Shown: one piece after another, positions 1 to 64,000 of the stretch
Numbering within the stretch: the first letter of the stretch is position 1
Layout of the letters: each line of letters starts with the position of its first letter
From: Mucilaginibacter segetis
GTDB taxonomy: Bacteria; Bacteroidota; Bacteroidia; Sphingobacteriales; Sphingobacteriaceae
Assembly: GCF_016522075.1 (NCBI RefSeq)
Contig: NZ_JAEHFW010000004.1
Location: forward strand, 1-64,000
DNA length: 64,000 nt
Direction of reading: 5' to 3'
The notes under the pieces: model-generated
What the model saw: only the letters and a program-made list of their open reading frames with translations
What the model was told of the DNA's origin: nothing
Database searches by the model: none
Translations under genes and position numbers: made by a program

Positions 1-22
1 GTCGGTGCCCAATCTTAAAGTT

Positions 23-60
23 AAACCCTTCAACCTAAAGTTGAGGGGTTTCTTTGTTTT
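23..60 (+). terminator. Intrinsic terminator of a gene left of the window
   Basis: Twelve-base arms (23-34 and 40-51, one G-T wobble) enclose a five-base loop and are followed by a T-rich run. The T run lies on the + strand, so it should end a + strand transcript that starts left of this window. Confidence 0.7.
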
Positions 61-65
61 TATAC

Positions 66-110
66 AGTCCGCGAAGTAAGTAAAGTCCGGAAGACAGAAA
101 GTCCGCAAGA
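66..110. repeat. Short AGTCCG repeats
   Basis: AGTCCG followed by a purine-rich tail occurs three times, at 66-71, 84-89 and 100-105, spaced 18 and 16 bases apart. The spacing is irregular, so this is a degenerate low-complexity repeat rather than a CRISPR. No coding potential is visible. Confidence 0.55.
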
Positions 111-113
111 GAC

Positions 114-176
114 ATTCTAAATCCTAAAATATGAACTCTAAATCCTAAAGTATAAATCTCAAATCCTGAAAAACTT
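114..176. repeat. Three imperfect 21-bp tandem repeats
   Basis: Three consecutive 21-base units (114-134, 135-155, 156-176) share a core close to CTAAATCCTAAAA. The third is the most diverged. The array is AT-rich and lies in the gene-free left end beside the AGTCCG repeats. Confidence 0.55.
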
Positions 177-691
177 TAAACTTTACGCTTTATACTTGTA
201 ACTCCCGTGTCATTCAGAATGATAGAGATAAATTTTGTACCACTTCATCCCTGCAAAAGAGATTTATACGTGTCTTAAAATTTAATGGCGTATAGGGTAA
301 ACGGGGTTTACAGGTCTTAAATAATGCAGGTGGATAGGCAATACGTGTTTTTGCCCGACTGAATTTTATGCCTTTTGCTGCGGCTGTTTTAGGTGGCTTT
401 TCTGCTAAAAACACAGATTGCATCGCGTACAGGCGGTTTTTTGCACTATGGTTTGCTGCTGAAGCAAGCCGTGTGCCAAAACAAAAGAACGATTTTTTGA
501 TATTTTTGAAATTGAACAAGCGTGTGATGCCCAGGTTGAATGCTGCAGAACGCAGGATAACCCGGTAATAATTGCAATATAAATATACAGAAAATTCTTG
601 ATATATGGAAGCCTCCTTTATGTCTCACCTGCTTGCGAGGACTTTAAAATCCTTGTTAAGAGGTGCAAATAAATTTTGATATGAGAATCAT
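177..691. other. Gene-free stretch
   Basis: About 500 bases with no convincing gene. The open frames here are short, overlap on opposite strands, and have composition typical of chance frames. No RNA gene or recognisable remnant was identified. Confidence 0.5.
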
Positions 692-699
692 TATATTTG
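692..699 (+). promoter_or_regulatory. Bacteroidota -7 element (TAnnTTTG)
   Basis: TATATTTG is an exact match to the Bacteroidota -7 consensus, 23 bases before the GTG start at 723. No well-spaced -33 TTTG was seen, so it is only a partial promoter match. Confidence 0.4.
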
Positions 700-722
700 A
701 ATATAAATAATTTGATAACCGG

Positions 723-998
723 GTGGATAGCAGCGCAAACGTATATTTCAGGTCGAAAAGGGTTTCGTTAATAATTTTAGCGGTAACGGCCGTAGTTTGC
801 TCCAGACTATTGTTCTTCTTTTTTAAAGATCCGGAAGGCCCGAATTTGTTTGTAGTTGGTGTGATGGCGCTATTGCTGTTTGTTTTAGCTGCAGCGGTTT
901 ACCTTTTGGGCCCGTTAAAAATAAACGGGATCAATCGGCTTTCTTTGGTGATTGGAATACAGGTGCTCGCCGCAATAGTGCTTTATTTTTGCATGTAA
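723..998 (+). CDS. Small three-helix membrane protein, unknown function
   Basis: This is a 91-residue protein that starts with GTG. Three hydrophobic segments at about residues 15-34, 42-63 and 73-90 suggest a small integral inner-membrane protein. No catalytic or family motif is recognised. A consensus -7 element lies just upstream, and no other in-frame start sits close to it, which supports GTG at 723. The next gene is on the opposite strand, so this is probably a single-gene transcript. It could be a spurious frame, but the three regular hydrophobic segments argue against that. Confidence 0.55.
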   Translation: MDSSANVYFRSKRVSLIILAVTAVVCSRLLFFFFKDPEGPNLFVVGVMALLLFVLAAAVYLLGPLKINGINRLSLVIGIQVLAAIVLYFCM

Positions 999-1082
999 AG
1001 CCCCTTCTAAATCCCCTATAGATAGGTAGAGACCTTTTTTTAATTTAATGACTCATACCGCCCGCGATTTCTTGCTCTTCTG

Positions 1083-2837
1083 TTAAATTTCTACGGTATC
1101 TTTTTCACCTATCTGCTGACGCCACATGGCATAATATAAACCTTTTTGATCTATCAGATCGGGGTGCTTGCCCGATTCAATGATACGGCCTTTCTCCAGT
1201 ACGTATATCTGGTCGGCGTGCATAATGGTCGATAGACGGTGTGCTATCAATATGGTGATATGATCATTCATTACAGATACGTCGCGTATGGTTGCCGTAA
1301 TTTCCTCTTCGGTGATGGAATCCAGCGATGAGGTAGCCTCATCGAAAACCAGAATATCCGGCCGGCGCAATAACGAACGCGCTATAGACAGACGCTGCTT
1401 TTCGCCACCCGATACTTTTACTCCACCCTCACCTATCACGGTATCCAGCCCTTTATCGGCCCTTGCCATTAAGGTTTGGCAGGCCGCGCGTTGTAACACG
1501 TTAAAGCATTCCTCATCGGTAGCATCGGGGCGCACAAACTGCAGGTTCTCGCGAATAGTGCCCGAAAACAGTTGTGTATCCTGTGTTACAAAGCCTATCT
1601 TCTCGCGCAGATGGTCAAGATCAATATCCTTGCTCAAGGTATCGTTATACAAAATATCGCCATCAAGCGGCTGATAAAGGCCTACCAACAGCTTTACCAG
1701 TGTGGTTTTACCCGAACCCGAAGGCCCTACAAAAGCTATAGTTTCGCCGGTATGCGTTTCAAAGGTAATATGATTTAATGCGTTGCGGTTAGCGGTTAAA
1801 TGTTTAAAGCTAACATTACTGAAAGCCAATTTTTTTACACGCTCAAGCAATACGGGCTTTTCGGGTTTGGCATCAATAGGGATGTTTAATATCCTGTTAA
1901 AATTATCTAAGGATACCTGTGCCTCGCGCCACGACAGGATAACGTTGCCCAGTTCCTGCAGAGGGTTAAATAAAAAGAACGAGTAAAATAAAAAGCTGAA
2001 GTATTGTCCCGGTGATATGGTTTCCTGGAAAATGAGGAGTAACAGTATAACCACCATTACGCTGCGTACAAAGTTTACTGTGGTGCCCTGTACAAAGCTC
2101 ATACTGCGCACAAATTTTACCTTACGCAGTTCCAGATCGAGTATTTTATAGGTGGTATTGTTAAGGCGTTTGATCTCCTGCCGTGCCAGGCCGAGGCTTT
2201 TTATGAGTTCGATATTACGTAACGACTCCGTAGTTGAGCCTGCAAGCGCGGTGGTTTCGCCCACTATTTTACGCTGGATGGTTTTTATACGCTTGCTCAT
2301 GGCCATGCTCACAAACGTAATAACAGGTATGGCCGCAAAGTACACCAGGGTAACTTTATAGCTTACTGTTGCCGAGTAAACGATAACGAATATCATACCG
2401 ATAAGACTCACAAATAATATGCTGATGAACGAGGTAATGAACTTTTCGCAATCCAGCCGTACCTTTTGCAGCACGCCCAAAGTTTCGCCGCTGCGCTGAT
2501 CTTCAAAAACCTGGTAGGGCAGCTCAAGCGAGTGTGTTAAGCCATCGGCATACATTTCGGCACCTACCTTTTGGGTAATAATGTTAGTGAAATAATCCTG
2601 AAAGTTTTTTGCTATACGCGATACCATTGCCACGCCAATAGCCAGGCCAACCATTTTTAATACGCCGTAAACATATTCGTGGTGCGACAGCACCTTGTAT
2701 TTTTCGATAAAGTTATCAACTATACGACCGGTGATGTAAGGATCGAGCAGGGAGAAACCGATATTGGTAGCGGCTAAAAAGAGCGCTAAAACTACCACCC
2801 AACGGTGTTTTGATAAGTAGGAGATTAATATTTTCAT
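1083..2837 (-). CDS. ABC transporter, fused permease and ATPase
   Basis: This 584-residue protein has the half-transporter exporter architecture. Six transmembrane helices fill residues 1-310 and a nucleotide-binding domain follows. Walker A (GPSGSGKTT) is at about 371-379, the signature VSGGEKQ at 475-481, Walker B ILVFDE at 495-500, and an H-loop (IAHRLS) near the end. All catalytic motifs are intact, so it should work as an ATP-driven homodimer in the inner membrane. The substrate cannot be told; relatives are called multidrug, lipid A or peptide exporters. It is separated from upstream frr by a terminator, so it is probably transcribed on its own. Confidence 0.92.
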   Translation of the reverse strand: MKILISYLSKHRWVVVLALFLAATNIGFSLLDPYITGRIVDNFIEKYKVLSHHEYVYGVLKMVGLAIGVAMVSRIAKNFQDYFTNIITQKVGAEMYADGLTHSLELPYQVFEDQRSGETLGVLQKVRLDCEKFITSFISILFVSLIGMIFVIVYSATVSYKVTLVYFAAIPVITFVSMAMSKRIKTIQRKIVGETTALAGSTTESLRNIELIKSLGLARQEIKRLNNTTYKILDLELRKVKFVRSMSFVQGTTVNFVRSVMVVILLLLIFQETISPGQYFSFLFYSFFLFNPLQELGNVILSWREAQVSLDNFNRILNIPIDAKPEKPVLLERVKKLAFSNVSFKHLTANRNALNHITFETHTGETIAFVGPSGSGKTTLVKLLVGLYQPLDGDILYNDTLSKDIDLDHLREKIGFVTQDTQLFSGTIRENLQFVRPDATDEECFNVLQRAACQTLMARADKGLDTVIGEGGVKVSGGEKQRLSIARSLLRRPDILVFDEATSSLDSITEEEITATIRDVSVMNDHITILIAHRLSTIMHADQIYVLEKGRIIESGKHPDLIDQKGLYYAMWRQQIGEKDTVEI

Positions 2838-2852
2838 ACAGTATCAACAAAA

Positions 2853-2889
2853 ATAAAAAAAGGGAATGGCTAATAAGCTCATTCCCTTT
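2853..2889 (-). terminator. Terminator of frr
   Basis: Ten-base arms (AAAGGGAATG at 2859-2868 and its complement at 2880-2889) are followed on the minus strand by a run of T. It lies just after the frr stop codon. Confidence 0.8.
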
Positions 2890-2910
2890 AATTTGACATT
2901 TTGGTTAATA

Positions 2911-3474
2911 TTAAACCGTCATGATATCTTTTTCCTTCACATCCGAAAGCTGATCTATCTTAACGATATAAGCATCAGTAAGTTTTTGGATCTCACCCTC
3001 GCCAACCTTTATCTCATCTTCAGAAACACCTTCTGTTTTTAATTTTTTTATCTTTTCGTTAGCATCCTTACGAATGTTACGGATAGCTATCTTACCTGTT
3101 TCGGCTTCGCCTTTTGCTTTTTTAACCAGATCGCGGCGGCGCTCCTCGGTCAAAGGCGGAACGTTGATTCGGATAATAACCCCGTCGTTTTGTGGGTTTA
3201 AGCCCAAATTAGCTTCTTTAATAGCTTTTTCAATAGCTCCAAGTAATGATTTTTCCCATGGCTGTATAACTATGGTACGGGCATCGGGCGTGTTTACACT
3301 GCCTACCTGGCTTAAAGGTGTTGCTGTGCCGTAATAATCAACGGTAACATCATCCAGCATGGATGGGTTTGCCTTACCGGCGCGTATTTTTGTTAGTTCA
3401 CTATCCGTATGGGCAATGGCTTTTTCCATGGAAGCCTTTGCATCATCTACTTGTTTTTTAATGAGTTCGCTCAT
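2911..3474 (-). CDS. frr: Ribosome recycling factor
   Basis: This 187-residue protein is full length for RRF, which with EF-G splits post-termination ribosomes in the cytoplasm. The family signature is clear: an N-terminal helix with KIRAGKANPSMLDDV, then the VDYYGTATPLSQV segment, then the TEERRRDLVKKAKGEAE helix. In many bacteria frr follows pyrH; here no pyrH is next to it, and the gene has its own promoter-like element and terminator. Confidence 0.97.
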   Translation of the reverse strand: MSELIKKQVDDAKASMEKAIAHTDSELTKIRAGKANPSMLDDVTVDYYGTATPLSQVGSVNTPDARTIVIQPWEKSLLGAIEKAIKEANLGLNPQNDGVIIRINVPPLTEERRRDLVKKAKGEAETGKIAIRNIRKDANEKIKKLKTEGVSEDEIKVGEGEIQKLTDAYIVKIDQLSDVKEKDIMTV

Positions 3475-3494
3475 TGGTTTATTATTTTTTGTGA

Positions 3495-3502
3495 CAAAAA
3501 TA
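3495..3502 (-). promoter_or_regulatory. -7 element of frr
   Basis: On the minus strand TATTTTTG matches TAnnTTTG exactly, 20 bases before the frr ATG. No clear -33 box was seen at the usual distance. Confidence 0.45.
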
Positions 3503-3577
3503 GTAAAAAGTATTAAAGCGGCTTAATGTAATGCAGATATAGGACGTACTTTTTATCAGTAAGGCTGTGCCAAACGC

Positions 3578-4093
3578 TTATTGATCGGTGCTATGTTTTT
3601 GAGATACAAGCTTTTCTACCGGGTAACCCATAGCCTTACACCTGCTGATTATATGCTGTAATAAATTTTTATCGATAGATGGGGTACGGCTCATGATAAA
3701 CAAATATTTATGGTCAGGATGGCCAACTACCACGTAGGAATAATCATCTGCAAGCTCAATAACCCAGTAATCTACCTTATATGGCCATAAGAACTGGGCC
3801 TTCATTTCGGCATTATGCGTGCCCTCTACCTGAAATAGTTTAGAGTTTACAGAATGTACCCCGGGATCATTGCCTTTTTTATAGGTGGTAACCACGTTAT
3901 AATATTCCTTTTTTGCGTTCCAGTTGTAAGTAGTGGTAGTTTCTCGGGTGCCTTTATCAAAATAAGTAGGGATAGAGTATAAAGAATACCATTTACCGGC
4001 AAAGCGATGAAGATCAACGCTGTCAACCGGTTTATTGGGAATGCCTGTAAACGAACTGAAGAATAGTATTAAAGTTACATATAACGTTTTCAT
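3578..4093 (-). CDS. Bacterial lipocalin (Blc-like)
   Basis: This 171-residue secreted protein has an N-terminal signal segment of about 16-18 residues. The lipocalin signature GKWY is at 33-36, preceded by VDLHRFA and followed by a segment equivalent to the Blc 'P..F.KG' motif (PTYFDKG). Lipocalins form an eight-stranded barrel that binds lipids or other hydrophobic ligands; bacterial Blc proteins act at the envelope. No lipobox cysteine is seen, so it may be periplasmic rather than lipid-anchored. A copy of a 33-base direct repeat lies about 100 bases upstream. Confidence 0.85.
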   Translation of the reverse strand: MKTLYVTLILFFSSFTGIPNKPVDSVDLHRFAGKWYSLYSIPTYFDKGTRETTTTYNWNAKKEYYNVVTTYKKGNDPGVHSVNSKLFQVEGTHNAEMKAQFLWPYKVDYWVIELADDYSYVVVGHPDHKYLFIMSRTPSIDKNLLQHIISRCKAMGYPVEKLVSQKHSTDQ

Positions 4094-4193
4094 ATAAATA
4101 AAAAACGAGATAGGGAGCTGTACAGATTGTACTTTAAGCCTTAATTGTTACAACCAACAGGAGAGCGCAGGGGTATTTTCATATTGTCGTATG

Positions 4194-4226
4194 TCCGGAA
4201 ATTCCGCTGCGAAACGGACGGATAAG
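4194..4226. repeat. 33-bp direct repeat, copy A
   Basis: The core GAAATTCCGCT, then GAAA and CGGATAAG, is shared with copy B exactly 600 bases to the right, in the same orientation and about 80% identical. It lies between the small MBOAT-like gene and the lipocalin start. Confidence 0.6.
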
Positions 4227-4256
4227 TAAGGGGTGCTATAAGTTAGATACAATGGT

Positions 4257-4718
4257 TTAGGAATTCTGAATAAATTCCTTTACAAGTTTTATACTATGGA
4301 TAGTAAGCATTAAACAACTGCATATTATAGTCAGATTAATTAAGGCCCGTATAAGCCAGCGTTGTTTTGCGAAATTATGGTTGAGGACTTTTGTCAGCAA
4401 AACAGCAAGGCTAATAAAGAAAAACCAGGTTGTAAAAAACAGGGATGTACTGCCGCGAAAGATTATAGTAACAACATCATGGATCAGTCCGCAAAAAATG
4501 AAGGTGAAAATTAACGAAATAGAATTAGGAAAGATCTTTTTTAACGGCTTAAAAATAAACTTACCAAGGTAATAGCCAAAGACGGGATTCCAAAAATTCC
4601 AAAAAGCTGAAAAATTTTTAGCGCCGAGTGACCGGTAAAGATTATTTCTTAATGATTTTGGACTACCGATTGCTACGCCATTTCTTTTCTTTATATACTC
4701 GGTTAAAGTTATATGCAT
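4257..4718 (-). CDS. Small MBOAT-like membrane protein
   Basis: From the internal ATG at 4718 this gives 153 residues; the frame stays open to an ATG at 4781, but the extra 21 residues are cysteine-rich and look non-native. The segment with FWNFWNPVFGYYLGKF, then a hydrophobic helix with GLIHD, resembles the C-terminal part of membrane-bound O-acyltransferases, where the conserved histidine follows such a pattern. Three to four hydrophobic helices are visible. It is far shorter than a normal MBOAT (about 400 residues), so it is either a reduced relative or not an enzyme. Direct repeats lie on both sides. Confidence 0.6.
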   Translation of the reverse strand: MHITLTEYIKKRNGVAIGSPKSLRNNLYRSLGAKNFSAFWNFWNPVFGYYLGKFIFKPLKKIFPNSISLIFTFIFCGLIHDVVTIIFRGSTSLFFTTWFFFISLAVLLTKVLNHNFAKQRWLIRALINLTIICSCLMLTIHSIKLVKEFIQNS

Positions 4719-4793
4719 ATTGATGTGACACGAGGTAATGCGACCAGCGCAAAAATATTTATCCATTTGGCTATAAAGCATATGGGTGTTTTA

Positions 4794-4827
4794 TCCTGAA
4801 ATTCCGCTAAGAAAACGAGCGGATAAG
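4794..4827. repeat. 33-bp direct repeat, copy B
   Basis: This is the partner of the copy at 4194-4226. In this copy TCCGCT and AGCGGA can pair as a small hairpin around a nine-base loop. It ends 13 bases from the outermost possible start of the small membrane gene. Confidence 0.6.
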
Positions 4828-4884
4828 GTATACCATGCAGGTGGTAATTAGCCAAAGAAAAGGCGGAGTCGCAAAAAAATGATG

Positions 4885-4921
4885 CAAATAAAAAGCACGC
4901 TGACAATAAATTGAAAGCGTG
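4885..4921 (-). terminator. Terminator of the RRM gene
   Basis: On the minus strand CACGCT and AGCGTG pair around a 14-base loop and are followed by CTTTTTATTTG. The stem is short (six pairs), but its position fits the RRM transcript's end. Confidence 0.55.
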
Positions 4922-4938
4922 TTAATGGAAATATGATT

Positions 4939-4976
4939 TACAGCAAAACACTGTTGGTTAACAATGTTTTGCTGTA
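4939..4976 (-). other. Strong hairpin in the 3' leader-out of the RRM gene
   Basis: Twelve-base perfect arms (TACAGCAAAACA at 4939-4950 and its complement at 4965-4976) lie 15 bases past the RRM stop codon. No T run follows, so it is not itself a classic terminator. It could stabilise the message or bind the encoded protein. Confidence 0.6.
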
Positions 4977-4990
4977 GGTAAACATCTGTT

Positions 4991-5368
4991 TTACCAGCGA
5001 CTGCCGCCGCCGCGATTGCTATCTTTTGAATAGCCGCCACCGCCGCCACCACGATTGCCACCGCCGTAACCGCCGCCACGGTTGCCACCGCCAAAACCAC
5101 CACCGCCTCTGCGATCGCCTGGTTTTTTATCTTCGGCCTGGCTCACTGCGATTGAACGACCGGCAACTTCAGAACCATTCAGACCTGAAATTGCTTTTTG
5201 AGCGCTTTCGTCATCGGGCATTTCAACAAATCCGAAACCTTTGCTTCTTCCGGATTCCCTGTCGATAATAATTTTAACGGTGCTTACTTCACCATAAGCT
5301 TCAAAAAGCTCTTTTAAATCTGCTTCCTCTAAAGAATAAGGAAGACTTCCTACGAATATGTTCATCAA
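4991..5368 (-). CDS. Glycine-rich RRM RNA-binding protein
   Basis: This is 125 residues long. A single RRM domain covers residues 2-80, with RNP2 (NIFVGSLP) at 3-10 and RNP1 (KGFGFVEM) at 43-50, including the aromatic residues that stack on RNA. The tail from about 85 is made of arginine-glycine-glycine and tyrosine repeats, as in small cold-inducible RNA-binding proteins of cyanobacteria and Bacteroidota. It probably binds single-stranded RNA in the cytoplasm. It has a leader of about 45 bases with a consensus -7 element, and a strong hairpin just after its stop, which fits post-transcriptional control, though that is inference. Confidence 0.93.
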   Translation of the reverse strand: MMNIFVGSLPYSLEEADLKELFEAYGEVSTVKIIIDRESGRSKGFGFVEMPDDESAQKAISGLNGSEVAGRSIAVSQAEDKKPGDRRGGGGFGGGNRGGGYGGGNRGGGGGGYSKDSNRGGGSRW

Positions 5369-5420
5369 AAAATTAGTTTAGTAATGATCAGTTTTTTTTG
5401 CTGTCATTATTTTGTTTACC

Positions 5421-5428
5421 CAAATATA
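5421..5428 (-). promoter_or_regulatory. -7 element of the RRM gene
   Basis: On the minus strand TATATTTG matches TAnnTTTG. A TTG lies 22 bases upstream (at 5451-5453 on the other strand), slightly farther than the usual spacing. A leader of about 45 bases would follow. Confidence 0.5.
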
Positions 5429-5509
5429 GAATAGATATTAATGATTTGTACAATAATTTATTAAACTGTGTACTTTATTTTATTTTAAGGTCAAATTATG
5501 GGCCGAAAT

Positions 5510-5962
5510 TTAAATAATTGAGGTTATTTGATAGTTTTTTTCATTTAAGGAAAAAGTTTCCCCTGTTTTTTTGCCTGTTAACTTTAATCCGATAGGGGAA
5601 GCTGGAGATACCGCATAGTAACTTTTCCCATCAAGACTTAATATTCCGGCGCTTATAGCAATGTAAAACGTTCCGTTATTGGTAGTTACCAAACTGCCGG
5701 GCGCAGCTGTTGTATAAACGGGTGTATAGTGTACCTGGTTAAGCGCTACCATAAGTTTGTTAGCTTCAGTTAACTGTGCCATGTTACGGTTAGTTTCCTG
5801 CTGCATCATTTCTCGGCCCGTTTCATATTTATCGCCGGCGCTGCTTTTAGTATCATCCTTTGCGGCATTTTGAGCTTCTTTTATAGCATCTTCCGCGGCC
5901 TGCATCCGGCTTTGTACATAATCGATACATAACTTATGCAGAGTGGCCTTTATATCATCCAT
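5510..5962 (-). CDS. GreA/GreB C-terminal-like protein
   Basis: This 150-residue protein has an N-terminal helical half, with SAGDKYETGREMMQQE at about residues 41-56, and a C-terminal beta half ending in SPIGLKLTGKKTGETF. The order of an N-terminal coiled helix pair and a 'SP.G..L.GKK.GD' motif is that of the GreA/GreB transcript cleavage factor superfamily. Similar Bacteroidota proteins are often mislabelled 3-oxoacyl-ACP synthase. Whether it binds RNA polymerase is unknown. A terminator-like hairpin lies about 50 bases upstream. Confidence 0.65.
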   Translation of the reverse strand: MDDIKATLHKLCIDYVQSRMQAAEDAIKEAQNAAKDDTKSSAGDKYETGREMMQQETNRNMAQLTEANKLMVALNQVHYTPVYTTAAPGSLVTTNNGTFYIAISAGILSLDGKSYYAVSPASPIGLKLTGKKTGETFSLNEKNYQITSII

Positions 5963-6011
5963 CAGGGTAAAAATCAGGACGCTAATATGGGTAAAATAGG
6001 TGAAAGGTATA

Positions 6012-6059
6012 AGGGCAATAAAAACAAAAGCCCCGGAGCACTCGCTGCCCGGGGACTTT
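6012..6059 (-). terminator. Intrinsic terminator with no obvious gene
   Basis: CCCCGG (6031-6036) pairs with CCGGGG (6049-6054), extended by AAAG and CTTT, and is followed on the minus strand by CTTTTGTTTTTATT. It lies in the gap between divergent genes, where no protein-coding gene would need it. Confidence 0.7.
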
Positions 6060-6110
6060 CAACCTAAACCTTATCACAATTATAAGTGTATTGCACTTAC
6101 AGTGATATAA
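6012..6110 (-). ncRNA. Candidate structured small RNA or leader
   Basis: Reading the minus strand, TATCAC/GTGATA arms (6102-6107 with 6072-6077) enclose TAAGTG/CACTTA arms (6094-6099 with 6083-6088), giving a nested stem-loop. A short linker follows, then a GC-rich hairpin (CCCCGG/CCGGGG) and a T-rich tail. No protein frame lies on this strand upstream of it. It is either a small RNA of about 100 bases or an attenuator in the leader of the GreA-like gene. Confidence 0.4.
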
Positions 6111-6291
6111 ACGAAATTGGGTGAGCTATGATACATCACTTAATTAAAGTTGACATAAAAATGATAAAACTAAAAAACGATGTAGATGTTAACTTTTGAA
6201 AATACTTTTAAAAGTATTAAACCTTAAATATTTTTAGTTGTCTGTTACATTATAGCAAGCCATTACGTAAGGGTTGTATAAAATCAGTTTT

Positions 6292-6399
6292 ATGATCAGG
6301 AATTTTAAAAAAGAGATGAACAGTTATGAAGCGACGCTGATCTTGCTTTCGATATTGTTGGTACTCATTGGCCTTTTTGAATTAATGCCGCTAAAATAA
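6292..6399 (+). CDS. 35-residue single-helix membrane peptide
   Basis: This short frame encodes MIRNFKKEMNSYEA, then a hydrophobic helix at about residues 13-30 and a short polar end. The positively charged N-terminus suggests the N-in orientation. No family is recognised and no consensus promoter was seen. A neighbouring small membrane protein on the same strand begins 105 bases downstream. The helix is regular enough to suggest a real small protein, but chance cannot be ruled out. Confidence 0.4.
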   Translation: MIRNFKKEMNSYEATLILLSILLVLIGLFELMPLK

Positions 6400-6503
6400 A
6401 CCTTCCCTGTATTATACTTATCAACTCCAGTTGCGCTTAAAACAAAGCCCGGTTAATTTGGTTATCTGTAAACATTAATTAAAAGCACTTAACCATAAAA
6501 AAT

Positions 6504-6689
6504 ATGAACCTAAAACGCACATTTGGCACCGTACTTACTGTATTAGGAATAATAGGACTTATTTATACCGGAGTAGAAGTTATACAGCATACCGGTGAAG
6601 CAACTACACTTATTGTTATTGGTGTAATTTCAGTTATTTTCTTCTTTACAGGCGTTGGGCTTGTACGCAACACTAAAGACGAAGCTTAG
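6504..6689 (+). CDS. Small two-helix membrane protein
   Basis: This is 61 residues with hydrophobic helices at about 7-27 and 33-53, basic residues at the start (MNLKRT) and a charged tail (RNTKDEA). Similar two-helix proteins of unknown role are common in Sphingobacteriaceae. Its last 17 bases overlap the end of the capA-like gene on the other strand, so the two transcripts run into each other. Confidence 0.7.
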   Translation: MNLKRTFGTVLTVLGIIGLIYTGVEVIQHTGEATTLIVIGVISVIFFFTGVGLVRNTKDEA

Positions 6690-7824
6690 CATTAACCGGA
6701 GATATATCTCCGCTGGCAGTTATCATTAGTCCGCTGGCGGGGAAATCCGTTTCGGTAAGCATTTTTATACGGTTTGCCGCCCGGTTTAAAGTATCGGGCA
6801 GGAGTCCTTTATCATGAGTTTGTATAAATGAAACTATCTGCCCGTTAATAAACTCACCCCGTTTGTTCAGCTTTACCTTTAATAAGGGGGCCAAACCACA
6901 TACACCTAATACACTTACCGATTTATAAGTACAAAAATTACCCAGGCTGTAAGCGATCAGCCTGTTTTTATAGAGCTCAACCGCCCGGCTTACATGAGGG
7001 CCATTCCCCAATATGATATCAGCTCCGGCATCCACTGCGGCGTGAGCAAAAGCATTAACGTTACCACGGCGCTCGCCTTTATATAATTCCTCTTTTAAAG
7101 GTACATGTTCAAAATCCACCCCTTCGCCACCTCCATGGAATGATACGATCACGATGTCGCTTTTAGCTTTTAAGTTGGTAACAATGCTTTTTACCACTTT
7201 CAAATTGAGTAATGATACGGTTTGGCTGTTTGGTGAAAACGCGCAAAAGCCATAACGCACGCCCTTAATGGTAAATAATTTTGACTGATGCGTTTTTAGT
7301 CCTGCGTAATTAATACCCAGGCTATCAAGCACCTTAACCGTGCTTTTTTGACCTTCCAAGGCAAAATCGTTGCTATGGTTGTTGGCCATGCTTAATAAGT
7401 TAAAGCCCGCCTTTTTAAAGATATCACCATAAAATTCGGGCATCTTAAATAAATAGGCTTTGCTTTTAAAATGCAGTTTTTGTTGCTCGGGTTCGCCCTT
7501 ATCTAATAAAACCCCTTCCAGGTTACCAAAAGTAACATCCGCTGCTTGCAGGTATTTATCGGCATATTTAAAGCTGTATTTACCGCTATCTGCCGGTAGT
7601 TGGCTGCTATCGGGGTAGGTGCTGCCCAGCATAATATCACCCACCGCGGCTATATTTACCATGGTATCAGCAGGCTGGACAGCTATATTTTTTTTAACGG
7701 AAGGAGCGTGATGCTGTGTAACCTTCGTAGTTGTTGACGGATTTTTTTTTAAATAAGGATCAAAGCAGGCGGTTGCAGTAAAACAGGCAAACGCTATAAA
7801 AAGGCAGATAGAATGGTGTTTCAT
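6673..7824 (-). CDS. CapA-family lipoprotein (metallophosphatase fold)
   Basis: From ATG at 7824 this gives 383 residues with a lipoprotein signal (MKHH, hydrophobic core, then ATAC with Cys20). An ATG seven codons upstream would fall inside the terminator hairpin of the preceding gene, so I reject it. The body has the CapA/PgsA fold motifs: AAVGDIMLG near residue 60, GNLEGVL, MANNHSNDF, and GNGPHVSRAVELY with SLGNF. CapA proteins are calcineurin-like and are linked to poly-gamma-glutamate or capsule, but no pgsBC genes are nearby, so the substrate is unknown. It is probably anchored in the outer or inner membrane. Confidence 0.85.
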   Translation of the reverse strand: MKHHSICLFIAFACFTATACFDPYLKKNPSTTTKVTQHHAPSVKKNIAVQPADTMVNIAAVGDIMLGSTYPDSSQLPADSGKYSFKYADKYLQAADVTFGNLEGVLLDKGEPEQQKLHFKSKAYLFKMPEFYGDIFKKAGFNLLSMANNHSNDFALEGQKSTVKVLDSLGINYAGLKTHQSKLFTIKGVRYGFCAFSPNSQTVSLLNLKVVKSIVTNLKAKSDIVIVSFHGGGEGVDFEHVPLKEELYKGERRGNVNAFAHAAVDAGADIILGNGPHVSRAVELYKNRLIAYSLGNFCTYKSVSVLGVCGLAPLLKVKLNKRGEFINGQIVSFIQTHDKGLLPDTLNRAANRIKMLTETDFPASGLMITASGDISPVNAKLRL

Positions 7825-7826
7825 TA

Positions 7827-7865
7827 AATAAAAAGATCCTTCCATAAAGGTATGAAAGGATCTTT
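7827..7865 (-). terminator. Terminator of the NlpC/P60 gene
   Basis: AAAGATCCTT (7832-7841) and its complement (7856-7865) form a ten-pair stem, followed on the minus strand by TTTTTATTT. The hairpin lies directly upstream of capA and helps decide the capA start. Confidence 0.85.
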
Positions 7866-7885
7866 AGTTATAATATAATTTAGGT

Positions 7886-8458
7886 TTAATTATCGTCTGA
7901 ATCGTCGTCAGACGATGATAGTTCGTTTTTAAAAGAATCAAGCAACCTGCCGCCTTTGTAAAAGTAGCGGGCATAATAGGCATCGGCCAAATTGCTGATG
8001 GCTACCCCGTGTGATGAAGCGTGTGCAAATTTTCCATCGCCTAAATAAATACCAACATGTGATATTTTGCGGCTGTGTATTTTAAAGAAAACCAGATCGC
8101 CTTCTTTCAGATCATCCTTGCTGATGGGATCTACCATTTTAAAGATATCACGTGAATTGCGGCGGATACTTAAATTAAATACATCACTGTATAGTTGTTT
8201 GGTAAATGCCGAGCAATCGATACCTTTCCGGGTGTTACCACCAAAACGGTAAGGAGTGCCTATCCAGTCATGTACAAAATTAAAAAGTTTAAGGTTAGAT
8301 GTAGCTGAAAGGGCAACACCCATAATTTGCGATAAATAATCTTTTGCTAAGCTTTCCTGATCTTCAGGTTCAGAGGTGGTATTTGGAACAGTTTTTGTTT
8401 GCGCTTGTGCACCTATTATGGTGAAAATTAATGCAATAGCAAATATTATTTTCTTCAT
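7886..8458 (-). CDS. Secreted NlpC/P60 peptidoglycan endopeptidase
   Basis: This 190-residue protein has a signal peptide (residues 1-20, ending AQAQ). The NlpC/P60 domain covers about 58-172 with the catalytic cysteine in DCSAF (Cys82), histidine in SHVGIYLG (His134) and the third polar residue at His146 in FAHAS. It should cleave peptide stems, typically the gamma-D-Glu to diamino-acid bond, in the periplasm. The C-terminus is strongly acidic (SSSDDDSDDN), which is unusual and could bind calcium or basic surfaces. It has its own terminator. Confidence 0.92.
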   Translation of the reverse strand: MKKIIFAIALIFTIIGAQAQTKTVPNTTSEPEDQESLAKDYLSQIMGVALSATSNLKLFNFVHDWIGTPYRFGGNTRKGIDCSAFTKQLYSDVFNLSIRRNSRDIFKMVDPISKDDLKEGDLVFFKIHSRKISHVGIYLGDGKFAHASSHGVAISNLADAYYARYFYKGGRLLDSFKNELSSSDDDSDDN

Positions 8459-9005
8459 TTAATCTTTGATTTGTTGGTTAGCGAACAACAAGTTGTATAT
8501 TAAATTGTACAGTGTGTCTATTGTTGGATACAAATCTATATAATATTTCTAAACCTCCAAATTAAAGGTGAAATTTATTTTACAATTAAATTAGCTATAG
8601 TTTTAAACTATTGTTAATAAACCACTTGTAAAACGTAAAAAATCAGCTTTATTTTTCGGGCAGCGAAATTAAATTTCCTGTGGCGATTGTTTTTTTGTTT
8701 TGCCATATGGTTATTGATTAGTTGATGTATGTATATGATATATGGATGTTATTACACATACTCATAAGTTTTTTTTAATTTTTTACTAAATAGAAAATTG
8801 CGGTATTTATTTCATCAACTGTTAAATAAAGGGTAGTAATATGCGGTATTCCAAATGATATTTTGCTTTTTGTGAATTTTTATTACTGCGTATGAGCTAT
8901 ATAAGGCATAAATGCGGATAAATCTTTCCAACAAATTCGTTGCAGTTTCGATTATTTGCAGGATATAATTAGATTTGCGCTTTCTCTAAGATTTGTTTTT
9001 AATAA
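8459..9005. other. AT-rich gene-free stretch
   Basis: This 547-base gap lies between divergent genes. It holds no credible gene. It contains a small palindrome (ATAGTTT-T-AAACTAT at 8597-8611) and a -7 element near the right end that probably serves pdhA. The rest shows only low-complexity AT-rich sequence. Confidence 0.5.
8970..8977 (+). promoter_or_regulatory. -7 element of pdhA
   Basis: TAGATTTG matches TAnnTTTG, 28 bases before the ATG. TTTC 20 bases upstream is a weak -33 candidate. Confidence 0.45.
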
Positions 9006-10001
9006 ATGAGTTCAATCGAAATAAATAAAGACACCTACCTGATGTGGTACGAGTCTATGCTTTTAATGCGGAAGTTCGAAGAAAAGGCCGGCCAGTTATA
9101 TGGTCAGCAAAAGATCCGCGGGTTTTGTCACCTCTATATAGGGCAGGAAGCCGTATTGGCCGGAGCGATGTCAGTTCTTCGTAAGGAGGACAGTATGATA
9201 ACCGCCTATCGTGATCACGCACATGCTTTAGCAAAAGGGACAAGCCCGAATGCTGTAATGGCGGAGCTTTACGGTAAAGCTACCGGTTGCTCAAAAGGTA
9301 AGGGTGGTTCCATGCACATGTTCGATAAAGAAAATAACTTTTACGGCGGGCATGGTATTGTAGGCGGACAGGTACCTTTGGGTGCAGGTGTTGCCTTTGC
9401 CGAATTGTATAAAGGTACCGATAACGTTAACGTAGCCTATATGGGCGATGGTGCTGTACGCCAGGGCGCGCTTACTGAAACCTTTAATATGGCCGCTTTA
9501 TGGAAGTTGCCTGTAATTTTTGTTTGCGAAAACAATGGTTACGCTATGGGTACTTCAGTAGCGCGTACAACTGTACAAACCGATATTTATAAGCTGGGTC
9601 TGCCTTACGGGATCCCTTCATCCCCGGTTGACGGGATGGATCCGGTTGCGGTGCATAATGCTATGGACGAGGCCGTACAACGTGCACGCCGCGGCGAAGG
9701 GCCAACATTTTTGGAGATGCGTACGTACAGGTATAAAGGGCACTCGATGTCCGATCCGCAAAAGTACCGTACTAAGGATGAACTGGAAAGTTATAAATCA
9801 AAAGATCCGATAGAAACAGTAAAACTAACTATACAAAAAGAAGGTTATGCTGATGATAAATGGTTTGAAGATATCGCGGAAAAAGTGAAGGCGGTGGTTG
9901 ATGAATCGGTTAATTTCTCTGAAGAATCACCATGGCCGGAAGCGTCAGAACTGTATACTGATGTTTACGTACAAAAGGATTATCCTTACATCCGCGACTA
10001 A
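9006..10001 (+). CDS. pdhA: Pyruvate dehydrogenase E1 component, alpha subunit
   Basis: This is 331 residues, full length for the alpha subunit of heterotetrameric E1. The thiamine diphosphate motif GDGAVRQGALTE, ending in VIFVCENNGYAMGT, is intact, and the phosphorylation-loop-like segment TYRYKGHSMSDP is present. With E1 beta it decarboxylates pyruvate and passes the acetyl group to lipoyl-E2. E2 follows 35 bases downstream. No E1 beta gene is in this window, so the beta subunit must be encoded elsewhere. Confidence 0.95.
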   Translation: MSSIEINKDTYLMWYESMLLMRKFEEKAGQLYGQQKIRGFCHLYIGQEAVLAGAMSVLRKEDSMITAYRDHAHALAKGTSPNAVMAELYGKATGCSKGKGGSMHMFDKENNFYGGHGIVGGQVPLGAGVAFAELYKGTDNVNVAYMGDGAVRQGALTETFNMAALWKLPVIFVCENNGYAMGTSVARTTVQTDIYKLGLPYGIPSSPVDGMDPVAVHNAMDEAVQRARRGEGPTFLEMRTYRYKGHSMSDPQKYRTKDELESYKSKDPIETVKLTIQKEGYADDKWFEDIAEKVKAVVDESVNFSEESPWPEASELYTDVYVQKDYPYIRD

Positions 10002-10036
10002 CTATTATAAATAAATATTAACAATATTCACAGTAT

Positions 10037-11719
10037 ATGGCTGAAGTAGTTAAAATGCCAAAAATGAGCGATACCATGACCGAAGGGGTATTGGCGAAAT
10101 GGCATAAAAAAGTTGGCGACAAGGTGAAATCGGGCGATGTTTTAGCCGAGATCGAAACCGATAAGGCCACTATGGATTTTGAATCGTACCAGGACGGCAC
10201 CTTGCTATACTTAGGTGTTGAAGAAGGTAACGCTGTGCCGGTTGATGCCGTTATAGCTGTTTTAGGTAAGGAAGGCGAAGATTATAAAGCGGCATTGGAC
10301 GCTGCCGGAAGCGGAGCCGAACCTAAAAAAGAAGAAGAAAAAACAGAAACTGCCGAAACTAAACCAGCGGCAACGGAAGATAAAAAACCTGCATCCGCAG
10401 AAGCTAAACCAAAGGTGGATACATCAAGCATACCTGCAACGGTTATACGCATGCCTTTGTTAAGTGATACCATGACCGAAGGAACTATTGAAAAATGGAA
10501 CTTCAAGGTTGGTGATAAAGTAAAATCCGATGATTCATTAGCGGATGTGGCCACCGATAAAGCTACAATGGAAGTTGTAGGATATGAGGAAGGCACCCTG
10601 CTTTACATTGGTGTTAAAGAGGGTGAAGCTGCCCAAGTAAATGGTATTATAGCTATTGTAGGTAAAGAGGGTACAGATATCACCCCTTTATTGCAGGATA
10701 CAGGCGAGGAAGAAACTCCTGCCGAAGATTCCGCTAAGGAAGAAGCTACTCAGGCTGCAGAAACTCCTGCGCCGGAGACCGCTGCACCTGCTGCCGGCGG
10801 AAGCAATGACGATGACAGCCGTGTTAAAGCGTCGCCACTGGCACGTAAAATAGCTAAGGATAAAGGTATTAACCTGAATGATGTAAAAGGATCTGCCGAT
10901 GGCGGCCGCATCATTAAAAAGGATGTGGAAGAGTACACGCCTGCTGCTAAACCGCAGGAAGCTGCTGCTCCTGCAAAAACAGAAGGTGCTCCTGCTAAAA
11001 CCCAGGCCCCGGTAGTATTACCAACTTACACAGGCGAAGAAAAATTCAGCGAAAGGCCTGTTACGCAAATGCGCAAAGCCATCAGCAGAAGATTATCTGA
11101 AAGCTTATTTACCGCACCTCATTTTTATGTGACCATGTCTATTGATATGGATCAGGCTATTGCGGCCCGTACCAAAATGAACGAGGTAGCGCCGGTTAAA
11201 ATATCCTTTAATGATTTTGTAGTTAAAGCAGTTGCTGTGGCGTTAAAACAACACCCTGCTATTAACTCCTCATTCATGGGCGATAAGATACGTACAAACG
11301 AGCATATACACGTTGGTGTGGCCGTAGCGGTAGATGAAGGTTTACTGGTGCCTGTTATTAAATTTGCGGATGGTAAATCATTAAGTCACATCTCGGTAGA
11401 GGTGAAGGAGTTCGCCGGAAAAGCTAAGGCTAAAAAGTTGCAGCCTGCCGAAATGGAAGGTTCAACATTCACTATATCAAACTTAGGTATGTTTGGTGTT
11501 GACGAGTTTACCGCTATTATTAACACTCCAAACGCATGTATATTAGCAGTAAGCGGTATACAGCAGGTTCCGGTTGTTAAAAATGGCGCCGTGGTACCGG
11601 GTAACATCATGAAGGTTACTTTAAGCTGCGATCACCGCGTGGTAGACGGAGCTTTGGGTGCAGCATTCCTGCAAACCCTTAAAGCGTTGTTAGAAGAGCC
11701 TGTAAGGCTGTTGATATAA
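10037..11719 (+). CDS. pdhC: Pyruvate dehydrogenase E2 (dihydrolipoyl acetyltransferase)
   Basis: This 560-residue E2 has two lipoyl domains, with the lipoylated lysines in ETDKATM (Lys43) and ATDKATM (Lys175), joined by Ala/Pro/Glu-rich linkers. A peripheral-subunit-binding domain (SPLARKIAKDKG) lies at about 265-300. The catalytic domain covers about 335-560 with the active-site DHRVVDG (Asp532-His533). It transfers acetyl from lipoamide to CoA in the PDH core. The distinctive DHRxxDG motif, double lipoyl domains and operon with pdhA make the call firm. A terminator follows. Confidence 0.95.
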   Translation: MAEVVKMPKMSDTMTEGVLAKWHKKVGDKVKSGDVLAEIETDKATMDFESYQDGTLLYLGVEEGNAVPVDAVIAVLGKEGEDYKAALDAAGSGAEPKKEEEKTETAETKPAATEDKKPASAEAKPKVDTSSIPATVIRMPLLSDTMTEGTIEKWNFKVGDKVKSDDSLADVATDKATMEVVGYEEGTLLYIGVKEGEAAQVNGIIAIVGKEGTDITPLLQDTGEEETPAEDSAKEEATQAAETPAPETAAPAAGGSNDDDSRVKASPLARKIAKDKGINLNDVKGSADGGRIIKKDVEEYTPAAKPQEAAAPAKTEGAPAKTQAPVVLPTYTGEEKFSERPVTQMRKAISRRLSESLFTAPHFYVTMSIDMDQAIAARTKMNEVAPVKISFNDFVVKAVAVALKQHPAINSSFMGDKIRTNEHIHVGVAVAVDEGLLVPVIKFADGKSLSHISVEVKEFAGKAKAKKLQPAEMEGSTFTISNLGMFGVDEFTAIINTPNACILAVSGIQQVPVVKNGAVVPGNIMKVTLSCDHRVVDGALGAAFLQTLKALLEEPVRLLI

Positions 11720-11758
11720 GTCCCGGAAGTATTCCGTAACAGGAAAATCCGAAAGATG

Positions 11759-11793
11759 AATAGCGATGGGTTAATGCTCATCGCTATTTTTTT
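11759..11793 (+). terminator. Terminator of pdhA-pdhC
   Basis: AATAGCGATG pairs with CATCGCTATT around a ten-base loop and is followed by a T run. Confidence 0.85.
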
Positions 11794-11828
11794 GTGTTGC
11801 GCATTAAGTTTAATCCTATATTGCCTTT

Positions 11829-12611
11829 ATGTATTACCTGGTTCCTGTTGTTATTGTAATTGTTGTTTACCTGTTATTTAAAAAAAACCGGCATAAGGTA
11901 TCGTTACAACCTATGCCAGCTTTAAAAAAGTTGCTGGTACAGCATATTAATTACTATAACGAACTTACTGACGAGGATAAAGCAGTTTTTGAACATAAGA
12001 TAAGCACCTTTTTATCTGACGTAAATATTGAGGGTGTAGGATTAACCGTAACCGATACCGACCGTGTTATGGTTGCGGCAAGCGCCGTTATCCCCATTTT
12101 TGGCTTTAAGGATTGGCGTTACCGTAATGTAACCAATGTGCTTTTGTATCCGGATACTTTTGATAAGGAGTTTGCGTATGAAGGGGGTGAAGGGCGAAAT
12201 ATAATGGGCATGGTAGGCAGCGGATATATGAACGGGCAAATGATACTATCACGCAGGGCGCTGGAGAAAGGCTTTTCTAAAAATGCAGGCAAAGAGAACA
12301 CCGGTATACATGAATTCGTTCATCTGCTGGATAAAACCGACGGCGCTACAGATGGTATTCCCGAAGGATTTTTACAGCATGAATATGTAACGCCCTGGGT
12401 AAAAATGATGCACCAGGAGATCCATAAAATAGAAGCCGGTAAATCGGACATAGGGATATACGCGGCTACCAACGAGGCTGAGTTTTTCGCGGTGACATCA
12501 GAATATTTTTTCGAGAAACCGCACCAGTTTAAAGCTAAGCATCCCGAGTTGTATGATATGCTGAGTAAAACATTCGGGCAAGACCCGGAAGGCGAAGATG
12601 CGATTCATTGA
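11829..12611 (+). CDS. MtfA-like zinc metallopeptidase (M90)
   Basis: This 260-residue protein has an N-terminal membrane helix (residues 2-17), then a cytoplasmic or periplasmic peptidase domain. The zinc site HEFVH is at 161-165, followed by LLDKTDG as in the MtfA family, with a likely third ligand in NEAEFF (Glu218). E. coli MtfA is a peptidase that binds the repressor Mlc. No Mlc gene is here and the target is unknown. The N-terminal anchor is a difference from soluble E. coli MtfA. Confidence 0.88.
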   Translation: MYYLVPVVIVIVVYLLFKKNRHKVSLQPMPALKKLLVQHINYYNELTDEDKAVFEHKISTFLSDVNIEGVGLTVTDTDRVMVAASAVIPIFGFKDWRYRNVTNVLLYPDTFDKEFAYEGGEGRNIMGMVGSGYMNGQMILSRRALEKGFSKNAGKENTGIHEFVHLLDKTDGATDGIPEGFLQHEYVTPWVKMMHQEIHKIEAGKSDIGIYAATNEAEFFAVTSEYFFEKPHQFKAKHPELYDMLSKTFGQDPEGEDAIH

Positions 12612-12626
12612 CAAGCGTATTAAAGC

Positions 12627-12656
12627 AAAAGAGCGATAGATACCCATCGCTCTTTT
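12627..12656 (+). terminator. Bidirectional terminator
   Basis: AAAAGAGCGAT and its complement (12646-12656) form an eleven-pair stem, flanked by A on the left and T on the right. It ends the MtfA-like gene and could also end the small gene on the other strand. Confidence 0.8.
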
Positions 12657-12682
12657 GTTATAATTTATATTTATAGGTCGAT

Positions 12683-12862
12683 TTACATCTTTTCTATAAC
12701 TGCAACTATCCCAATAATAACAGATACCATAAGGAAGAAGAAAAACATATCTGCCTTTAATTTAGAATAGTTTCTGCTTTTTTTTGATAAGATGATATCT
12801 GTTGCCTTTTTGTAAAGCACAATAATGAAAAACGGAATAAATACTAAATATAATGGGTGCAT
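12683..12862 (-). CDS. 59-residue two-helix membrane protein
   Basis: The frame encodes MHPLYLVFIPFFIIVLYKKA, then a charged loop (SKKSRNYSKLKAD) and a second hydrophobic helix at about 39-56. The two helices with a basic cytoplasmic loop are regular and in good frame. No family is recognised. It lies between the MtfA-like gene and the vWA gene, on the vWA strand. A terminator overlaps its expected 3' end. Confidence 0.55.
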   Translation of the reverse strand: MHPLYLVFIPFFIIVLYKKATDIILSKKSRNYSKLKADMFFFFLMVSVIIGIVAVIEKM

Positions 12863-12993
12863 TTTATGATTCTTAATAAATCTCCATTAGTTAAAGCCCA
12901 AACATTGCCGTATTTTAAGTCCGGCAATTTCTAATACATCTAAATTAGTTTTTTTTTGGATTGTTCTTTAAAATATATCAATAAAACGCTCTA

Positions 12994-14958
12994 CTATTGT
13001 TCATTTTCAACATTCGCCAAAGCGGATGTTTTGCTTAACAACTTTGCACTTTCCGCAAGGCGAATAAATTCTGACCGGTAGCCTTCCTCGTCATTCCCTC
13101 TACCTGCCTTTGCAATATTTATAGCCTGCTCAAAATTAGCATGCTGCTTAAACTGCGAGTCGCGCAGCAGCATGCCTATTTCAGCTATGGAAGCCGCGAA
13201 TTTGAAATCGTCCGAGGTTTTGTCAAATGCCGCGGGTACATCCATAACCACTGCCTGGCTCAGTTTGCTTTTTGAGGAGTTTGGCTCTTTATACCGGAAT
13301 TTAATGGTCAGCATTTCATCAGATGTGGAAACTACCGGTTTAGCTTTAGGCTTTTGATATTTAAGCGGGTCGACCGAGGGGGTATAGTCATCAGTAATAC
13401 CTGCGGGGATGATCTCGTAAAAAGCAGTAACATTGTGCCCGGAGCCCATATCACCGGCATCTTTTTTATCGTTATTAAAATCTTCTTTGTTCAGTATACG
13501 GTTTTCGTAGCCTAACAATCGATAGGCCTGCACTTTGGCAGGGTTAAACTCTATCTGCAGCTTTACATCTTTTGCAACAGTGAATAAAGTTCCTCCAAAC
13601 TCGCTGATAAGAGTTTTACGTGCTTCGGTAATATTATCAATGTAGGCGTAATTACCGTTGCCCTTATCGGCAAGGGTTTCCATTTTGCTGTCTTTATAAT
13701 TACCCATACCATAGCCCAGTACGGATAATGAAATACCGCTTTCCCTTTCCTTTTCAATCAGTTTTTGCATGTCCTCATCACAGGAAGCTCCTACGTTAAA
13801 GTCGCCGTCGGTAGCCAGTATAATACGGTTATTACCTTTCTTCATTAAATTATCCGCTGCTATTTTGTAAGCCAGCTTTATGCCTTCGCCGCCCGCTGTT
13901 GATCCGCCTGCATTCAAATTATCAATAGCGTTATAAATGGTGGTTTTTTTATTGCCGGGGGTAGATGGCAGAACCACGCCGGCTGCACCTGCATATACTA
14001 CCATAGCTACGCGGTCTTGCGGCCTTAGCTGATCGGTAAGCATTTTTAAGGATGATTTTACCAGCGGTAATTTATTAGGATCGCTCATAGAGCCCGACAC
14101 ATCAATTAAAAACACCAGGTTAGATGGCGGCAGGTTATCAGTAGGGATGGTTTTAGCTTTAAGGGCAATACGCAGTAAGCGGTGTTTGGTATTCCAGGGC
14201 GCCGATGAAAGTTCGGTATGGATGGCAACCGGATCATTATTTATTGGCCCGGCCAGGTCATATTTAAAATAGTTGATCATTTCCTCTATACGTACCGCAT
14301 CAGCAGGGGGTAGTTGCCCATTATTAATAAACCGGCGAAAGTTGCTGTACGATGCCGCATCCACATCAACAGAGAAGGTAGATAGCGGGTTATTAACCGC
14401 ATCCTGAAAAGCATTCTCTGTAATGGTATTATAGGTTTCTTCATCGGCTTTTATTACGGGAGCGGCAAACCTAACATTCTGAACTGATGCCTTTCCTCTT
14501 ATCCGGATAGTCTGGTTTGACCCCGGACTGCCCTGTACCATCACTCCATATACTTTATCGTTAAGCATAGCATTTGGGGATACCGTGGTAACAGCACCTG
14601 TAACTTCTCGTCTTATTTGAGCCTTGTACCCGGTAACAACCACCTCATTGAGTGAATTAATACTTTCTTCTAAATACACATTTAGGATATTGCTTTTTTT
14701 GATGGTTATTATTTGAGGCTTATAGCCTAAAAAGGCAAATTCCAGCTTTGTTTTTCCTTCGGGAAGGCTGATGGTGTATTTACCATACTTGTCGGTTTGT
14801 GTAGCCTGGTTGCTGCCCGCAACCCTAATGGTTACACCGGGAATTGCCAAACTGTCGGTTGCAGAGTACACCGTGCCGCTGATCATACGGTTGGTGTTTA
14901 GCTTAAATGCGGTTAAGCCAAATGCTGATAGCGTGATAATTAATATAAGCTTTTTCAT
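12994..14958 (-). CDS. vWA (YfbK-type) protein with carboxypeptidase-regulatory and plug-like segments
   Basis: This 654-residue exported protein starts with a signal-like segment (1-18). A carboxypeptidase-regulatory domain lies at about 25-100, ending SLNEVVVTG. A short segment like the start of a TonB-receptor plug follows (VTGAV to IRIRGKAS at 119-157), then a YfbK-type N-terminal region (FSVDVDAASYSNFRRF). The von Willebrand A domain has an intact metal site DVSGS at 286-290, and a C-terminal DUF3520-like region follows. It probably mediates protein contacts at the envelope. It is divergent from the sigma factor gene at 15040. No outer-membrane barrel follows the plug-like part. Confidence 0.88.
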   Translation of the reverse strand: MKKLILIITLSAFGLTAFKLNTNRMISGTVYSATDSLAIPGVTIRVAGSNQATQTDKYGKYTISLPEGKTKLEFAFLGYKPQIITIKKSNILNVYLEESINSLNEVVVTGYKAQIRREVTGAVTTVSPNAMLNDKVYGVMVQGSPGSNQTIRIRGKASVQNVRFAAPVIKADEETYNTITENAFQDAVNNPLSTFSVDVDAASYSNFRRFINNGQLPPADAVRIEEMINYFKYDLAGPINNDPVAIHTELSSAPWNTKHRLLRIALKAKTIPTDNLPPSNLVFLIDVSGSMSDPNKLPLVKSSLKMLTDQLRPQDRVAMVVYAGAAGVVLPSTPGNKKTTIYNAIDNLNAGGSTAGGEGIKLAYKIAADNLMKKGNNRIILATDGDFNVGASCDEDMQKLIEKERESGISLSVLGYGMGNYKDSKMETLADKGNGNYAYIDNITEARKTLISEFGGTLFTVAKDVKLQIEFNPAKVQAYRLLGYENRILNKEDFNNDKKDAGDMGSGHNVTAFYEIIPAGITDDYTPSVDPLKYQKPKAKPVVSTSDEMLTIKFRYKEPNSSKSKLSQAVVMDVPAAFDKTSDDFKFAASIAEIGMLLRDSQFKQHANFEQAINIAKAGRGNDEEGYRSEFIRLAESAKLLSKTSALANVENEQ

Positions 14959-15039
14959 AATTTGATGATTTTTTACCTGTAGGATGCAGCAAAAAGCTAA
15001 TTTCCATAAACCATAAAAAAAAATTATTTTGTGGCTTTA

Positions 15040-15603
15040 ATGAATTTACTAACCAAGCCAATTAAAACCGATAATACTACTGATGAAAAGCTGGTAGCCG
15101 TTTATCGTTCAACGGGAGATATCGCGGTGTTAGGTAAGCTGTATGAAGCATATATGCCGCTGGTGTTTGGCGTGTGCCTTAAATATCTGAAAGAGGAGGA
15201 GCCTGCCCGGGATGCGGTGATGGAGATATTTGAAGAGTTGGTTGATAAGGTAAAAAAACACGATATAAAACAATTCAGGAGTTGGTTGTATGTATTAAGC
15301 CGCAATTATTGTTTAATGCAGCTGCGGGCCGGTAAAAAAATAAACGTTGTTGCTTTGGATGAGGTTATGGAATTTACACCTTTTATGCATCCTGATGATA
15401 ATAAAGAGGAGGCCCTGCAGGCAATGGAACATTGTTTGGAGAAGTTAATTGCGGCACAGCAACAATGCGTAAGGTTGTTTTACCTTGACGAGAAGTGCTA
15501 TAAAGAGATCGCAGCTGTTACGGGCTACCTGCTTAACGAGGTGAAAAGTTATATACAAAACGGCAAAAGGAATTTGAAGATTTGCCTTGAGAAGAAATTG
15601 TGA
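15040..15603 (+). CDS. Sigma-70 family (ECF-like) sigma factor
   Basis: From ATG at 15040 this gives 187 residues; GTG at 15031 would add three. Region 2 covers about 25-90 (PLVFGVCLKYLKEEEPARD) and region 4 about 120-180, with a helix-turn-helix near EIAAVTGYLLNEVKSYIQNGKR. Regions 1 and 3 are absent, as in ECF sigma factors. TATTTTG, nearly the -7 consensus, ends nine bases before the start, so the message may be almost leaderless. The next gene overlaps its stop by four bases. Confidence 0.88.
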   Translation: MNLLTKPIKTDNTTDEKLVAVYRSTGDIAVLGKLYEAYMPLVFGVCLKYLKEEEPARDAVMEIFEELVDKVKKHDIKQFRSWLYVLSRNYCLMQLRAGKKINVVALDEVMEFTPFMHPDDNKEEALQAMEHCLEKLIAAQQQCVRLFYLDEKCYKEIAAVTGYLLNEVKSYIQNGKRNLKICLEKKL

Positions 15604-16937
15604 GTAAAAAGGATTACGACATAACGCAAATAAAAAAGTACCTGAACGGAGAGCTGGATGACCGTGCTATGTACCAATTGGAACGCCGGGCGCAGGATGA
15701 TCCGTTTTTGATGGATGCCCTGGAGGGGTATGAGGTAGCGGGTGCCGATCAGCAGGATAACCTGGATCTGCTTTCGGAAAATTTGAAGGGGAGGTTGGCA
15801 AATCAAAAGGAAAGACGTATAATACCGTGGACGGTGATTGCTGCTGCCGCTTCGGTTATAGGCATATTGGTAGTAGCCGGAATATTGTATAACGCGAATT
15901 ATAAGCAAGCAGTGAAAACGCAACCGATAGCGGCAACTGTAGAGCCTGTATTAACTAAACCGGATGCGAACGTTGATAAAGCGCCTGTAGTGGTAAAAGA
16001 AAGGTCGGTTGCTAAACCGAAGGCCAATAAGCAGCTTAGTGAGCATCGTTTCAAATCTTTTTCTCCCCCAATAGTTAAGGCAGATGAGGAGGCCCTGGTT
16101 GCTGCGAATAGTGTAATAGCCTCCCGGGCTGACAAGAGAGTGCAGAAAAAACTTCCGACGATATCAAAAACGGATATGATGGGCGATACCCTGCCATTGG
16201 ATGAGATGGTGATGGGATATATAGCCAAACAAAAAGATGACAGTTTAACTATGCCCCAAACCGTGGCTATAAATAAGCGGCCCTACGCAAGGGTAATAAA
16301 CGGAAAAACGGAAGGGGTTAATACTAACGAACGTAAAGGAAGGAATGAGCAAAACAATGCGTATTACTTAGGGACGCTTGCACCCCAAACGCCATCGGGA
16401 GATATACAATTAGCGGGAGTGGTTACCAGCCATGATGACGGCCAGCCTTTACCGGACGTATCGGTTAACGTAGTAGGTAAACCTGTTGGTGCCGTAACGG
16501 ATGCTAATGGTAAATTTATATTACCCGGGGTAAAAAAGGATGAAACGCTATTGGTTGGTTCTGTAGGCTATAACTCCCAAAAAGTTAATGTGGGCTCAAC
16601 TGATACTGTAAAGGTGGAGCTTGACGCATCCCAGTCTGCCCTGAGTGAAGTAGTTGTTGTAAACGGTACTGTTAAGGCACATCCCCGAAAAGGGTGGGAC
16701 TATTTTAAGGCGTACCTGAAAAAGAACGCCTTATTACCTGCGGGAGCAAAGAAAGGCAGAGTACAATTGCAATTTAAAGTGAACAGCAAAGGCAATGTAT
16801 CTGATATTACTGTGATCAAAAGTCTCAGCGCATACGCCGATAAGAAAGCTGTTGCACTCATAAAAAACGGTCCGGCATGGATAGCTAATTCAAAGGGCAT
16901 TACGGAAACGGTAAGTTTAAAAATAAACTTTGAATAG
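15600..16937 (+). CDS. Membrane TonB-C protein with carboxypeptidase-regulatory domain, anti-sigma-like position
   Basis: This is 445 residues starting with GTG inside GTGA, overlapping the sigma factor stop by four bases, so translation is probably coupled. Residues 1-75 are cytoplasmic and acidic, a transmembrane helix lies at about 76-97, and the rest is periplasmic: a long linker, a carboxypeptidase-regulatory domain at about 263-345, and a TonB C-terminal-like domain at about 365-445. The position and topology (cytoplasmic segment, one helix, periplasmic sensor) suggest an anti-sigma-like role, but no known anti-sigma fold is recognised. It shares a KADEE motif with the divergent vWA protein. 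Confidence 0.78.
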   Translation: MSKKDYDITQIKKYLNGELDDRAMYQLERRAQDDPFLMDALEGYEVAGADQQDNLDLLSENLKGRLANQKERRIIPWTVIAAAASVIGILVVAGILYNANYKQAVKTQPIAATVEPVLTKPDANVDKAPVVVKERSVAKPKANKQLSEHRFKSFSPPIVKADEEALVAANSVIASRADKRVQKKLPTISKTDMMGDTLPLDEMVMGYIAKQKDDSLTMPQTVAINKRPYARVINGKTEGVNTNERKGRNEQNNAYYLGTLAPQTPSGDIQLAGVVTSHDDGQPLPDVSVNVVGKPVGAVTDANGKFILPGVKKDETLLVGSVGYNSQKVNVGSTDTVKVELDASQSALSEVVVVNGTVKAHPRKGWDYFKAYLKKNALLPAGAKKGRVQLQFKVNSKGNVSDITVIKSLSAYADKKAVALIKNGPAWIANSKGITETVSLKINFE

Positions 16938-16965
16938 CACTCCGGCAATTAATACTGTCCTGTTA

Positions 16966-17694
16966 TTACTTCCTCAGTTTGGTACGGTCGGCGTAAGAGA
17001 ATACTTTTTGCATGAGCGGAGTGGTACGTGCCGATATATTCTGGCGAATGTTCAATTCTTCTTTAGCTATCTCATAAAATAAGCCATCAATTGCTTTTTG
17101 CGTAACATAATCGCTTATATCCGGGTTTATCTTACTAACCAATGGCACCTTGTTGTATGCTGTAGCTGCTTCGCTGTAATATTTGGTAGCGCCTACTTTA
17201 TTCAAACTCGTTTCTACTACGGGTTTAAATTTAGCGGCAAGTTGTTGGGTAGTGGTACGCTCAAAATATTGTGTTGCCGCATCCTGGCTGCCCAATAAAA
17301 TATTAGTAACATCCTGTATGGTCATTTGCTTTATAGCGTTCACAAATATGGGTTTGGCTTCGGCAGCGGCATCTTCAGCAGCACGGTTAAGCGATAATAT
17401 CACATTATCAGCCAAAGAAGCCAAACCTATGGTACGCAGGGTGCTTTCTACCTTTTTAGCTTCGGGTGGGAAAAGTATTTTTACAGCTGCGTTACCAAAA
17501 AATCCATTGGTAGCTGATAGCTGATTAGAGCTTTTATCGGTTCCCTGCTCAAGTGCCTGTTTTAAGGCGCTGGCTATCTCTACAGTTGATGGATTACCTG
17601 CTTGTTGTATAGTTGTTTGCGCCACCTGGCTAAGTGTATCGCAGCCGGTAGTAAATATTAAAAATAATGGGATAAGGAGCAGTAATTTTTTCAT
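16966..17694 (-). CDS. DUF4197 lipoprotein
   Basis: This 242-residue protein has a lipoprotein signal ending FTTGC (Cys18). The body carries the DUF4197 pattern: IASALKQALEQGTDKS, ILFPPEAKKVESTLR, and a helix-rich C-terminal half with YVTQKAIDGLFYEIAKEE. The family is widespread in Gram-negative bacteria, alpha-helical, and has no known activity. It converges with the TonB-C gene 28 bases away, with no clear terminator in between. Confidence 0.88.
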   Translation of the reverse strand: MKKLLLLIPLFLIFTTGCDTLSQVAQTTIQQAGNPSTVEIASALKQALEQGTDKSSNQLSATNGFFGNAAVKILFPPEAKKVESTLRTIGLASLADNVILSLNRAAEDAAAEAKPIFVNAIKQMTIQDVTNILLGSQDAATQYFERTTTQQLAAKFKPVVETSLNKVGATKYYSEAATAYNKVPLVSKINPDISDYVTQKAIDGLFYEIAKEELNIRQNISARTTPLMQKVFSYADRTKLRK

Positions 17695-17735
17695 GCAAGC
17701 ATAATAGCAAAATTACTGCCAAGAAAAAAACCAGA

Positions 17736-18743
17736 TCAGAAGGAACGCACAACCAAAAATACCAGGCCGGCAATAACCGCTGAAATTGGAATGGTAATTA
17801 TCCAGGCCCAAACTAAATTAATGGTGACCCCCCAGCGTACAGCAGATACACGTTTTGTTAAACCAACCCCAATAATTGAACCGGTAATGGTATGGGTAGT
17901 TGATACAGGTATACCAAAATGTTCGGTTAAGAGAAGGGTTACCGCACCGGCAGATTCAGCACTTACGCCCTCTAAAGGTGTTATCTTGGTGATCTTGGAA
18001 CCCATGGTTTTAACAATTTTCCACCCGCCAGACATGGTACCTAAAGAAATAGCCGAATAACAGGCCAGTGGTATCCAATCAGGCATAGGGGCATCGGCAC
18101 CTATTATTTTTGAAGCAATAAGTGTAACATACAATATACCCATAACTTTTTGGGCATCATTTGCACCATGTGCAAAACTTAATGCTGCTGCAGATACCAA
18201 TTGTAATCTTTTAAACCAGCGTTCGGCCACGGCGGGTTTTGCTTTCTTACATATATGCAGGATGAGAATAGTAATGATATATGCGATAACTAAACCAATA
18301 AAAGGCGCTAATACTATATAAGCTATAATGGTTAATATATAGTGCATGTTAACCGCATCAAGCCCGTGCTGCCCCATTAACAAGGCATTGGTGATACCTG
18401 CGCCTGCAAAACCACCTATAAGCGTGTGCGAAGAGCTGGACGGAATACCAAACCACCAGGTTGTTAAATTCCAGGTAATGGCAGCTATTAAACCGGCTAA
18501 TATTACCGGCATGGTTATAAATTGTTCAACTACTATTTTTGAGACGGTATTGGCTACTTTATGATCCTTAATAAAAAAGTAAGCGGTAAAATTAAAAACA
18601 GCCGCTAACAAAACAGCCTGAAAAGGTGTAAGTACCTTAGTAGAAACTATAGTAGCAATAGAATTGGCCGCATCGTGAAAGCCATTGGTGTAATCGAAAA
18701 TAAGGGCAAGAACAACAATAACAACTAATAGGGTGGTAACCAT
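17736..18743 (-). CDS. pit: Low-affinity inorganic phosphate transporter (Pit family)
   Basis: This 335-residue inner-membrane protein has the duplicated PHO-4 signature: DYTNGFHDAANSIATIVS near residue 18 and SFAHGANDAQKVMG near 195, with about ten hydrophobic helices. It takes up phosphate with a cation. It is 21 bases downstream of the DUF47 gene, the usual pairing. Two 7-base direct repeats in a Pho-box arrangement precede the pair, so expression may respond to phosphate starvation. Confidence 0.95.
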   Translation of the reverse strand: MVTTLLVVIVVLALIFDYTNGFHDAANSIATIVSTKVLTPFQAVLLAAVFNFTAYFFIKDHKVANTVSKIVVEQFITMPVILAGLIAAITWNLTTWWFGIPSSSSHTLIGGFAGAGITNALLMGQHGLDAVNMHYILTIIAYIVLAPFIGLVIAYIITILILHICKKAKPAVAERWFKRLQLVSAAALSFAHGANDAQKVMGILYVTLIASKIIGADAPMPDWIPLACYSAISLGTMSGGWKIVKTMGSKITKITPLEGVSAESAGAVTLLLTEHFGIPVSTTHTITGSIIGVGLTKRVSAVRWGVTINLVWAWIITIPISAVIAGLVFLVVRSF

Positions 18744-18764
18744 TTAAATAAGATAAATTTTCGC

Positions 18765-19415
18765 TTACGCGTTTTTAACTAAAATCGATTCCATAACGTT
18801 AGCGGCATCTTCGCACATATCTGTAGCGGTTTCCAGCGCGGCAAGTATCTCTTTGTATTTAATAAGGCGTATAGCGTCAGTTTCGTACAGGAACAGATCG
18901 GCCACGGCACGGTCAAATACATAGTCGGCCTGGTTCTCAACACTGTTTATCCTGATGCAGGAATCGGCGATATTGCGTACGTTCCTTAAGTCTTTCAATT
19001 CCCTTACTGCTTTTTCAAGGTCGCCACATGCTTGTAATATCAGCTCAGATAGTTTGCGGATATGCTCATTAAAATCATCTATCTTATACAAACTCATCCT
19101 GTTTGCTGCGCCGTGTATGTAATCGGCTACGTCATCAATAGCCGTGGCTAATGCGTGTATATCTTCACGATCAAAAGGGGTAATGAAGTTTTTGCCCAGT
19201 TCGAGGTATATCTGGTGGGTAATTTCATCGCCTTTATTCTCAAGCTTATCTATCTGCCTGAAAAGCTCATCCTGAGTAGCGGAATTACCCGAATTAACGG
19301 CTTCTACCAGGATTGTTGCCATGCTTACCACATTATTGGCGGCTTGTTCAAAAAGCGGGAAAAAGGTTTTCTTATCTTTTGGTACGAAGTACTGGAAAAT
19401 ACTGTTAAGTGACAT
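18765..19415 (-). CDS. DUF47/PhoU-like phosphate transport regulator
   Basis: This 216-residue helical protein matches the DUF47 family (PhoU-like). It is rich in acidic and basic heptads (for example ELFRQIDKLENKGDEITHQIY and FDREDIHALATAIDDVADYIHG), including acidic metal-binding clusters typical of PhoU relatives. Members are encoded next to pit genes and are thought to control the transporter. It is the first gene of the two-gene unit, and a putative phosphate-responsive promoter lies directly upstream. Confidence 0.92.
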   Translation of the reverse strand: MSLNSIFQYFVPKDKKTFFPLFEQAANNVVSMATILVEAVNSGNSATQDELFRQIDKLENKGDEITHQIYLELGKNFITPFDREDIHALATAIDDVADYIHGAANRMSLYKIDDFNEHIRKLSELILQACGDLEKAVRELKDLRNVRNIADSCIRINSVENQADYVFDRAVADLFLYETDAIRLIKYKEILAALETATDMCEDAANVMESILVKNA

Positions 19416-19432
19416 TGCGTAATTTTATGGGG

Positions 19433-19440
19433 TAAAGGTA
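19433..19440 (-). promoter_or_regulatory. -7 element of DUF47-pit
   Basis: On the minus strand TACCTTTA matches seven of eight positions of TAnnTTTG, 18 bases before the DUF47 start and eight bases downstream of the Pho-box-like repeats. That spacing fits an activator bound in place of a -33 box. Confidence 0.45.
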
Positions 19441-19448
19441 CGTTAGCA

Positions 19449-19466
19449 ATGTTAAGTTAATGTTAA
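19449..19466 (-). promoter_or_regulatory. Pho-box-like direct repeats upstream of DUF47-pit
   Basis: On the minus strand TTAACAT-TAAC-TTAACAT is a perfect pair of 7-base direct repeats with a 4-base spacer (11-bp period). The layout is that of the PhoB box, and TTAACA matches the B. subtilis PhoP half-site TT(A/T)ACA. It overlaps the stop codon of the histidine kinase gene. Confidence 0.55.
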
Positions 19467-20527
19467 CTTTTTAATACGGGGATGTTCGGAAAGGGTAAAA
19501 TTTGTTTACCCTTTTGTAAAGTGAACCCGAAGGTTGAGCCGAGTCCGTCAGTACTGCGCACATTTATAGTTTGCTGATGGGCCTCTATAATATGTTTAAC
19601 AATAGCTAACCCCAATCCTGAACCACCGATCTGGCGGGAGCGGCTGGTATCTGTACGAAAAAAGCGCTCAAATAAACGGGGTAGATATTTTTCTTCGATA
19701 CCAATGCCATCATCGGTAACCTCTATCAGTACCTGCTCATGCAGGGTAAAAAGGCTGATACCGGTTTCGCCGCCATCCTTGCCGTATTTAAAAGAGTTAT
19801 CTATCAAATTCACCAATACCTGCCTTATTTTTTCACGATCGGCGTTTACGTATATGCCCTCGTCATACTTTTGTTTAAAGGTTAGTTTGATATTATGTTT
19901 TTTCGCTTTCATTTCCATTGATTCCATCACCTCTTTAATCAGGTCATTGATCTTGAATTTGGAATAATTAATAGGGATCTCTCCGGATTCGAGTTTAGAT
20001 ATCTCATCCAGATCCTTAATAAGATAGCTTAAGCGGTCAACATTTTTTGAGGCCTTTTCTAAAAATTGCGCGGCCATCTCCTTATCTTCAAAATCATCAT
20101 CCTGCAAGGCTTCAATATACCCCTGTATAGCAAAAAGCGGGGTTTTAAATTCATGTGAGATGTTTGATAAAAAATCGCGGCGGAATTTTTCCTGTCGTCT
20201 TAATTCATCTATTTCAGTTTTTTTTTGAGAGGCCCATTCCTTTACTTCCTGTTCCACATCATTTATAGGGTCGGCGCTTACATGCTCGCCAAGCGCATCG
20301 CGCAGGTCGCGGCCAAGTTTAAGGTTATGAATAAGCTTGTAAATGAGCTTTATTTTTGAATAGATGTACTTTTCTATAAGGTAATAAAAAACAATATAGC
20401 TGGTGGCAAGCGTTACCAAAAAAGTAACAGCCATATCAGTCCATTTACGTTGAAAATAATAATTTACTATAGATAGGGTAATAGCTACAGCTAAAGCATT
20501 AATAAATACTAATACACGCAATTTCAT
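19463..20527 (-). CDS. PhoR-like sensor histidine kinase
   Basis: This 354-residue kinase has two N-terminal membrane helices (about 5-25 and 30-52), then a cytoplasmic linker, the phosphoacceptor H-box SHEFKTP with His125, and an ATPase domain with N-box (VNLIDNSFKYG), G1 (DDGIGI) and G2 (GGSGLGLAIVKH). The short periplasmic loop implies it senses membrane or intracellular signals, as PhoR does. It sits directly upstream of DUF47-pit, and each has a Pho-box-like repeat ahead of it. No response regulator gene is adjacent, so the partner lies elsewhere. The PhoR assignment is inference from context. Confidence 0.88.
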   Translation of the reverse strand: MKLRVLVFINALAVAITLSIVNYYFQRKWTDMAVTFLVTLATSYIVFYYLIEKYIYSKIKLIYKLIHNLKLGRDLRDALGEHVSADPINDVEQEVKEWASQKKTEIDELRRQEKFRRDFLSNISHEFKTPLFAIQGYIEALQDDDFEDKEMAAQFLEKASKNVDRLSYLIKDLDEISKLESGEIPINYSKFKINDLIKEVMESMEMKAKKHNIKLTFKQKYDEGIYVNADREKIRQVLVNLIDNSFKYGKDGGETGISLFTLHEQVLIEVTDDGIGIEEKYLPRLFERFFRTDTSRSRQIGGSGLGLAIVKHIIEAHQQTINVRSTDGLGSTFGFTLQKGKQILPFPNIPVLKS

Positions 20528-20570
20528 GGGTATAAAGATAGTATATAGCTGCCAATTAAAACCGGCATTA

Positions 20571-20588
20571 ATGCTAAATGAATGTTAA
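20571..20588 (-). promoter_or_regulatory. Second Pho-box-like repeat upstream of the kinase gene
   Basis: On the minus strand TTAACAT-TCAT-TTAGCAT repeats the same 7-4-7 layout with one mismatch, 43 bases before the kinase ATG. A -7-like TATCTTTA lies between (20533-20540). Confidence 0.45.
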
Positions 20589-20607
20589 ATGTTCAGATAA
20601 ATAAGAG

Positions 20608-21135
20608 TTACTTAGATGCTTTAACCTCAACGTTAACAATAACCTCATCGCTCAGGGTGAGGCTATTACCGCCGATACCAAAATCGCGGCGATTTATTTT
20701 AAAGCTGCCTTTAAATGAATTGGCGTTACCCGTATCAGCGTAGGTGAAAGGAAGATCAACAGATTTAGTGATACCTTTTATGGTGATGTTAAAACTGCCC
20801 ATGTAATTATTACCGCCTTTTTGTTTAAAGGTAGTAGACGACATTACGATCATGGGGTACTTTTCAGCATTAAAGTAGTCTTCACCTTTCAGGTGGCTAT
20901 CGCGCAGACTATTATCGGTATCAATAGTGTTTACCTCGGCTGTAGCTTCTATTTTGCTGGCGCTTAAGTTAGCAGGGTCGAAGTTAATGATCGCGGTAAC
21001 ACCGCCAATGGTTCCGCCTGTTTTAATGCCCAGATTTTTTATCTCAAAGGATACTTTTGAACTTACTATATTGTTTTGTGCAAATACGGAGGTGCCTGTT
21101 ATTAACAGTACTATTATTGTGAAATATTTTTTCAT
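20608..21135 (-). CDS. YceI-family periplasmic lipid-binding protein
   Basis: This 175-residue protein has a signal peptide (1-20, ending VFAQ). The YceI barrel motifs are clear: KVSFEIKNLG, the EVNTIDTDNSLRDSHLKGEDYF segment near 65-85, and FKINRRDFGIGG near 145-155. YceI folds as a lipocalin-like barrel that binds isoprenoids such as polyprenyl chains. The substrate here is not known. The next gene, the kinase, is 81 bases downstream on the same strand. Confidence 0.93.
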   Translation of the reverse strand: MKKYFTIIVLLITGTSVFAQNNIVSSKVSFEIKNLGIKTGGTIGGVTAIINFDPANLSASKIEATAEVNTIDTDNSLRDSHLKGEDYFNAEKYPMIVMSSTTFKQKGGNNYMGSFNITIKGITKSVDLPFTYADTGNANSFKGSFKINRRDFGIGGNSLTLSDEVIVNVEVKASK

Positions 21136-21195
21136 GTAAAGGATTTGATGCTTTTTTAGGTTACAGGTTTAATTTATGACGTTCAATAACTTAAA

Positions 21196-21843
21196 TTATT
21201 GCACTTCAAAGTAAAACTGATCCAGGTAGGTTTCCATAAAATTGTGGCGTTGTTGTGCCAATTGTTTGCCGGTAGGTGTGTTCATCTTGTTTTTTAGCAG
21301 CAACAGCTTTTCATAAAAATGGTTAATGGTAGGCGCAGTAGTGTTTTTATATTCCTCTTTGGTCATGTTCAGTTTAGGTTTTATCTCCGGATTATATATT
21401 TCCCGGCCCTTAAACCCACCATATGCGAATGCCCGTGCAATACCAATAGCACCAATAGCATCAAGCCTGTCGGCATCCTGTACAATATGAAGTTCTATAG
21501 ATTTAAAGGTTGGGGCATCAAACCCTGATTTAAAAGAAACATGCTTTATAATTTGTTGCACATGCTCAATTACAGTATCATTAGCATTTATACTCTTTAA
21601 AAAATCGCCGGCTTTTTTGGGGCCTAACTCTTCGTTGCCATTATGAAACTTACTATCGGCAATATCATGAAGCAATGCAGCAAGTTCAACCACCAGCAGG
21701 TCGCACTCTTCTGTTTGCGCTATACGCCTGGCGTTTGTCCATACGCGTTGTATATGCCACCAATCGTGGCCGCCCTCTGCATCTTTGAGGGTAAATTGAA
21801 CAAAGTCTGCGGTTTGCCTTATAATATCTGCATTATTCATCAT
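21196..21843 (-). CDS. HD-domain phosphohydrolase
   Basis: This 215-residue protein has the HD metal site: a histidine in HDWWHIQRV (His30), HD in ALLHDIADS (His59-Asp60), and a downstream Asp in VQDADRLDAIGA near 126. It belongs to the YpgQ/YedJ type, which hydrolyses nucleotides or related phosphates in the cytoplasm. The exact substrate is not known. It starts with two methionines; the first is used here. The XRE gene lies 48 bases upstream on the same strand. Confidence 0.9.
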   Translation of the reverse strand: MMNNADIIRQTADFVQFTLKDAEGGHDWWHIQRVWTNARRIAQTEECDLLVVELAALLHDIADSKFHNGNEELGPKKAGDFLKSINANDTVIEHVQQIIKHVSFKSGFDAPTFKSIELHIVQDADRLDAIGAIGIARAFAYGGFKGREIYNPEIKPKLNMTKEEYKNTTAPTINHFYEKLLLLKNKMNTPTGKQLAQQRHNFMETYLDQFYFEVQ

Positions 21844-21891
21844 TCGGTGCTAAATATGCAAATATAAGAGGAAGAAATAAGTTGTTTCTAA

Positions 21892-22137
21892 TTATTGAGC
21901 AGCCTCAGCCCCGGTGGTGTTTATAAGGTCAATGATTGGTATTTCCAGCACTTCAGCTATCTGAAACAGGCGTTCAAGTGTAATTTTGGTATAGCCCAAT
22001 TCAATTTTGCTATAAGCATTTTGCGATATATTCAATTTTGCGGCAAGATATTCCTGAGTGTAATTTAACTCCTCGCGTTTATTTCTGATGTTCGCCGCTA
22101 CGGCCTTTACTCTTGTATTTAAATGATTACTCGTCAT
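21892..22137 (-). CDS. Small XRE-family DNA-binding regulator
   Basis: This 81-residue protein is almost entirely a helix-turn-helix domain: RNKREELNYTQEYLAAKLN, then QNAYSKIELGYTKITLERL at about 15-60. It lacks a separate sensor or dimerisation domain. A lone HTH of this size could be an autoregulator or antitoxin-like, but no toxin gene is beside it. The next gene downstream on the same strand is the HD hydrolase. Confidence 0.9.
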   Translation of the reverse strand: MTSNHLNTRVKAVAANIRNKREELNYTQEYLAAKLNISQNAYSKIELGYTKITLERLFQIAEVLEIPIIDLINTTGAEAAQ

Positions 22138-22238
22138 TGTCAGGGTTAATTATTCCTATAATAACGAGATGTAACGCCGATTGGATTTTTACAAATTGCT
22201 TTAGGCGGATTTTAACTATAAAACTTTAATGTTTTAGC

Positions 22239-22730
22239 TTACAGATTGTACTTAACCACTACTGCAGGTAATAAGGTTGCCGCATTTAATGGTAGCTGAT
22301 CTGTTGCAACAATGGGTTTACGCTTACGGTAAAAATCGTATGCTGCTTTTTCAATCTCTGCCGAGCCAGTAGCCGGGTTATTAAAGCTTACTGAAAAAGG
22401 GATAATAAAATCATGAAACTTTTCCTTATCCGGGATGATCCATTTTTTATTCGATTTTTTTAGTACCTCAATTAGCGGCGCTGTTAAAAGGTAATCATCA
22501 GCATAATAGATCACTATTTTTTGAATGTTGCCGTATTCATCAGCAGTAAACTTAAATATGGCCATACCGGTTGCTTTTTTGGCTACAATATCCGGTGTAA
22601 CAGTAATGCTGTCCTTAAAAAATTGTTTAAAGATCTGGTTGCCTCCCTGGAAGGGAAACGCTAATTGTCCGTCCTGCGCGCTGCAGTACACTGATGACAA
22701 CAGCAAAAAAAATACGATAAGTTTCTTCAT
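22239..22730 (-). CDS. Exported protein with TonB-C-like fold segment
   Basis: This 163-residue protein has a signal peptide (1-18, ending CSAQ). The segment GMAIFKFTADEYGNIQKIVIYYADD resembles the start of TonB C-terminal or similar energy-transfer folds, followed by a long insert. No energy-coupling helix is present, so it is not a TonB. It begins one base before the stop of the THUMP methyltransferase gene, so the two are co-transcribed. Function unknown. Confidence 0.6.
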   Translation of the reverse strand: MKKLIVFFLLLSSVYCSAQDGQLAFPFQGGNQIFKQFFKDSITVTPDIVAKKATGMAIFKFTADEYGNIQKIVIYYADDYLLTAPLIEVLKKSNKKWIIPDKEKFHDFIIPFSVSFNNPATGSAEIEKAAYDFYRKRKPIVATDQLPLNAATLLPAVVVKYNL

Positions 22731-23903
22731 TTACTCTTCTTTTGGTTCACGTTTACTGCCTTCATACAGTTCATATTCAAACAATCGGCAATCTAATTTA
22801 CCATTATAAAATTCAATTCGGCGTGACGGGCGTAAACCTATTTTTTTAGCCAGATCCGGATTGCCGGTAAATACATAGCCACTGTAACCAAGGCAGTCTT
22901 TTTTTAAATAATCGCCAATGCGCTTGTAAGTTATTTCCAGTTTGGTGTGTACGCCCAGGCGTTCACCATATTCCGGATTAAACATTACCACACCGCCGCC
23001 TTCCGGCACGGGTGTCTCGGCAAAATCACAAACGTGAAAATCAATTAAATGTTCTACACCCGCTGTTTTTGCATTGTTTTGAGCAATATTAACGGCATCT
23101 TCAGATATATCAGTAGCGATGATCTTAAAATCAACCGTTTTTTTGGCTTTATCTTTCAGTTTACGGCGCTCCGTAAAAAACTCCTGCTCATCATATCCCA
23201 AAATATGCATAAAGCCATAGTTCATTCTGAATAGTCCCGGGTGCTTATCGGTAGCCAGTAAAGCGGCCTCTATGGCCAACGTTCCGGAACCGCACATGGG
23301 ATTGATGAAATTGCTTTGCCCATCCCACCTGGTAGCCATAATGGTAGATGTTGCCAGAGCTTCCAGCATGGGCGCCTTACCCGGTATTTTACGATAGCTG
23401 TGCTTGGCCAAAGTTTCGCCGGAGGTGTCTAAAAAGATATCGGCCTTATCCTCCTGCCAGTACAGATGCACCAGCGTTTTATGAGCATCAGCGCCGGAAT
23501 CCGGCCTTATGCCTTTTACCGATTTTATACGATCAGCGATGGCATCTTTTACCTTTACATTGGCAAATAACGGCGTGCGTATGTGTTCGTTGTTCACATT
23601 TGACGATACGGAGAAATAGCCGGCAAAATCGATCAGGGTCTCCCATTCAATTTTAACCAGCTCGTCATATAATTGCTGCGGATCTTCGGCATCAAAGCTT
23701 TTTAATAAATAAAGCACCTGGCTTGCGCAGCGCAGGTTAAGGTTCAAAGCAATGGTATCGGTTATGGTACCCTTTAACTCAACGCCTGTTTGGAAAACAC
23801 GTGTCGGGGTAAAGCCCAGGGCTTCTACTTCCTGCTGCAGGTAAGGTGAAAGCCTTTTGTTGCAGGTGATGATGATTTTACTCTCGGTGTGGAAAACTTG
23901 CAT
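22731..23903 (-). CDS. THUMP-domain RNA methyltransferase (RlmL/YpsC family)
   Basis: This 390-residue enzyme has an N-terminal THUMP RNA-binding domain (about 50-170) and a class I SAM methyltransferase domain. SAM motif I is in NPMCGSGTLAIEAAL near 202-216, and motif IV reads FNPEYGERLG; the family usually has NPPYG, so one proline is replaced by glutamate. The family makes m2G in 23S rRNA or tRNA. The replaced residue sits in the catalytic motif and might alter activity. It abuts the exported-protein gene. Confidence 0.88.
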   Translation of the reverse strand: MQVFHTESKIIITCNKRLSPYLQQEVEALGFTPTRVFQTGVELKGTITDTIALNLNLRCASQVLYLLKSFDAEDPQQLYDELVKIEWETLIDFAGYFSVSSNVNNEHIRTPLFANVKVKDAIADRIKSVKGIRPDSGADAHKTLVHLYWQEDKADIFLDTSGETLAKHSYRKIPGKAPMLEALATSTIMATRWDGQSNFINPMCGSGTLAIEAALLATDKHPGLFRMNYGFMHILGYDEQEFFTERRKLKDKAKKTVDFKIIATDISEDAVNIAQNNAKTAGVEHLIDFHVCDFAETPVPEGGGVVMFNPEYGERLGVHTKLEITYKRIGDYLKKDCLGYSGYVFTGNPDLAKKIGLRPSRRIEFYNGKLDCRLFEYELYEGSKREPKEE

Positions 23904-23985
23904 GATATTTTTGCGAATTTATAAATAAATACACCTCATTTTAATTTCTTACTATTAACTTTACATTTTAAATATTTTCTGAACT

Positions 23986-24348
23986 ATGGATATCAAAGGT
24001 AAAGTACATGAAGTATCGGCAACTATGCAGGTTACCGAGTCGTTAAAAAAGAGAGAATTGATAGTTGAATATATCGAGAACCCGCAATATCCCGAGTATT
24101 TAAAATTTGAAGCTATACAGGATCGTTGTAACTTACTGGATAATGTTAAGGTTGGGGATGATGTGGAAGTGTTCTTTAATTTAAGGGGCCGCCCATGGAC
24201 AGATAAAAACGGTAAAAAATCTTATTTTAATTCGTTACAGCTGTGGAGGCTTAACGTATTAACCGGTGGTGGCGCCAGTGCTTCACCTGAGTATGCTCCG
24301 CCTGCTGATATCAGCTCGGCTCCTGATGATGACGATCTGCCGTTTTAA
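23986..24348 (+). CDS. DUF3127 protein with SSB-like acidic tail
   Basis: This 120-residue protein matches DUF3127, a small Bacteroidota family with an OB-fold-like beta core (KGKVHEVSATMQVTES, then FNLRGRPWTDKNGKKSYFNSLQLWRL). A proline-rich linker follows, and the last residues are DDDDLPF, closely like the DDDIPF tip of single-stranded DNA-binding proteins that recruits repair and replication partners. Function is unproven, but OB fold plus tip suggests nucleic-acid binding with partner recruitment. A terminator follows. Confidence 0.88.
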   Translation: MDIKGKVHEVSATMQVTESLKKRELIVEYIENPQYPEYLKFEAIQDRCNLLDNVKVGDDVEVFFNLRGRPWTDKNGKKSYFNSLQLWRLNVLTGGGASASPEYAPPADISSAPDDDDLPF

Positions 24349-24380
24349 AATATATAATTGGAGAAAAATCCAATCGCTAA

Positions 24381-24416
24381 AAAAGCCTTTCCGAAAAATT
24401 TGGAAAGGCTTTTTTT
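24381..24416 (+). terminator. Terminator of the DUF3127 gene
   Basis: AAAAGCCTTTCC and its complement form a 12-pair stem with a nine-base loop, followed by a T run. Confidence 0.85.
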
Positions 24417-24552
24417 ATGATTATAATGACATCTTGATTTGATCCGTTTTAATGGCCATTTTTAAGGGTTTTGTAGCTTATGCTAAGTGCAGGGCGGCGA
24501 ATAACAAACGAAAGAAATGGTTATTAATCAATAGCTTAAATATAGCTTTATA

Positions 24553-24572
24553 AATTGTTAAAAATTGTTAAA
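24553..24572 (+). promoter_or_regulatory. Tandem 10-bp direct repeats upstream of the two-component genes
   Basis: AATTGTTAAA occurs twice with no spacer (24553-24562, 24563-24572). A repeat period of one helical turn is typical of OmpR-type response-regulator sites. It ends 26 bases before the -7 element. Confidence 0.45.
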
Positions 24573-24598
24573 AACCCTCATTCTACAATTATTTAAAA

Positions 24599-24606
24599 TA
24601 TTTTTG
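24599..24606 (+). promoter_or_regulatory. -7 element of the histidine kinase gene
   Basis: TATTTTTG matches TAnnTTTG exactly, ending eight bases before the ATG at 24615. The leader would be very short. Confidence 0.5.
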
Positions 24607-24614
24607 CTTAAAGC

Positions 24615-26420
24615 ATGAAGAGGAAAAGTATTGGTTTAATAATAGGATTGATGGGCCTTGCGCTGTTGGGCGTTGTGGCTATGCAATTATATTTTTTACG
24701 CCAGTCGTACCAAATGCAGTCAGAGCTTTTTAAAAGTTCGGTCAACGAGGCACTTAACAGCGTGGTTGCTAAAGTTGCCAAACAGGATGCCATTAATTTT
24801 CTGAATTCAAAAACAAAGAACGCCCAAAAGCTTGCGGAAGAAACTGCCTCACAAAAGGAAACGGAAATAAGTATAAATGGCAGTAATGGCGAAGGTGCTC
24901 CTGATAATCAAAACCAAACAAAGCGTGAACGTAAGCTGAAAATGCTGAGGGATAGTTTGCGGCACATGATCATGCAAAGGCAGGTGGAAGACCAGCTGGC
25001 TACCTTATCACAGCAGGGTACACTGCGTATTCGTATTGAGGAATTTACGGATGAGTTTGGAGACGTACATGGCCGGCTTATACCCGAGATAGTGAAATCA
25101 GGCCCGTTGCCGGTAAAGAAGAAATTATATAAATATGATACGCTCCGGTCTACTTATATCGATCCGCAGTTTGGCAAGCAGGTAATATCCGCCGTCAGAA
25201 TTAATCCGCTATGGCTACAGGAGCAGGAGCGGCTGCAAAAAGAACGGCAGTTTAAACAGGTGAAGAAAATGCTGGCTGCCGATTCACTGGAAAATGCGTC
25301 GCACACATCGCCGAAAATTAATGTTATTGAGAATTTGGCAGAGGAGTACCGCCAGTCGGGTGAACCACTGGACAAACGGCTTAATACGTTGTGGATAGAT
25401 TCGGTATTAAGGTTTGAACTGCATAACAGGGGGATATTTATACCATATAGTTATGAGGTAAGTACCGCCAACAGCGATTCACTTATATTTTCGAGTGCCC
25501 AGGATGTTAAGGGACTGAGGCCTAAGTTTGTTAATGATAAAACTTATCAAAAGGCAATATTCGGCAACCAGGTGATCAATGATCCGGGAAGGATAAAAAT
25601 ATATTTTCCGAAGCAGAACTCATTTATATTGGGCAACATGACCGCCAGTATGGCCACCACCGGCGGGCTGATATTTGTGCTTATACTGTGCTTTGGATAC
25701 ACTATTTTCTCGATACTTAAACAAAAGAAGATATCGGAGATGAAAATGGATTTCATCAATAACATGACGCATGAATTTAAAACACCGGTATCAACCATCA
25801 TGATAGCCAGCGAGGCCTTGAAAGACGAGGAGATAACGGAAGATAAAGCACGTGTGTTACGTTTGGCAAACGTTATTTACGAAGAGAATGTAAGGCTGGG
25901 CAGCCACATAGAGCGCGTACTGAATATTGCCCGTATTGAGAAAGACGATTTTAAACTGGATAAGAAACCGGTAGATGTTAACGAGATGATCACTATTGTG
26001 CTCGATAGCATGCAGCTTAAACTTCAAAAATGCGGCGCGGTTACCAGGTTAAAAATGGATGCAAAAAATCCGGTTATTATTGGCGATGAGTTACATTTTA
26101 GTAACGTGCTGTATAATCTTATTGATAATGCCATAAAATACAGCACTGATAATCCGGAAATTACTATTACAACGCAAAATAACAGCGGATATGTATTAAT
26201 AAAGGTTGCCGATAAGGGTATTGGCATGAACCGAGACCAGCAGGCGAAGATATTTGAGCAATTTTACCGTATACCCACCGGTAACCTGCACGATGTTAAG
26301 GGCTTTGGTTTAGGGTTAAGCTATGTTAACACCATAGTTAAAAGGCTTGAAGGTATGATAAGTGTACGATCTGAAAAGGAAAAAGGATCGGAGTTTGAAC
26401 TGAAATTTCCATTGGCATAA
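24615..26420 (+). CDS. RprX-like sensor histidine kinase
   Basis: This 601-residue kinase has an N-terminal membrane helix (about 8-28), a large periplasmic region (29-345) and a second helix (348-368). The H-box is THEFKTP with His386, and the ATPase domain has LYNLIDNAIKYS (N-box), DKGIGM (G1) and KGFGLGLSYV (G2). The periplasmic sensor has no recognised fold. Together with the OmpR-type regulator six bases downstream it resembles the RprX/RprY pair of Bacteroides. The inducing signal cannot be told from sequence. Confidence 0.9.
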   Translation: MKRKSIGLIIGLMGLALLGVVAMQLYFLRQSYQMQSELFKSSVNEALNSVVAKVAKQDAINFLNSKTKNAQKLAEETASQKETEISINGSNGEGAPDNQNQTKRERKLKMLRDSLRHMIMQRQVEDQLATLSQQGTLRIRIEEFTDEFGDVHGRLIPEIVKSGPLPVKKKLYKYDTLRSTYIDPQFGKQVISAVRINPLWLQEQERLQKERQFKQVKKMLAADSLENASHTSPKINVIENLAEEYRQSGEPLDKRLNTLWIDSVLRFELHNRGIFIPYSYEVSTANSDSLIFSSAQDVKGLRPKFVNDKTYQKAIFGNQVINDPGRIKIYFPKQNSFILGNMTASMATTGGLIFVLILCFGYTIFSILKQKKISEMKMDFINNMTHEFKTPVSTIMIASEALKDEEITEDKARVLRLANVIYEENVRLGSHIERVLNIARIEKDDFKLDKKPVDVNEMITIVLDSMQLKLQKCGAVTRLKMDAKNPVIIGDELHFSNVLYNLIDNAIKYSTDNPEITITTQNNSGYVLIKVADKGIGMNRDQQAKIFEQFYRIPTGNLHDVKGFGLGLSYVNTIVKRLEGMISVRSEKEKGSEFELKFPLA

Positions 26421-26426
26421 TTCAAT

Positions 26427-27119
26427 ATGAAAAAAATATTACTGGTTGAGGACGATCCTAATCTGGGCTTGCTGTTGCAGGATTACCTACAGCTGAAAGG
26501 TAAGTTTGATGTAGTGTTATGCAAAGACGGGGACGAAGGTTTACGGGCCTTTACCAAACAGACTTATGACCTGCTGATACTGGATGTGATGATGCCTAAA
26601 AAGGATGGTTTTACCCTTGGTAAGGAAATCAGAAAAATGAATGCGCAGGTACCCATAATTTTTGCCACAGCCAAGGGCATGATAGAGGATAAAACGCAGG
26701 CCTTTAATTTAGGCGGAGACGATTATATCACCAAACCATTTAGAATAGAGGAACTTTTACTGCGTATTAACGCTTTGCTTAAACGTGCAGATAACGCGGA
26801 GAAAAAAGCGGATGAAATGCCAACGCAGTTTAAGTTAGGAGGGTATGATTTTGATTATACCTCGCAGGTAATTACGCGGGGGGGCAACAGCCAGAAACTA
26901 TCTACCAAAGAGGCCGAATTGCTGCGCTTATTATGTTTACGAAAAAACGAAGTGCTTACACGCGAAGAAGCTTTATTAAATATTTGGCACGACGATAATT
27001 ATTTTAACGGCCGCAGTATGGATGTTTTTTTAAGTAAGATACGTAAGTATTTAAAGGATGATCCGGCTGTGGAGATCATTAATGTGCACGGTAAGGGGTA
27101 TAAAATGCTGATCAATTAA
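26427..27119 (+). CDS. OmpR-family response regulator (RprY-like)
   Basis: This is 230 residues. The receiver domain (1-120) has the acidic pair EDD at 8-10, the phosphoacceptor in LILDVMMP (Asp53), Thr/Ala in FATAKG and lysine in YITKPF. The DNA-binding domain (about 130-230) is a winged helix ending VHGKGYKM, as in OmpR. It pairs with the kinase encoded just upstream. Tandem repeats before that operon are a plausible binding site. Its stop overlaps the convergent VOC gene by three bases. Confidence 0.94.
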   Translation: MKKILLVEDDPNLGLLLQDYLQLKGKFDVVLCKDGDEGLRAFTKQTYDLLILDVMMPKKDGFTLGKEIRKMNAQVPIIFATAKGMIEDKTQAFNLGGDDYITKPFRIEELLLRINALLKRADNAEKKADEMPTQFKLGGYDFDYTSQVITRGGNSQKLSTKEAELLRLLCLRKNEVLTREEALLNIWHDDNYFNGRSMDVFLSKIRKYLKDDPAVEIINVHGKGYKMLIN

Positions 27120-27472
27120 TCATCGTCAGCCATATCCTCGCCGAAGTGGATGATATTGCCGTTGTTATCCAGAATACTGAATTGTTTCATTTTCCAGGGC
27201 ATTTCTTTCAGTTCTCCGTTGGGGTGTACCACGCCGTGAGGTTTTAATTCGGCATACAGCTTATCAACTTCAGTAACATTCACATAACAACCTGTGTTTT
27301 TAGCGATCTCTGCATCAGTACAGGGCCATAAATGAATATTGATATCATCGCGGCTAAATATCAGATATCCCTCCCAACTGGAATGGAAGGTAAACCCCAG
27401 CTTTTCTGTATAAAAGTTTATAGTATCATCCTCATTTAACGAGGCTAAAATTGGTACGGCCGATCTGAGCAT
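27116..27472 (-). CDS. VOC-superfamily protein
   Basis: This 118-residue protein shows the paired beta-alpha-beta-beta-beta modules of the vicinal oxygen chelate fold: LASLNEDDTINFYTEKLGF at the start and VNVTEVDKLYAELK then FSILDNNGNIIHFGE at the end. Such proteins include bleomycin-binding and glyoxalase-like members; a glutamate near the C-terminus fits the metal or ligand site. The substrate is unknown. It converges on, and overlaps by four bases, the response regulator gene. Confidence 0.85.
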   Translation of the reverse strand: MLRSAVPILASLNEDDTINFYTEKLGFTFHSSWEGYLIFSRDDINIHLWPCTDAEIAKNTGCYVNVTEVDKLYAELKPHGVVHPNGELKEMPWKMKQFSILDNNGNIIHFGEDMADDD

Positions 27473-27568
27473 TTTTTTAAGGATAACTATTATTCAAATA
27501 TAAGGCGAATTAATTTGCTTGTAACAACTTTGTTAATTCTGCCGAAGATTTTTACAGTTTAAATTAGA

Positions 27569-27576
27569 TAAGTTTG
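27569..27576 (+). promoter_or_regulatory. -7 element of the M28 peptidase gene
   Basis: TAAGTTTG matches TAnnTTTG, 27 bases before the ATG. No -33 box was seen at the usual distance. Confidence 0.4.
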
Positions 27577-27603
27577 TTTATTGCTTACTTAAACTGATCA
27601 AAT

Positions 27604-29172
27604 ATGAAATTAAAATTACTTTACACCTGTATTGTTTTTACAGGCTTAACGGGTTCTGTGTTAGCACAGGAGGCCGTTGACCAGGCTGCTGTTCAAAAGA
27701 TCCGCGAGGAAGGATTGAACCATTCCAAGGTGATGGAAACAGCCTTTTATTTAACTGATGTTGCCGGGCCGCGACTGGCAGGTTCACCCGGACTTAAACG
27801 CGCGCAAAACTGGGCGGTAAACCAGTTAAAGGCCTGGGGCATGTCGAACGCTAAATTAGAGCCCTGGGGCAAATTTGGCAAAGGCTGGGAAGTTCAGAAG
27901 AACTACGCTGCCATGACCGCACCTTACTATCACGCTATTATTGCCATACCTAAAGCATGGACTCCAGGTACAAACGGGCCCATAAAAAGCGAAGTAGTAT
28001 TGGTAAAAGCGGATACCGTAACCGATTTAGATAAGTACAAAGGCAAATTGCAGGGTAAGGTGGTGATTTTTGATACCGAAAATACACTGAACAGGACCTT
28101 TAAACCGGATGCGGCCCGATACACTGATGAAGAATTAGCTGAAATGGAAAACGCAGAAGCACAGCGTGGGGGTGGTGGCCGTCGTGCTTTTGACCGTAAC
28201 AACCCGCGTTTTGTTGCTATGATGAAAGCAAGGGCAATGCGTGGCGCTTTAAACGAATTTTTAATCAACGAAAAAGTTGGTCTTATTTTAAGCCAGGCAC
28301 GTGGTACCGATGGTACCGTATTTACTACTAACGGCGCATCATATGCCGATACCGCCAAAGCTGTGGCTCCAGAGCTGGAAACCAGCGGCGAAGATTATCT
28401 GCGTATTTTAAGATTGGTTAAAGCCGGACAGCATGTAGAGGTGGAAGCTGATATAAAAACCCGGTTTATAACTGATGATATGAACGGTTATAACGTAGTG
28501 GCCGAAATTCCTGGTACGGACAAAACCTTAAAAGATCAGGTAATAATGATAGGCGGCCACCTTGACTCGTGGCATGCGGCAACCGGGGCTACTGATAATG
28601 CTGCAGGCAGCGCGGTAATGATGGAGGCTATGCGCATTTTAAAAGCAATAGATTTTAAGCCGAAACGCACTATCCGTATTGCCTTATGGAGTTCAGAGGA
28701 GCAGGGTTTATTTGGTTCGCGTAATTACGTGCTTAACCACTTTGGCGATCCGGCTACCATGAAGTTAAAACCCGAACAAGCTAAGTTAGACGCTTACTAT
28801 AACCTTGATAACGGTACAGGTAAAATACGCGGTATTTACTTACAGGGCGACTCAGCAGCCGGGCCGATATTTAAGGCATGGTTCGCGCCGTTTAAAGACC
28901 TTGGAGCATCAACCGTTACCATTCGTAATACAGGCGGTACCGATCACCAGTCGTTTGATGCGGTTGGCCTGCCGGGCTTCCAGTTTATACAGGATGCTAT
29001 TGATTATGGCGCCCGTACCCACCACAGTAACCAGGATACTTATGATCGTTTAATTGAGGATGATCTGAAACAGGCAGCTACCATCGTAGCATCATTTGTG
29101 TATAATACATCGCAACGTACAGAAATGATACCCCGTAAACCCTTACCAGAGCCGCGCGGCGCAAGGAGGTAG
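27604..29172 (+). CDS. Secreted M28-family metallopeptidase
   Basis: This 522-residue protein has a signal peptide (1-22, ending VLAQ). A PA-type insert lies in the middle, and the M28 catalytic domain carries the two-zinc motifs: GGHLDSWHAATGATDNAAG, SSEEQGLFGS with the catalytic glutamate pair, LDNGTG and TDHQSFD. It probably removes amino-terminal residues from peptides in the periplasm or outside. No adjacent partner genes are seen, and a terminator follows. Confidence 0.92.
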   Translation: MKLKLLYTCIVFTGLTGSVLAQEAVDQAAVQKIREEGLNHSKVMETAFYLTDVAGPRLAGSPGLKRAQNWAVNQLKAWGMSNAKLEPWGKFGKGWEVQKNYAAMTAPYYHAIIAIPKAWTPGTNGPIKSEVVLVKADTVTDLDKYKGKLQGKVVIFDTENTLNRTFKPDAARYTDEELAEMENAEAQRGGGGRRAFDRNNPRFVAMMKARAMRGALNEFLINEKVGLILSQARGTDGTVFTTNGASYADTAKAVAPELETSGEDYLRILRLVKAGQHVEVEADIKTRFITDDMNGYNVVAEIPGTDKTLKDQVIMIGGHLDSWHAATGATDNAAGSAVMMEAMRILKAIDFKPKRTIRIALWSSEEQGLFGSRNYVLNHFGDPATMKLKPEQAKLDAYYNLDNGTGKIRGIYLQGDSAAGPIFKAWFAPFKDLGASTVTIRNTGGTDHQSFDAVGLPGFQFIQDAIDYGARTHHSNQDTYDRLIEDDLKQAATIVASFVYNTSQRTEMIPRKPLPEPRGARR

Positions 29173-29187
29173 TTTACGTTGAAATAA

Positions 29188-29226
29188 AAAAAGGCGATCA
29201 GGGAATATTTCTGATCGCCTTTTTGC
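29188..29226 (+). terminator. Terminator of the M28 peptidase gene
   Basis: AAAAAGGCGATCAG and its complement form a 14-pair stem with a nine-base loop and a T run. It is symmetric and may also stop the convergent HsdR-N gene. Confidence 0.88.
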
Positions 29227-29239
29227 TTTTGCGAATAAC

Positions 29240-30307
29240 TTATAAATATAAATCAAGAGCATCAAAAAACTGCTTTTTTAATTGATATAGTTCATTTAGA
29301 TCAGTGATTTCTGTTTTAACAAACTCTTTGTTATTGTTTATAATTGCAATTGTTTTTTTCTTTTCCGTGAAGTATAAGCGGCATATTGGTTTTCTGTTAT
29401 TATCATCTAACAATATAGCGCAGTAAGATTGGGCATCTCTCAAGTCAACTCTCTTTGGATCTATCTTCTCAGAAAGTATAGATTTAATTATTAAACACCC
29501 TACAATTTCATCTTCGGTTGTCTCAATATTATTACCATCAGAAATGTCTGTTTTTTGAGAGTCAATAACTGGAGTTAAGGATTCTTCTTTGTTAGTGTCT
29601 ATTTCTAAAGCTGATTTAAATCTTTCGTTTAATATATCATTTATGTAAATTGAACAAGCTCTCTTGGTAATTAGCTTAAACTGTTCTAATACCTTTTGAG
29701 TAACTGCACCGGGATAAACTTTTTTTGTGAAGTATTTTACGAATTCATCTGTAGGATCAGCAAATTCTTGATTTAATGCCTGTTTTATCTGGTTCAAATA
29801 TTTAAGTTCACTTGCAGTGTTTGTAATATTATCTACATCAAAATATGATTTATGAAACTTTCTGAGCTCAATAATTTCATTGTCTTTAATGTCAGTAATT
29901 TTGAATTCAAAAAATGGTTTCTCATCCATTTTATTCGGACTTGCTAAATCCGTATAAAACTTGAATTGAATACCATTTGTAAGTAGTCCAAACTTAGCCT
30001 CACTTGTGTGAAAATATCTAAATAATTGAGAATTATGCGGATTTAAATCTTGTGTGTAATGTTTGCATTCAATTAGTAGAATAGGCTTTCCATCGTTCAT
30101 AATTGCATAATCAACTTTTTCGCCTTTTTTTATTCCAATATCAGCAACGAATTCAGGATTAACCTCAAATGGGTTAAATACATCGTATCCAAGTAGTTGA
30201 ATAAATGGCATTATTAATGCATTTTTTGTTGCCTCTTCGGTTTGAATTTGGGTGCATAATTTTTCAACGCGCGATGCAAATTGAAGAATTTGATCTTTAA
30301 AGTCCAT
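29240..30307 (-). CDS. Lone HsdR-N-type nuclease-like protein
   Basis: This 355-residue protein starts with the N-terminal nuclease domain of type I restriction subunit R. The PD-(D/E)xK site is visible as Asp66 (KVDYAIM) and Glu80-x-Lys82 in LLIECKHY, with an upstream glutamate in TEEATKNA. The rest has no helicase motifs, so it is not a full HsdR. No hsdM or hsdS gene is nearby. Three sampled 60-base lines are 23, 23 and 30% GC against 48% in a sampled dxs line, suggesting transfer. Possible roles are defence or DNA repair; function is unknown. Confidence 0.85.
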   Translation of the reverse strand: MDFKDQILQFASRVEKLCTQIQTEEATKNALIMPFIQLLGYDVFNPFEVNPEFVADIGIKKGEKVDYAIMNDGKPILLIECKHYTQDLNPHNSQLFRYFHTSEAKFGLLTNGIQFKFYTDLASPNKMDEKPFFEFKITDIKDNEIIELRKFHKSYFDVDNITNTASELKYLNQIKQALNQEFADPTDEFVKYFTKKVYPGAVTQKVLEQFKLITKRACSIYINDILNERFKSALEIDTNKEESLTPVIDSQKTDISDGNNIETTEDEIVGCLIIKSILSEKIDPKRVDLRDAQSYCAILLDDNNRKPICRLYFTEKKKTIAIINNNKEFVKTEITDLNELYQLKKQFFDALDLYL

Positions 30308-30389
30308 GATTGATTTAAGTTTAGGTTAGGTTTACTATTTAGTAATCTGTAAGGTAGATTAAAATTTTGGGAAAAGGAATTGTTTATAA

Positions 30390-30425
30390 TGCAAAAAGCG
30401 ATAAGAAACTAATCCTATCGCTTTT
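30390..30425 (-). terminator. Terminator of dxs
   Basis: AAAAGCGATA and TATCGCTTTT pair around a 12-base loop and end in T on the minus strand, 25 bases after the dxs stop. Confidence 0.7.
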
Positions 30426-30449
30426 ACAATGAGTTTTTTATAAATTTTA

Positions 30450-32378
30450 TTATGAAGCTTTAGTATGTTTGTTGCGTTTAATTTCCTGCGCTTTTACTTT
30501 GGCAACAATTGCTGCCGCGTTGTATCCGCATTCGGCCCAAAGTTCGGGCTGTTCGCCATGTTCTATAATCCGGTCAGGAATACCTAAACGTATAATATTT
30601 GCTTTGTATTTATTGTCGGCCATAAATTCTAACACAGCGGTACCCATGCCGCCTTCAAGACATCCGTCCTCAACGGTTATTACCGTATTGAATTTTGCAA
30701 ATACCTCGTGCAACAATCCTTCATCAAGGGGTTTTACAAACCGGAGGTCGTAATGTGCCGGGTAATAGCCGTCATCGTTTAATTCTGCAGTAGCTTTTAC
30801 CACCTCGTTACCAATGGTGCCGATGGACAATATGGTAACATCTTCACCATCACATATTTTGCGTCCCTTGCCCACCGGTATAGCTTTGAAAGGGCGTTGC
30901 CAGTCAACCATTACACCGTTACCACGCGGATAGCGAATAGAGAAAGGGCCCATATCATTCTGCTGAGCGGTGTACATCAGGTTACGGAGTTCTTCCTCGT
31001 TCATCGGGGCGGATACCGTCATGTTGGGGATACAGCGCATATAAGCGAGGTCGTATGCGCCGTGGTGGGTTGGTCCGTCAGCTCCGGCAATACCGGCCCT
31101 GTCCAGGCAAAAAATAACATTAAGCTTTTGTATGGCTACGTCATGGATAACCTGATCATAAGCCCGCTGCATAAAGCTGGAATATATGTTACAAAACGGG
31201 ATCAGGCCTTGTGTAGCTAAGCCTGCCGAAAAAGTAACCGCATGCTGTTCTGCAATGCCCACGTCAAAAGCGCGGTTAGGCATTGCCTTCATCATCAGGT
31301 TAAGCGAGCATCCTGACGGCATTGCCGGAGTTATACCCATAATTTTAGGGTTTTGCTCAGCCAGTTCAATTATAGTATGCCCAAATACATCCTGATATTT
31401 TGGTGGCTGTGGCTTATCCTGTTTAGTTTTTTTTATTTCGCCGGTTATTTTATCAAATAAGCCGGGGGCGTGCCATTTGGTCTGGTCTTTCTCGGCTAGG
31501 GCGTAGCCTTTGCCCTTTACCGTAATGCAATGCAGCAGTTTTGGACCGGGGATATCGCGCAGATCGCGCAATAATTTTACCAGGTGTTTAACATCGTGGC
31601 CGTCAACAGGTCCAAAATACCTGAATTTTAGCGCCTCAAAAAAATTGCTTCTTTTAAGAAGGGTGCCCTTAATGCTTTTTTCCAGTTTCTTGGCTATTTT
31701 AAAAGCATCGGGCCCTATTGATGATATTTTTGCCAGCACGGTAGCAATATCATCCCTGAAACGGTTGTATGGGCGCGAGGTGGTAATATCCGTTAAATAT
31801 TCTTTAAGCGCGCCAACGTTAGGATCTATCGACATGTTATTGTCGTTCAGTATCACTAACAAATTACTATTCTCTATACCTGCATGGTTAAGCGCTTCAA
31901 AAGCAAGTCCGGCTGTCATGGCGCCATCGCCTATTACCGCTACGTGCTGCCTGTCGGTTTCGCCTTTGTATTGTGATGCTACGGCCATGCCTAACGCAGC
32001 GGAGATAGATGTAGAGGAGTGGCCCACACCAAATGTATCAAACGGGCTTTCCGCTCTTTTCGGGAAACCGCTTATACCGTTATGGACGCGGTTAGTATGA
32101 AAGGTATCGCGACGGCCGGTCAATATTTTATGACCATAGGCCTGGTGGCCAACGTCCCAAACTAACTGATCATAAGGGGTATTTAAAACATATTGCAGGG
32201 CTACTGTAAGTTCTACAACACCAAGGCTTGCGGCAAAGTGCCCGCCATTTACCGATACTACATCAATAATATACTGACGAAGCTCGTTACAAACCTTTTC
32301 AAGCTCTTCTTCCTTAACTTGCTTTAAATCAGTTGGGGAATTAATAGTTTTTAACAAATCACCTGCGGGTACCTGCAT
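30450..32378 (-). CDS. dxs: 1-deoxy-D-xylulose-5-phosphate synthase
   Basis: This 642-residue enzyme is full length. The N-terminal half has the thiamine diphosphate motif GDGAMTAGLAFEALNHAG, then NDNNMSI, and the central transketolase half has the EQHAVTFSAGLA motif. The family-typical ISGFPKR and HTNRVH segments are present. It joins pyruvate and glyceraldehyde 3-phosphate, the first step of the MEP isoprenoid pathway. No other MEP gene is in the window. A 19-base perfect palindrome lies between it and scpA. Confidence 0.97.
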   Translation of the reverse strand: MQVPAGDLLKTINSPTDLKQVKEEELEKVCNELRQYIIDVVSVNGGHFAASLGVVELTVALQYVLNTPYDQLVWDVGHQAYGHKILTGRRDTFHTNRVHNGISGFPKRAESPFDTFGVGHSSTSISAALGMAVASQYKGETDRQHVAVIGDGAMTAGLAFEALNHAGIENSNLLVILNDNNMSIDPNVGALKEYLTDITTSRPYNRFRDDIATVLAKISSIGPDAFKIAKKLEKSIKGTLLKRSNFFEALKFRYFGPVDGHDVKHLVKLLRDLRDIPGPKLLHCITVKGKGYALAEKDQTKWHAPGLFDKITGEIKKTKQDKPQPPKYQDVFGHTIIELAEQNPKIMGITPAMPSGCSLNLMMKAMPNRAFDVGIAEQHAVTFSAGLATQGLIPFCNIYSSFMQRAYDQVIHDVAIQKLNVIFCLDRAGIAGADGPTHHGAYDLAYMRCIPNMTVSAPMNEEELRNLMYTAQQNDMGPFSIRYPRGNGVMVDWQRPFKAIPVGKGRKICDGEDVTILSIGTIGNEVVKATAELNDDGYYPAHYDLRFVKPLDEGLLHEVFAKFNTVITVEDGCLEGGMGTAVLEFMADNKYKANIIRLGIPDRIIEHGEQPELWAECGYNAAAIVAKVKAQEIKRNKHTKAS

Positions 32379-32398
32379 GGATATTTTATAGCCTTTAT

Positions 32399-32417
32399 TA
32401 ACTTACAAAGTAAGTTA
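32399..32417. promoter_or_regulatory. Palindrome between dxs and scpA
   Basis: TAACTTAC-AAA-GTAAGTTA has perfect eight-base arms and a three-base centre. It lies 21 bases upstream of dxs and contains a near match to the dxs -7 element on the minus strand. It is a candidate operator. Confidence 0.45.
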
Positions 32418-32494
32418 TTTTATTGATATAATCAGAATATGGTAAAGGTAAATATTGTTTTTAAATTAACAATTTAATATATGTTAATAAGCTG

Positions 32495-32502
32495 TATTTT
32501 TG
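32495..32502 (+). promoter_or_regulatory. -7 element of scpA
   Basis: TATTTTTG matches TAnnTTTG, only four bases before the scpA ATG, which implies a nearly leaderless message. Confidence 0.5.
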
Positions 32503-32506
32503 AGCT

Positions 32507-33262
32507 ATGACCGATGATGGTTTCGCCATAAAACTACCTCAGTTTGAGGGGCCGTTTGATTTGCTGCTTTTTTTTATTGAAAGGGATGAGCTTGATATAC
32601 ATGACATCCCGATAGCCCGGATTACCGACGATTTTTTGAATTACATCCATCAGATGACGGTTTTGAATATGGAGCTGGCCAGTGAATTTATTTTTGTTGC
32701 GGCTACCTTAATGCGTATTAAAGCCAAAATGCTGTTGCCCCGTTATAATGCCGATGACGAGGAAAATGAAAAGGATACGAGGGAGGGCCTCATCAGAAAG
32801 CTTATAGAATATAAGAAGTTTAAGGAAGTGTGCGATGACCTGCGCCCGTATGAGGATGAGCGCCTGAAACAGGAAAAGCGGGGCAATATTAAAACCGATC
32901 TGGAGCAGGTTGAAAAGGTCACAACACCCGGCGAGGAACTGTCTGACCTAAGCTTGTATAAATTAATGATGGTGTATAACCGCATGATGCGCCAATATAT
33001 TACACGTACCGAAGAGGTGCACCATACCATAGTACAATACCCCTATACCATTGAGAAGCAAAAGCAGGCCATAAGCGAGTTGCTTAAAATAAACAGGAAA
33101 CTCGATTTTAAGAACATTGCCCTTAACTCCGAGAATAAGGTGCATTTTGTATATAATTTTTTGGCTGTATTGGAGATGCTGCAACAGGATCTGGTCGATA
33201 TTCAAATAGGGTTGGGGTTTAATAATTTTTGGATATCGCCCAGAATGAATGCCGCAGACTAA
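32507..33262 (+). CDS. scpA: Segregation and condensation protein A
   Basis: This 251-residue kleisin matches ScpA: the N-terminal segment FEGPFDLLLFFIERDELDIHDIP, TLMRIKAKMLLP, and the C-terminal winged-helix with ENKVHFVYNFLAVLEMLQ. ScpA closes the SMC ring with ScpB in chromosome condensation. scpB is not adjacent here. glyA follows 88 bases downstream on the same strand. The start, with a -7 element four bases upstream, is convincing. Confidence 0.94.
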   Translation: MTDDGFAIKLPQFEGPFDLLLFFIERDELDIHDIPIARITDDFLNYIHQMTVLNMELASEFIFVAATLMRIKAKMLLPRYNADDEENEKDTREGLIRKLIEYKKFKEVCDDLRPYEDERLKQEKRGNIKTDLEQVEKVTTPGEELSDLSLYKLMMVYNRMMRQYITRTEEVHHTIVQYPYTIEKQKQAISELLKINRKLDFKNIALNSENKVHFVYNFLAVLEMLQQDLVDIQIGLGFNNFWISPRMNAAD

Positions 33263-33350
33263 AAAGAAAGAATAAGTATTAATAATAAAACGCTTTTAGC
33301 TTTAGGGTTTTACTTCTAATATCTAACTTAGGGCCGTTTTAAAAATAACC

Positions 33351-34637
33351 ATGAAGAGAGACAAACTGATTTTTAAGCTACTGGACGAAGAGCAGCAGCG
33401 CCAGGAAGAAGGCATTGAGCTTATCGCATCTGAAAATTTTGTGAGCAAACAGGTAATGGAAGCCGCAGGCTCTGTAGCAACCAATAAATATGCCGAAGGA
33501 TTGCCTGGCAAACGTTATTACGGTGGCTGCGAGGTGGTTGATGAAATTGAAACCATAGCTATTGAACGTGCCAAGCAGCTTTTTAATGCAGAGTGGGCTA
33601 ACGTACAGCCCCATAGCGGCGCGCAGGCAAATGCAGCGGTAATGCTGGCTTGTTTACAGCCGGGCGATAAAATATTAGGGTTCGATCTTTCACATGGCGG
33701 GCACTTAACACATGGTTCGCCTGTTAACTTTTCAGGGAAATTATATAAACCCTTTTTTTACGGTGTGGATAAAGAAACCGGTTTGGTTGATTATGATCAT
33801 CTGAAAAAGGTAGCGTTAAAAGAAAAACCAAAACTGATCATCTGTGGCGCATCAGCTTACTCGCGCGATTGGGATTATGAATTTATACGTAAGGTAGCCG
33901 ATGAAGTAGGTGCACTGGTATTGGCAGATATATCGCATCCGGCGGGGTTAATAGCGCGCGGCTTGTTAACCGATCCGCTGCCACACTGCCACATAGTTAC
34001 CACCACTACACACAAAACGCTTCGCGGGCCACGCGGGGGCCTTATTTTGTTAGGTAAGGATTTTGAGAACCCTTGGGGCTTAAAAACACCGAAAGGCGAA
34101 GTGAAAATGATGTCGGCCGTATTGGACATGGCAGTTTTCCCGGGTACGCAGGGCGGGCCGCTGGAGCATATCATTGCAGCTAAAGCAGTTGCCTTTGGCG
34201 AAGCGCTGAGCGATAGCTATATGAAATACATAGCGCAGGTTAAACTTAATGCAGCTGCTATGGCCAAGGCATTTACCGAAAGGGGATATAACATTATATC
34301 GGGTGGTACCGATAATCATTTAATGCTTATCGATCTGCGTAATAAGAATATCAGCGGAAAGGCGGCCGAAAACGCATTGGTAATTGCCGATATCACCGTA
34401 AATAAAAATATGGTGCCCTTTGATGATAAGTCGCCGTTTGTTACTTCGGGCATACGCGTAGGTACTGCCGCCATAACCACCCGCGGTTTGAAGGAAAAGA
34501 ATATGGAAGCGATTGTGGAACTGATAGATGCGGTTTTAAAAGATCCGGAAAATGAAACATCGCTGAAGAAAATACGTAAAAGGGTACATAAGTTTATGAA
34601 TGACTACCCGCTCTACCGCGATAAACATTTAAAATAG
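33351..34637 (+). CDS. glyA: Serine hydroxymethyltransferase
   Basis: This is 428 residues, full length. The N-terminal [17 protein letters not shown], the [18 protein letters not shown] loop and the pyridoxal-phosphate lysine in [14 protein letters not shown] (Lys222) are intact. It interconverts serine and glycine and supplies one-carbon units. The hybrid kinase gene begins three bases after the stop, which strongly suggests they share a transcript. Confidence 0.97.
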
Positions 34638-34640
34638 CGA

Positions 34641-37600
34641 ATGACAAGTGAGCAACAGCATCTTTTTGACTATGAAAACCGGCGCTTAAATGCGCTTAAT
34701 TCATACGAAGTACTGGATACTTTGCCCGAAAAAGAATATGATGCCATTACCCGGCTGGCATCATATATATGCCATGCGCCCATCGCTTTGATCACTTTGA
34801 TCGACAGCGAAAAGCAATGGATTAAATCAAAGGTGGGGGTTGATATTGAAGAAACTTCCCGGACGAACGCGTTTTGTAATTACACGATAGAAAGTGACGA
34901 AATTTTTGAAGTAGCGGATGCGTTAAAGGATGAAAAAGTAAAAGATAACCCATTTGTTGATTCTGCGGGAATACGGTTTTATGCGGGGGCGCCGTTAATT
35001 GATCCGGATGGATATCGTCTGGGGTCGTTATGTGTCATTGATCACATCCCGCGTAAACTTAGTCCTGAACAGCGCGATGCCCTGCGCACCCTTGCTGACG
35101 AGGTGATGTCGCACCTTACCCTTCGCAAACAAAAAAAAGAACTTGAGCAAAGTGTATTGGTGCATAAAGAGTTCTATAATCTGTTCAATAGTTCATCCGA
35201 GATACATCTTATAGCTGATAGTGATTCTAACATCCAACTGATAAACGAGGCTGCTAATACAATTTTAGGCTATAAACCTGCTGATGTGACAGGGAAATCA
35301 TTATGGGAGTTTGTAGCCGGTAAAGATCGTGAGCAATTTGTTTCGCTTATTGAAAAAGGCCTGGAATCGGAAAAACCGTTTGAACTGGAAACCCAGATAC
35401 CTGCACATAACGGTGAAATTAAATGGATAAGCTGGACGGCGAACTACAGCGCCAGTAAATGGTATGCCAGTGGCAGGGACATTACCTATCAAAAAATGCT
35501 GCTTACCGAAACGGAGCAACTCTCGCTGGTGGCAAGTAAAATAAATAACGGAGTAGTAATTAGTGATACTGATGATAAGATAATCTGGGCTAACAGCGCT
35601 TTTGAAAAAATAACCGGTTATAAAACTACCGAGGTAAAAGGAGAATATATTGGTAAGGTGCTGAAAGGGAAGCCAAAGGATAACGCAGCTGAACAGGAAC
35701 TGATAAAAGCGATAAAAAACAAGGTATCCTATGAGGTGGAATTGTTGATTGATAATAAAAGTGGTGAACAATCCTGGGTATCAGTTACCAATACTATCAT
35801 ATACTCTGCCGATGGCACTGTTGACAAATATGTAAGGATAATTATCGACATCACATCGCGCAAGAAGGCGGAGCAGGATGTAGAAATACTTTCGTTTGCC
35901 GCACGCAAGTCGCCCAGCGGAATAATGACACGCGATAAAGATGGGAGGATTATATGGATGAACGAGGCTATGGAGCGCATTATTGGTTATTCACTTGAAG
36001 AGTTGAAAGGCCAAACCGTAGGTAAAAGATTGATAGGTGAAGAAACGGATCTTAAGGTATTTGAAAAAGCTGTTGAAGCTGTAAAGCAAAACCAACCCTA
36101 TGAAATAGAGCTGAAAATATATAAGAAAGACGGATCTACGGCGTGGGTGTTCATATCAAACAGTCCGCTGTTTAACGAAACCGGAACTGTAGAACGCCAG
36201 ATAGGCGTAATGGTTGATATTACCGAGCGTAAAAAATCGGAAGAAGAGTTGACCATGCTATCATTGGTGGCCAGCAGAACTACCAGCGGAGTTGTAATTA
36301 ATAACAGTAAAGGGAAGGTGGAATGGGTTAACCCATCATTTGAACAAATTACCGGCTACAGCCTTACCGATGTAAAGGATCAGCACCTGGGAGATGTGCT
36401 TAAGGGAGAACTTACTGATGTATCCCTTATTGAAAAAGCACGTGAATTATCCGCACAAAAGCAATCCTTTGAGGTGGATCTGCTGATCTACCGCAAGGAT
36501 GGCCAGCAACTGTGGCTTTCTGTTATCAACTCGGTAATTATGGATGCCGAGGGTAAAGTAGACAAATATATAGAGGTAATTATAGACATCACCTCAAAAA
36601 AGAAAGCAGAACTTGAACTGGTAGCTGCAAAAGAAGAAGCTTTGCAATTAAGCCGTGCAAAAGACATGTTTATTTCAGTGATGAGCCATGAGATACGCAC
36701 ACCGCTTAACGCGGTTATAGGTATGTCGCATTTATTGCTGGAAGATAACCCTCTTGAGTCGCAAAAAGAGAATTTAAGCATCCTTAAGTTTTCTGCAGAG
36801 AATTTGATGACCTTAATAAATGACGTACTTGACTTCACAAAAATAGAAACCGGTAATATAGAACTGGAGAAGGCGAAGGTTGATATACGTGAAATGATTA
36901 AAGGCATTATTGCATCAATGCAATATAAAGCAAAAGAAAAAGATATTTATTTAAAAAGCCAAATTGATGATGCGGTTCCGGCCGTTGTGATAGGCGATAG
37001 AGCAAGGCTTGTGCAAATATTATTGAATCTTATCAGTAATTCTGTTAAATTTACGGGCAAAGGAGGCGTAAGCATCGATCTGAAGGTTATTGAACAAAAT
37101 AACAATACGGTAAGAATACGCTTTGCGGTAACAGATACCGGTATAGGTATTGCGAAAAATAAATTAAATACCATATTCGAATCTTTTAAGCAGGCCGAAG
37201 CCGATACTACACGAAATTATGGTGGTACGGGTTTAGGTTTAGCTATCAGTAAGCGGTTAATAGAATTACATGATTCACGTATTAACGTTGATAGTGAGTT
37301 AGGAGAGGGGTCAACCTTTTGGTTTACTATAACATTTAATAAATTAGATAACCACACAAGTACTAACGATAATAAAGTGGAAGCAGGATTAAATATTAAC
37401 GTATTGGTAGTTGATGACAATCAGATTAACAGATTGCTTATCAACAAAGTATTGAAGAAGTGGGGAGCCAGTGCTGACTTTGCCGAAAATGGCGTGGAGG
37501 CGATAGAGAAATTGGAACTTAACAAAAATTATGATGTTGTGCTTATGGATATTCATATGCCGCTAATGGGTGGTTTAGAAGCTACGGGTGTGATAAGGGC

Positions 37601-37766
37601 AAAAAGTGATTCTTACTTCCAAAAGCTTCCTATTATAGCTTTGACGGCATCAATGCTTAGTAATCAAATGGGCCAGATAGAGGGTGCTGGTATGAACGAT
37701 TATATTTTAAAACCGTTTGATCCTACTACGCTTTACGATAAGCTGAGCCGCTACCAAAAACAATAA
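34641..37766 (+). CDS. Cytosolic hybrid histidine kinase (GAF, four PAS, kinase, receiver)
   Basis: This 1041-residue protein has no membrane helix. A GAF domain covers 1-160; four PAS domains lie at about 180-286, 292-411, 416-533 and 538-656. PAS2, PAS3 and PAS4 resemble each other closely (each ends IDITSRKKAE or DITERKKSE), so they arose by duplication. The kinase H-box SHEIRTPLN has His683, followed by N- and G-boxes, and the receiver domain (about 918-1041) has its phosphoacceptor in VLMDIHMP (Asp970). It is probably a cytosolic sensor of redox or small molecules with phosphorelay output. Translated immediately after glyA. Confidence 0.93.
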   Translation: MTSEQQHLFDYENRRLNALNSYEVLDTLPEKEYDAITRLASYICHAPIALITLIDSEKQWIKSKVGVDIEETSRTNAFCNYTIESDEIFEVADALKDEKVKDNPFVDSAGIRFYAGAPLIDPDGYRLGSLCVIDHIPRKLSPEQRDALRTLADEVMSHLTLRKQKKELEQSVLVHKEFYNLFNSSSEIHLIADSDSNIQLINEAANTILGYKPADVTGKSLWEFVAGKDREQFVSLIEKGLESEKPFELETQIPAHNGEIKWISWTANYSASKWYASGRDITYQKMLLTETEQLSLVASKINNGVVISDTDDKIIWANSAFEKITGYKTTEVKGEYIGKVLKGKPKDNAAEQELIKAIKNKVSYEVELLIDNKSGEQSWVSVTNTIIYSADGTVDKYVRIIIDITSRKKAEQDVEILSFAARKSPSGIMTRDKDGRIIWMNEAMERIIGYSLEELKGQTVGKRLIGEETDLKVFEKAVEAVKQNQPYEIELKIYKKDGSTAWVFISNSPLFNETGTVERQIGVMVDITERKKSEEELTMLSLVASRTTSGVVINNSKGKVEWVNPSFEQITGYSLTDVKDQHLGDVLKGELTDVSLIEKARELSAQKQSFEVDLLIYRKDGQQLWLSVINSVIMDAEGKVDKYIEVIIDITSKKKAELELVAAKEEALQLSRAKDMFISVMSHEIRTPLNAVIGMSHLLLEDNPLESQKENLSILKFSAENLMTLINDVLDFTKIETGNIELEKAKVDIREMIKGIIASMQYKAKEKDIYLKSQIDDAVPAVVIGDRARLVQILLNLISNSVKFTGKGGVSIDLKVIEQNNNTVRIRFAVTDTGIGIAKNKLNTIFESFKQAEADTTRNYGGTGLGLAISKRLIELHDSRINVDSELGEGSTFWFTITFNKLDNHTSTNDNKVEAGLNINVLVVDDNQINRLLINKVLKKWGASADFAENGVEAIEKLELNKNYDVVLMDIHMPLMGGLEATGVIRAKSDSYFQKLPIIALTASMLSNQMGQIEGAGMNDYILKPFDPTTLYDKLSRYQKQ

Positions 37767-38465
37767 TTACTCCGCATAAGCAATAGTTGCTATACTTAGT
37801 TTTAGTCCGGGTATTTTAAGCAGCTCAAGTCCGCAGGCTTCCAGTGTCGATCCGGTGGTTATTATATCATCAACCAGTAAAATGTGTTTGTTCATCAATC
37901 TTTCGGGATCAAGCACAGTGAAAACCTCCTGCATATTCTCGAACCTTGCAAAGCGCGATTTGTGAGTTTGTGTATGGGTAGCTACTATACGTACCAGGTT
38001 ATTTGTTTCTACCCGGGCATTTAATTTCGGTGCCAGGCCTTTTGCAAAACACTCACTCTGATTATATCCGCGTTGTTTTAATCTTTTTTTATGGAGAGGA
38101 ACCGGTATAATAACGTCCACAGAGGTGAATGTTTTATTGAGCATAAGCTGCCCGGCTGCAATACCCCCCAGTAAAGTACCTATCTTATACATGCCGTCGT
38201 ATTTAAAATGGTGCATCATTTTTTGCACACTGCCACCTTTATTAAAATAGAACAAAGCGTATGCTGCCTCAATGGGTAATTTGCCCCAAAACTGCCGTGC
38301 AACAATGTTATCGGATTGCAAATGAAAGTTGGTTTTTGGTAAATTGTACAGGCAATCGGTACAAAGGATGGTCTCGTTGGCCATTAAGCCATTGTGGCAC
38401 GCGGCACATATTTGAGGAAATATGAGAGAAGCAAAGTCCGCTAAGTAAACACCCAAGGCTTTCAT
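37767..38465 (-). CDS. comF: ComF-family phosphoribosyltransferase
   Basis: This 232-residue protein has an N-terminal zinc-finger-like CxxC pair (CAACHNG and CTDC) and a phosphoribosyltransferase domain. The PRPP-binding motif is ILLVDDIITTGSTLEACG near the C-terminus. ComF is linked to uptake of transforming DNA, but the biochemical role is unsettled. Its stop codon begins one base after the hybrid kinase stop, so the two genes abut tail to tail. Confidence 0.9.
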   Translation of the reverse strand: MKALGVYLADFASLIFPQICAACHNGLMANETILCTDCLYNLPKTNFHLQSDNIVARQFWGKLPIEAAYALFYFNKGGSVQKMMHHFKYDGMYKIGTLLGGIAAGQLMLNKTFTSVDVIIPVPLHKKRLKQRGYNQSECFAKGLAPKLNARVETNNLVRIVATHTQTHKSRFARFENMQEVFTVLDPERLMNKHILLVDDIITTGSTLEACGLELLKIPGLKLSIATIAYAE

Positions 38466-38492
38466 GGTGTTAATTTAAGCAGATATTTATAT

Positions 38493-39554
38493 TCAGGAAA
38501 CCTTTTCTTTCTCTTTAATTGCCAGCTGGCCACAGGCCGCATCAATATCTTTACCCCGACTGCGGCGTAAATTAGTATTAACACCTTGTTTACGCAGATA
38601 ATCGGCAAAAACCTCAATCTTATCTTCACCGGCATTTAAGTAACTCGCAAAGGCAATGGGGTTATATTCAATAATATTTACCTTACAGGGGAGGTGCTTA
38701 CAAAAGCTGGCTAATTCCATCGCATCCTGCAGGGTATCGTTTACGCCATCAAAAACAATATATTCATACGTTACAGGGTTTTTGGTTTTAGCGTAGTAAT
38801 ATTTTAATGCCTCGGCAAGGGCCTTTAATGAATTTTGCTCATTTATGGGCATAATAGTGTTTCGCTTTTCATCATTGGCAGCATGTAACGAAAGTGCCAG
38901 ATTAAACTTAACCCCATCATCGCCAAGCTTACGAATCATTTTTGCTATGCCCGCTGTAGATACTGTAATACGTTTTGCAGCCATATTTAAACCATCCGGA
39001 GAAGTTATTTTTTCGATAGATTTAATAACATTGGCATAGTTTAACAGCGGTTCACCCATCCCCATATATACAATATTTGATAACGGAATGCCATAGTTTT
39101 CGCGCGCTTGCTTATCTATTAATACTACCTGATCATAAATCTCATCGGGATTAAGGTTGCGTTTTCGCTCCATATAGCCGGTAGCACAGAACTTACAGGT
39201 AAGGCTGCAACCCACTTGTGATGATACACAAGCCGTCATGCGGCCGGGCGTCGGAATTAAAACGCCCTCAATTAAGTGAGTATCGTATAATATAAAAGAA
39301 TTTTTTATAGTTTTATCAGCACTAATCTGTGAAGAATTAATTTTAACATTATTGATGGTAAAATTTTCGTTGAGTTTAGTACGAAGTTCTTTTGAAATAT
39401 TGCTCATGTCATCAAAAGATAAGCATGATTTTTTCCAAAGCCACTCATAAACCTGTTTAGCACGGAAGCTCTTTTCATTCATTTGAATAAAGTGCTGCTG
39501 TAAAGCTTCCAGACTCAGGCTGCGGATATCAATTTTACCTTTTTTGTTGTTCAC
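38493..39554 (-). CDS. rlmN: 23S rRNA/tRNA adenine-C2 methyltransferase
   Basis: This 353-residue radical SAM enzyme has the cluster motif CSLTCKFC (Cys116, Cys120, Cys123) after VSSQVG. The two cysteines used for methyl transfer are in TACVSSQ (Cys109) and AACGQLA (Cys341). The GMGEPLLNY motif is present. It methylates C2 of A2503 in 23S rRNA and A37 of some tRNAs. comF lies 27 bases downstream, so the two probably share a transcript. Confidence 0.96.
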   Translation of the reverse strand: MNNKKGKIDIRSLSLEALQQHFIQMNEKSFRAKQVYEWLWKKSCLSFDDMSNISKELRTKLNENFTINNVKINSSQISADKTIKNSFILYDTHLIEGVLIPTPGRMTACVSSQVGCSLTCKFCATGYMERKRNLNPDEIYDQVVLIDKQARENYGIPLSNIVYMGMGEPLLNYANVIKSIEKITSPDGLNMAAKRITVSTAGIAKMIRKLGDDGVKFNLALSLHAANDEKRNTIMPINEQNSLKALAEALKYYYAKTKNPVTYEYIVFDGVNDTLQDAMELASFCKHLPCKVNIIEYNPIAFASYLNAGEDKIEVFADYLRKQGVNTNLRRSRGKDIDAACGQLAIKEKEKVS

Positions 39555-39706
39555 ATTACAAAAGTACTTAAATTTAAAAAATTCGTTCTTTTTTTAAAGT
39601 CATTCTTTTATAACATTAAAAACAATAACTAAAAGTTAATTGTTAGCTAATTCATAATAGAGAATGGGTTTGAAAAATTTCAGTGGAAGATGCTAAGATA
39701 TATTTA

Positions 39707-40876
39707 ATGAAAAGTTTTAAAGCCGATTACGTTTATCCTGTTTATGCCGATCCGATAAAAGATGGAATTGTAACCATTGATGACCATGGTAAAATAATTT
39801 CAATAACAAATAGCCTCACGGATAAACCAGATCATGAATTAGAACATCATAGCGGAGTTATCTGTCCGGGTTTTATAAATACGCATTGTCACGTAGAGTT
39901 CTCTCATCTTAAAGATAAAATTGCACAGGGCGGCGGACTGATCACTTTCATAAAAGATATACAGAAATTAAGGAATGCTGATAAAAGCGAGATATTGGCT
40001 GCAGCAGAAAAGGCTGATAATGAAATGTATGAAAATGGCATAGTAGCCGTTGGCGATACCTCAAACAGTAATATAAGTGTATCAGTTAAAGCGAAAAGTA
40101 AGCTTTATTACCACACTTTTGTAGAGATATTTGGCTTTTCTCCCGAAAATGCTGAAAAGTTATTTAATGACGCACTTGCGCTTGCAGATGAGTTTAAACC
40201 GCAATCAAGTTCGGTTACTGCTCATGCTCCGTATTCCGTATCAAAAGAATTGTTCAGGTTAATAAAGCGATATAGTGATAACGGTAAAAACCTGCTAAGT
40301 ATTCATAACCAGGAATGTGATGATGAGAATAAATTTTATAGATATAAACTTGGCGGATTTATAGAACTGTATGACCATTTAGGGATAAATATTGATCATT
40401 TTCGCCCGCAGGCGCGCAATTCCCTGCAATCAATAATTCCACTTTTAACCAACCGGCAAAAAATTTTGCTGGTGCATAATACCTGTACCAATTTAAAAGA
40501 TATCTACTTTATTAAACGATTTGACCGGAAAATAAACTGGTGTTTTTGCCCCAATGCCAATATGTACATAGAAAAAAGGTTGCCTAAGGTAGATCTGTTT
40601 GTAAATCAGGGATTAAATATCACTTTAGGAACTGATAGCCTGGCATCGAACAGTAAATTGTGCATTTTAAGTGAAATGCGCACCCTGCAACATAAATTCC
40701 CTTCGCTGAGTTTAGGCACCCTGTTAAAATGGGGAACCATTAATGGAGCGGAATTTTTGGGGATCGACGAAACCATGGGCACACTCGAAACAGGGAAAAC
40801 TCCGGGACTTAATCTTATTACAGGCTTAGATGGGTTAAAAATCACTCCTGAAACTAAAGTAAAAAAATTGGTTTAA
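39707..40876 (+). CDS. Amidohydrolase family protein (ATZ/TRZ type)
   Basis: From ATG at 39707 this gives 389 residues; a GTG 24 bases earlier is possible but gives an odd N-terminus. The metal motifs are HCH in FINTHCHVEFSHL, a histidine in VTAHAPYSVS, another in SIHNQECDDE, and Asp in LGTDSLASN. Such enzymes deaminate or dechlorinate cyclic amines, for example guanine or aminodeoxyfutalosine. Neighbours give no clue to the substrate, so only the family is assigned. It is followed by acylphosphatase. Confidence 0.85.
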   Translation: MKSFKADYVYPVYADPIKDGIVTIDDHGKIISITNSLTDKPDHELEHHSGVICPGFINTHCHVEFSHLKDKIAQGGGLITFIKDIQKLRNADKSEILAAAEKADNEMYENGIVAVGDTSNSNISVSVKAKSKLYYHTFVEIFGFSPENAEKLFNDALALADEFKPQSSSVTAHAPYSVSKELFRLIKRYSDNGKNLLSIHNQECDDENKFYRYKLGGFIELYDHLGINIDHFRPQARNSLQSIIPLLTNRQKILLVHNTCTNLKDIYFIKRFDRKINWCFCPNANMYIEKRLPKVDLFVNQGLNITLGTDSLASNSKLCILSEMRTLQHKFPSLSLGTLLKWGTINGAEFLGIDETMGTLETGKTPGLNLITGLDGLKITPETKVKKLV

Positions 40877-40941
40877 TTAAATTTGATTGCGTTGATTTGA
40901 AGTAATGTAATAATACTTCAGAAAAAACAAGTTCAGATTAA

Positions 40942-41229
40942 ATGATCAAACATTTAGATATTACCGTTAACGGCAAAGTGCAAGGCGTTTTTTACCGTAA
41001 ATCAACCAAGGCGGTGGCCGACCAGTTAGGTGTGCGAGGCTTTGTGATGAACAAACCCAACGGCGACGTGTATATTGAGGCTGAGGCCGATACCGCTACA
41101 TTGGATATGTTTTTAGACTGGTGCAATGAGGGGCCTGAGAATGCTGTGGTAGGTGCTGTTGAAACGCATGAGGGCGAATTAAAAAACTATCGTAATTTTG
41201 AGGTGGTTAAGAAAAGCATTTTCAAGTAA
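40942..41229 (+). CDS. acyP: Acylphosphatase
   Basis: This 95-residue protein has the acylphosphatase signature GKVQGVFYRKST with catalytic Arg19, and Asn37 in RGFVMNKPNG. It hydrolyses acyl phosphates such as carbamoyl or 1,3-bisphosphoglycerate. It lies 14 bases before the flippase gene and so starts the co-directional block. Confidence 0.95.
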   Translation: MIKHLDITVNGKVQGVFYRKSTKAVADQLGVRGFVMNKPNGDVYIEAEADTATLDMFLDWCNEGPENAVVGAVETHEGELKNYRNFEVVKKSIFK

Positions 41230-41243
41230 GTAATTTATAGCCA

Positions 41244-42728
41244 TTGTCAACCGCAAAAAAATTCGCAGGTCAAACTGCCATGTATGGATTAGGTACCGTT
41301 ATTCCGCGTTTACTCAGTTCATTGCTTACACCGCTTTATACAAGTGCCTACAACCCCAAAATATATAGTATTTTTAGTACCATGTTCAGTTATGCCGCTG
41401 TATTGCAGGTATTACTGGCATTTGGCATGGAAACCACTTTTTTCAGGTATCTGAATAAGATAAGTGAAAAAAAGCAGGAGGTTTACAATAATAGTTTTTG
41501 GGCAGTATTTATGATAACGGTGCTGTTTTTATTATTAACTATTCCCTTTACCCATACCATAGCAAGTTTCATAAAAATAGGTGATACTACTTCGCAAAAA
41601 GAATTTGAACTATACATCTATTACTTTATAGCCATATTAGTTTTAGATGCCTGGTGCGCTATACCCTTTGCCAAACTACGTGCGGATGGGCGGCCCATAA
41701 AATACAGTATTATTAAAACCATTAATATTGTAGTTACTGTATCGTTGAATCTAATTTTAATATTACTTATACCTTATATTATTAAAAATAATTTTACAGG
41801 TGCCGCATGGTTTAAAACATGGTATATTGATAGTTGGGTTGGATACGCGTTTATTGCCAATATTGCCGCCAGTTTTATTACGCTGCTCCTGCTATCATCA
41901 GAGCTGTTAAAAATTCAGATGCGGTTTGATGCAGCTATATTTAAAAGCATGCTTAAATATAGCTGGCCGGTAATGATAGCTGGCCTATCCTATGTGGTGA
42001 ATGAGAATTTTGATAAGATATTATTAGGTAAGTTACTGCCCGCTAATATCAGCGAGCGCGAATTGGGTATTTATGCGGGTTGTGCACGTATATCAGTGTT
42101 TCTCAGCTTATTTAACCAGGCTTTTAGGATGGGGGCCGAACCTTTCTTTTTTAGTCATGCCAAAAACAAAAATTCCGGGCATACTTATGCCCGTATCATG
42201 GATTATTTTGTTATCACCATGTGTTTAATGTTTGTAGGGGTGGTGGCAAATATTAATATATTTAAATATTACGTGCATGATAAAGCCTACTGGGTAGGGT
42301 TGCCGGTAGTTCCGCCATTGTTATTGGGGTATGTAAGTTTAGGGGTATATACTAATTTGTCCATCTGGTACAAACTATCCGATCAAACAAAATATGGGTT
42401 GTATATTTCCGGAATTGGTGCAATACTCACCATAGTGCTAAATGTTATTTTTATACGTAAATACAGCTACATGGCATCGGCATGGATATCGTTGATCGCT
42501 TATGCCAGCATGATGGTCATGTCGTACATATGGGGGCAAAAAAATTACCCGATACCTTATAACCTGAAAAAGAATTTAGCGTATATTGTTATTTCGGTAG
42601 TACTTGTTTACTTGTCATTCAGTGTATTTAAACGCAACATATTTATCGGCAATGCCTTTTTGATCTTATTTGGACTTGGGGCATTGTATAATGAAAGAAA
42701 AGAACTAAAAGCTATATTTAGCAGATGA
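41244..42728 (+). CDS. Polysaccharide flippase (Wzx-like, MATE/oligosaccharide exporter family)
   Basis: This 494-residue protein has about 14 hydrophobic helices and begins [27 protein letters not shown], as in Wzx and related flippases. The start chosen is TTG at 41244; an internal ATG at 41280 would remove the conserved N-terminal segment. It should flip lipid-linked glycans across the inner membrane. dut follows with a four-base overlap. Confidence 0.87.
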
Positions 42729-43159
42729 ACATTAAAGTAATAAATAAATCAAAAAACGCCTTACCCGCGTATGAGACGTTACATTCAGCGGGAATGGATC
42801 TCCGCGCAGACCTGGAAGAGCCTGTGTTGTTAAAGCCCCTGGAACGCAAACTGATACCTACCGGTTTATATATTGAATTACCTGAAGGATATGAGGCACA
42901 GATAAGACCCCGAAGCGGTTTGGCTTTTAAACACGGTATAGGTATTGTAAATTCACCTGGCACAATTGATGCAGACTATCGTGGTGAAATTAAGGTGCTG
43001 CTTGTAAACCTTTCAAATGTGGATTTTGAAATAAACACCGGGGACAGGGTAGCTCAAATGATAGTGGCAAAACACGAAAAGGTGATTTGGCAGGAAGTAG
43101 AAAATTTAAATGAAACTGTACGTGGTGCCGGTGGCTATGGCCATACGGGCGTTGGTTAA
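42725..43159 (+). CDS. dut: dUTP diphosphatase
   Basis: This 144-residue protein has all five dUTPase motifs: [40 protein letters not shown] and GAGGYGHTG. It hydrolyses dUTP to dUMP, keeping uracil out of DNA. Its ATG overlaps the flippase stop (ATGA), indicating coupled translation. The TPR gene follows eight bases later. Confidence 0.96.
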
Positions 43160-43166
43160 AATATAA

Positions 43167-44903
43167 ATGAGATTTATAGCGGTCATAGTATTATTTACCA
43201 TTTTTTCATTCAGCAGTTTTGCTCAAAACAAGCTGAAGAAAAATAATAATGCCGATGCTTTTACATCAAAGGGCCTGAGCAATGCTGATAGCGGGGTGGT
43301 CAGGCAGCTTTATTTTTCAGCTCTTCGGGAAAAAACGATAGAAAATTTCAGGTTGGCGTCTGACCTGTTTACCCGGGTTTTGCAAATAGATCCGGCTAAT
43401 GATGCATCAATGTATGAGCTGGCCAATCTGCAAAAAATTCAAAAAAATTATGCAGATGCGGTGCCGCTCTTAGAACGGGCCGTAACTATCAGTCCGGATA
43501 ATGAATGGTATTGGTTAGCCCTGGCTGATGGGTATGAAAAGACCAATAACATCAATAAGCTCGAGAACGTATTTGATCAGCTTATACGTCTTGATCCGAA
43601 AAAGCCCGATTATTATTTTGACAAGGCAAATGTTTATCTGCTGCAAAAAAAGTATGATGAAGCTTTGAAGTTATACGACCAGGTAGAACTGCTTACGGGC
43701 CCCAGCGACGAATTGCTGGCAAATAAACAAAAGATATATTTAAGGCAGGGCAATATAAATAAAGCAACGGACGAGCTTGAAAAAATGATAGCTGAAGAGC
43801 CTTCGGAAATAAAATATTACATAAAACTCGCGGATGTTTACAATTCTAATGATAAGAATGATAAGGCGCAGGAGGTAATAGAACGCGCGCAGAAAATACA
43901 GCCCGATAATGGTATTCTTCATCTTGCACTGGCGGATATTTACAGGGATAAAAAGAAATACGAAGACAGTTTTAATGAACTGGAAAAAGCATTTGCTGAT
44001 CCGGATGTGGATATAGAACAAAAGATCCGTATCATTTTAGGGTATCTGCCTCAGTTTTCTGATCTGAATGCTAAGGCCAGCGCCCTTCAACTAAGTAAAA
44101 TTCTTACCACCACCCATCCGGATAATGACAGGGCTTTTGCCATGTATGGCGATATGTTATTGCAAAATGGGAAATATAGCGAAGCTAAGGCAGCTTACAA
44201 AAAAGCAATTGCGTTAAACGGGCAGGTTTATGCCACACAGGAACAGTTAGTTAGATTAGAGATAGGAGATAATGATATTGAAAATGCGATAAAAGATGGC
44301 GAAAATGCGCTTTCTTATTTCCCTAACCAAGCATCGATGAATTATTTGGTAGGGGTTGCATGGCAGCAGGCTAAAGATTATAATAAGGCATTAAGTTATT
44401 TAAAAAACGCGCTCGCGTTAGAGCCGGCCGATAAGGAGTTGCTTTCGCAATGTTACTCCTCAATGGGCGATTGTTACCATGCAATCAGCGATAATGCTAA
44501 ATCAGACGAGGCATATGATAAGGCTTTGACATACGATCCGGATAATGCTTATACTTTGAACAATTATGCTTACTATTTGTCGTTAAGGAATGAGAAGCTG
44601 GATAAAGCCGAACAGATGTCAAAACACAGTAACGTTTTGCAGGAAAATTCAGCATCATTTGAAGACACGTACGCCTGGATATTATTTAAACAAAAAAATT
44701 ACCGGGAAGCTAAGGTTTGGATAGAAAGATCGTTACAACACGATAAAACCAATAGCTCGCTCAAAACAGAACATTACGGTGATATCCTGTATTTTTTAGG
44801 GGAAACAGATGGGGCGGTAAAAAATTGGATAAAAGCTAAAGCTCAGGGTGAACAATCGCCCGTTTTGGAACAAAAGATAAATGAGAGAAAATATATTGAA
44901 TAA
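43167..44903 (+). CDS. Exported tetratricopeptide-repeat protein
   Basis: This 578-residue protein has a signal peptide (1-20, ending SFAQ) and a long array of TPR units (for example LYDQVELL, AELLPN and PDNGILHLALADIYRDKKKY). The repeats form a curved helical scaffold for protein contacts. In this gene order it sits between dut and a DUF4292 lipoprotein and probably works in the periplasm with it. Its last 23 bases overlap that gene. Confidence 0.9.
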   Translation: MRFIAVIVLFTIFSFSSFAQNKLKKNNNADAFTSKGLSNADSGVVRQLYFSALREKTIENFRLASDLFTRVLQIDPANDASMYELANLQKIQKNYADAVPLLERAVTISPDNEWYWLALADGYEKTNNINKLENVFDQLIRLDPKKPDYYFDKANVYLLQKKYDEALKLYDQVELLTGPSDELLANKQKIYLRQGNINKATDELEKMIAEEPSEIKYYIKLADVYNSNDKNDKAQEVIERAQKIQPDNGILHLALADIYRDKKKYEDSFNELEKAFADPDVDIEQKIRIILGYLPQFSDLNAKASALQLSKILTTTHPDNDRAFAMYGDMLLQNGKYSEAKAAYKKAIALNGQVYATQEQLVRLEIGDNDIENAIKDGENALSYFPNQASMNYLVGVAWQQAKDYNKALSYLKNALALEPADKELLSQCYSSMGDCYHAISDNAKSDEAYDKALTYDPDNAYTLNNYAYYLSLRNEKLDKAEQMSKHSNVLQENSASFEDTYAWILFKQKNYREAKVWIERSLQHDKTNSSLKTEHYGDILYFLGETDGAVKNWIKAKAQGEQSPVLEQKINERKYIE

Positions 44904-45672
44904 AATACTGGTAATTTGCTGCATTATTATAGCAATGGGTTGTTCATCAAAAAAACTGCTGGTTGTAAAAAGACCTGTTGCCGACTCCGCTATAAATGCT
45001 ACAGATGATAAAGCAGAAAGGCTCGCGGCTGTAAGTTCCAGCCAGATTACTTTCAATACCTTTTCGGGCAGGGCCAAAACAAAATTAGATATTAACGGGA
45101 ATGATAATGATGTAACGCTTAATATTCGTGTAAACAGGGGGCAGAAAATCTGGATATCCATCACCGCTATAGCCGGAATTGAAGTAGCCCGGGCACTTAT
45201 TACCCCTGATAGTATACAGGTTTTGAACCGGATAGATAACGTGTATCTGAATAAGCCCTTTAATTATATTTACAATTATGCCGACAAACAGGTTAATTTT
45301 GGCACTTTGCAATCGTTACTGGTGGGAAATGCGATACCCGAGTTAATTAATGCTAATACCACTGTTGAATTTAATGATAATAAAACAACCTTGTCTGGTA
45401 ATGTTAAAGGACTTCTTTATAAAATATTACTGGGGGCTGATCTTAGGGTAAGTGAAATGACTTTACAAAATCCGGAAACCCGCCAATCATTACAGGTAAC
45501 CAATAGTGCATTTACGCAAGCTGATGACCATATTGTACCCTCGGAGGTTAATATAACATCCGTATCCGGAAATAATAAGGTATTAGTGAATTTGCGTTAT
45601 ACTAAAGTTGAGTTTGATAAGGTGCTTGAATATCCCTTCAGTATCCCAAAAAATTACGAACCTGCTAATTAA
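44881..45672 (+). CDS. DUF4292 lipoprotein (LolB-like fold candidate)
   Basis: This 263-residue protein has a lipoprotein signal ending in AMGC (Cys21). Its middle (TFSGRAKTKLDINGNDND, then VTLNIRVNRGQKIWISITAIAGIEVARALITPDSIQVLNR) matches DUF4292, a Bacteroidota family with a LolA/LolB-like barrel outline. It may take part in lipoprotein or lipid handling at the outer membrane, but this is inference. It overlaps the TPR gene and precedes the EnvC-like gene by 17 bases. Confidence 0.88.
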   Translation: MRENILNKILVICCIIIAMGCSSKKLLVVKRPVADSAINATDDKAERLAAVSSSQITFNTFSGRAKTKLDINGNDNDVTLNIRVNRGQKIWISITAIAGIEVARALITPDSIQVLNRIDNVYLNKPFNYIYNYADKQVNFGTLQSLLVGNAIPELINANTTVEFNDNKTTLSGNVKGLLYKILLGADLRVSEMTLQNPETRQSLQVTNSAFTQADDHIVPSEVNITSVSGNNKVLVNLRYTKVEFDKVLEYPFSIPKNYEPAN

Positions 45673-45677
45673 AATTA

Positions 45678-45685
45678 TACTTTTG
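45678..45685 (+). promoter_or_regulatory. -7 element just ahead of the EnvC-like gene
   Basis: TACTTTTG matches TAnnTTTG, only four bases before ATG at 45690. It suggests an internal, nearly leaderless promoter within the operon. Confidence 0.4.
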
Positions 45686-45689
45686 GCGA

Positions 45690-46970
45690 ATGAAATTTTT
45701 TAGAGCGGTATTATTTATTATTTCTGTGTTTTTTGTTTCCGGCGTGTTTGCGCAAAGCAGTTCGGAGTTAAAAAAACGGCGTGATAAGTTAACCAATGAG
45801 CTGGAACAACTAAACAAAGAATATAACGAGGTAGCCAGCAGTAAAAAAGTATCATTAAAACAGTTAAATATCTTAAAGGCAAAAATAAATTTACGGGAAG
45901 AAAAGATCCGGAATATCAATTCTGAGGTAAGAAATCTAAATAATCAAATCTCTCAGAGCAATAATACCGTACGTAGTTTACAGGCGCAGTTAGATCAGCT
46001 TAAGAAAGATTATGCCGGGATGGTACTTTTTGCTTATCGAAACAAGAGCGGCTATAATAAGCTGATGTTTATTTTCGCGGCGAAAGATTTTAACCAGGCT
46101 TACAGGCGTTTAAAATATCTGCAACAATTTGGAGCTTACCGCGAGCGGCAGGCGGGATATATACAAAATACGCAAAAGGAACTTAAAGAAAAGATACAGG
46201 AACTTGATAAGGATAAAAAGCAGAAAAGTGATCTGCTTGCCGATCAGGAAAAAGAAAAGGCAACCTTGGGCAAAGAGAAAAATAATCAGTTAAAGGAGAT
46301 TACAAATCTTTCGAAACACCAGGGAACGTTACGGAAACAACAACGTGACCTGAGAAATAAAATTGACAAAGCAAATAAACAAATTCAGGCCGTAGTACGC
46401 CGGGAGATAGAACAGGCAAGGCGCGAGGCCGAAGAAAAAGCCAGATTAGCTGCTGCTAAAGCTAAGGCGGAGAACCGTGCGGGGGAAAGCAAAGCAAAAA
46501 CGATTGATAAAAGTTCAACCACCAGCGAGGTGTTAAACGCAACTCCTGAGGCGGCAAAATTATCAAATGACTTTTTAGGTAACAGGGGCCGATTACCATG
46601 GCCGGTAGCTAACGGACAATTAGTGCATGGTTTTGGTACCTATAAAGATGCGGAAGGTATAACTATTGATAACTTAGGTTATGAGATTAGAACAGGTGAC
46701 GGGGCAGCAGTAAGGGCCGTTTTTGACGGGGAGGTAATAAATATTACCGATGTGAGTGGTACATATTTAGTTATAATAAGGCATGGAGAGTATTTTACCT
46801 CTTACCAAAATTTACGTACCGTGGTTGTATCAAAAGGACAAAAAGTTAACACAAAACAAACTTTAGGTACTGTTGCTACTGATCCGTCGAGTGGGGAAGC
46901 TGAGGTTATATTTGGCTTAACTAAGGGTGTTACTTCAGTTGATCCAAAATTATGGCTGACGCCAAACTAA
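45690..46970 (+). CDS. EnvC-like amidase activator (degenerate M23)
   Basis: This 426-residue protein has a signal peptide (1-22) and long coiled coils (about 25-240), then a LytM/M23 domain at about 305-426. The zinc motifs are incomplete: the HxxxD ligands and the second histidine pair are not visible where GITIDNLGYEI and RHGEYFTSYQNL stand. It therefore looks like EnvC and NlpD, which do not cut peptidoglycan but activate amidases. It follows the DUF4292 gene. Confidence 0.88.
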   Translation: MKFFRAVLFIISVFFVSGVFAQSSSELKKRRDKLTNELEQLNKEYNEVASSKKVSLKQLNILKAKINLREEKIRNINSEVRNLNNQISQSNNTVRSLQAQLDQLKKDYAGMVLFAYRNKSGYNKLMFIFAAKDFNQAYRRLKYLQQFGAYRERQAGYIQNTQKELKEKIQELDKDKKQKSDLLADQEKEKATLGKEKNNQLKEITNLSKHQGTLRKQQRDLRNKIDKANKQIQAVVRREIEQARREAEEKARLAAAKAKAENRAGESKAKTIDKSSTTSEVLNATPEAAKLSNDFLGNRGRLPWPVANGQLVHGFGTYKDAEGITIDNLGYEIRTGDGAAVRAVFDGEVINITDVSGTYLVIIRHGEYFTSYQNLRTVVVSKGQKVNTKQTLGTVATDPSSGEAEVIFGLTKGVTSVDPKLWLTPN

Positions 46971-46997
46971 GTTGAAGATTATAGCGTTCTATTTGTT

Positions 46998-47005
46998 TAT
47001 ATTTG
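46998..47005 (+). promoter_or_regulatory. -7 element of the first TatA-type gene
   Basis: TATATTTG matches TAnnTTTG, 23 bases before the ATG. Confidence 0.4.
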
Positions 47006-47028
47006 TAACTTTAATTTAAGTAAGGATA

Positions 47029-47520
47029 ATGTTGAGTTCAGTTTTTTTATTTTTGAACATAGGCGGCGGCGAAATGATACTTATCGTTTTTGCAGCACTG
47101 ATGCTATTTGGGGGCGAAAAGTTACCTGGTATTGCACGCACATTAGGCAAGGGCATAAGGGATTTTAAGGATGCCTCTGAAGATGTGAAACGGGAGATAA
47201 ATAATCAGATTAATACTTTTGAAGAGAAAAAAACTGAAATAAAAACACCGGCAACTGAACAAAAAACATATGAATCAGAAGGTGTTGCCGGTACTCTCCC
47301 GGCGTTTTCAGGGCAGTCAGCAACTGATGTTATAGACGAAACGGAAAATAATGAAATTGCCGTTGCTGAAGAAGAGAAACCAACAGAACAAATAATAACT
47401 GAATCTCCTGTGGCTGAACATAATGATGTTGTTAATACTTCAGCTGATGAAATGTTGACTACTGAAAATAACACTACAGAAGAACCGGTAAAAAAATCTA
47501 TCGAAGAAGAATATAAATAA
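47029..47520 (+). CDS. TatA/TatB-type translocase protein with long acidic tail
   Basis: This 163-residue protein has a single hydrophobic helix (about 13-30) and the TatA amphipathic segment GGEKLPGIARTLGKGIRDFKDASEDVKREI. A long acidic and threonine-rich tail follows (about 60-163), unlike the shorter tail of TatA. It could be a TatB-like partner of the second, short protein. It is part of the Tat export machinery for folded proteins. Confidence 0.88.
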   Translation: MLSSVFLFLNIGGGEMILIVFAALMLFGGEKLPGIARTLGKGIRDFKDASEDVKREINNQINTFEEKKTEIKTPATEQKTYESEGVAGTLPAFSGQSATDVIDETENNEIAVAEEEKPTEQIITESPVAEHNDVVNTSADEMLTTENNTTEEPVKKSIEEEYK

Positions 47521-47557
47521 TAACAAAAATATTAACGTAACATAAAATTAAAAAATC

Positions 47558-47746
47558 ATGGGTGGATTAGGCGCACCAGAAATTATTCTGATCATTATTG
47601 CAATACTTATTTTATTTGGCGGAAGAAAAATCCCTGAACTTATGAAAGGTTTAGGTAAAGGTATGAAGGAATTTAAAGACGCGCAGAACGGCGAGTCAAA
47701 CAATACAACAAATACCTCTGCTACAGAGGAAAAGCCAAAGGCTTAA
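47558..47746 (+). CDS. tatA: Sec-independent translocase TatA
   Basis: This 62-residue protein has a transmembrane helix (about 6-22) and the TatA motif [24 protein letters not shown]. It is the canonical short TatA. It lies 37 bases after the longer TatA-type gene. tatC is not in this window. Confidence 0.95.
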
Positions 47747-47840
47747 CTGTTGCTGTTAAAAGCATAATTGCTGTTTAAACTTACAACTTATCTGTTGAAA
47801 TATTTATGCTTCAACAGATAAGTTTTTTTATTTTAGGCCC

Positions 47841-49268
47841 ATGGCTAAAAAATATGCCTCTTACAGTCAACTTAAGAGGGAATTATATAGCGGGGAAGTT
47901 ACTGCTGAAGAGCTGGTTAAAAGTTACCTTCAGCAAATAAAAAGCAACGCCCGCTTAAATGTTTTTAACGAGGTATTTGAACAGGAAGCGCTGGCTGCTG
48001 CAAAAAATATCGACGAACGTATCGCATCGGGTGCATCCTTGGGCAAACTCGCCGGAATGGTTATAGCTATTAAGGATAATATTTGCTATAAAGGGCATAA
48101 AGTTAGCGCATCTTCAAAAATATTAGCAGATTTTACTTCCATATATTCCGCGACCATAGTTGAACGTTTATTGGCAGAGGACGCCATTATTATCGGCCGC
48201 TGTAATTGTGATGAGTTTGCTATGGGTGCCGCAAACGAAAATTCATTTTTCGGGCCGGTAAAGAATTTTGCTGATGAAACCCGCGTATCAGGCGGCTCAT
48301 CAGGAGGTTCGGCGGTTGCCGTGCAGGCGGGCATGTGCCACGCAGCAATTGGTACCGATACCGGAGGGTCAGTAAGGCAACCGGCGGCCTTTTGCGGTGT
48401 TATTGGCTTAAAGCCCACTTACGGAAGAATATCCAGGCATGGAATTATATCTTATGCTTCATCATTTGATCAGGTTGGTCCATTAACACAATCCATTGAG
48501 GATGCTTTATTGTTATTGGAGATCATGGCCGGGCCCGACGAGTTTGACGGTACACTTTCTACAAAACCTGTTCCTGAAAGCAAAAAGCACAGCCGCGATA
48601 CCGGTAAAAAGAATATCGCATACCTGCAGGAGGCTTTATCAAGCCCCGGCGTTGATGATGAAATTAAAAATAAGCTTATCAGTTATATAGAGAAACTTCG
48701 CGCAGACGGACACATCGTAAAGCCAGTATCATTTGAATTGCTGGATTACCTGGTACCTGCCTATTATATATTGGCAATGGCCGAAGCATCGTCAAATCTG
48801 GCCAGGTACGACGGCGTGCATTTTGGGTATCGCAGTCCGGAAGCTACCGACCTGGTATCGACCTATAAGCGTTCACGTTCCGAGGGGTTTGGTAAGGAGG
48901 TTAAGCGACGTATTATGCTGGGCACATTTGTATTAAGTGCAGGTTATTATGACGCTTATTATGCGAAAGCACAAAAAGTTCGCCGCCTGATAAAAGAGAA
49001 AACAGAACAATTATTGCAGGAGTACGATTTTATATTGACACCAACCGCTCCAGAACCGGCTTTTGAGATGGGAATTAAAGAAAAAGATCCGGTGGTGAAT
49101 TATTTACACGACATTTTTACGGTACAGGCTTCTTTAGCGGGTTTACCGGCAATTTCGTTGCCGGCAGGTAATAATAGCAAGGGTTTACCGTTAGGCTTAC
49201 AATTAATAGCCAAAAATTTTGCCGAACAGGAGTTGTTGAGTTTTTCTGATTATTTCTTGCAGCTATAA
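47841..49268 (+). CDS. gatA: Glutamyl-tRNA(Gln) amidotransferase subunit A
   Basis: This 475-residue protein has the amidase triad of GatA: lysine in VIAIKDN (Lys78), cis-serine in VSGGSSGGS (Ser153) and the serine in GTDTGGS (Ser177). It releases ammonia from glutamine for GatB to convert misacylated Glu-tRNA(Gln) or Asp-tRNA(Asn). gatB and gatC are not adjacent. Confidence 0.93.
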   Translation: MAKKYASYSQLKRELYSGEVTAEELVKSYLQQIKSNARLNVFNEVFEQEALAAAKNIDERIASGASLGKLAGMVIAIKDNICYKGHKVSASSKILADFTSIYSATIVERLLAEDAIIIGRCNCDEFAMGAANENSFFGPVKNFADETRVSGGSSGGSAVAVQAGMCHAAIGTDTGGSVRQPAAFCGVIGLKPTYGRISRHGIISYASSFDQVGPLTQSIEDALLLLEIMAGPDEFDGTLSTKPVPESKKHSRDTGKKNIAYLQEALSSPGVDDEIKNKLISYIEKLRADGHIVKPVSFELLDYLVPAYYILAMAEASSNLARYDGVHFGYRSPEATDLVSTYKRSRSEGFGKEVKRRIMLGTFVLSAGYYDAYYAKAQKVRRLIKEKTEQLLQEYDFILTPTAPEPAFEMGIKEKDPVVNYLHDIFTVQASLAGLPAISLPAGNNSKGLPLGLQLIAKNFAEQELLSFSDYFLQL

Positions 49269-49324
49269 AAAATTAATATATTAGTAAATAATTTTAAACT
49301 GTTGTTCCCTGTAATTAACCCCTT

Positions 49325-50521
49325 ATGAAGAAACTGTTTACTTTTATTATTTGTATTTCATTAATACCAATAGTTAAGGCAGATGTAAATAAGCATACTT
49401 TACAATTCGCGTTTAAATTATCGCTGCTTAACCGGGTTGATACTAACGCGATTTCGCCCCCCAGCCCGTCAACTCGGTCCATTTACGAAGATAATGTATA
49501 CAAACGCCGGCTCGACTCGGTACAAAAAGATGTGCCATTAGATTATAACGAGTATGTACAGGCTTATATTGATACCTACATGGGGCGAAAAGGCGACATC
49601 GCTCGTTCATTGGGCTTGTCTAAATATTATTTTCCTATTTACGAAAAGGCTTTTCGTGATGCCGGGATCCCGGAGGAGATGAAATATCTTTCGATAGTTG
49701 AATCGGAACTAAACCCTAATGCTGTTTCAAGGGTTGGCGCTACAGGTTTATGGCAGTTTATGTCGGAAACGGCTAAAATATATAATCTTAAAATAGATAA
49801 TTATGTTGATGACCGCCGCGACCCCATAGAGGCAACCTATGCTGCGGCCGCCTATTTAAAGGATGCCTATCAGCAATTTGGCGACTGGCTTTTGGCAATA
49901 GCATCTTATAACTGCGGTAAAAGCAATGTAGAGCGCGCCATGGAAAAAACAGGTGGTCACGACTATTGGTCGATACGTGAGTATCTGCCTGCCGAAACCC
50001 GGGGTTATGTACCCGCTTATATTGCCGTAAGCTACATGATGCAATATTATGATAAATATAACATTACGCCCGAGCAAAGTGTATTAGCTATGCAAACAGA
50101 TACCGTTATGGTGAACAAGTATGTTTCGCTTACTAAAATATCGGCTGCATTAGGTATAGGGGTACAGGATATGGCTTTACTAAATCCGGCGTACAAGCAA
50201 TTGATAATAAATGGAACGGCTGCACAGCCGCGAAGGTTAGTGATACCCCAAATATCAAAAGACAGGTTTGCCGTTTTGTACGAGGTGTTAAATAATCCTG
50301 ATGCGCCGGTACCCGCTGTGCAATCCGCTACTGCGAAAACTTTACAGGCCAAAACTGTTTTGCCTAAATATTATACTACAAAAAAGGGGGAGACCCTTGA
50401 GGATATTGCAGACAGATACGGTGTAGATATTGAAGATCTGAAACTATGGAATAAAACCATCATAGGTATTAAAACCGGGCGCCTGCAAGCAGGTGTAACA
50501 CTTAAAATAACTCGGGGATAA
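49325..50521 (+). CDS. MltD-like lytic transglycosylase with LysM
   Basis: This 398-residue protein has a signal peptide (1-19). The SLT domain covers about 105-240 with the catalytic glutamate in SIVESELNP (Glu126), then VGATGLWQFM and the SYNCGKSNVE motif. A LysM domain is at the C-terminus (KKGETLEDIADRYGVD). It cleaves peptidoglycan in the periplasm. A terminator follows. Confidence 0.93.
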   Translation: MKKLFTFIICISLIPIVKADVNKHTLQFAFKLSLLNRVDTNAISPPSPSTRSIYEDNVYKRRLDSVQKDVPLDYNEYVQAYIDTYMGRKGDIARSLGLSKYYFPIYEKAFRDAGIPEEMKYLSIVESELNPNAVSRVGATGLWQFMSETAKIYNLKIDNYVDDRRDPIEATYAAAAYLKDAYQQFGDWLLAIASYNCGKSNVERAMEKTGGHDYWSIREYLPAETRGYVPAYIAVSYMMQYYDKYNITPEQSVLAMQTDTVMVNKYVSLTKISAALGIGVQDMALLNPAYKQLIINGTAAQPRRLVIPQISKDRFAVLYEVLNNPDAPVPAVQSATAKTLQAKTVLPKYYTTKKGETLEDIADRYGVDIEDLKLWNKTIIGIKTGRLQAGVTLKITRG

Positions 50522-50537
50522 ATGTATTAAACAAGTT

Positions 50538-50575
50538 AGCCCGGTTTTGAAAAACATCAAAACCGGGCTTTTTTA
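50538..50575 (+). terminator. Terminator of the gatA-MltD region
   Basis: AGCCCGGTTTTGA and its complement form a 13-pair stem with a six-base loop, followed by a T run. Confidence 0.88.
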
Positions 50576-50597
50576 TTAGCCGTTCAAAAAGTAATTG

Positions 50598-50605
50598 TAA
50601 TTTTG
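50598..50605 (+). promoter_or_regulatory. -7 element of maeB
   Basis: TAATTTTG matches TAnnTTTG, 19 bases before the ATG. No -33 was seen. Confidence 0.4.
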
Positions 50606-50624
50606 AGGGCTTGAATTTGATAAG

Positions 50625-52934
50625 ATGAACAAAACCAATCGTAAACAGGACGCCCTTAATTACCACTCTAAAGGTCGTCCCGGAAAAATACAGGTAGTAC
50701 CTACCAAACCAACTAACTCACAGCGCGATCTTACTTTGGCTTATTCGCCTGGTGTGGCCGAGCCTTGCCTGCGTATTGCCGATAATGTAGAAGACGTATA
50801 CAAATACACAGCTAAAGGTAATTTGGTAGCCGTTATAAGCAACGGCACAGCCGTGTTAGGATTAGGGAATATTGGCCCCGAGGCCAGCAAGCCGGTTATG
50901 GAAGGTAAAGGTTTGTTATTTAAGATATATGCTGATATTGATGTTTTTGACCTGGAAGTAAATGCCAAAAGTGTTGATGAATTCGTAAACATTGTAAAGG
51001 CATTAGAACCAACGTTTGGCGGTGTTAATCTGGAAGATATATCCGCTCCAACCTGTTTTGAAATAGAGCGTCGCCTTAAAGCGGAAATGAAGATCCCGGT
51101 AATGCATGACGACCAGCATGGTACGGCCATCATATCTGGTGCGGCGTTAATGAATGCCTGCGAAATACAAGGAAAAAAACTCGATAGAATTAAAATGGTA
51201 GTGAACGGCGCGGGCGCTGCTGCTGTTTCCTGTTCCAGAATGTATCTTTCACTGGGTGTGAAAAAGGAGAATCTGGTAATGTTTGATATAAACGGGTTGC
51301 TTACACCTTCCAGAACCGATCTGGATGATATCAGGATGGAGTTTGCCACACAGCGTAAAGACATTACCACCTTAGCTGACGCCATGAAAGGAGCCGACGT
51401 TTTTGTTGGCCTCTCAGCCGGAAATGTGGTTACCCCGGCAATGCTGGTTAGTATGGCTAAAAATCCGATAGTATTTGCGATGGCCAATCCTGAGCCGGAG
51501 ATCGCATACGATATAGCTATTAAATCCCGTAAGGATATAATTATGGCTACGGGCCGGTCGGATTTTCCTAACCAGGTGAATAACGTATTAGGGTTTCCGT
51601 ACATATTCAGGGGCGCGCTTGATGTAAGGGCTACAGCAATTAATGAGGAGATGAAAATTGCGGCGGTAAAGGCAATTGCGGAAATGGCAAAGAAACCTGT
51701 ACCCGAGGCGGTTAACCTGGCTTATAATATAACAAATTTGAAGTTTGGACGCGATTATATCATCCCCAAACCAATGGATCAGCGTTTAATAGTGGAGGTA
51801 TCGGCGGCAGTTGCTAAAGCGGCAATTGAATCGGGTGTGGCTCGTAAAACCATTACCGATTGGGATGCTTATAATGAAGAACTGCTTTCGCGATTGGGCC
51901 ATAATGATAAATTACTGCGTGATATTACCAATAAAGCCAAGCAGGATCCTAAAAGGGTGGTTTTTGCTGAGGCAGATAATTATAAGATATTGCGTGCTGC
52001 ACAAATTGTTAAAGAAGAATGTATTGCTACTCCTATTTTATTGGGGAATGTTGAAAAAATAAAGCAAATTATAAGCGATAATGACCTTGACCTGGGTGAT
52101 GTGCAGATCATTGACCCTCGCGAGGACTCGGAACGCCTGCAGGAGTTCACCGAATATTACTTTAAAAAGCGCCAGCGCAGAGGTGTTACCTTTTTTGAGG
52201 CGAAGAAATTAATGAGCGACCGTAACTATTATGGAGCCTCGATGGTGCAATTTGGTGAAGCGGATGCGCTGATATCCGGTCTGACCAAGAATTATGTGCC
52301 TACCATTAAACCTGCTTTACAAATTATTGGCACACAGGAAGGTGTTAACCGTGTAGCAGGTATGTATATGATGATCACCCAAAAAGGCCCGGTGTTTTTT
52401 GGTGATACCACTGTTAACGTTAACCCCACAGTACAGGAGCTGGTTGATATTACCGTTTTGATGGAACACTCAGTTTGCCAGTTTAATATTAAACCCCGCA
52501 TAGCTGTATTATCCTACTCGAACTTTGGCTCCAACGAGGGTGATATACCGGAAAAAACACGTGAAACGGTAAGAATTCTGCATGAAAAATATCCGGATAT
52601 GGTTGTTGACGGCGAAATGCAGGCTAATTTTGCGTTAAATACACGATTGCTTGCAGACAATTTTGCCTTTTCAACACTAAACGGTAAACCTGCAAACACA
52701 CTTATATTCCCTACACTGGAAGCAGGAAATATAGCGTATAAACTATTACAGGAAGTTGGTGGGGCAGAGGCTGTAGGGCCAATTTTATTGGGCCTGAAAA
52801 AGCCGGTGCATGTATTGCAGTTAGGCAGCTCGGTTCGTGAAATTGTAAATATGGTTACCATAGCGGTGGTAGATGCACAGGAAAAGAGCAGGGAAGAAGC
52901 CATAGCCGCATCAAAATCACGCAAAAAGAAATAA
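50625..52934 (+). CDS. maeB: NADP-dependent malic enzyme with phosphotransacetylase-like domain
   Basis: This 769-residue protein is a fusion. The malic enzyme half (1-430) has LAYSPGVAEPCL, HDDQHGTAI and the NAD(P)-binding VVNGAGAAAVSC. The C-terminal half (about 440-760) is the phosphotransacetylase-like domain that acts as regulator. It decarboxylates malate to pyruvate and gives NADPH. ruvA follows three bases later. Confidence 0.95.
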   Translation: MNKTNRKQDALNYHSKGRPGKIQVVPTKPTNSQRDLTLAYSPGVAEPCLRIADNVEDVYKYTAKGNLVAVISNGTAVLGLGNIGPEASKPVMEGKGLLFKIYADIDVFDLEVNAKSVDEFVNIVKALEPTFGGVNLEDISAPTCFEIERRLKAEMKIPVMHDDQHGTAIISGAALMNACEIQGKKLDRIKMVVNGAGAAAVSCSRMYLSLGVKKENLVMFDINGLLTPSRTDLDDIRMEFATQRKDITTLADAMKGADVFVGLSAGNVVTPAMLVSMAKNPIVFAMANPEPEIAYDIAIKSRKDIIMATGRSDFPNQVNNVLGFPYIFRGALDVRATAINEEMKIAAVKAIAEMAKKPVPEAVNLAYNITNLKFGRDYIIPKPMDQRLIVEVSAAVAKAAIESGVARKTITDWDAYNEELLSRLGHNDKLLRDITNKAKQDPKRVVFAEADNYKILRAAQIVKEECIATPILLGNVEKIKQIISDNDLDLGDVQIIDPREDSERLQEFTEYYFKKRQRRGVTFFEAKKLMSDRNYYGASMVQFGEADALISGLTKNYVPTIKPALQIIGTQEGVNRVAGMYMMITQKGPVFFGDTTVNVNPTVQELVDITVLMEHSVCQFNIKPRIAVLSYSNFGSNEGDIPEKTRETVRILHEKYPDMVVDGEMQANFALNTRLLADNFAFSTLNGKPANTLIFPTLEAGNIAYKLLQEVGGAEAVGPILLGLKKPVHVLQLGSSVREIVNMVTIAVVDAQEKSREEAIAASKSRKKK

Positions 52935-52937
52935 CAT

Positions 52938-53522
52938 ATGTACGATTATATTGATGGTAAATTAGCTTTTAAAAGTCCTGCTCATGTAGTGATCGATGCC
53001 GGTGGTGTAGGTTATCATATCAATATATCTTTACATACGTATTCACAGATCACCGGGGAAGAAAAGTGTAAGCTATATATATGGTTGCACGTAAAGGAAG
53101 ACGCGCACACCCTATACGGGTTTGCTGAACCCGGCGAACGCCGGTTGTTCCTGCATCTGGTATCTATATCAGGCATAGGGCCTAATACGGGCCGTATGAT
53201 GCTGTCGTCTATTACACCGGCCGAGATACAGGCAGCCATAGTACAGGGGAATGTATCCCTTATACAACGCATTAAGGGGATAGGTCCCAAATCTGCTCAG
53301 CGAATTATTTTAGAACTCCAGGATAAGCTGCGAAAAGAGGGGCCTGATACGCTGACTATGATGCCCGTATTAAAAACCGTTAAGGACGAAGCCTTATCCG
53401 CCTTAGTGATGCTGGGCTTTGCCCGCAATGCTGCCGAAAAGGTGCTTGAGCAGGAAATAAGCAAAAATAATGGCGTTTTAACTGTTGAACAGTTAATTAA
53501 ATTCGCTTTAAAAAGCTTATAA
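52938..53522 (+). CDS. ruvA: Holliday junction helicase subunit RuvA
   Basis: This 194-residue protein has the OB-fold start MYDYIDGKLAFKSPAHVVI, two helix-hairpin-helix motifs (SISGIGPNTGRMMLS and IKGIGPKSAQRIILEL) and the C-terminal domain. It binds Holliday junctions and targets RuvB. sprA follows 21 bases later, the order seen across Bacteroidota. Confidence 0.97.
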   Translation: MYDYIDGKLAFKSPAHVVIDAGGVGYHINISLHTYSQITGEEKCKLYIWLHVKEDAHTLYGFAEPGERRLFLHLVSISGIGPNTGRMMLSSITPAEIQAAIVQGNVSLIQRIKGIGPKSAQRIILELQDKLRKEGPDTLTMMPVLKTVKDEALSALVMLGFARNAAEKVLEQEISKNNGVLTVEQLIKFALKSL

Positions 53523-53543
53523 TTACCTGTAATTCTTAAATGC

Positions 53544-56500
53544 TTGGTTAGGTTTTTTACTTGTAGGATTTTTGTAAGTATATTGTTTGTTGCTGCATTA
53601 TGCGGACAGGGAGCAGTGTTTGCGCAGCAAAAACCTTTGGCCAGTGCAAAAGCTGATACCACTTTTATAAAAGCCCCTGTAAAAATAACCCGGTCAAAAA
53701 ATCAACGTCTGCTTGATGGGGTATTAACCCCTGATCCGCCAAACCTTGTTCGCACTATTGAGTACGATGCGGCTACTAACCGGTATATATTATACGAGAA
53801 AGTAGGTAACCTGCTTTATCGCCCGCCTGTTTATCTCACTTTTGACGAATATCTGCAACTGCTGCAAAAGGATAACAAACGTGAATATTTTAAACAACTG
53901 GCTGATAATTATGCTTATGAATCGCAGCAGCCCGGTTTTATACCTCAGATAAAGGTACGGAGTAAAACCTTTGAGCAGATATTTGGCAGTTCAACCATTA
54001 ATATCCGTCCACAGGGTTCGGCTGAGATGATACTGGCGGGCCAGGTTAATAAAAATCAAAATCCGTTATATAATACTCGGCAACGCAGCCAGTTCAATTT
54101 TAATTTTGACCAGCGCATTCAACTGAACGTAACAGGCGATATTGGCGATAAGCTAAAAATAAGCACCAACTATAATACAGAAGCTCAGTTTCAATTCGAA
54201 AATCAGATAAAACTGGATTATACGGGTCACCCCGATGAAATTATACAAAAAATTGAGGCGGGTACGGTAAGTATGCCTTTAAATACTACATTAATTTCAG
54301 GTAGTCAGGCCTTGTTTGGCATTAAAACTAAACTCAAATTCGGCAAGCTGGATGTTACCAGCATACTTTCGCAACAGCGGTCGCAATCAAAAACCATCAC
54401 TATTACCAATGGATCGCAACAAGGTAATATTTCCCTTACCGCTGCGGACTATGAGGCAAATAAGCATTATTTTTTGGCGCAGTATTTTCGCAATAATTAT
54501 AACAAGGCGCTGGCTAATATTCCCATCATCAGTTCAAATGTTACCATCACCAAAATTGAGGTTTGGACTACTAACCGCACTAACGTAACCACAGATTCGC
54601 GCGATGTGCTTGCTTTCTTAGATTTGGGTGAGAATAATCCTTACAACACTACCCTTATACAGGGCGGCGCCGGTTTCAGCGGATTGCCGGCCGGTTTCCA
54701 GGGCCCGGGGTTTGTGCAGCAATCCAACTCCTTACTGGCAAACCTGCCTGCCAATGCCCGTATTACAAATTCCAATGATGTTGCAAATTATTTCCGCAGC
54801 ACAGGTAATACGGATAATTACGCCAAATTAACTTATGCGCGAAAGTTAACGGATAAGGAATTCACCCTTAATCCAAAATTGGGTTATATATCGCTGAATT
54901 ATCCGCTTAATAATGATGAAGTACTTGCCGTGGCGTATCAGTATTCTTATAATGGCGTACAGTATCAGGTTGGTGAATTCTCCAGCGATGTGCCGGTTGA
55001 CCCCAATACTCCAAAAGTGCTTTATGTAAAATTGCTTAAGAATGAGTTACTGAAAACCAACCTGCCTACCTGGGATCTGATGATGAAGAATATATACTCC
55101 TTAGGGGCCTTTCAGATAAGTCCGGAAAATTTCAGGTTAAACATTACACGATTGGATGACAAGTCCGGAATTGAAAAATCAATTATGGATGAAGGCGTAA
55201 ATACAAAAGGAAAGCGGTGGTTACAGCTAACCGATGTAGATAACCTTGACCAGCAGAATGATAAACGGCCGGATGGCTTCTTTGATTTTTTAGAGGGGAT
55301 CACTATAGATTCGCAAAACGGGCGAATCATGTTCCCGGTGCTGGAACCATTCGGATCAGATCTGTCGAGGCAGTTTGCTCCGGGCGAACAGGATCTCGCC
55401 AACAGGTATGTATATCAACCCTTATATGATTCTACGAAAACCATAGCTCAGCAATTTTTTCCCAAATTAAACAGGTATTTAATAAAAGGAACATATACAT
55501 CAACAGGAGGGTCGGAATACCAACTGAATGCCGTTAATATACCACAAGGTTCGGTAGTGGTTACTGCAGGCTCGTTAAAATTACAGGAAGGCGCCGATTA
55601 TACGGTGGACTATAGCGCAGGGCGCATACGGATACTCAATCAGGCGCTGCTCTCATCAGGGCAACCCATCAATGTAAAGTTAGAGAATAATGAGCTTTTT
55701 GGGGTTCAGCAGAAATCGTTATTTGGAACCCGGCTTGATTATCATGCTAATCCCAATCTGGAACTTGGCGCTACTATATTGCACCTTACCGAGCAGCCCA
55801 TTTCTCAAAACGAAATAGTTGGGGAAGAGTCTATCTCCAACACCATATGGGGCTTTGATGCTAATTACAGCTCAAATTCCCGGTTTTTAACACGGTTGGT
55901 AGATAAGATCCCCTTTATTAATACCAAAGTGCCATCAACAGTAAACCTGAGCGGTGAGTTTGCGCGCCTTATGCCGGGTAACCCTAACGCGTTGAATTTT
56001 GCGGGGTCAAAAAATGGTACATCTTATCTGGATGATTTTGAGAACAGCAGATCGGTTATTGATATCAAGAGCGCTGGCAGCTGGCAGATATCCGGTACGC
56101 CGCAAATGTTCCAGGAATCGCAACTTTTTAATGATCTGAGCTACGGTTACAACCGTGCACGTCTGGCTTTTTATAATATCGATCCTATATTTTATACAAG
56201 TCTTGGTAATATACCTATTTCCAGGAACGAACTCTCTAACAACTATGTAAGACAGATAATTGAGCAGGAGGTGTTCCCGTACAAGCAGTCAGTTATAGGG
56301 CAGGGGATAAGTCTGGCTACGTTAAACCTGGCATTTTACCCCATGATCCGCGGGCCGTATAATTACAGCACTACCGGTATAAACAGCGACGGTACCTTAC
56401 AAAATGCTAAAAGCCGCTGGGGAGGTATTTTCAGGAAGATAGAAACTAACGATTTTGAAGCTCTGAATGTTGGCTACATTGAATTTTGGGTAATGGATCC

Positions 56501-59500
56501 ATTTATTAACAAACCATCATCACAAGGGGGAGACCTGTACTTTAATTTGGGTAGCCTGTCTGAAGATATATTAAAGGATGGGCGTAAAAGTTTGGAGAAT
56601 GCCTTACCTGTTGACGGAAGTACAGATAAAACTGATGAAACCGCTTGGGGGAGGGTATCAAAGCTACAGCCTGTAATAAACGCGTTTGATAATAACCCCG
56701 ATGCCCGCCGGCTGCAGGATATTGGTTTGGACGGTTTAAATGATACCGATGAACAAGCTAAATTTAGCAGCGTGGTGCAACAAATTAAAGGGGCAGTTAG
56801 TCCGTTGGCAGCAACAAATTTTGCTGCCGACCCATCGTCTGATGATTACCGTTATTACCAGGGCCCGGAGCTTGATCAGGAAAGGGCGGGGATATTAGAG
56901 CGTTACAGCAGGTATAACGGTACCGAAGGTAATTCCAAAACGGCAGAACAATCACAGGCCGAACTGGGATTACAAACCTCCGCGTCCACTTCACTCCCCG
57001 ACGGGGAGGATATCAACCGCGATAACAACATGAGCCAGACTGATGAATACTTTCAGTACCGGGTCTCCATCAGGCCGCAGGATATGGTGGTGGGTAAAAA
57101 CTATATCAGTGATAAAGTAACATCTAATGTTAAATTAGCTAATGGTACTGATGAGTCTGTTACGTGGTACCAGTTCAGGATACCGATAACTGATTATGAA
57201 AGCAAGGTGGGTAATATACAGGATTTTAAAGCCATACGCTTTATGCGGATGTTCATGACCAACTTTGCCGATACAGCTATACTGCGTTTTGCTACATTGC
57301 AATTGGTAAGAGGCGAATGGCGCACCTTTAATGCCGAAAATAATCCGGCTAATATTATTGCTGACCCGGGCATTGCCAATCCTGTGAATGATAATTCAAC
57401 GCTCGACGTACAGGCGGTAAATATTGAAGAAAACGGCAACCGTACACCTATACCTTATGTAGTGCCACCCGGTATTAACAGGCAGCGTAATTATAACAAC
57501 CTGCAAACTGATACGCGACTGAATGAACAATCACTCTCGTTAAATGTAAGCAATCTGCGAGACGGGTATTCAAGAGCAGCTTTCCGAACGTTTTATAACG
57601 ATCTGCGGTCATATAAACGCATCCAGATGTTCATACATGCCGAAGGGGATATGTTGAAGGATAACGACCTGAGTGCGTTTATACGACTCGGGGCTGATTA
57701 TCAGGATAACTATTACGAATATGAAGTGCCGCTGGCTGTAACCCAGCCCGGTACGCGCGATCCGGATGCCATATGGCCGGCAAGTAACGAACTCGACCTG
57801 CAGTTAGATGTACTTACCAATGCCAAACTCGCGCGTAATAATGCCAAACTTAACGGCGAACCATGGCCATACACCGTGCCATTTGTTTTTACCGACGGAA
57901 GTAATAAAATTACCATTAAGGGGCAACCCGACCTGAGTCGTTTGCGTACCATTATGTTGGGCGTTCGTAATCCATATAAACCCAACGCGGTTGGGAGTAC
58001 AGATGATGGACTGGATAAAACCGGTATTGTTTGGTTTGATGAACTGCGTTTAACAGACTTTGACAATCGTGGTGGCTGGGCCGCTACTGCACGGGCCGAT
58101 TTCGCACTGGCTGATTTTGCCAATATAACGGTAACCGGGAGCAAAAGTACGGTAGGTTTTGGTACGCTGGATTCCAGGTTGAATGACAGGAGCCGGAGTG
58201 ATAACCAAATATATGATGTGTCAGGAAGTGTTGAACTGGGTAAGTTTTTCCCGGATAAAAGCGGGATACGTATCCCTGCCTACGTAAATGTGTCTAATCA
58301 GGTAAGTACTCCTCAGTACGACCCGGCCTCGCCCGATGTTGAACTTAAGAAAACACTTGCAGCAGCACCTACTTCGCAAGCGCGTGACTCTATACGTAAT
58401 GTATCTGTTGATTACACCATGCGTAAAAGCATTAATTTCACCAATGTACATAAAGAACGTACAAATCCTGATGCGCCTGTACACATCTGGGATGTAGAGA
58501 ATTTGAATGCAACCTATGCCTATACGGAATACACGCACCATGATTTTAATGTAGAGAACGACTTTGCCAAAACGTATCGCCTGGCATTGGCTTATAATTA
58601 CAGTAATCAACCTAAATATTATTCGCCCTTTCAAAAGATAATTAAGAGCAACCTGCTTGCTTTAGCGCGCGATTTTAACTTTAGCATATTACCGTCACGT
58701 TTAAATTTCAGCATTAGTTTCGATCGTTTTTATTCAGAGAACACACTGCGTGATAATGATCCTAATAACTTTATTCCAATACCTACCAGTTTTAACAAGA
58801 ATTTTAATATCACCCGTGTATATGGTATAGGGTGGAATTTATCGAAGTCGCTGCAGTTGGATATTGATGCCACCAATCTTTCAGTAGTGGATGAACCCGC
58901 AGGTCGCATTAATGGCCTTAAGCGCGATACACTTTGGGAAAACCTGAAAAAGCTGGGCCGTACTACTAATTATAATCATACTATCAACCTTAACTATACC
59001 ACGCCGATAAACAAAATACCGGGCCTGGACTGGACAGCGCTGATAGCGCGTTACAGCACGCATTTTAACTGGCAAACCCAACCGGAATTTGCCATTAATA
59101 ACGCCGATTATAATATTGGTAACAGTATTCAAAACTCGAGAAGTATACAGCTTAATCCATCGTTAAATTTTACCACTTTATACAATAAGTTTGCTGCTTT
59201 GCGAAAAAACGGTAACAGCAAAGGTGGTGGTGCCGGTCAGTTTTTATTGAATATAGTTACCGGCATAAAAAGTATCAGCGGCAATTACACCCGTACGGAG
59301 GGAACCTTTTTGCCCGGTTATTTGCCCCAAACAAACTTTTTTGGGGAAGACTTTACCTACGATGCACCGGGCTTAGGGTTTTTATTGGGCAGCCAGGCCG
59401 ATCTGCGTAATAAGGCCGTAGCCAACGGTTGGATAACAACCGATACATTGCAAAATCAGTTGTATGTAAAAACGTTTAATGAGGACCTGCACCTGCGGAG

Positions 59501-60593
59501 TATTATTGAGCCAATAAAAGATTTGCGTATAGAGTTGATCGCCTTTAAAACCGAGGACCGGAACTATCAAACTAATTTTAAATATCTGTCAGAAACCGGC
59601 ATGATTGAGAATTTAAGCCCGGTAACATCAGGTACCTATAGTATATCATATTTAACATTAGCTACAGCGTTTTCTAAAGCCGGAGGAATTAATAATACAT
59701 CTTCTGTTTATCAGCAATTTTTAAATAACCGGTCAATCATATCACAAAAGCTGGGTGTGCTCAATCCCAATTCGACAGGTACAAGCGGCGGTTACGCCGA
59801 CGGTTACGGACCCAATGCACAAAACGTATTGGTACCTGCATTTTTAGCAGCATATTCAGGCAAAAGTGCTAACTCTTCATCCCTTAATCAATTCCCGGAT
59901 ATTCCTATACCCAACTGGCAAATAACGTATAACGGGTTAGGCAAGCTGCAGTTTTTTAGTGAGTTATTTGATTCTTTTGACCTGCGGCATGGGTATCGTT
60001 CATCATACAATGTTAATGGTTACACCACTTTATTGCAATATCACGAAGATAACGGGAATGTAGACTCCAGAGATGCCAATAACGACTTTTTGCCATTTTA
60101 TCAATTTACACAGGTAAGCATTTTTGAACAGTTTGTGCCATTAATAGGTGCCGATGTAAGATTTAAAAACAGCATGACGGCCAACTTTGAGTATCGTAAA
60201 ACACGGTCGCTGAGTTTGAGTTTACTAAACAGCCAGTTAGCCCAGCAGGATGAAAATATACTGGTGTTCGGATTTGGCTACCGGCCTAAAAATTTCAGGA
60301 TGCCTTTTGGCTTGTTTGGTACAGGTGCAAGGCAAAACAATGATGTAAACTTTAAACTTGATTTGGCTTTGCGAGATAATAAAACACTTATTTATCGCGC
60401 GGATATCGAGTCTGCGGAGATTTCTTCCGGCGCCAAAAATATAACTATTCGCCCGTCCATTGATTATGTGATCAATCAGCGATTTAATCTTAACCTGTTT
60501 TATGACAGCAATATCACCAAGCCTTATACCTCTCAAACTTTTAACACGGCCTTTACCAACTTCGGGATAAACCTAAAACTTTTACTGCAATAA
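53544..60593 (+). CDS. sprA: SprA/Sov outer-membrane translocon of type IX secretion
   Basis: This 2349-residue protein is the right size for SprA, the 36-stranded barrel that is the exit channel of the Bacteroidota type IX secretion system. It starts at TTG with a signal sequence (1-28, ending VFAQQ) because an ATG four bases earlier leads to a stop after three codons. The body is rich in beta-strand-like sequence and aromatic residues throughout, ending in FGINLKLLLQ with a terminal hydrophobic/aromatic strand. Other type IX genes (gldKLMN, porV) are not in this window. ruvA lies directly upstream, the known neighbour. Confidence 0.96.
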   Translation: MVRFFTCRIFVSILFVAALCGQGAVFAQQKPLASAKADTTFIKAPVKITRSKNQRLLDGVLTPDPPNLVRTIEYDAATNRYILYEKVGNLLYRPPVYLTFDEYLQLLQKDNKREYFKQLADNYAYESQQPGFIPQIKVRSKTFEQIFGSSTINIRPQGSAEMILAGQVNKNQNPLYNTRQRSQFNFNFDQRIQLNVTGDIGDKLKISTNYNTEAQFQFENQIKLDYTGHPDEIIQKIEAGTVSMPLNTTLISGSQALFGIKTKLKFGKLDVTSILSQQRSQSKTITITNGSQQGNISLTAADYEANKHYFLAQYFRNNYNKALANIPIISSNVTITKIEVWTTNRTNVTTDSRDVLAFLDLGENNPYNTTLIQGGAGFSGLPAGFQGPGFVQQSNSLLANLPANARITNSNDVANYFRSTGNTDNYAKLTYARKLTDKEFTLNPKLGYISLNYPLNNDEVLAVAYQYSYNGVQYQVGEFSSDVPVDPNTPKVLYVKLLKNELLKTNLPTWDLMMKNIYSLGAFQISPENFRLNITRLDDKSGIEKSIMDEGVNTKGKRWLQLTDVDNLDQQNDKRPDGFFDFLEGITIDSQNGRIMFPVLEPFGSDLSRQFAPGEQDLANRYVYQPLYDSTKTIAQQFFPKLNRYLIKGTYTSTGGSEYQLNAVNIPQGSVVVTAGSLKLQEGADYTVDYSAGRIRILNQALLSSGQPINVKLENNELFGVQQKSLFGTRLDYHANPNLELGATILHLTEQPISQNEIVGEESISNTIWGFDANYSSNSRFLTRLVDKIPFINTKVPSTVNLSGEFARLMPGNPNALNFAGSKNGTSYLDDFENSRSVIDIKSAGSWQISGTPQMFQESQLFNDLSYGYNRARLAFYNIDPIFYTSLGNIPISRNELSNNYVRQIIEQEVFPYKQSVIGQGISLATLNLAFYPMIRGPYNYSTTGINSDGTLQNAKSRWGGIFRKIETNDFEALNVGYIEFWVMDPFINKPSSQGGDLYFNLGSLSEDILKDGRKSLENALPVDGSTDKTDETAWGRVSKLQPVINAFDNNPDARRLQDIGLDGLNDTDEQAKFSSVVQQIKGAVSPLAATNFAADPSSDDYRYYQGPELDQERAGILERYSRYNGTEGNSKTAEQSQAELGLQTSASTSLPDGEDINRDNNMSQTDEYFQYRVSIRPQDMVVGKNYISDKVTSNVKLANGTDESVTWYQFRIPITDYESKVGNIQDFKAIRFMRMFMTNFADTAILRFATLQLVRGEWRTFNAENNPANIIADPGIANPVNDNSTLDVQAVNIEENGNRTPIPYVVPPGINRQRNYNNLQTDTRLNEQSLSLNVSNLRDGYSRAAFRTFYNDLRSYKRIQMFIHAEGDMLKDNDLSAFIRLGADYQDNYYEYEVPLAVTQPGTRDPDAIWPASNELDLQLDVLTNAKLARNNAKLNGEPWPYTVPFVFTDGSNKITIKGQPDLSRLRTIMLGVRNPYKPNAVGSTDDGLDKTGIVWFDELRLTDFDNRGGWAATARADFALADFANITVTGSKSTVGFGTLDSRLNDRSRSDNQIYDVSGSVELGKFFPDKSGIRIPAYVNVSNQVSTPQYDPASPDVELKKTLAAAPTSQARDSIRNVSVDYTMRKSINFTNVHKERTNPDAPVHIWDVENLNATYAYTEYTHHDFNVENDFAKTYRLALAYNYSNQPKYYSPFQKIIKSNLLALARDFNFSILPSRLNFSISFDRFYSENTLRDNDPNNFIPIPTSFNKNFNITRVYGIGWNLSKSLQLDIDATNLSVVDEPAGRINGLKRDTLWENLKKLGRTTNYNHTINLNYTTPINKIPGLDWTALIARYSTHFNWQTQPEFAINNADYNIGNSIQNSRSIQLNPSLNFTTLYNKFAALRKNGNSKGGGAGQFLLNIVTGIKSISGNYTRTEGTFLPGYLPQTNFFGEDFTYDAPGLGFLLGSQADLRNKAVANGWITTDTLQNQLYVKTFNEDLHLRSIIEPIKDLRIELIAFKTEDRNYQTNFKYLSETGMIENLSPVTSGTYSISYLTLATAFSKAGGINNTSSVYQQFLNNRSIISQKLGVLNPNSTGTSGGYADGYGPNAQNVLVPAFLAAYSGKSANSSSLNQFPDIPIPNWQITYNGLGKLQFFSELFDSFDLRHGYRSSYNVNGYTTLLQYHEDNGNVDSRDANNDFLPFYQFTQVSIFEQFVPLIGADVRFKNSMTANFEYRKTRSLSLSLLNSQLAQQDENILVFGFGYRPKNFRMPFGLFGTGARQNNDVNFKLDLALRDNKTLIYRADIESAEISSGAKNITIRPSIDYVINQRFNLNLFYDSNITKPYTSQTFNTAFTNFGINLKLLLQ

Positions 60594-60622
60594 AAAAGCC
60601 TCCCCGAAAAACGGGAAGGCTT
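60590..60622 (-). terminator. Terminator between sprA and acn
   Basis: AAGCCTCCCCG and CGGGAAGGCTT form a stem with one mismatch. The minus strand shows TTTTTT after it, so it best fits the aconitase transcript; it may also end sprA. Confidence 0.75.
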
Positions 60623-60644
60623 GTATTTATTTAAACTTAAAGGC

Positions 60645-62912
60645 TTAAGAAGCCATTTGTCTGCGGATAATATTTAACGCACCGCCTGCCTTAAACCATT
60701 CTATTTGCTGTGCATTATAAGTATGGTTTACCTGGAAGGAATCCGTTGTGCCATCAGTATGATGTAAAACTACAGTTAACTGTTTGCCCGGAGCAAATTC
60801 AGTTAAACCGTCTATGTCAAAAGTGTCATCCTCTAATATCTTATCATAATCATTACTGTCAGCAAAGGTAATTGCCAGCATCCCTTGTTTTTTAAGGTTG
60901 GTTTCGTGTATACGTGCAAATGATTTTACCAATATAGCCCGAACGCCTAAATGGCGTGGCTCCATAGCTGCATGCTCGCGTGATGAACCCTCGCCGTAAT
61001 TTTCGTCACCTACAACTATACTGCCTACATGGTGAGCTTTATAATCGCGCTGAGTGGCGGGTACAGGTCCGTATTCACCTGTTAAGGCGTTCTTTACACT
61101 GTCCGATTCATTATTGAAGTAGTTAATTGCACCAATGAGCATATTGTTGGAAATGTTATCCAGATGCCCGCGGAACTTTAACCATGGTCCGGCCATAGAG
61201 ATATGGTCTGTAGTACATTTACCTTTGGCCTTAATTAAAAGTTTTAAGCCCTTAATATCAGTGCCTTCCCATGCGGTGAATGGTTCCAAAAGTTGTAGCC
61301 TTGCTGATTTTGGGTCAACAATAACTTCCACTCCGCTACCGTCTTCGGCAGGAGCCTGATAACCGGCATCTTCAACAGCATAACCTTTTACCGGCATTTC
61401 TATCCCCATAGGCTCATCCAATTTTACCTGCTCACCGTTTTCATTAGTTAATGTATCAGTAAGCGGGTTAAATGTTAGATCTCCGGCAATTGCAAATGCG
61501 GTCACTATTTCAGGAGATGCCACGAAAGCATGGGTGTTAGGGTTGCCATCATTACGTTTAGCAAAGTTACGGTTAAACGAGGTAATGATAGAGTTTTTGC
61601 GGGTAGGGTCATCAGTATGACGAGCCCATTGGCCTATACAAGGACCGCAGGCATTAGCTAAAACTACACCGCCCATTTCGGTAAATGTATTTAAATAGCC
61701 ATCGCGGTCAACAGTATAACGCACCTGTTCCGAGCCCGGAGTTATTGTAAACTCTGCTTTGGTTTTAAGATGCTTGTCAACAGCCTGTTTAGCTATTGAT
61801 GCAGAACGGGTAATATCCTCGTAGGATGAGTTGGTGCATGAACCTATTAAACCTACCTCTAACTCAGCAGGCCAGTTATTCTCTTTAACCGCAGTAGCGA
61901 ATTTTGAGATAGGCCATGCCAGATCGGGTGTAAAAGGGCCATTAATATGCGGCTCAAGCTCACTCAGGTTTATTTCAATAACCTGATCAAAATATTGTTC
62001 AGGGTTAGCGTATACTTCATCATCGCCTGTTAAGTGTTCTTTAACGGCATCAGCCAGTTCGGCAATATCTGCACGTTTAGTACCTTTCAGATAAACTGAC
62101 ATTTTTTCATCGTAGCCGAATATGGAAGTTGTTGCTCCAATTTCCGCACCCATGTTACAGATGGTACCTTTACCTGTTGCAGAAAGCGAGCGGGCGCCTT
62201 CGCCAAAATATTCTACAATAGCACCGGTACCACCTTTTACAGTAAGTATACCTGCTACTTTAAGTATTACGTCTTTTGCTGATGTCCAACCGGAAAGTTT
62301 TCCGGTTAACTTAACTCCGATCAGTTTAGGGAATTTAAGTTCCCATGGTAATCCGGCCATCACATCACATGCATCAGCACCACCAACGCCAATGGCTACC
62401 ATGCCCAAACCACCCGCGTTAGGGGTGTGTGAATCTGTACCTATCATCATGCCACCGGGGAAAGCGTAGTTCTCTAACACTACCTGGTGAATGATACCGG
62501 CACCGGCTTTCCAGAACCCTATGCCATATTTATCAGATACGGAAGCAAGAAAATCATATACTTCGCGGTTTACATCAATGGCCGTGTGTAAATCTTCAGT
62601 GGCGCCTATCTTAGCCTGTATAAGGTGATCGCAGTGTACGGTTGAAGGTACTGCAACCTGCGGCCTTCCGGCTTGCATAAATTGCAGCAGGGCCATTTGC
62701 GCTGTTGCGTCCTGCATGGCAACACGGTCAGGTGCAAAATCAACGTAATCAGTACCACGTTCAAATGCTTGTTTAGCATCTCCTTCGGAAAGGTGAGCAT
62801 ATAATATTTTTTCGGTTAAGGTAAGGTGTTTACCAGTCGCTTTGCGTGCCGCATCAATACGGGTGCTATAGCGGTCGTAAACATTTTTGATCATATCTAA
62901 ATCAAAAGCCAT
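60645..62912 (-). CDS. acnA: Aconitate hydratase
   Basis: This 755-residue enzyme is full length and of the mitochondrial-like type. The iron-sulphur cysteines lie in [11 protein letters not shown] and [11 protein letters not shown]; the [15 protein letters not shown] motif and the [18 protein letters not shown] segment are also intact. It interconverts citrate and isocitrate in the TCA cycle. No other TCA gene is next to it. Whether acnA or acnB naming applies is not settled from sequence. Confidence 0.93.
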
Positions 62913-63056
62913 ATTTGTTTGATTTTTAGTTTAGTAAAAGACAATAAAAGCCCTGGTAGGGCCGCGCTGCGAATTTACTAAATATAACAGCCAAATAATA
63001 GCGGCTGTTTGCGCAAATGTTATTTGGATAGGTTCTAAATAGTTAAAAGGCGGGTA

Positions 63057-63896
63057 TCAGTCTAATTTTGCATATTCATAAATATCATCCAGTAAAAATT
63101 TTTTCAGCTCTGCCAATTTATCTGTATTTATCAAGTCAACACCACAACTTAACAACTCTTTCCATACGGCGGTGTTTTCCGGAGAAGCCCATAATCTTAC
63201 CCTTTTGCCAAATTTATGAGCTAAAGCCACATATTTACATAGTCTGTCTTTTTGTTGTTGAGGCAGTTTTCCGTCGCCCGTCCATTTTAATATTTTGGAA
63301 TATTTGCAACTGGCTGTTTGATAAACATATTTTTAAAGCGTATCCCTGCCTGCCTGCATCAGATCTTCATCAATAAATGCCAGGCGACTTTTTTGTTTTT
63401 TAATGATATTGTAGGGTTTATGGCCCGTTATAACTATAGTTATTTCCCTCTGGATAAAACGTCCGCTCTCATAACCTGAAATCATTGCCGCATATTTTTT
63501 TAGCAGAACCTCTAAAGCCCTGTAGGTTTTATCTGCGTCTGATTTAATATCTATCATTAAGGTTATAGGATAGGAGGGGCAGATAATTTCCGGATTTTTA
63601 CCCGAGATACAATCAGCTAAAGGCTTTAAGTACATACTCTCCAATTCTTTTTGCTGATTAAAAATTGGCAGGATGTGTGCAACGATCAGTCTTCCGTTTC
63701 TGAGATAGATATCGGCCTCTATATTCGTGAATCCATTGTCAAGAGCATCATATAATGGCCTTTCATGCCAGTAGTCATTATGAGCAAAGCCATTTACAAG
63801 TGTGATATTTTGGGAGTTTGCTTTAAGGCTGATGTTGATCAGTATGATAAGTGAGATTAATTTCAGGTGCTTAAGGGAAACGTTTCCTGTTTGCAT
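63057..63896 (-). pseudogene. Glycerophosphodiester phosphodiesterase-like gene broken by an in-frame stop
   Basis: The first 187 residues (MQTGNVSLKHLK, a signal-like helix, then FAHNDYWHERPLYDALDNGF with IEADIY and LMIDIKSD) belong to the PI-phospholipase C/glycerophosphodiester phosphodiesterase fold. TAA at 63333-63335 ends the frame early. The same frame continues to 63057 with family-like sequence (KILKWTGDGK, VALAHKFGKRVRLWASPENT, CGVDLINTDKL) and then stops. Full length would be 279 residues. So one nonsense codon splits the gene. It could be a true mutation, a sequencing error or rare readthrough; a frameshift is excluded because both parts are in the same frame. Confidence 0.8.
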
Positions 63897-64000
63897 CGTA
63901 AATTATTTGATGCAAACATAACATCGCTGTATTGCTGAAATATTAGCTTACTGTAAAGGAATTATCTTGAAAAAATAAAATAAGGTGCACCCTTTTAGGG

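Follow-up and report, generated by a model that had tools for sequence, protein, structure and literature searches.

Does the short direct repeat that precedes the DUF47 and pit genes of Mucilaginibacter segetis act as a Pho box, and if it does, which regulator would read it and with what effect? The window, the whole stretch of 64,000 nucleotides analysed here, contains TTAACAT-TAAC-TTAACAT, a perfect 7-4-7 repeat that an earlier note had reported and taken as a sign of phosphate-starvation control. The sequence is exactly as that note described it; what needs amending is the strand, which is minus (19466-19449). We propose, on sequence grounds, that this box is very probably the docking site of the phosphate-starvation regulator PhoB. 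The fuller reading, a Pho box with a PhoB/PhoP-type regulator and a PhoR-like kinase that together activate DUF47-pit on starvation, is one we hold with high confidence.

Table 1. The DUF47-pit promoter region and neighbouring genes, in positions of the window
Feature	Position	Strand	Remarks
Probable Pho box TTAACAT-TAAC-TTAACAT, 7-4-7 direct repeat, DUF47-pit promoter	19449..19466	-	perfect; conserved in relatives
8-nt spacer between box and -7 element	19448-19441	-	
-7 element TACCTTTA, consensus TAnnTTTG, 8 nt past box	19433..19440	-	
DUF47 / PhoU_div protein, 216 aa	18765..19415	-	Pfam PF01865 E 2.3e-27
Pit-type inorganic phosphate transporter, 335 aa	17736..18743	-	Pfam PF01384 E 8.5e-94
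PhoR-like sensor histidine kinase, 354 aa	19463..20527	-	HisKA + HATPase_c
Second 7-4-7 box TTAACATTCATTTAGCAT, upstream of kinase gene	20571..20588	-	one mismatch
-7-like TATCTTTA of kinase gene	20533..20540	-	30 nt (8 + 2x11, i.e. 8+22) past second box

Read along the minus strand, the locus runs CCCGTATTAAAAAG TTAACAT TAAC TTAACAT TGCTAACG TACCTTTA CCCCATAAAATTACGCA ATG, so that the -7-like element begins where the earlier note had placed it relative to the box, and 33 nt separate the box from the DUF47 start codon at 19415. That note had mentioned neither the overlap of the box with the stop codon of the kinase gene (19465-19463) nor the second box upstream of the kinase gene itself, which is poorly kept (at most two mismatches in 13/76 named relatives).

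Loose matches to the bare repeat occur at close to chance frequency in both window and genome and are therefore, by themselves, no evidence. At up to three mismatches, 28 sites fall in the window where shuffled sequence gives 21.4 +/- 5.0. The genome-wide count was dropped as a line of evidence because, at two or fewer mismatches, the repeat occurs 145 times and its reversed pattern 119 times. Relaxing the letters (W) of a composite pattern left it too noisy in the same genome (34 versus 24). No second perfect 7-4-7 copy exists in the assembly; several of the 16 genome sites with no or one mismatch are intragenic (e.g. L003, L005, L011), and others precede genes that have no evident phosphate role. 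It is conservation, not loose matching, that carries the case for the box, and that conservation is clearly far beyond chance.

We compared three sets of DUF47 loci: 30 from the family, 76 usable loci of 80 from named relatives, and 29 from the class, the family and named sets sharing kinship and not being independent. The closest named relatives of the window's kinase are Mucilaginibacter. Each of the 30 family loci returned, the window's own among them, bears the box before DUF47 (22 perfect, six with one mismatch and two with two). Within 300 nt upstream of DUF47, the named loci have 57 perfect boxes, 15 with one mismatch, two with two and two with three, which puts 72/76 at one mismatch or fewer. 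In the class survey a DUF47 match was found in 41/99 genomes, and the 29 loci returned with our own excluded (genes anchored by tblastn, two loci from the window's own family) divide into 8 perfect boxes and 9, 5, 4, 2 and 1 with one to five mismatches, respectively. The earlier note had named absence of the repeat from orthologous promoters as the outcome that would count against it; at two mismatches or fewer, the box is present in 30/30, 74/76 and 22/29 loci of the three sets, and in 20/27 class loci outside the family. In one class locus that lacks it (L135), DUF47 lies on the contig and strand of pstC, ~2.5 kb downstream of that gene, perhaps as part of the pstC operon.

Control regions behave quite differently. 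In the named loci we took the sequence upstream of other ORFs (200 aa or longer), leaving aside 149 regions near DUF47. Of the 252 regions so obtained, four have one mismatch, 16 two and 38 three, or cumulatively 4/252, 20/252 and 58/252; two of the four with at most one mismatch belong to the phoR-like kinase itself. Mononucleotide shuffles reached at most one mismatch in 0/1520. Paired half-sites in the class set stand 4 nt apart in 21/29 loci, every other gap from 0 to 12 being found in only 0-5. The same gap occurs in 74/76 named loci, where gaps of 12 (36/76), 1 (28/76) and 7 (23/76) are also seen, partly, as we read it, because the box holds overlapping near-repeats. Orientation is equally constrained: at one mismatch or fewer, forward boxes outnumber reverse ones by 17/29 to 1/29 in the class set and by 72/76 to 0/76 in the named set.

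The distance from box to core promoter element is fixed as well. In 75/76 named DUF47 loci the best -7 match starts 8 nt (64 loci) or 9 nt (11 loci) past the box, and all 37 of the 37 offsets measured to an exact TAnnTTTG are 8 or 9 nt. Exact elements in the class set (10 loci) lie at 8, 18-20, 30 and once 36 nt, nine of the ten deviating by at most 1 nt from 8, 19 or 30; those at pst (4 loci) lie at 19 and 41 nt. None was found within 50 nt of the phoB sites (30 loci), whose best inexact -7 matches stand 30 nt (13 loci) or 19 nt (6 loci) from the box. Spacing thus follows steps of 8 + 11k, a pattern and not a proof, given that exact -7 elements are few outside the named DUF47 set and that some loci are close relatives.

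A search for the 7-4-7 repeat upstream of phosphate genes, which the earlier note had suggested, finds the box before phoB, ppk1, pst and phosphoesterase genes as well as DUF47, and not before PhoX. At phoB (n=30) the best site has one mismatch in 1 locus, two in 18 and three in 11, that is, at most two in 19/30 and at most three in 30/30; three of the 30 sites, 19-21 nt from the start codon, may be chance matches. At ppk1, anchored in 29/30 loci (L335 not; L338 with 95 nt upstream only), a box with at most two mismatches precedes the gene in 19/29, often as TTAATATTAA-TTAACAA with a sequence like CAGTTTTG 8-9 nt further on; the box of the M. segetis genome's own ppk1 is TTAATATTAAATTAACAT. 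For pst, 29/30 class loci were counted (L093, which has a box, was left out), and 13 of them, from seven families with five from f12, have, no more than 200 nt from pstS or pstC, a box with at most two mismatches, compared with 2.8% of random windows from the same loci; no such box lies within that distance in the other 16/29, several of which have less than 200 nt upstream of pstS. Taken with the 7-4-7 form and the fixed place before the -7 element, this recurrence bears out the earlier description of the site as having PhoB-box architecture.

PhoX, tried as an independent Pho gene, gave a negative result: of the 30 class loci (L295-L324), 25 offered a usable ORF, and a box with at most two mismatches stands before 1/25. 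Several of these loci are weak matches that may not be true PhoX. Either PhoX in Bacteroidia is under other control, or many of these matches are other esterase-like proteins.

Which protein would bind the box? The best PhoB-like regulator of the genome, at C1:1610205-1610894, scores 228 bits to TIGR02154, the next 189; this is below the equivalog cut-off of 296.2 bits and so outside PhoB membership by that model, and its score against the Bacteroides PhoB model NF053854 is 218 of 270 bits. The E. coli PhoB chain 1gxp is one of 55 OmpR-type sequences that its DNA-binding domain matches (E 2.4e-15). Orthologues of this regulator occur in 59/61 family genomes and those of the window's kinase in 61/61. 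The kinase itself scores 239 bits to the phoR model TIGR02966, short of the cut-off of 334 and thus of PhoR membership, and matches it in the kinase core only; we call it PhoR-like because of its linkage to phoB. In 10/59 genomes (G004, G007, G010, G024, G029, G032, G033, G043, G046, G058) the two orthologues lie at most 60 nt apart on the same strand, and the simplest view of the pair is that they are PhoR and PhoB; the kinases of these ten are 46-51% identical to the window's, so that their orthology rests on each being the single match at E 1e-80. Among the 30 family loci, no partner regulator is apparent beside the kinase when the nearest upstream ORF is read by eye, and phoR and phoB have most simply become separated in the Mucilaginibacter lineage, to judge by these gene orders. 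Elsewhere in the window (24615-27119) a separate histidine kinase gene is followed by one for an OmpR-family regulator, which at 144 bits to TIGR02154 is not, by sequence score, the PhoB candidate. A PhoB-type regulator in the genome whose orthologue adjoins that of the kinase in ten relatives supports the phosphate-starvation control put forward in the earlier note, with binding and Pi response as its predicted components.

From these observations we infer binding, phosphorelay, the sign of control and the Pi response in M. segetis as follows. Two protomers of the PhoB/PhoP-type regulator encoded at C1:1610205-1610894 would bind the two 11-bp units (TTAACAT + 4 nt) head-to-tail, once activated in phosphate starvation by the PhoR-like kinase encoded directly upstream of the box. 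PhoB would then sit 8 nt upstream of TAnnTTTG, at the place of the -33 element, and recruit RNA polymerase with the Bacteroidota primary sigma factor, turning DUF47-pit on. In Flavobacterium psychrophilum the sigma-A box TAnnTTTG is reported at -12 to -5 (PMC9723704). With the same placement here, the Pho box would span roughly -38 to -21 and cover the place of the upstream core element. E. coli PhoB boxes likewise lie over the place of that element.

The sign of control is likely activation, by analogy; this is the best reading given the geometry of the box and PhoB-dependent expression in Bacteroides fragilis, where deletion of phoB is reported to lower the permease BF3715 52-fold and pstC 428-fold and to abolish induction of the ppk gene BF2645 (PMC3547664). 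In that report BF3715 and pstCAB show no >4-fold change on Pi limitation in the wild type, being PhoB-dependent only, and a second ppk, BF3714, is PhoB-independent (PMC3547664). PstC over the family cut-off was not found in the M. segetis genome and was found in 8/21 relatives; Pit is therefore likely the main Pi importer of this species.

The full promoter pattern is far more discriminating than the bare repeat. Among 41 congeners, TTAACAT-N4-TTAACAT-N8-TAnnTTTG with at most two mismatches has 116 sites and its reversed control 15; the forward pattern occurs in 38/41 of these genomes. We read 53 loci, hand-picked from the 116 mostly to avoid further DUF47 copies and representing 49 distinct sites: an ORF of at least 60 aa starts within 43 nt on the same strand at 45/49 (a raw count), and 3/49 are intragenic on one strand or the other, in ORFs of 100 aa or more. 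Proteins tested downstream include a DUF47 paralogue, a calcineurin-like phosphoesterase, TonB-dependent receptors, an ECF sigma factor, an OprB porin, DUF2490, a bacterial PH domain, a TPR protein and a DNA/RNA endonuclease, with a Phosphoesterase-family protein 249 nt away from another site.

In Mucilaginibacter the composite promoter often stands before ECF-sigma-like genes (L391, L395, L401, L402, L409, L417, L355, L356, L364, L365, L369), identified by Pfam at L391 alone and by appearance at the other loci, which suggests a second regulatory tier from PhoB to ECF sigma factors. A protein with bacterial PH and SHOCT domains, tested at L403, recurs beside the composite promoter (L403, L404, L426, L375, L377). 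Arrays of four 11-bp units gave 7 matches (6 arrays, two of the matches overlapping) in 6/61 family genomes and 0 in the reversed control; one, L385, resembles a simple tandem repeat. The M. segetis genome has such an array at C2:370000-383000 (L031), where four 11-bp-phased repeats TTAACATAATAATAACATTGAATTAACTTGAACATAACAT run into TATCTTTG, and the ORF that follows (122 aa, Lys/Ala-rich) matches no Pfam family. Two GT4 glycosyltransferase genes are divergent from it; the best NCBIfam match of one, far short of the cut-off, is a glycolipid synthase. A second DUF47 gene nearby has no box in its own upstream region. The array possibly reflects phosphate-controlled membrane-lipid remodelling. Another four-copy phased array, TTTACATAACGTTAATATAAATTGAACATAATCTTTACAT at C1:1220958-1220997 (L032), lies ~170 nt upstream of an ORF resembling an outer-membrane beta-barrel, and no clear -7 element is seen by eye at the usual spacing.

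Three other explanations deserve weighing. An AT-rich chance repeat, or coding constraint at the 3' end of the kinase gene, would fit the chance-level loose matches described above and the overlap of the box with the kinase coding end or stop in 64/74 named loci. Yet the box is kept in the 10/74 without overlap and in loci of other families with a different upstream gene, and neither the empty shuffles nor the excess of composite sites over their control would be expected; we give this explanation practically no weight. A reading in which another OmpR-family regulator, ArcA-like or RprY-like for example, binds the box and phosphate is incidental draws on the genome's eight matches spanning the whole PhoB model. 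The reverse complement of the box also resembles what we take to be the ArcA repeat. Furthermore, the PhoP motif of Riemerella anatipestifer obtained by DAP-seq was matched by its authors to E. coli ArcA (PMC9603813). That motif, however, was selected by the PhoP of a PhoPR system upregulated in phosphate starvation (PMC9603813), the targets collected here are phosphate-coherent (phoB, pst, ppk1, DUF47-pit, phosphoesterases), and the PhoB-like regulator's own promoter has the repeat at three mismatches or fewer in every locus, compared with 58/252 null regions. Control by a different regulator is accordingly very improbable in our judgement.

Repression of DUF47-pit by PhoB on starvation, through the same Pho box, is a somewhat stronger contender that we nevertheless consider unlikely. 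It has a precedent in Sinorhizobium meliloti, whose orfA-pit is reported to be repressed on Pi starvation with a box immediately ahead of the putative start of translation (PMC3131613), a placement like that of the window's box near its start codon, and in the PhoB-dependent repression of the Na+-dependent phosphate transporter BF4351 of B. fragilis (PMC3547664). Against it, the same box-N8-TAnnTTTG arrangement stands before phosphoesterase and TonB-receptor genes, where repression on starvation makes little sense; Pit is likely the main Pi importer of this species, PstC over cut-off being absent; and the phosphate/sulphate permease of B. fragilis falls in the phoB deletion under Pi limitation (PMC3547664). 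We therefore retain activation by PhoB as the preferred reading of this promoter.

On this reading, the box is a familiar type of switch written in a sequence that Bacteroidota use in place of the textbook one. It predicts PhoB dependence for Pit and polyphosphate kinase in Bacteroidia. With the box and its spacing defined, the Pho regulon would become readable from their genomes, and a design for phosphate-responsive promoters becomes available to the phylum, whose members in soil, plant and gut are organisms for which phosphate control matters. A broader proposal seems to us evenly poised between right and wrong: a Bacteroidia-wide ancestral Pho-box code of tandem 11-bp TTAACAT-N4 units, with the best pair 8 + 11k nt (8, 19, 30, 41) upstream of TAnnTTTG, a modular, helix-phased grammar in which PhoB arrays grow toward the polymerase, or decay, by single helical turns. 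Such a code would place Pit (the main importer in Pst-less species), ppk1, phoB, outer-membrane receptors and, via box-bearing ECF sigma factors, a second regulatory tier under phosphate control.

The published work that we found on Bacteroidota describes either a regulon without a box or a motif without a phosphate-box reading. The B. fragilis Pho regulon likewise includes PhoB-dependent pst, a ppk, phosphatases and the phosphate/sulphate permease BF3715, which we set beside Pit by its description, and PhoB binds a 512-bp pstC promoter fragment in EMSA; in the accessible text of that paper we found no box sequence, consensus, direct repeat or binding site (PMC3547664). For Flavobacterium johnsoniae, PhoBR, a Ppk-like gene and PitA are among the genes named in the PHO regulon, and the accessible text mentions neither a promoter nor a Pho box (PMC8115612). 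The PhoP motif of R. anatipestifer, from the same phylum as Mucilaginibacter, has TTTAACA as its most conserved letters; EMSA places PhoP upstream of its own operon, 50/764 candidate genes changed in the phoP deletion, and the main text, as accessible, makes no mention of a Pho box, direct repeats, pst or polyphosphate (PMC9603813). The box sequence is thus not wholly new, as this motif records; its 7-4-7 architecture is a known kind of element, its half-site has already been seen in one relative, and our results suggest that the motif reported as ArcA-like is a Pho box. In the open-access literature, which leaves aside subscription journals and supplements, we found no description of a Bacteroidota Pho box as a 7-4-7 repeat or with a -7 distance rule.

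By definition a PHO box is a pair of 11-nt direct repeats (7 + 4) with head-to-tail binding, and its consensus varies between species (PMC4415409). The box described here is of this broad type: its 7-nt half-sites repeat directly across a gap of 4 nt, which is strongly favoured in the class set. B. subtilis PhoP boxes consist of TT(A/T)ACA half-sites in multiple phased repeats, a consensus that we take the half-site TTAACA to fit, and they belong to another phylum and work with another sigma factor. The E. coli PhoB box is alike in its 7-4-7 form of 11-bp units and in standing before pst and phoB-type genes. It differs in sequence, as the earlier note had said, TTAACAT sharing 4/7 positions with CTGTCAT (T2, C5, A6, T7) and so falling outside the E. 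coli sequence type; and unlike the E. coli box, that of Mucilaginibacter stands before the Bacteroidota -7 element TAnnTTTG.
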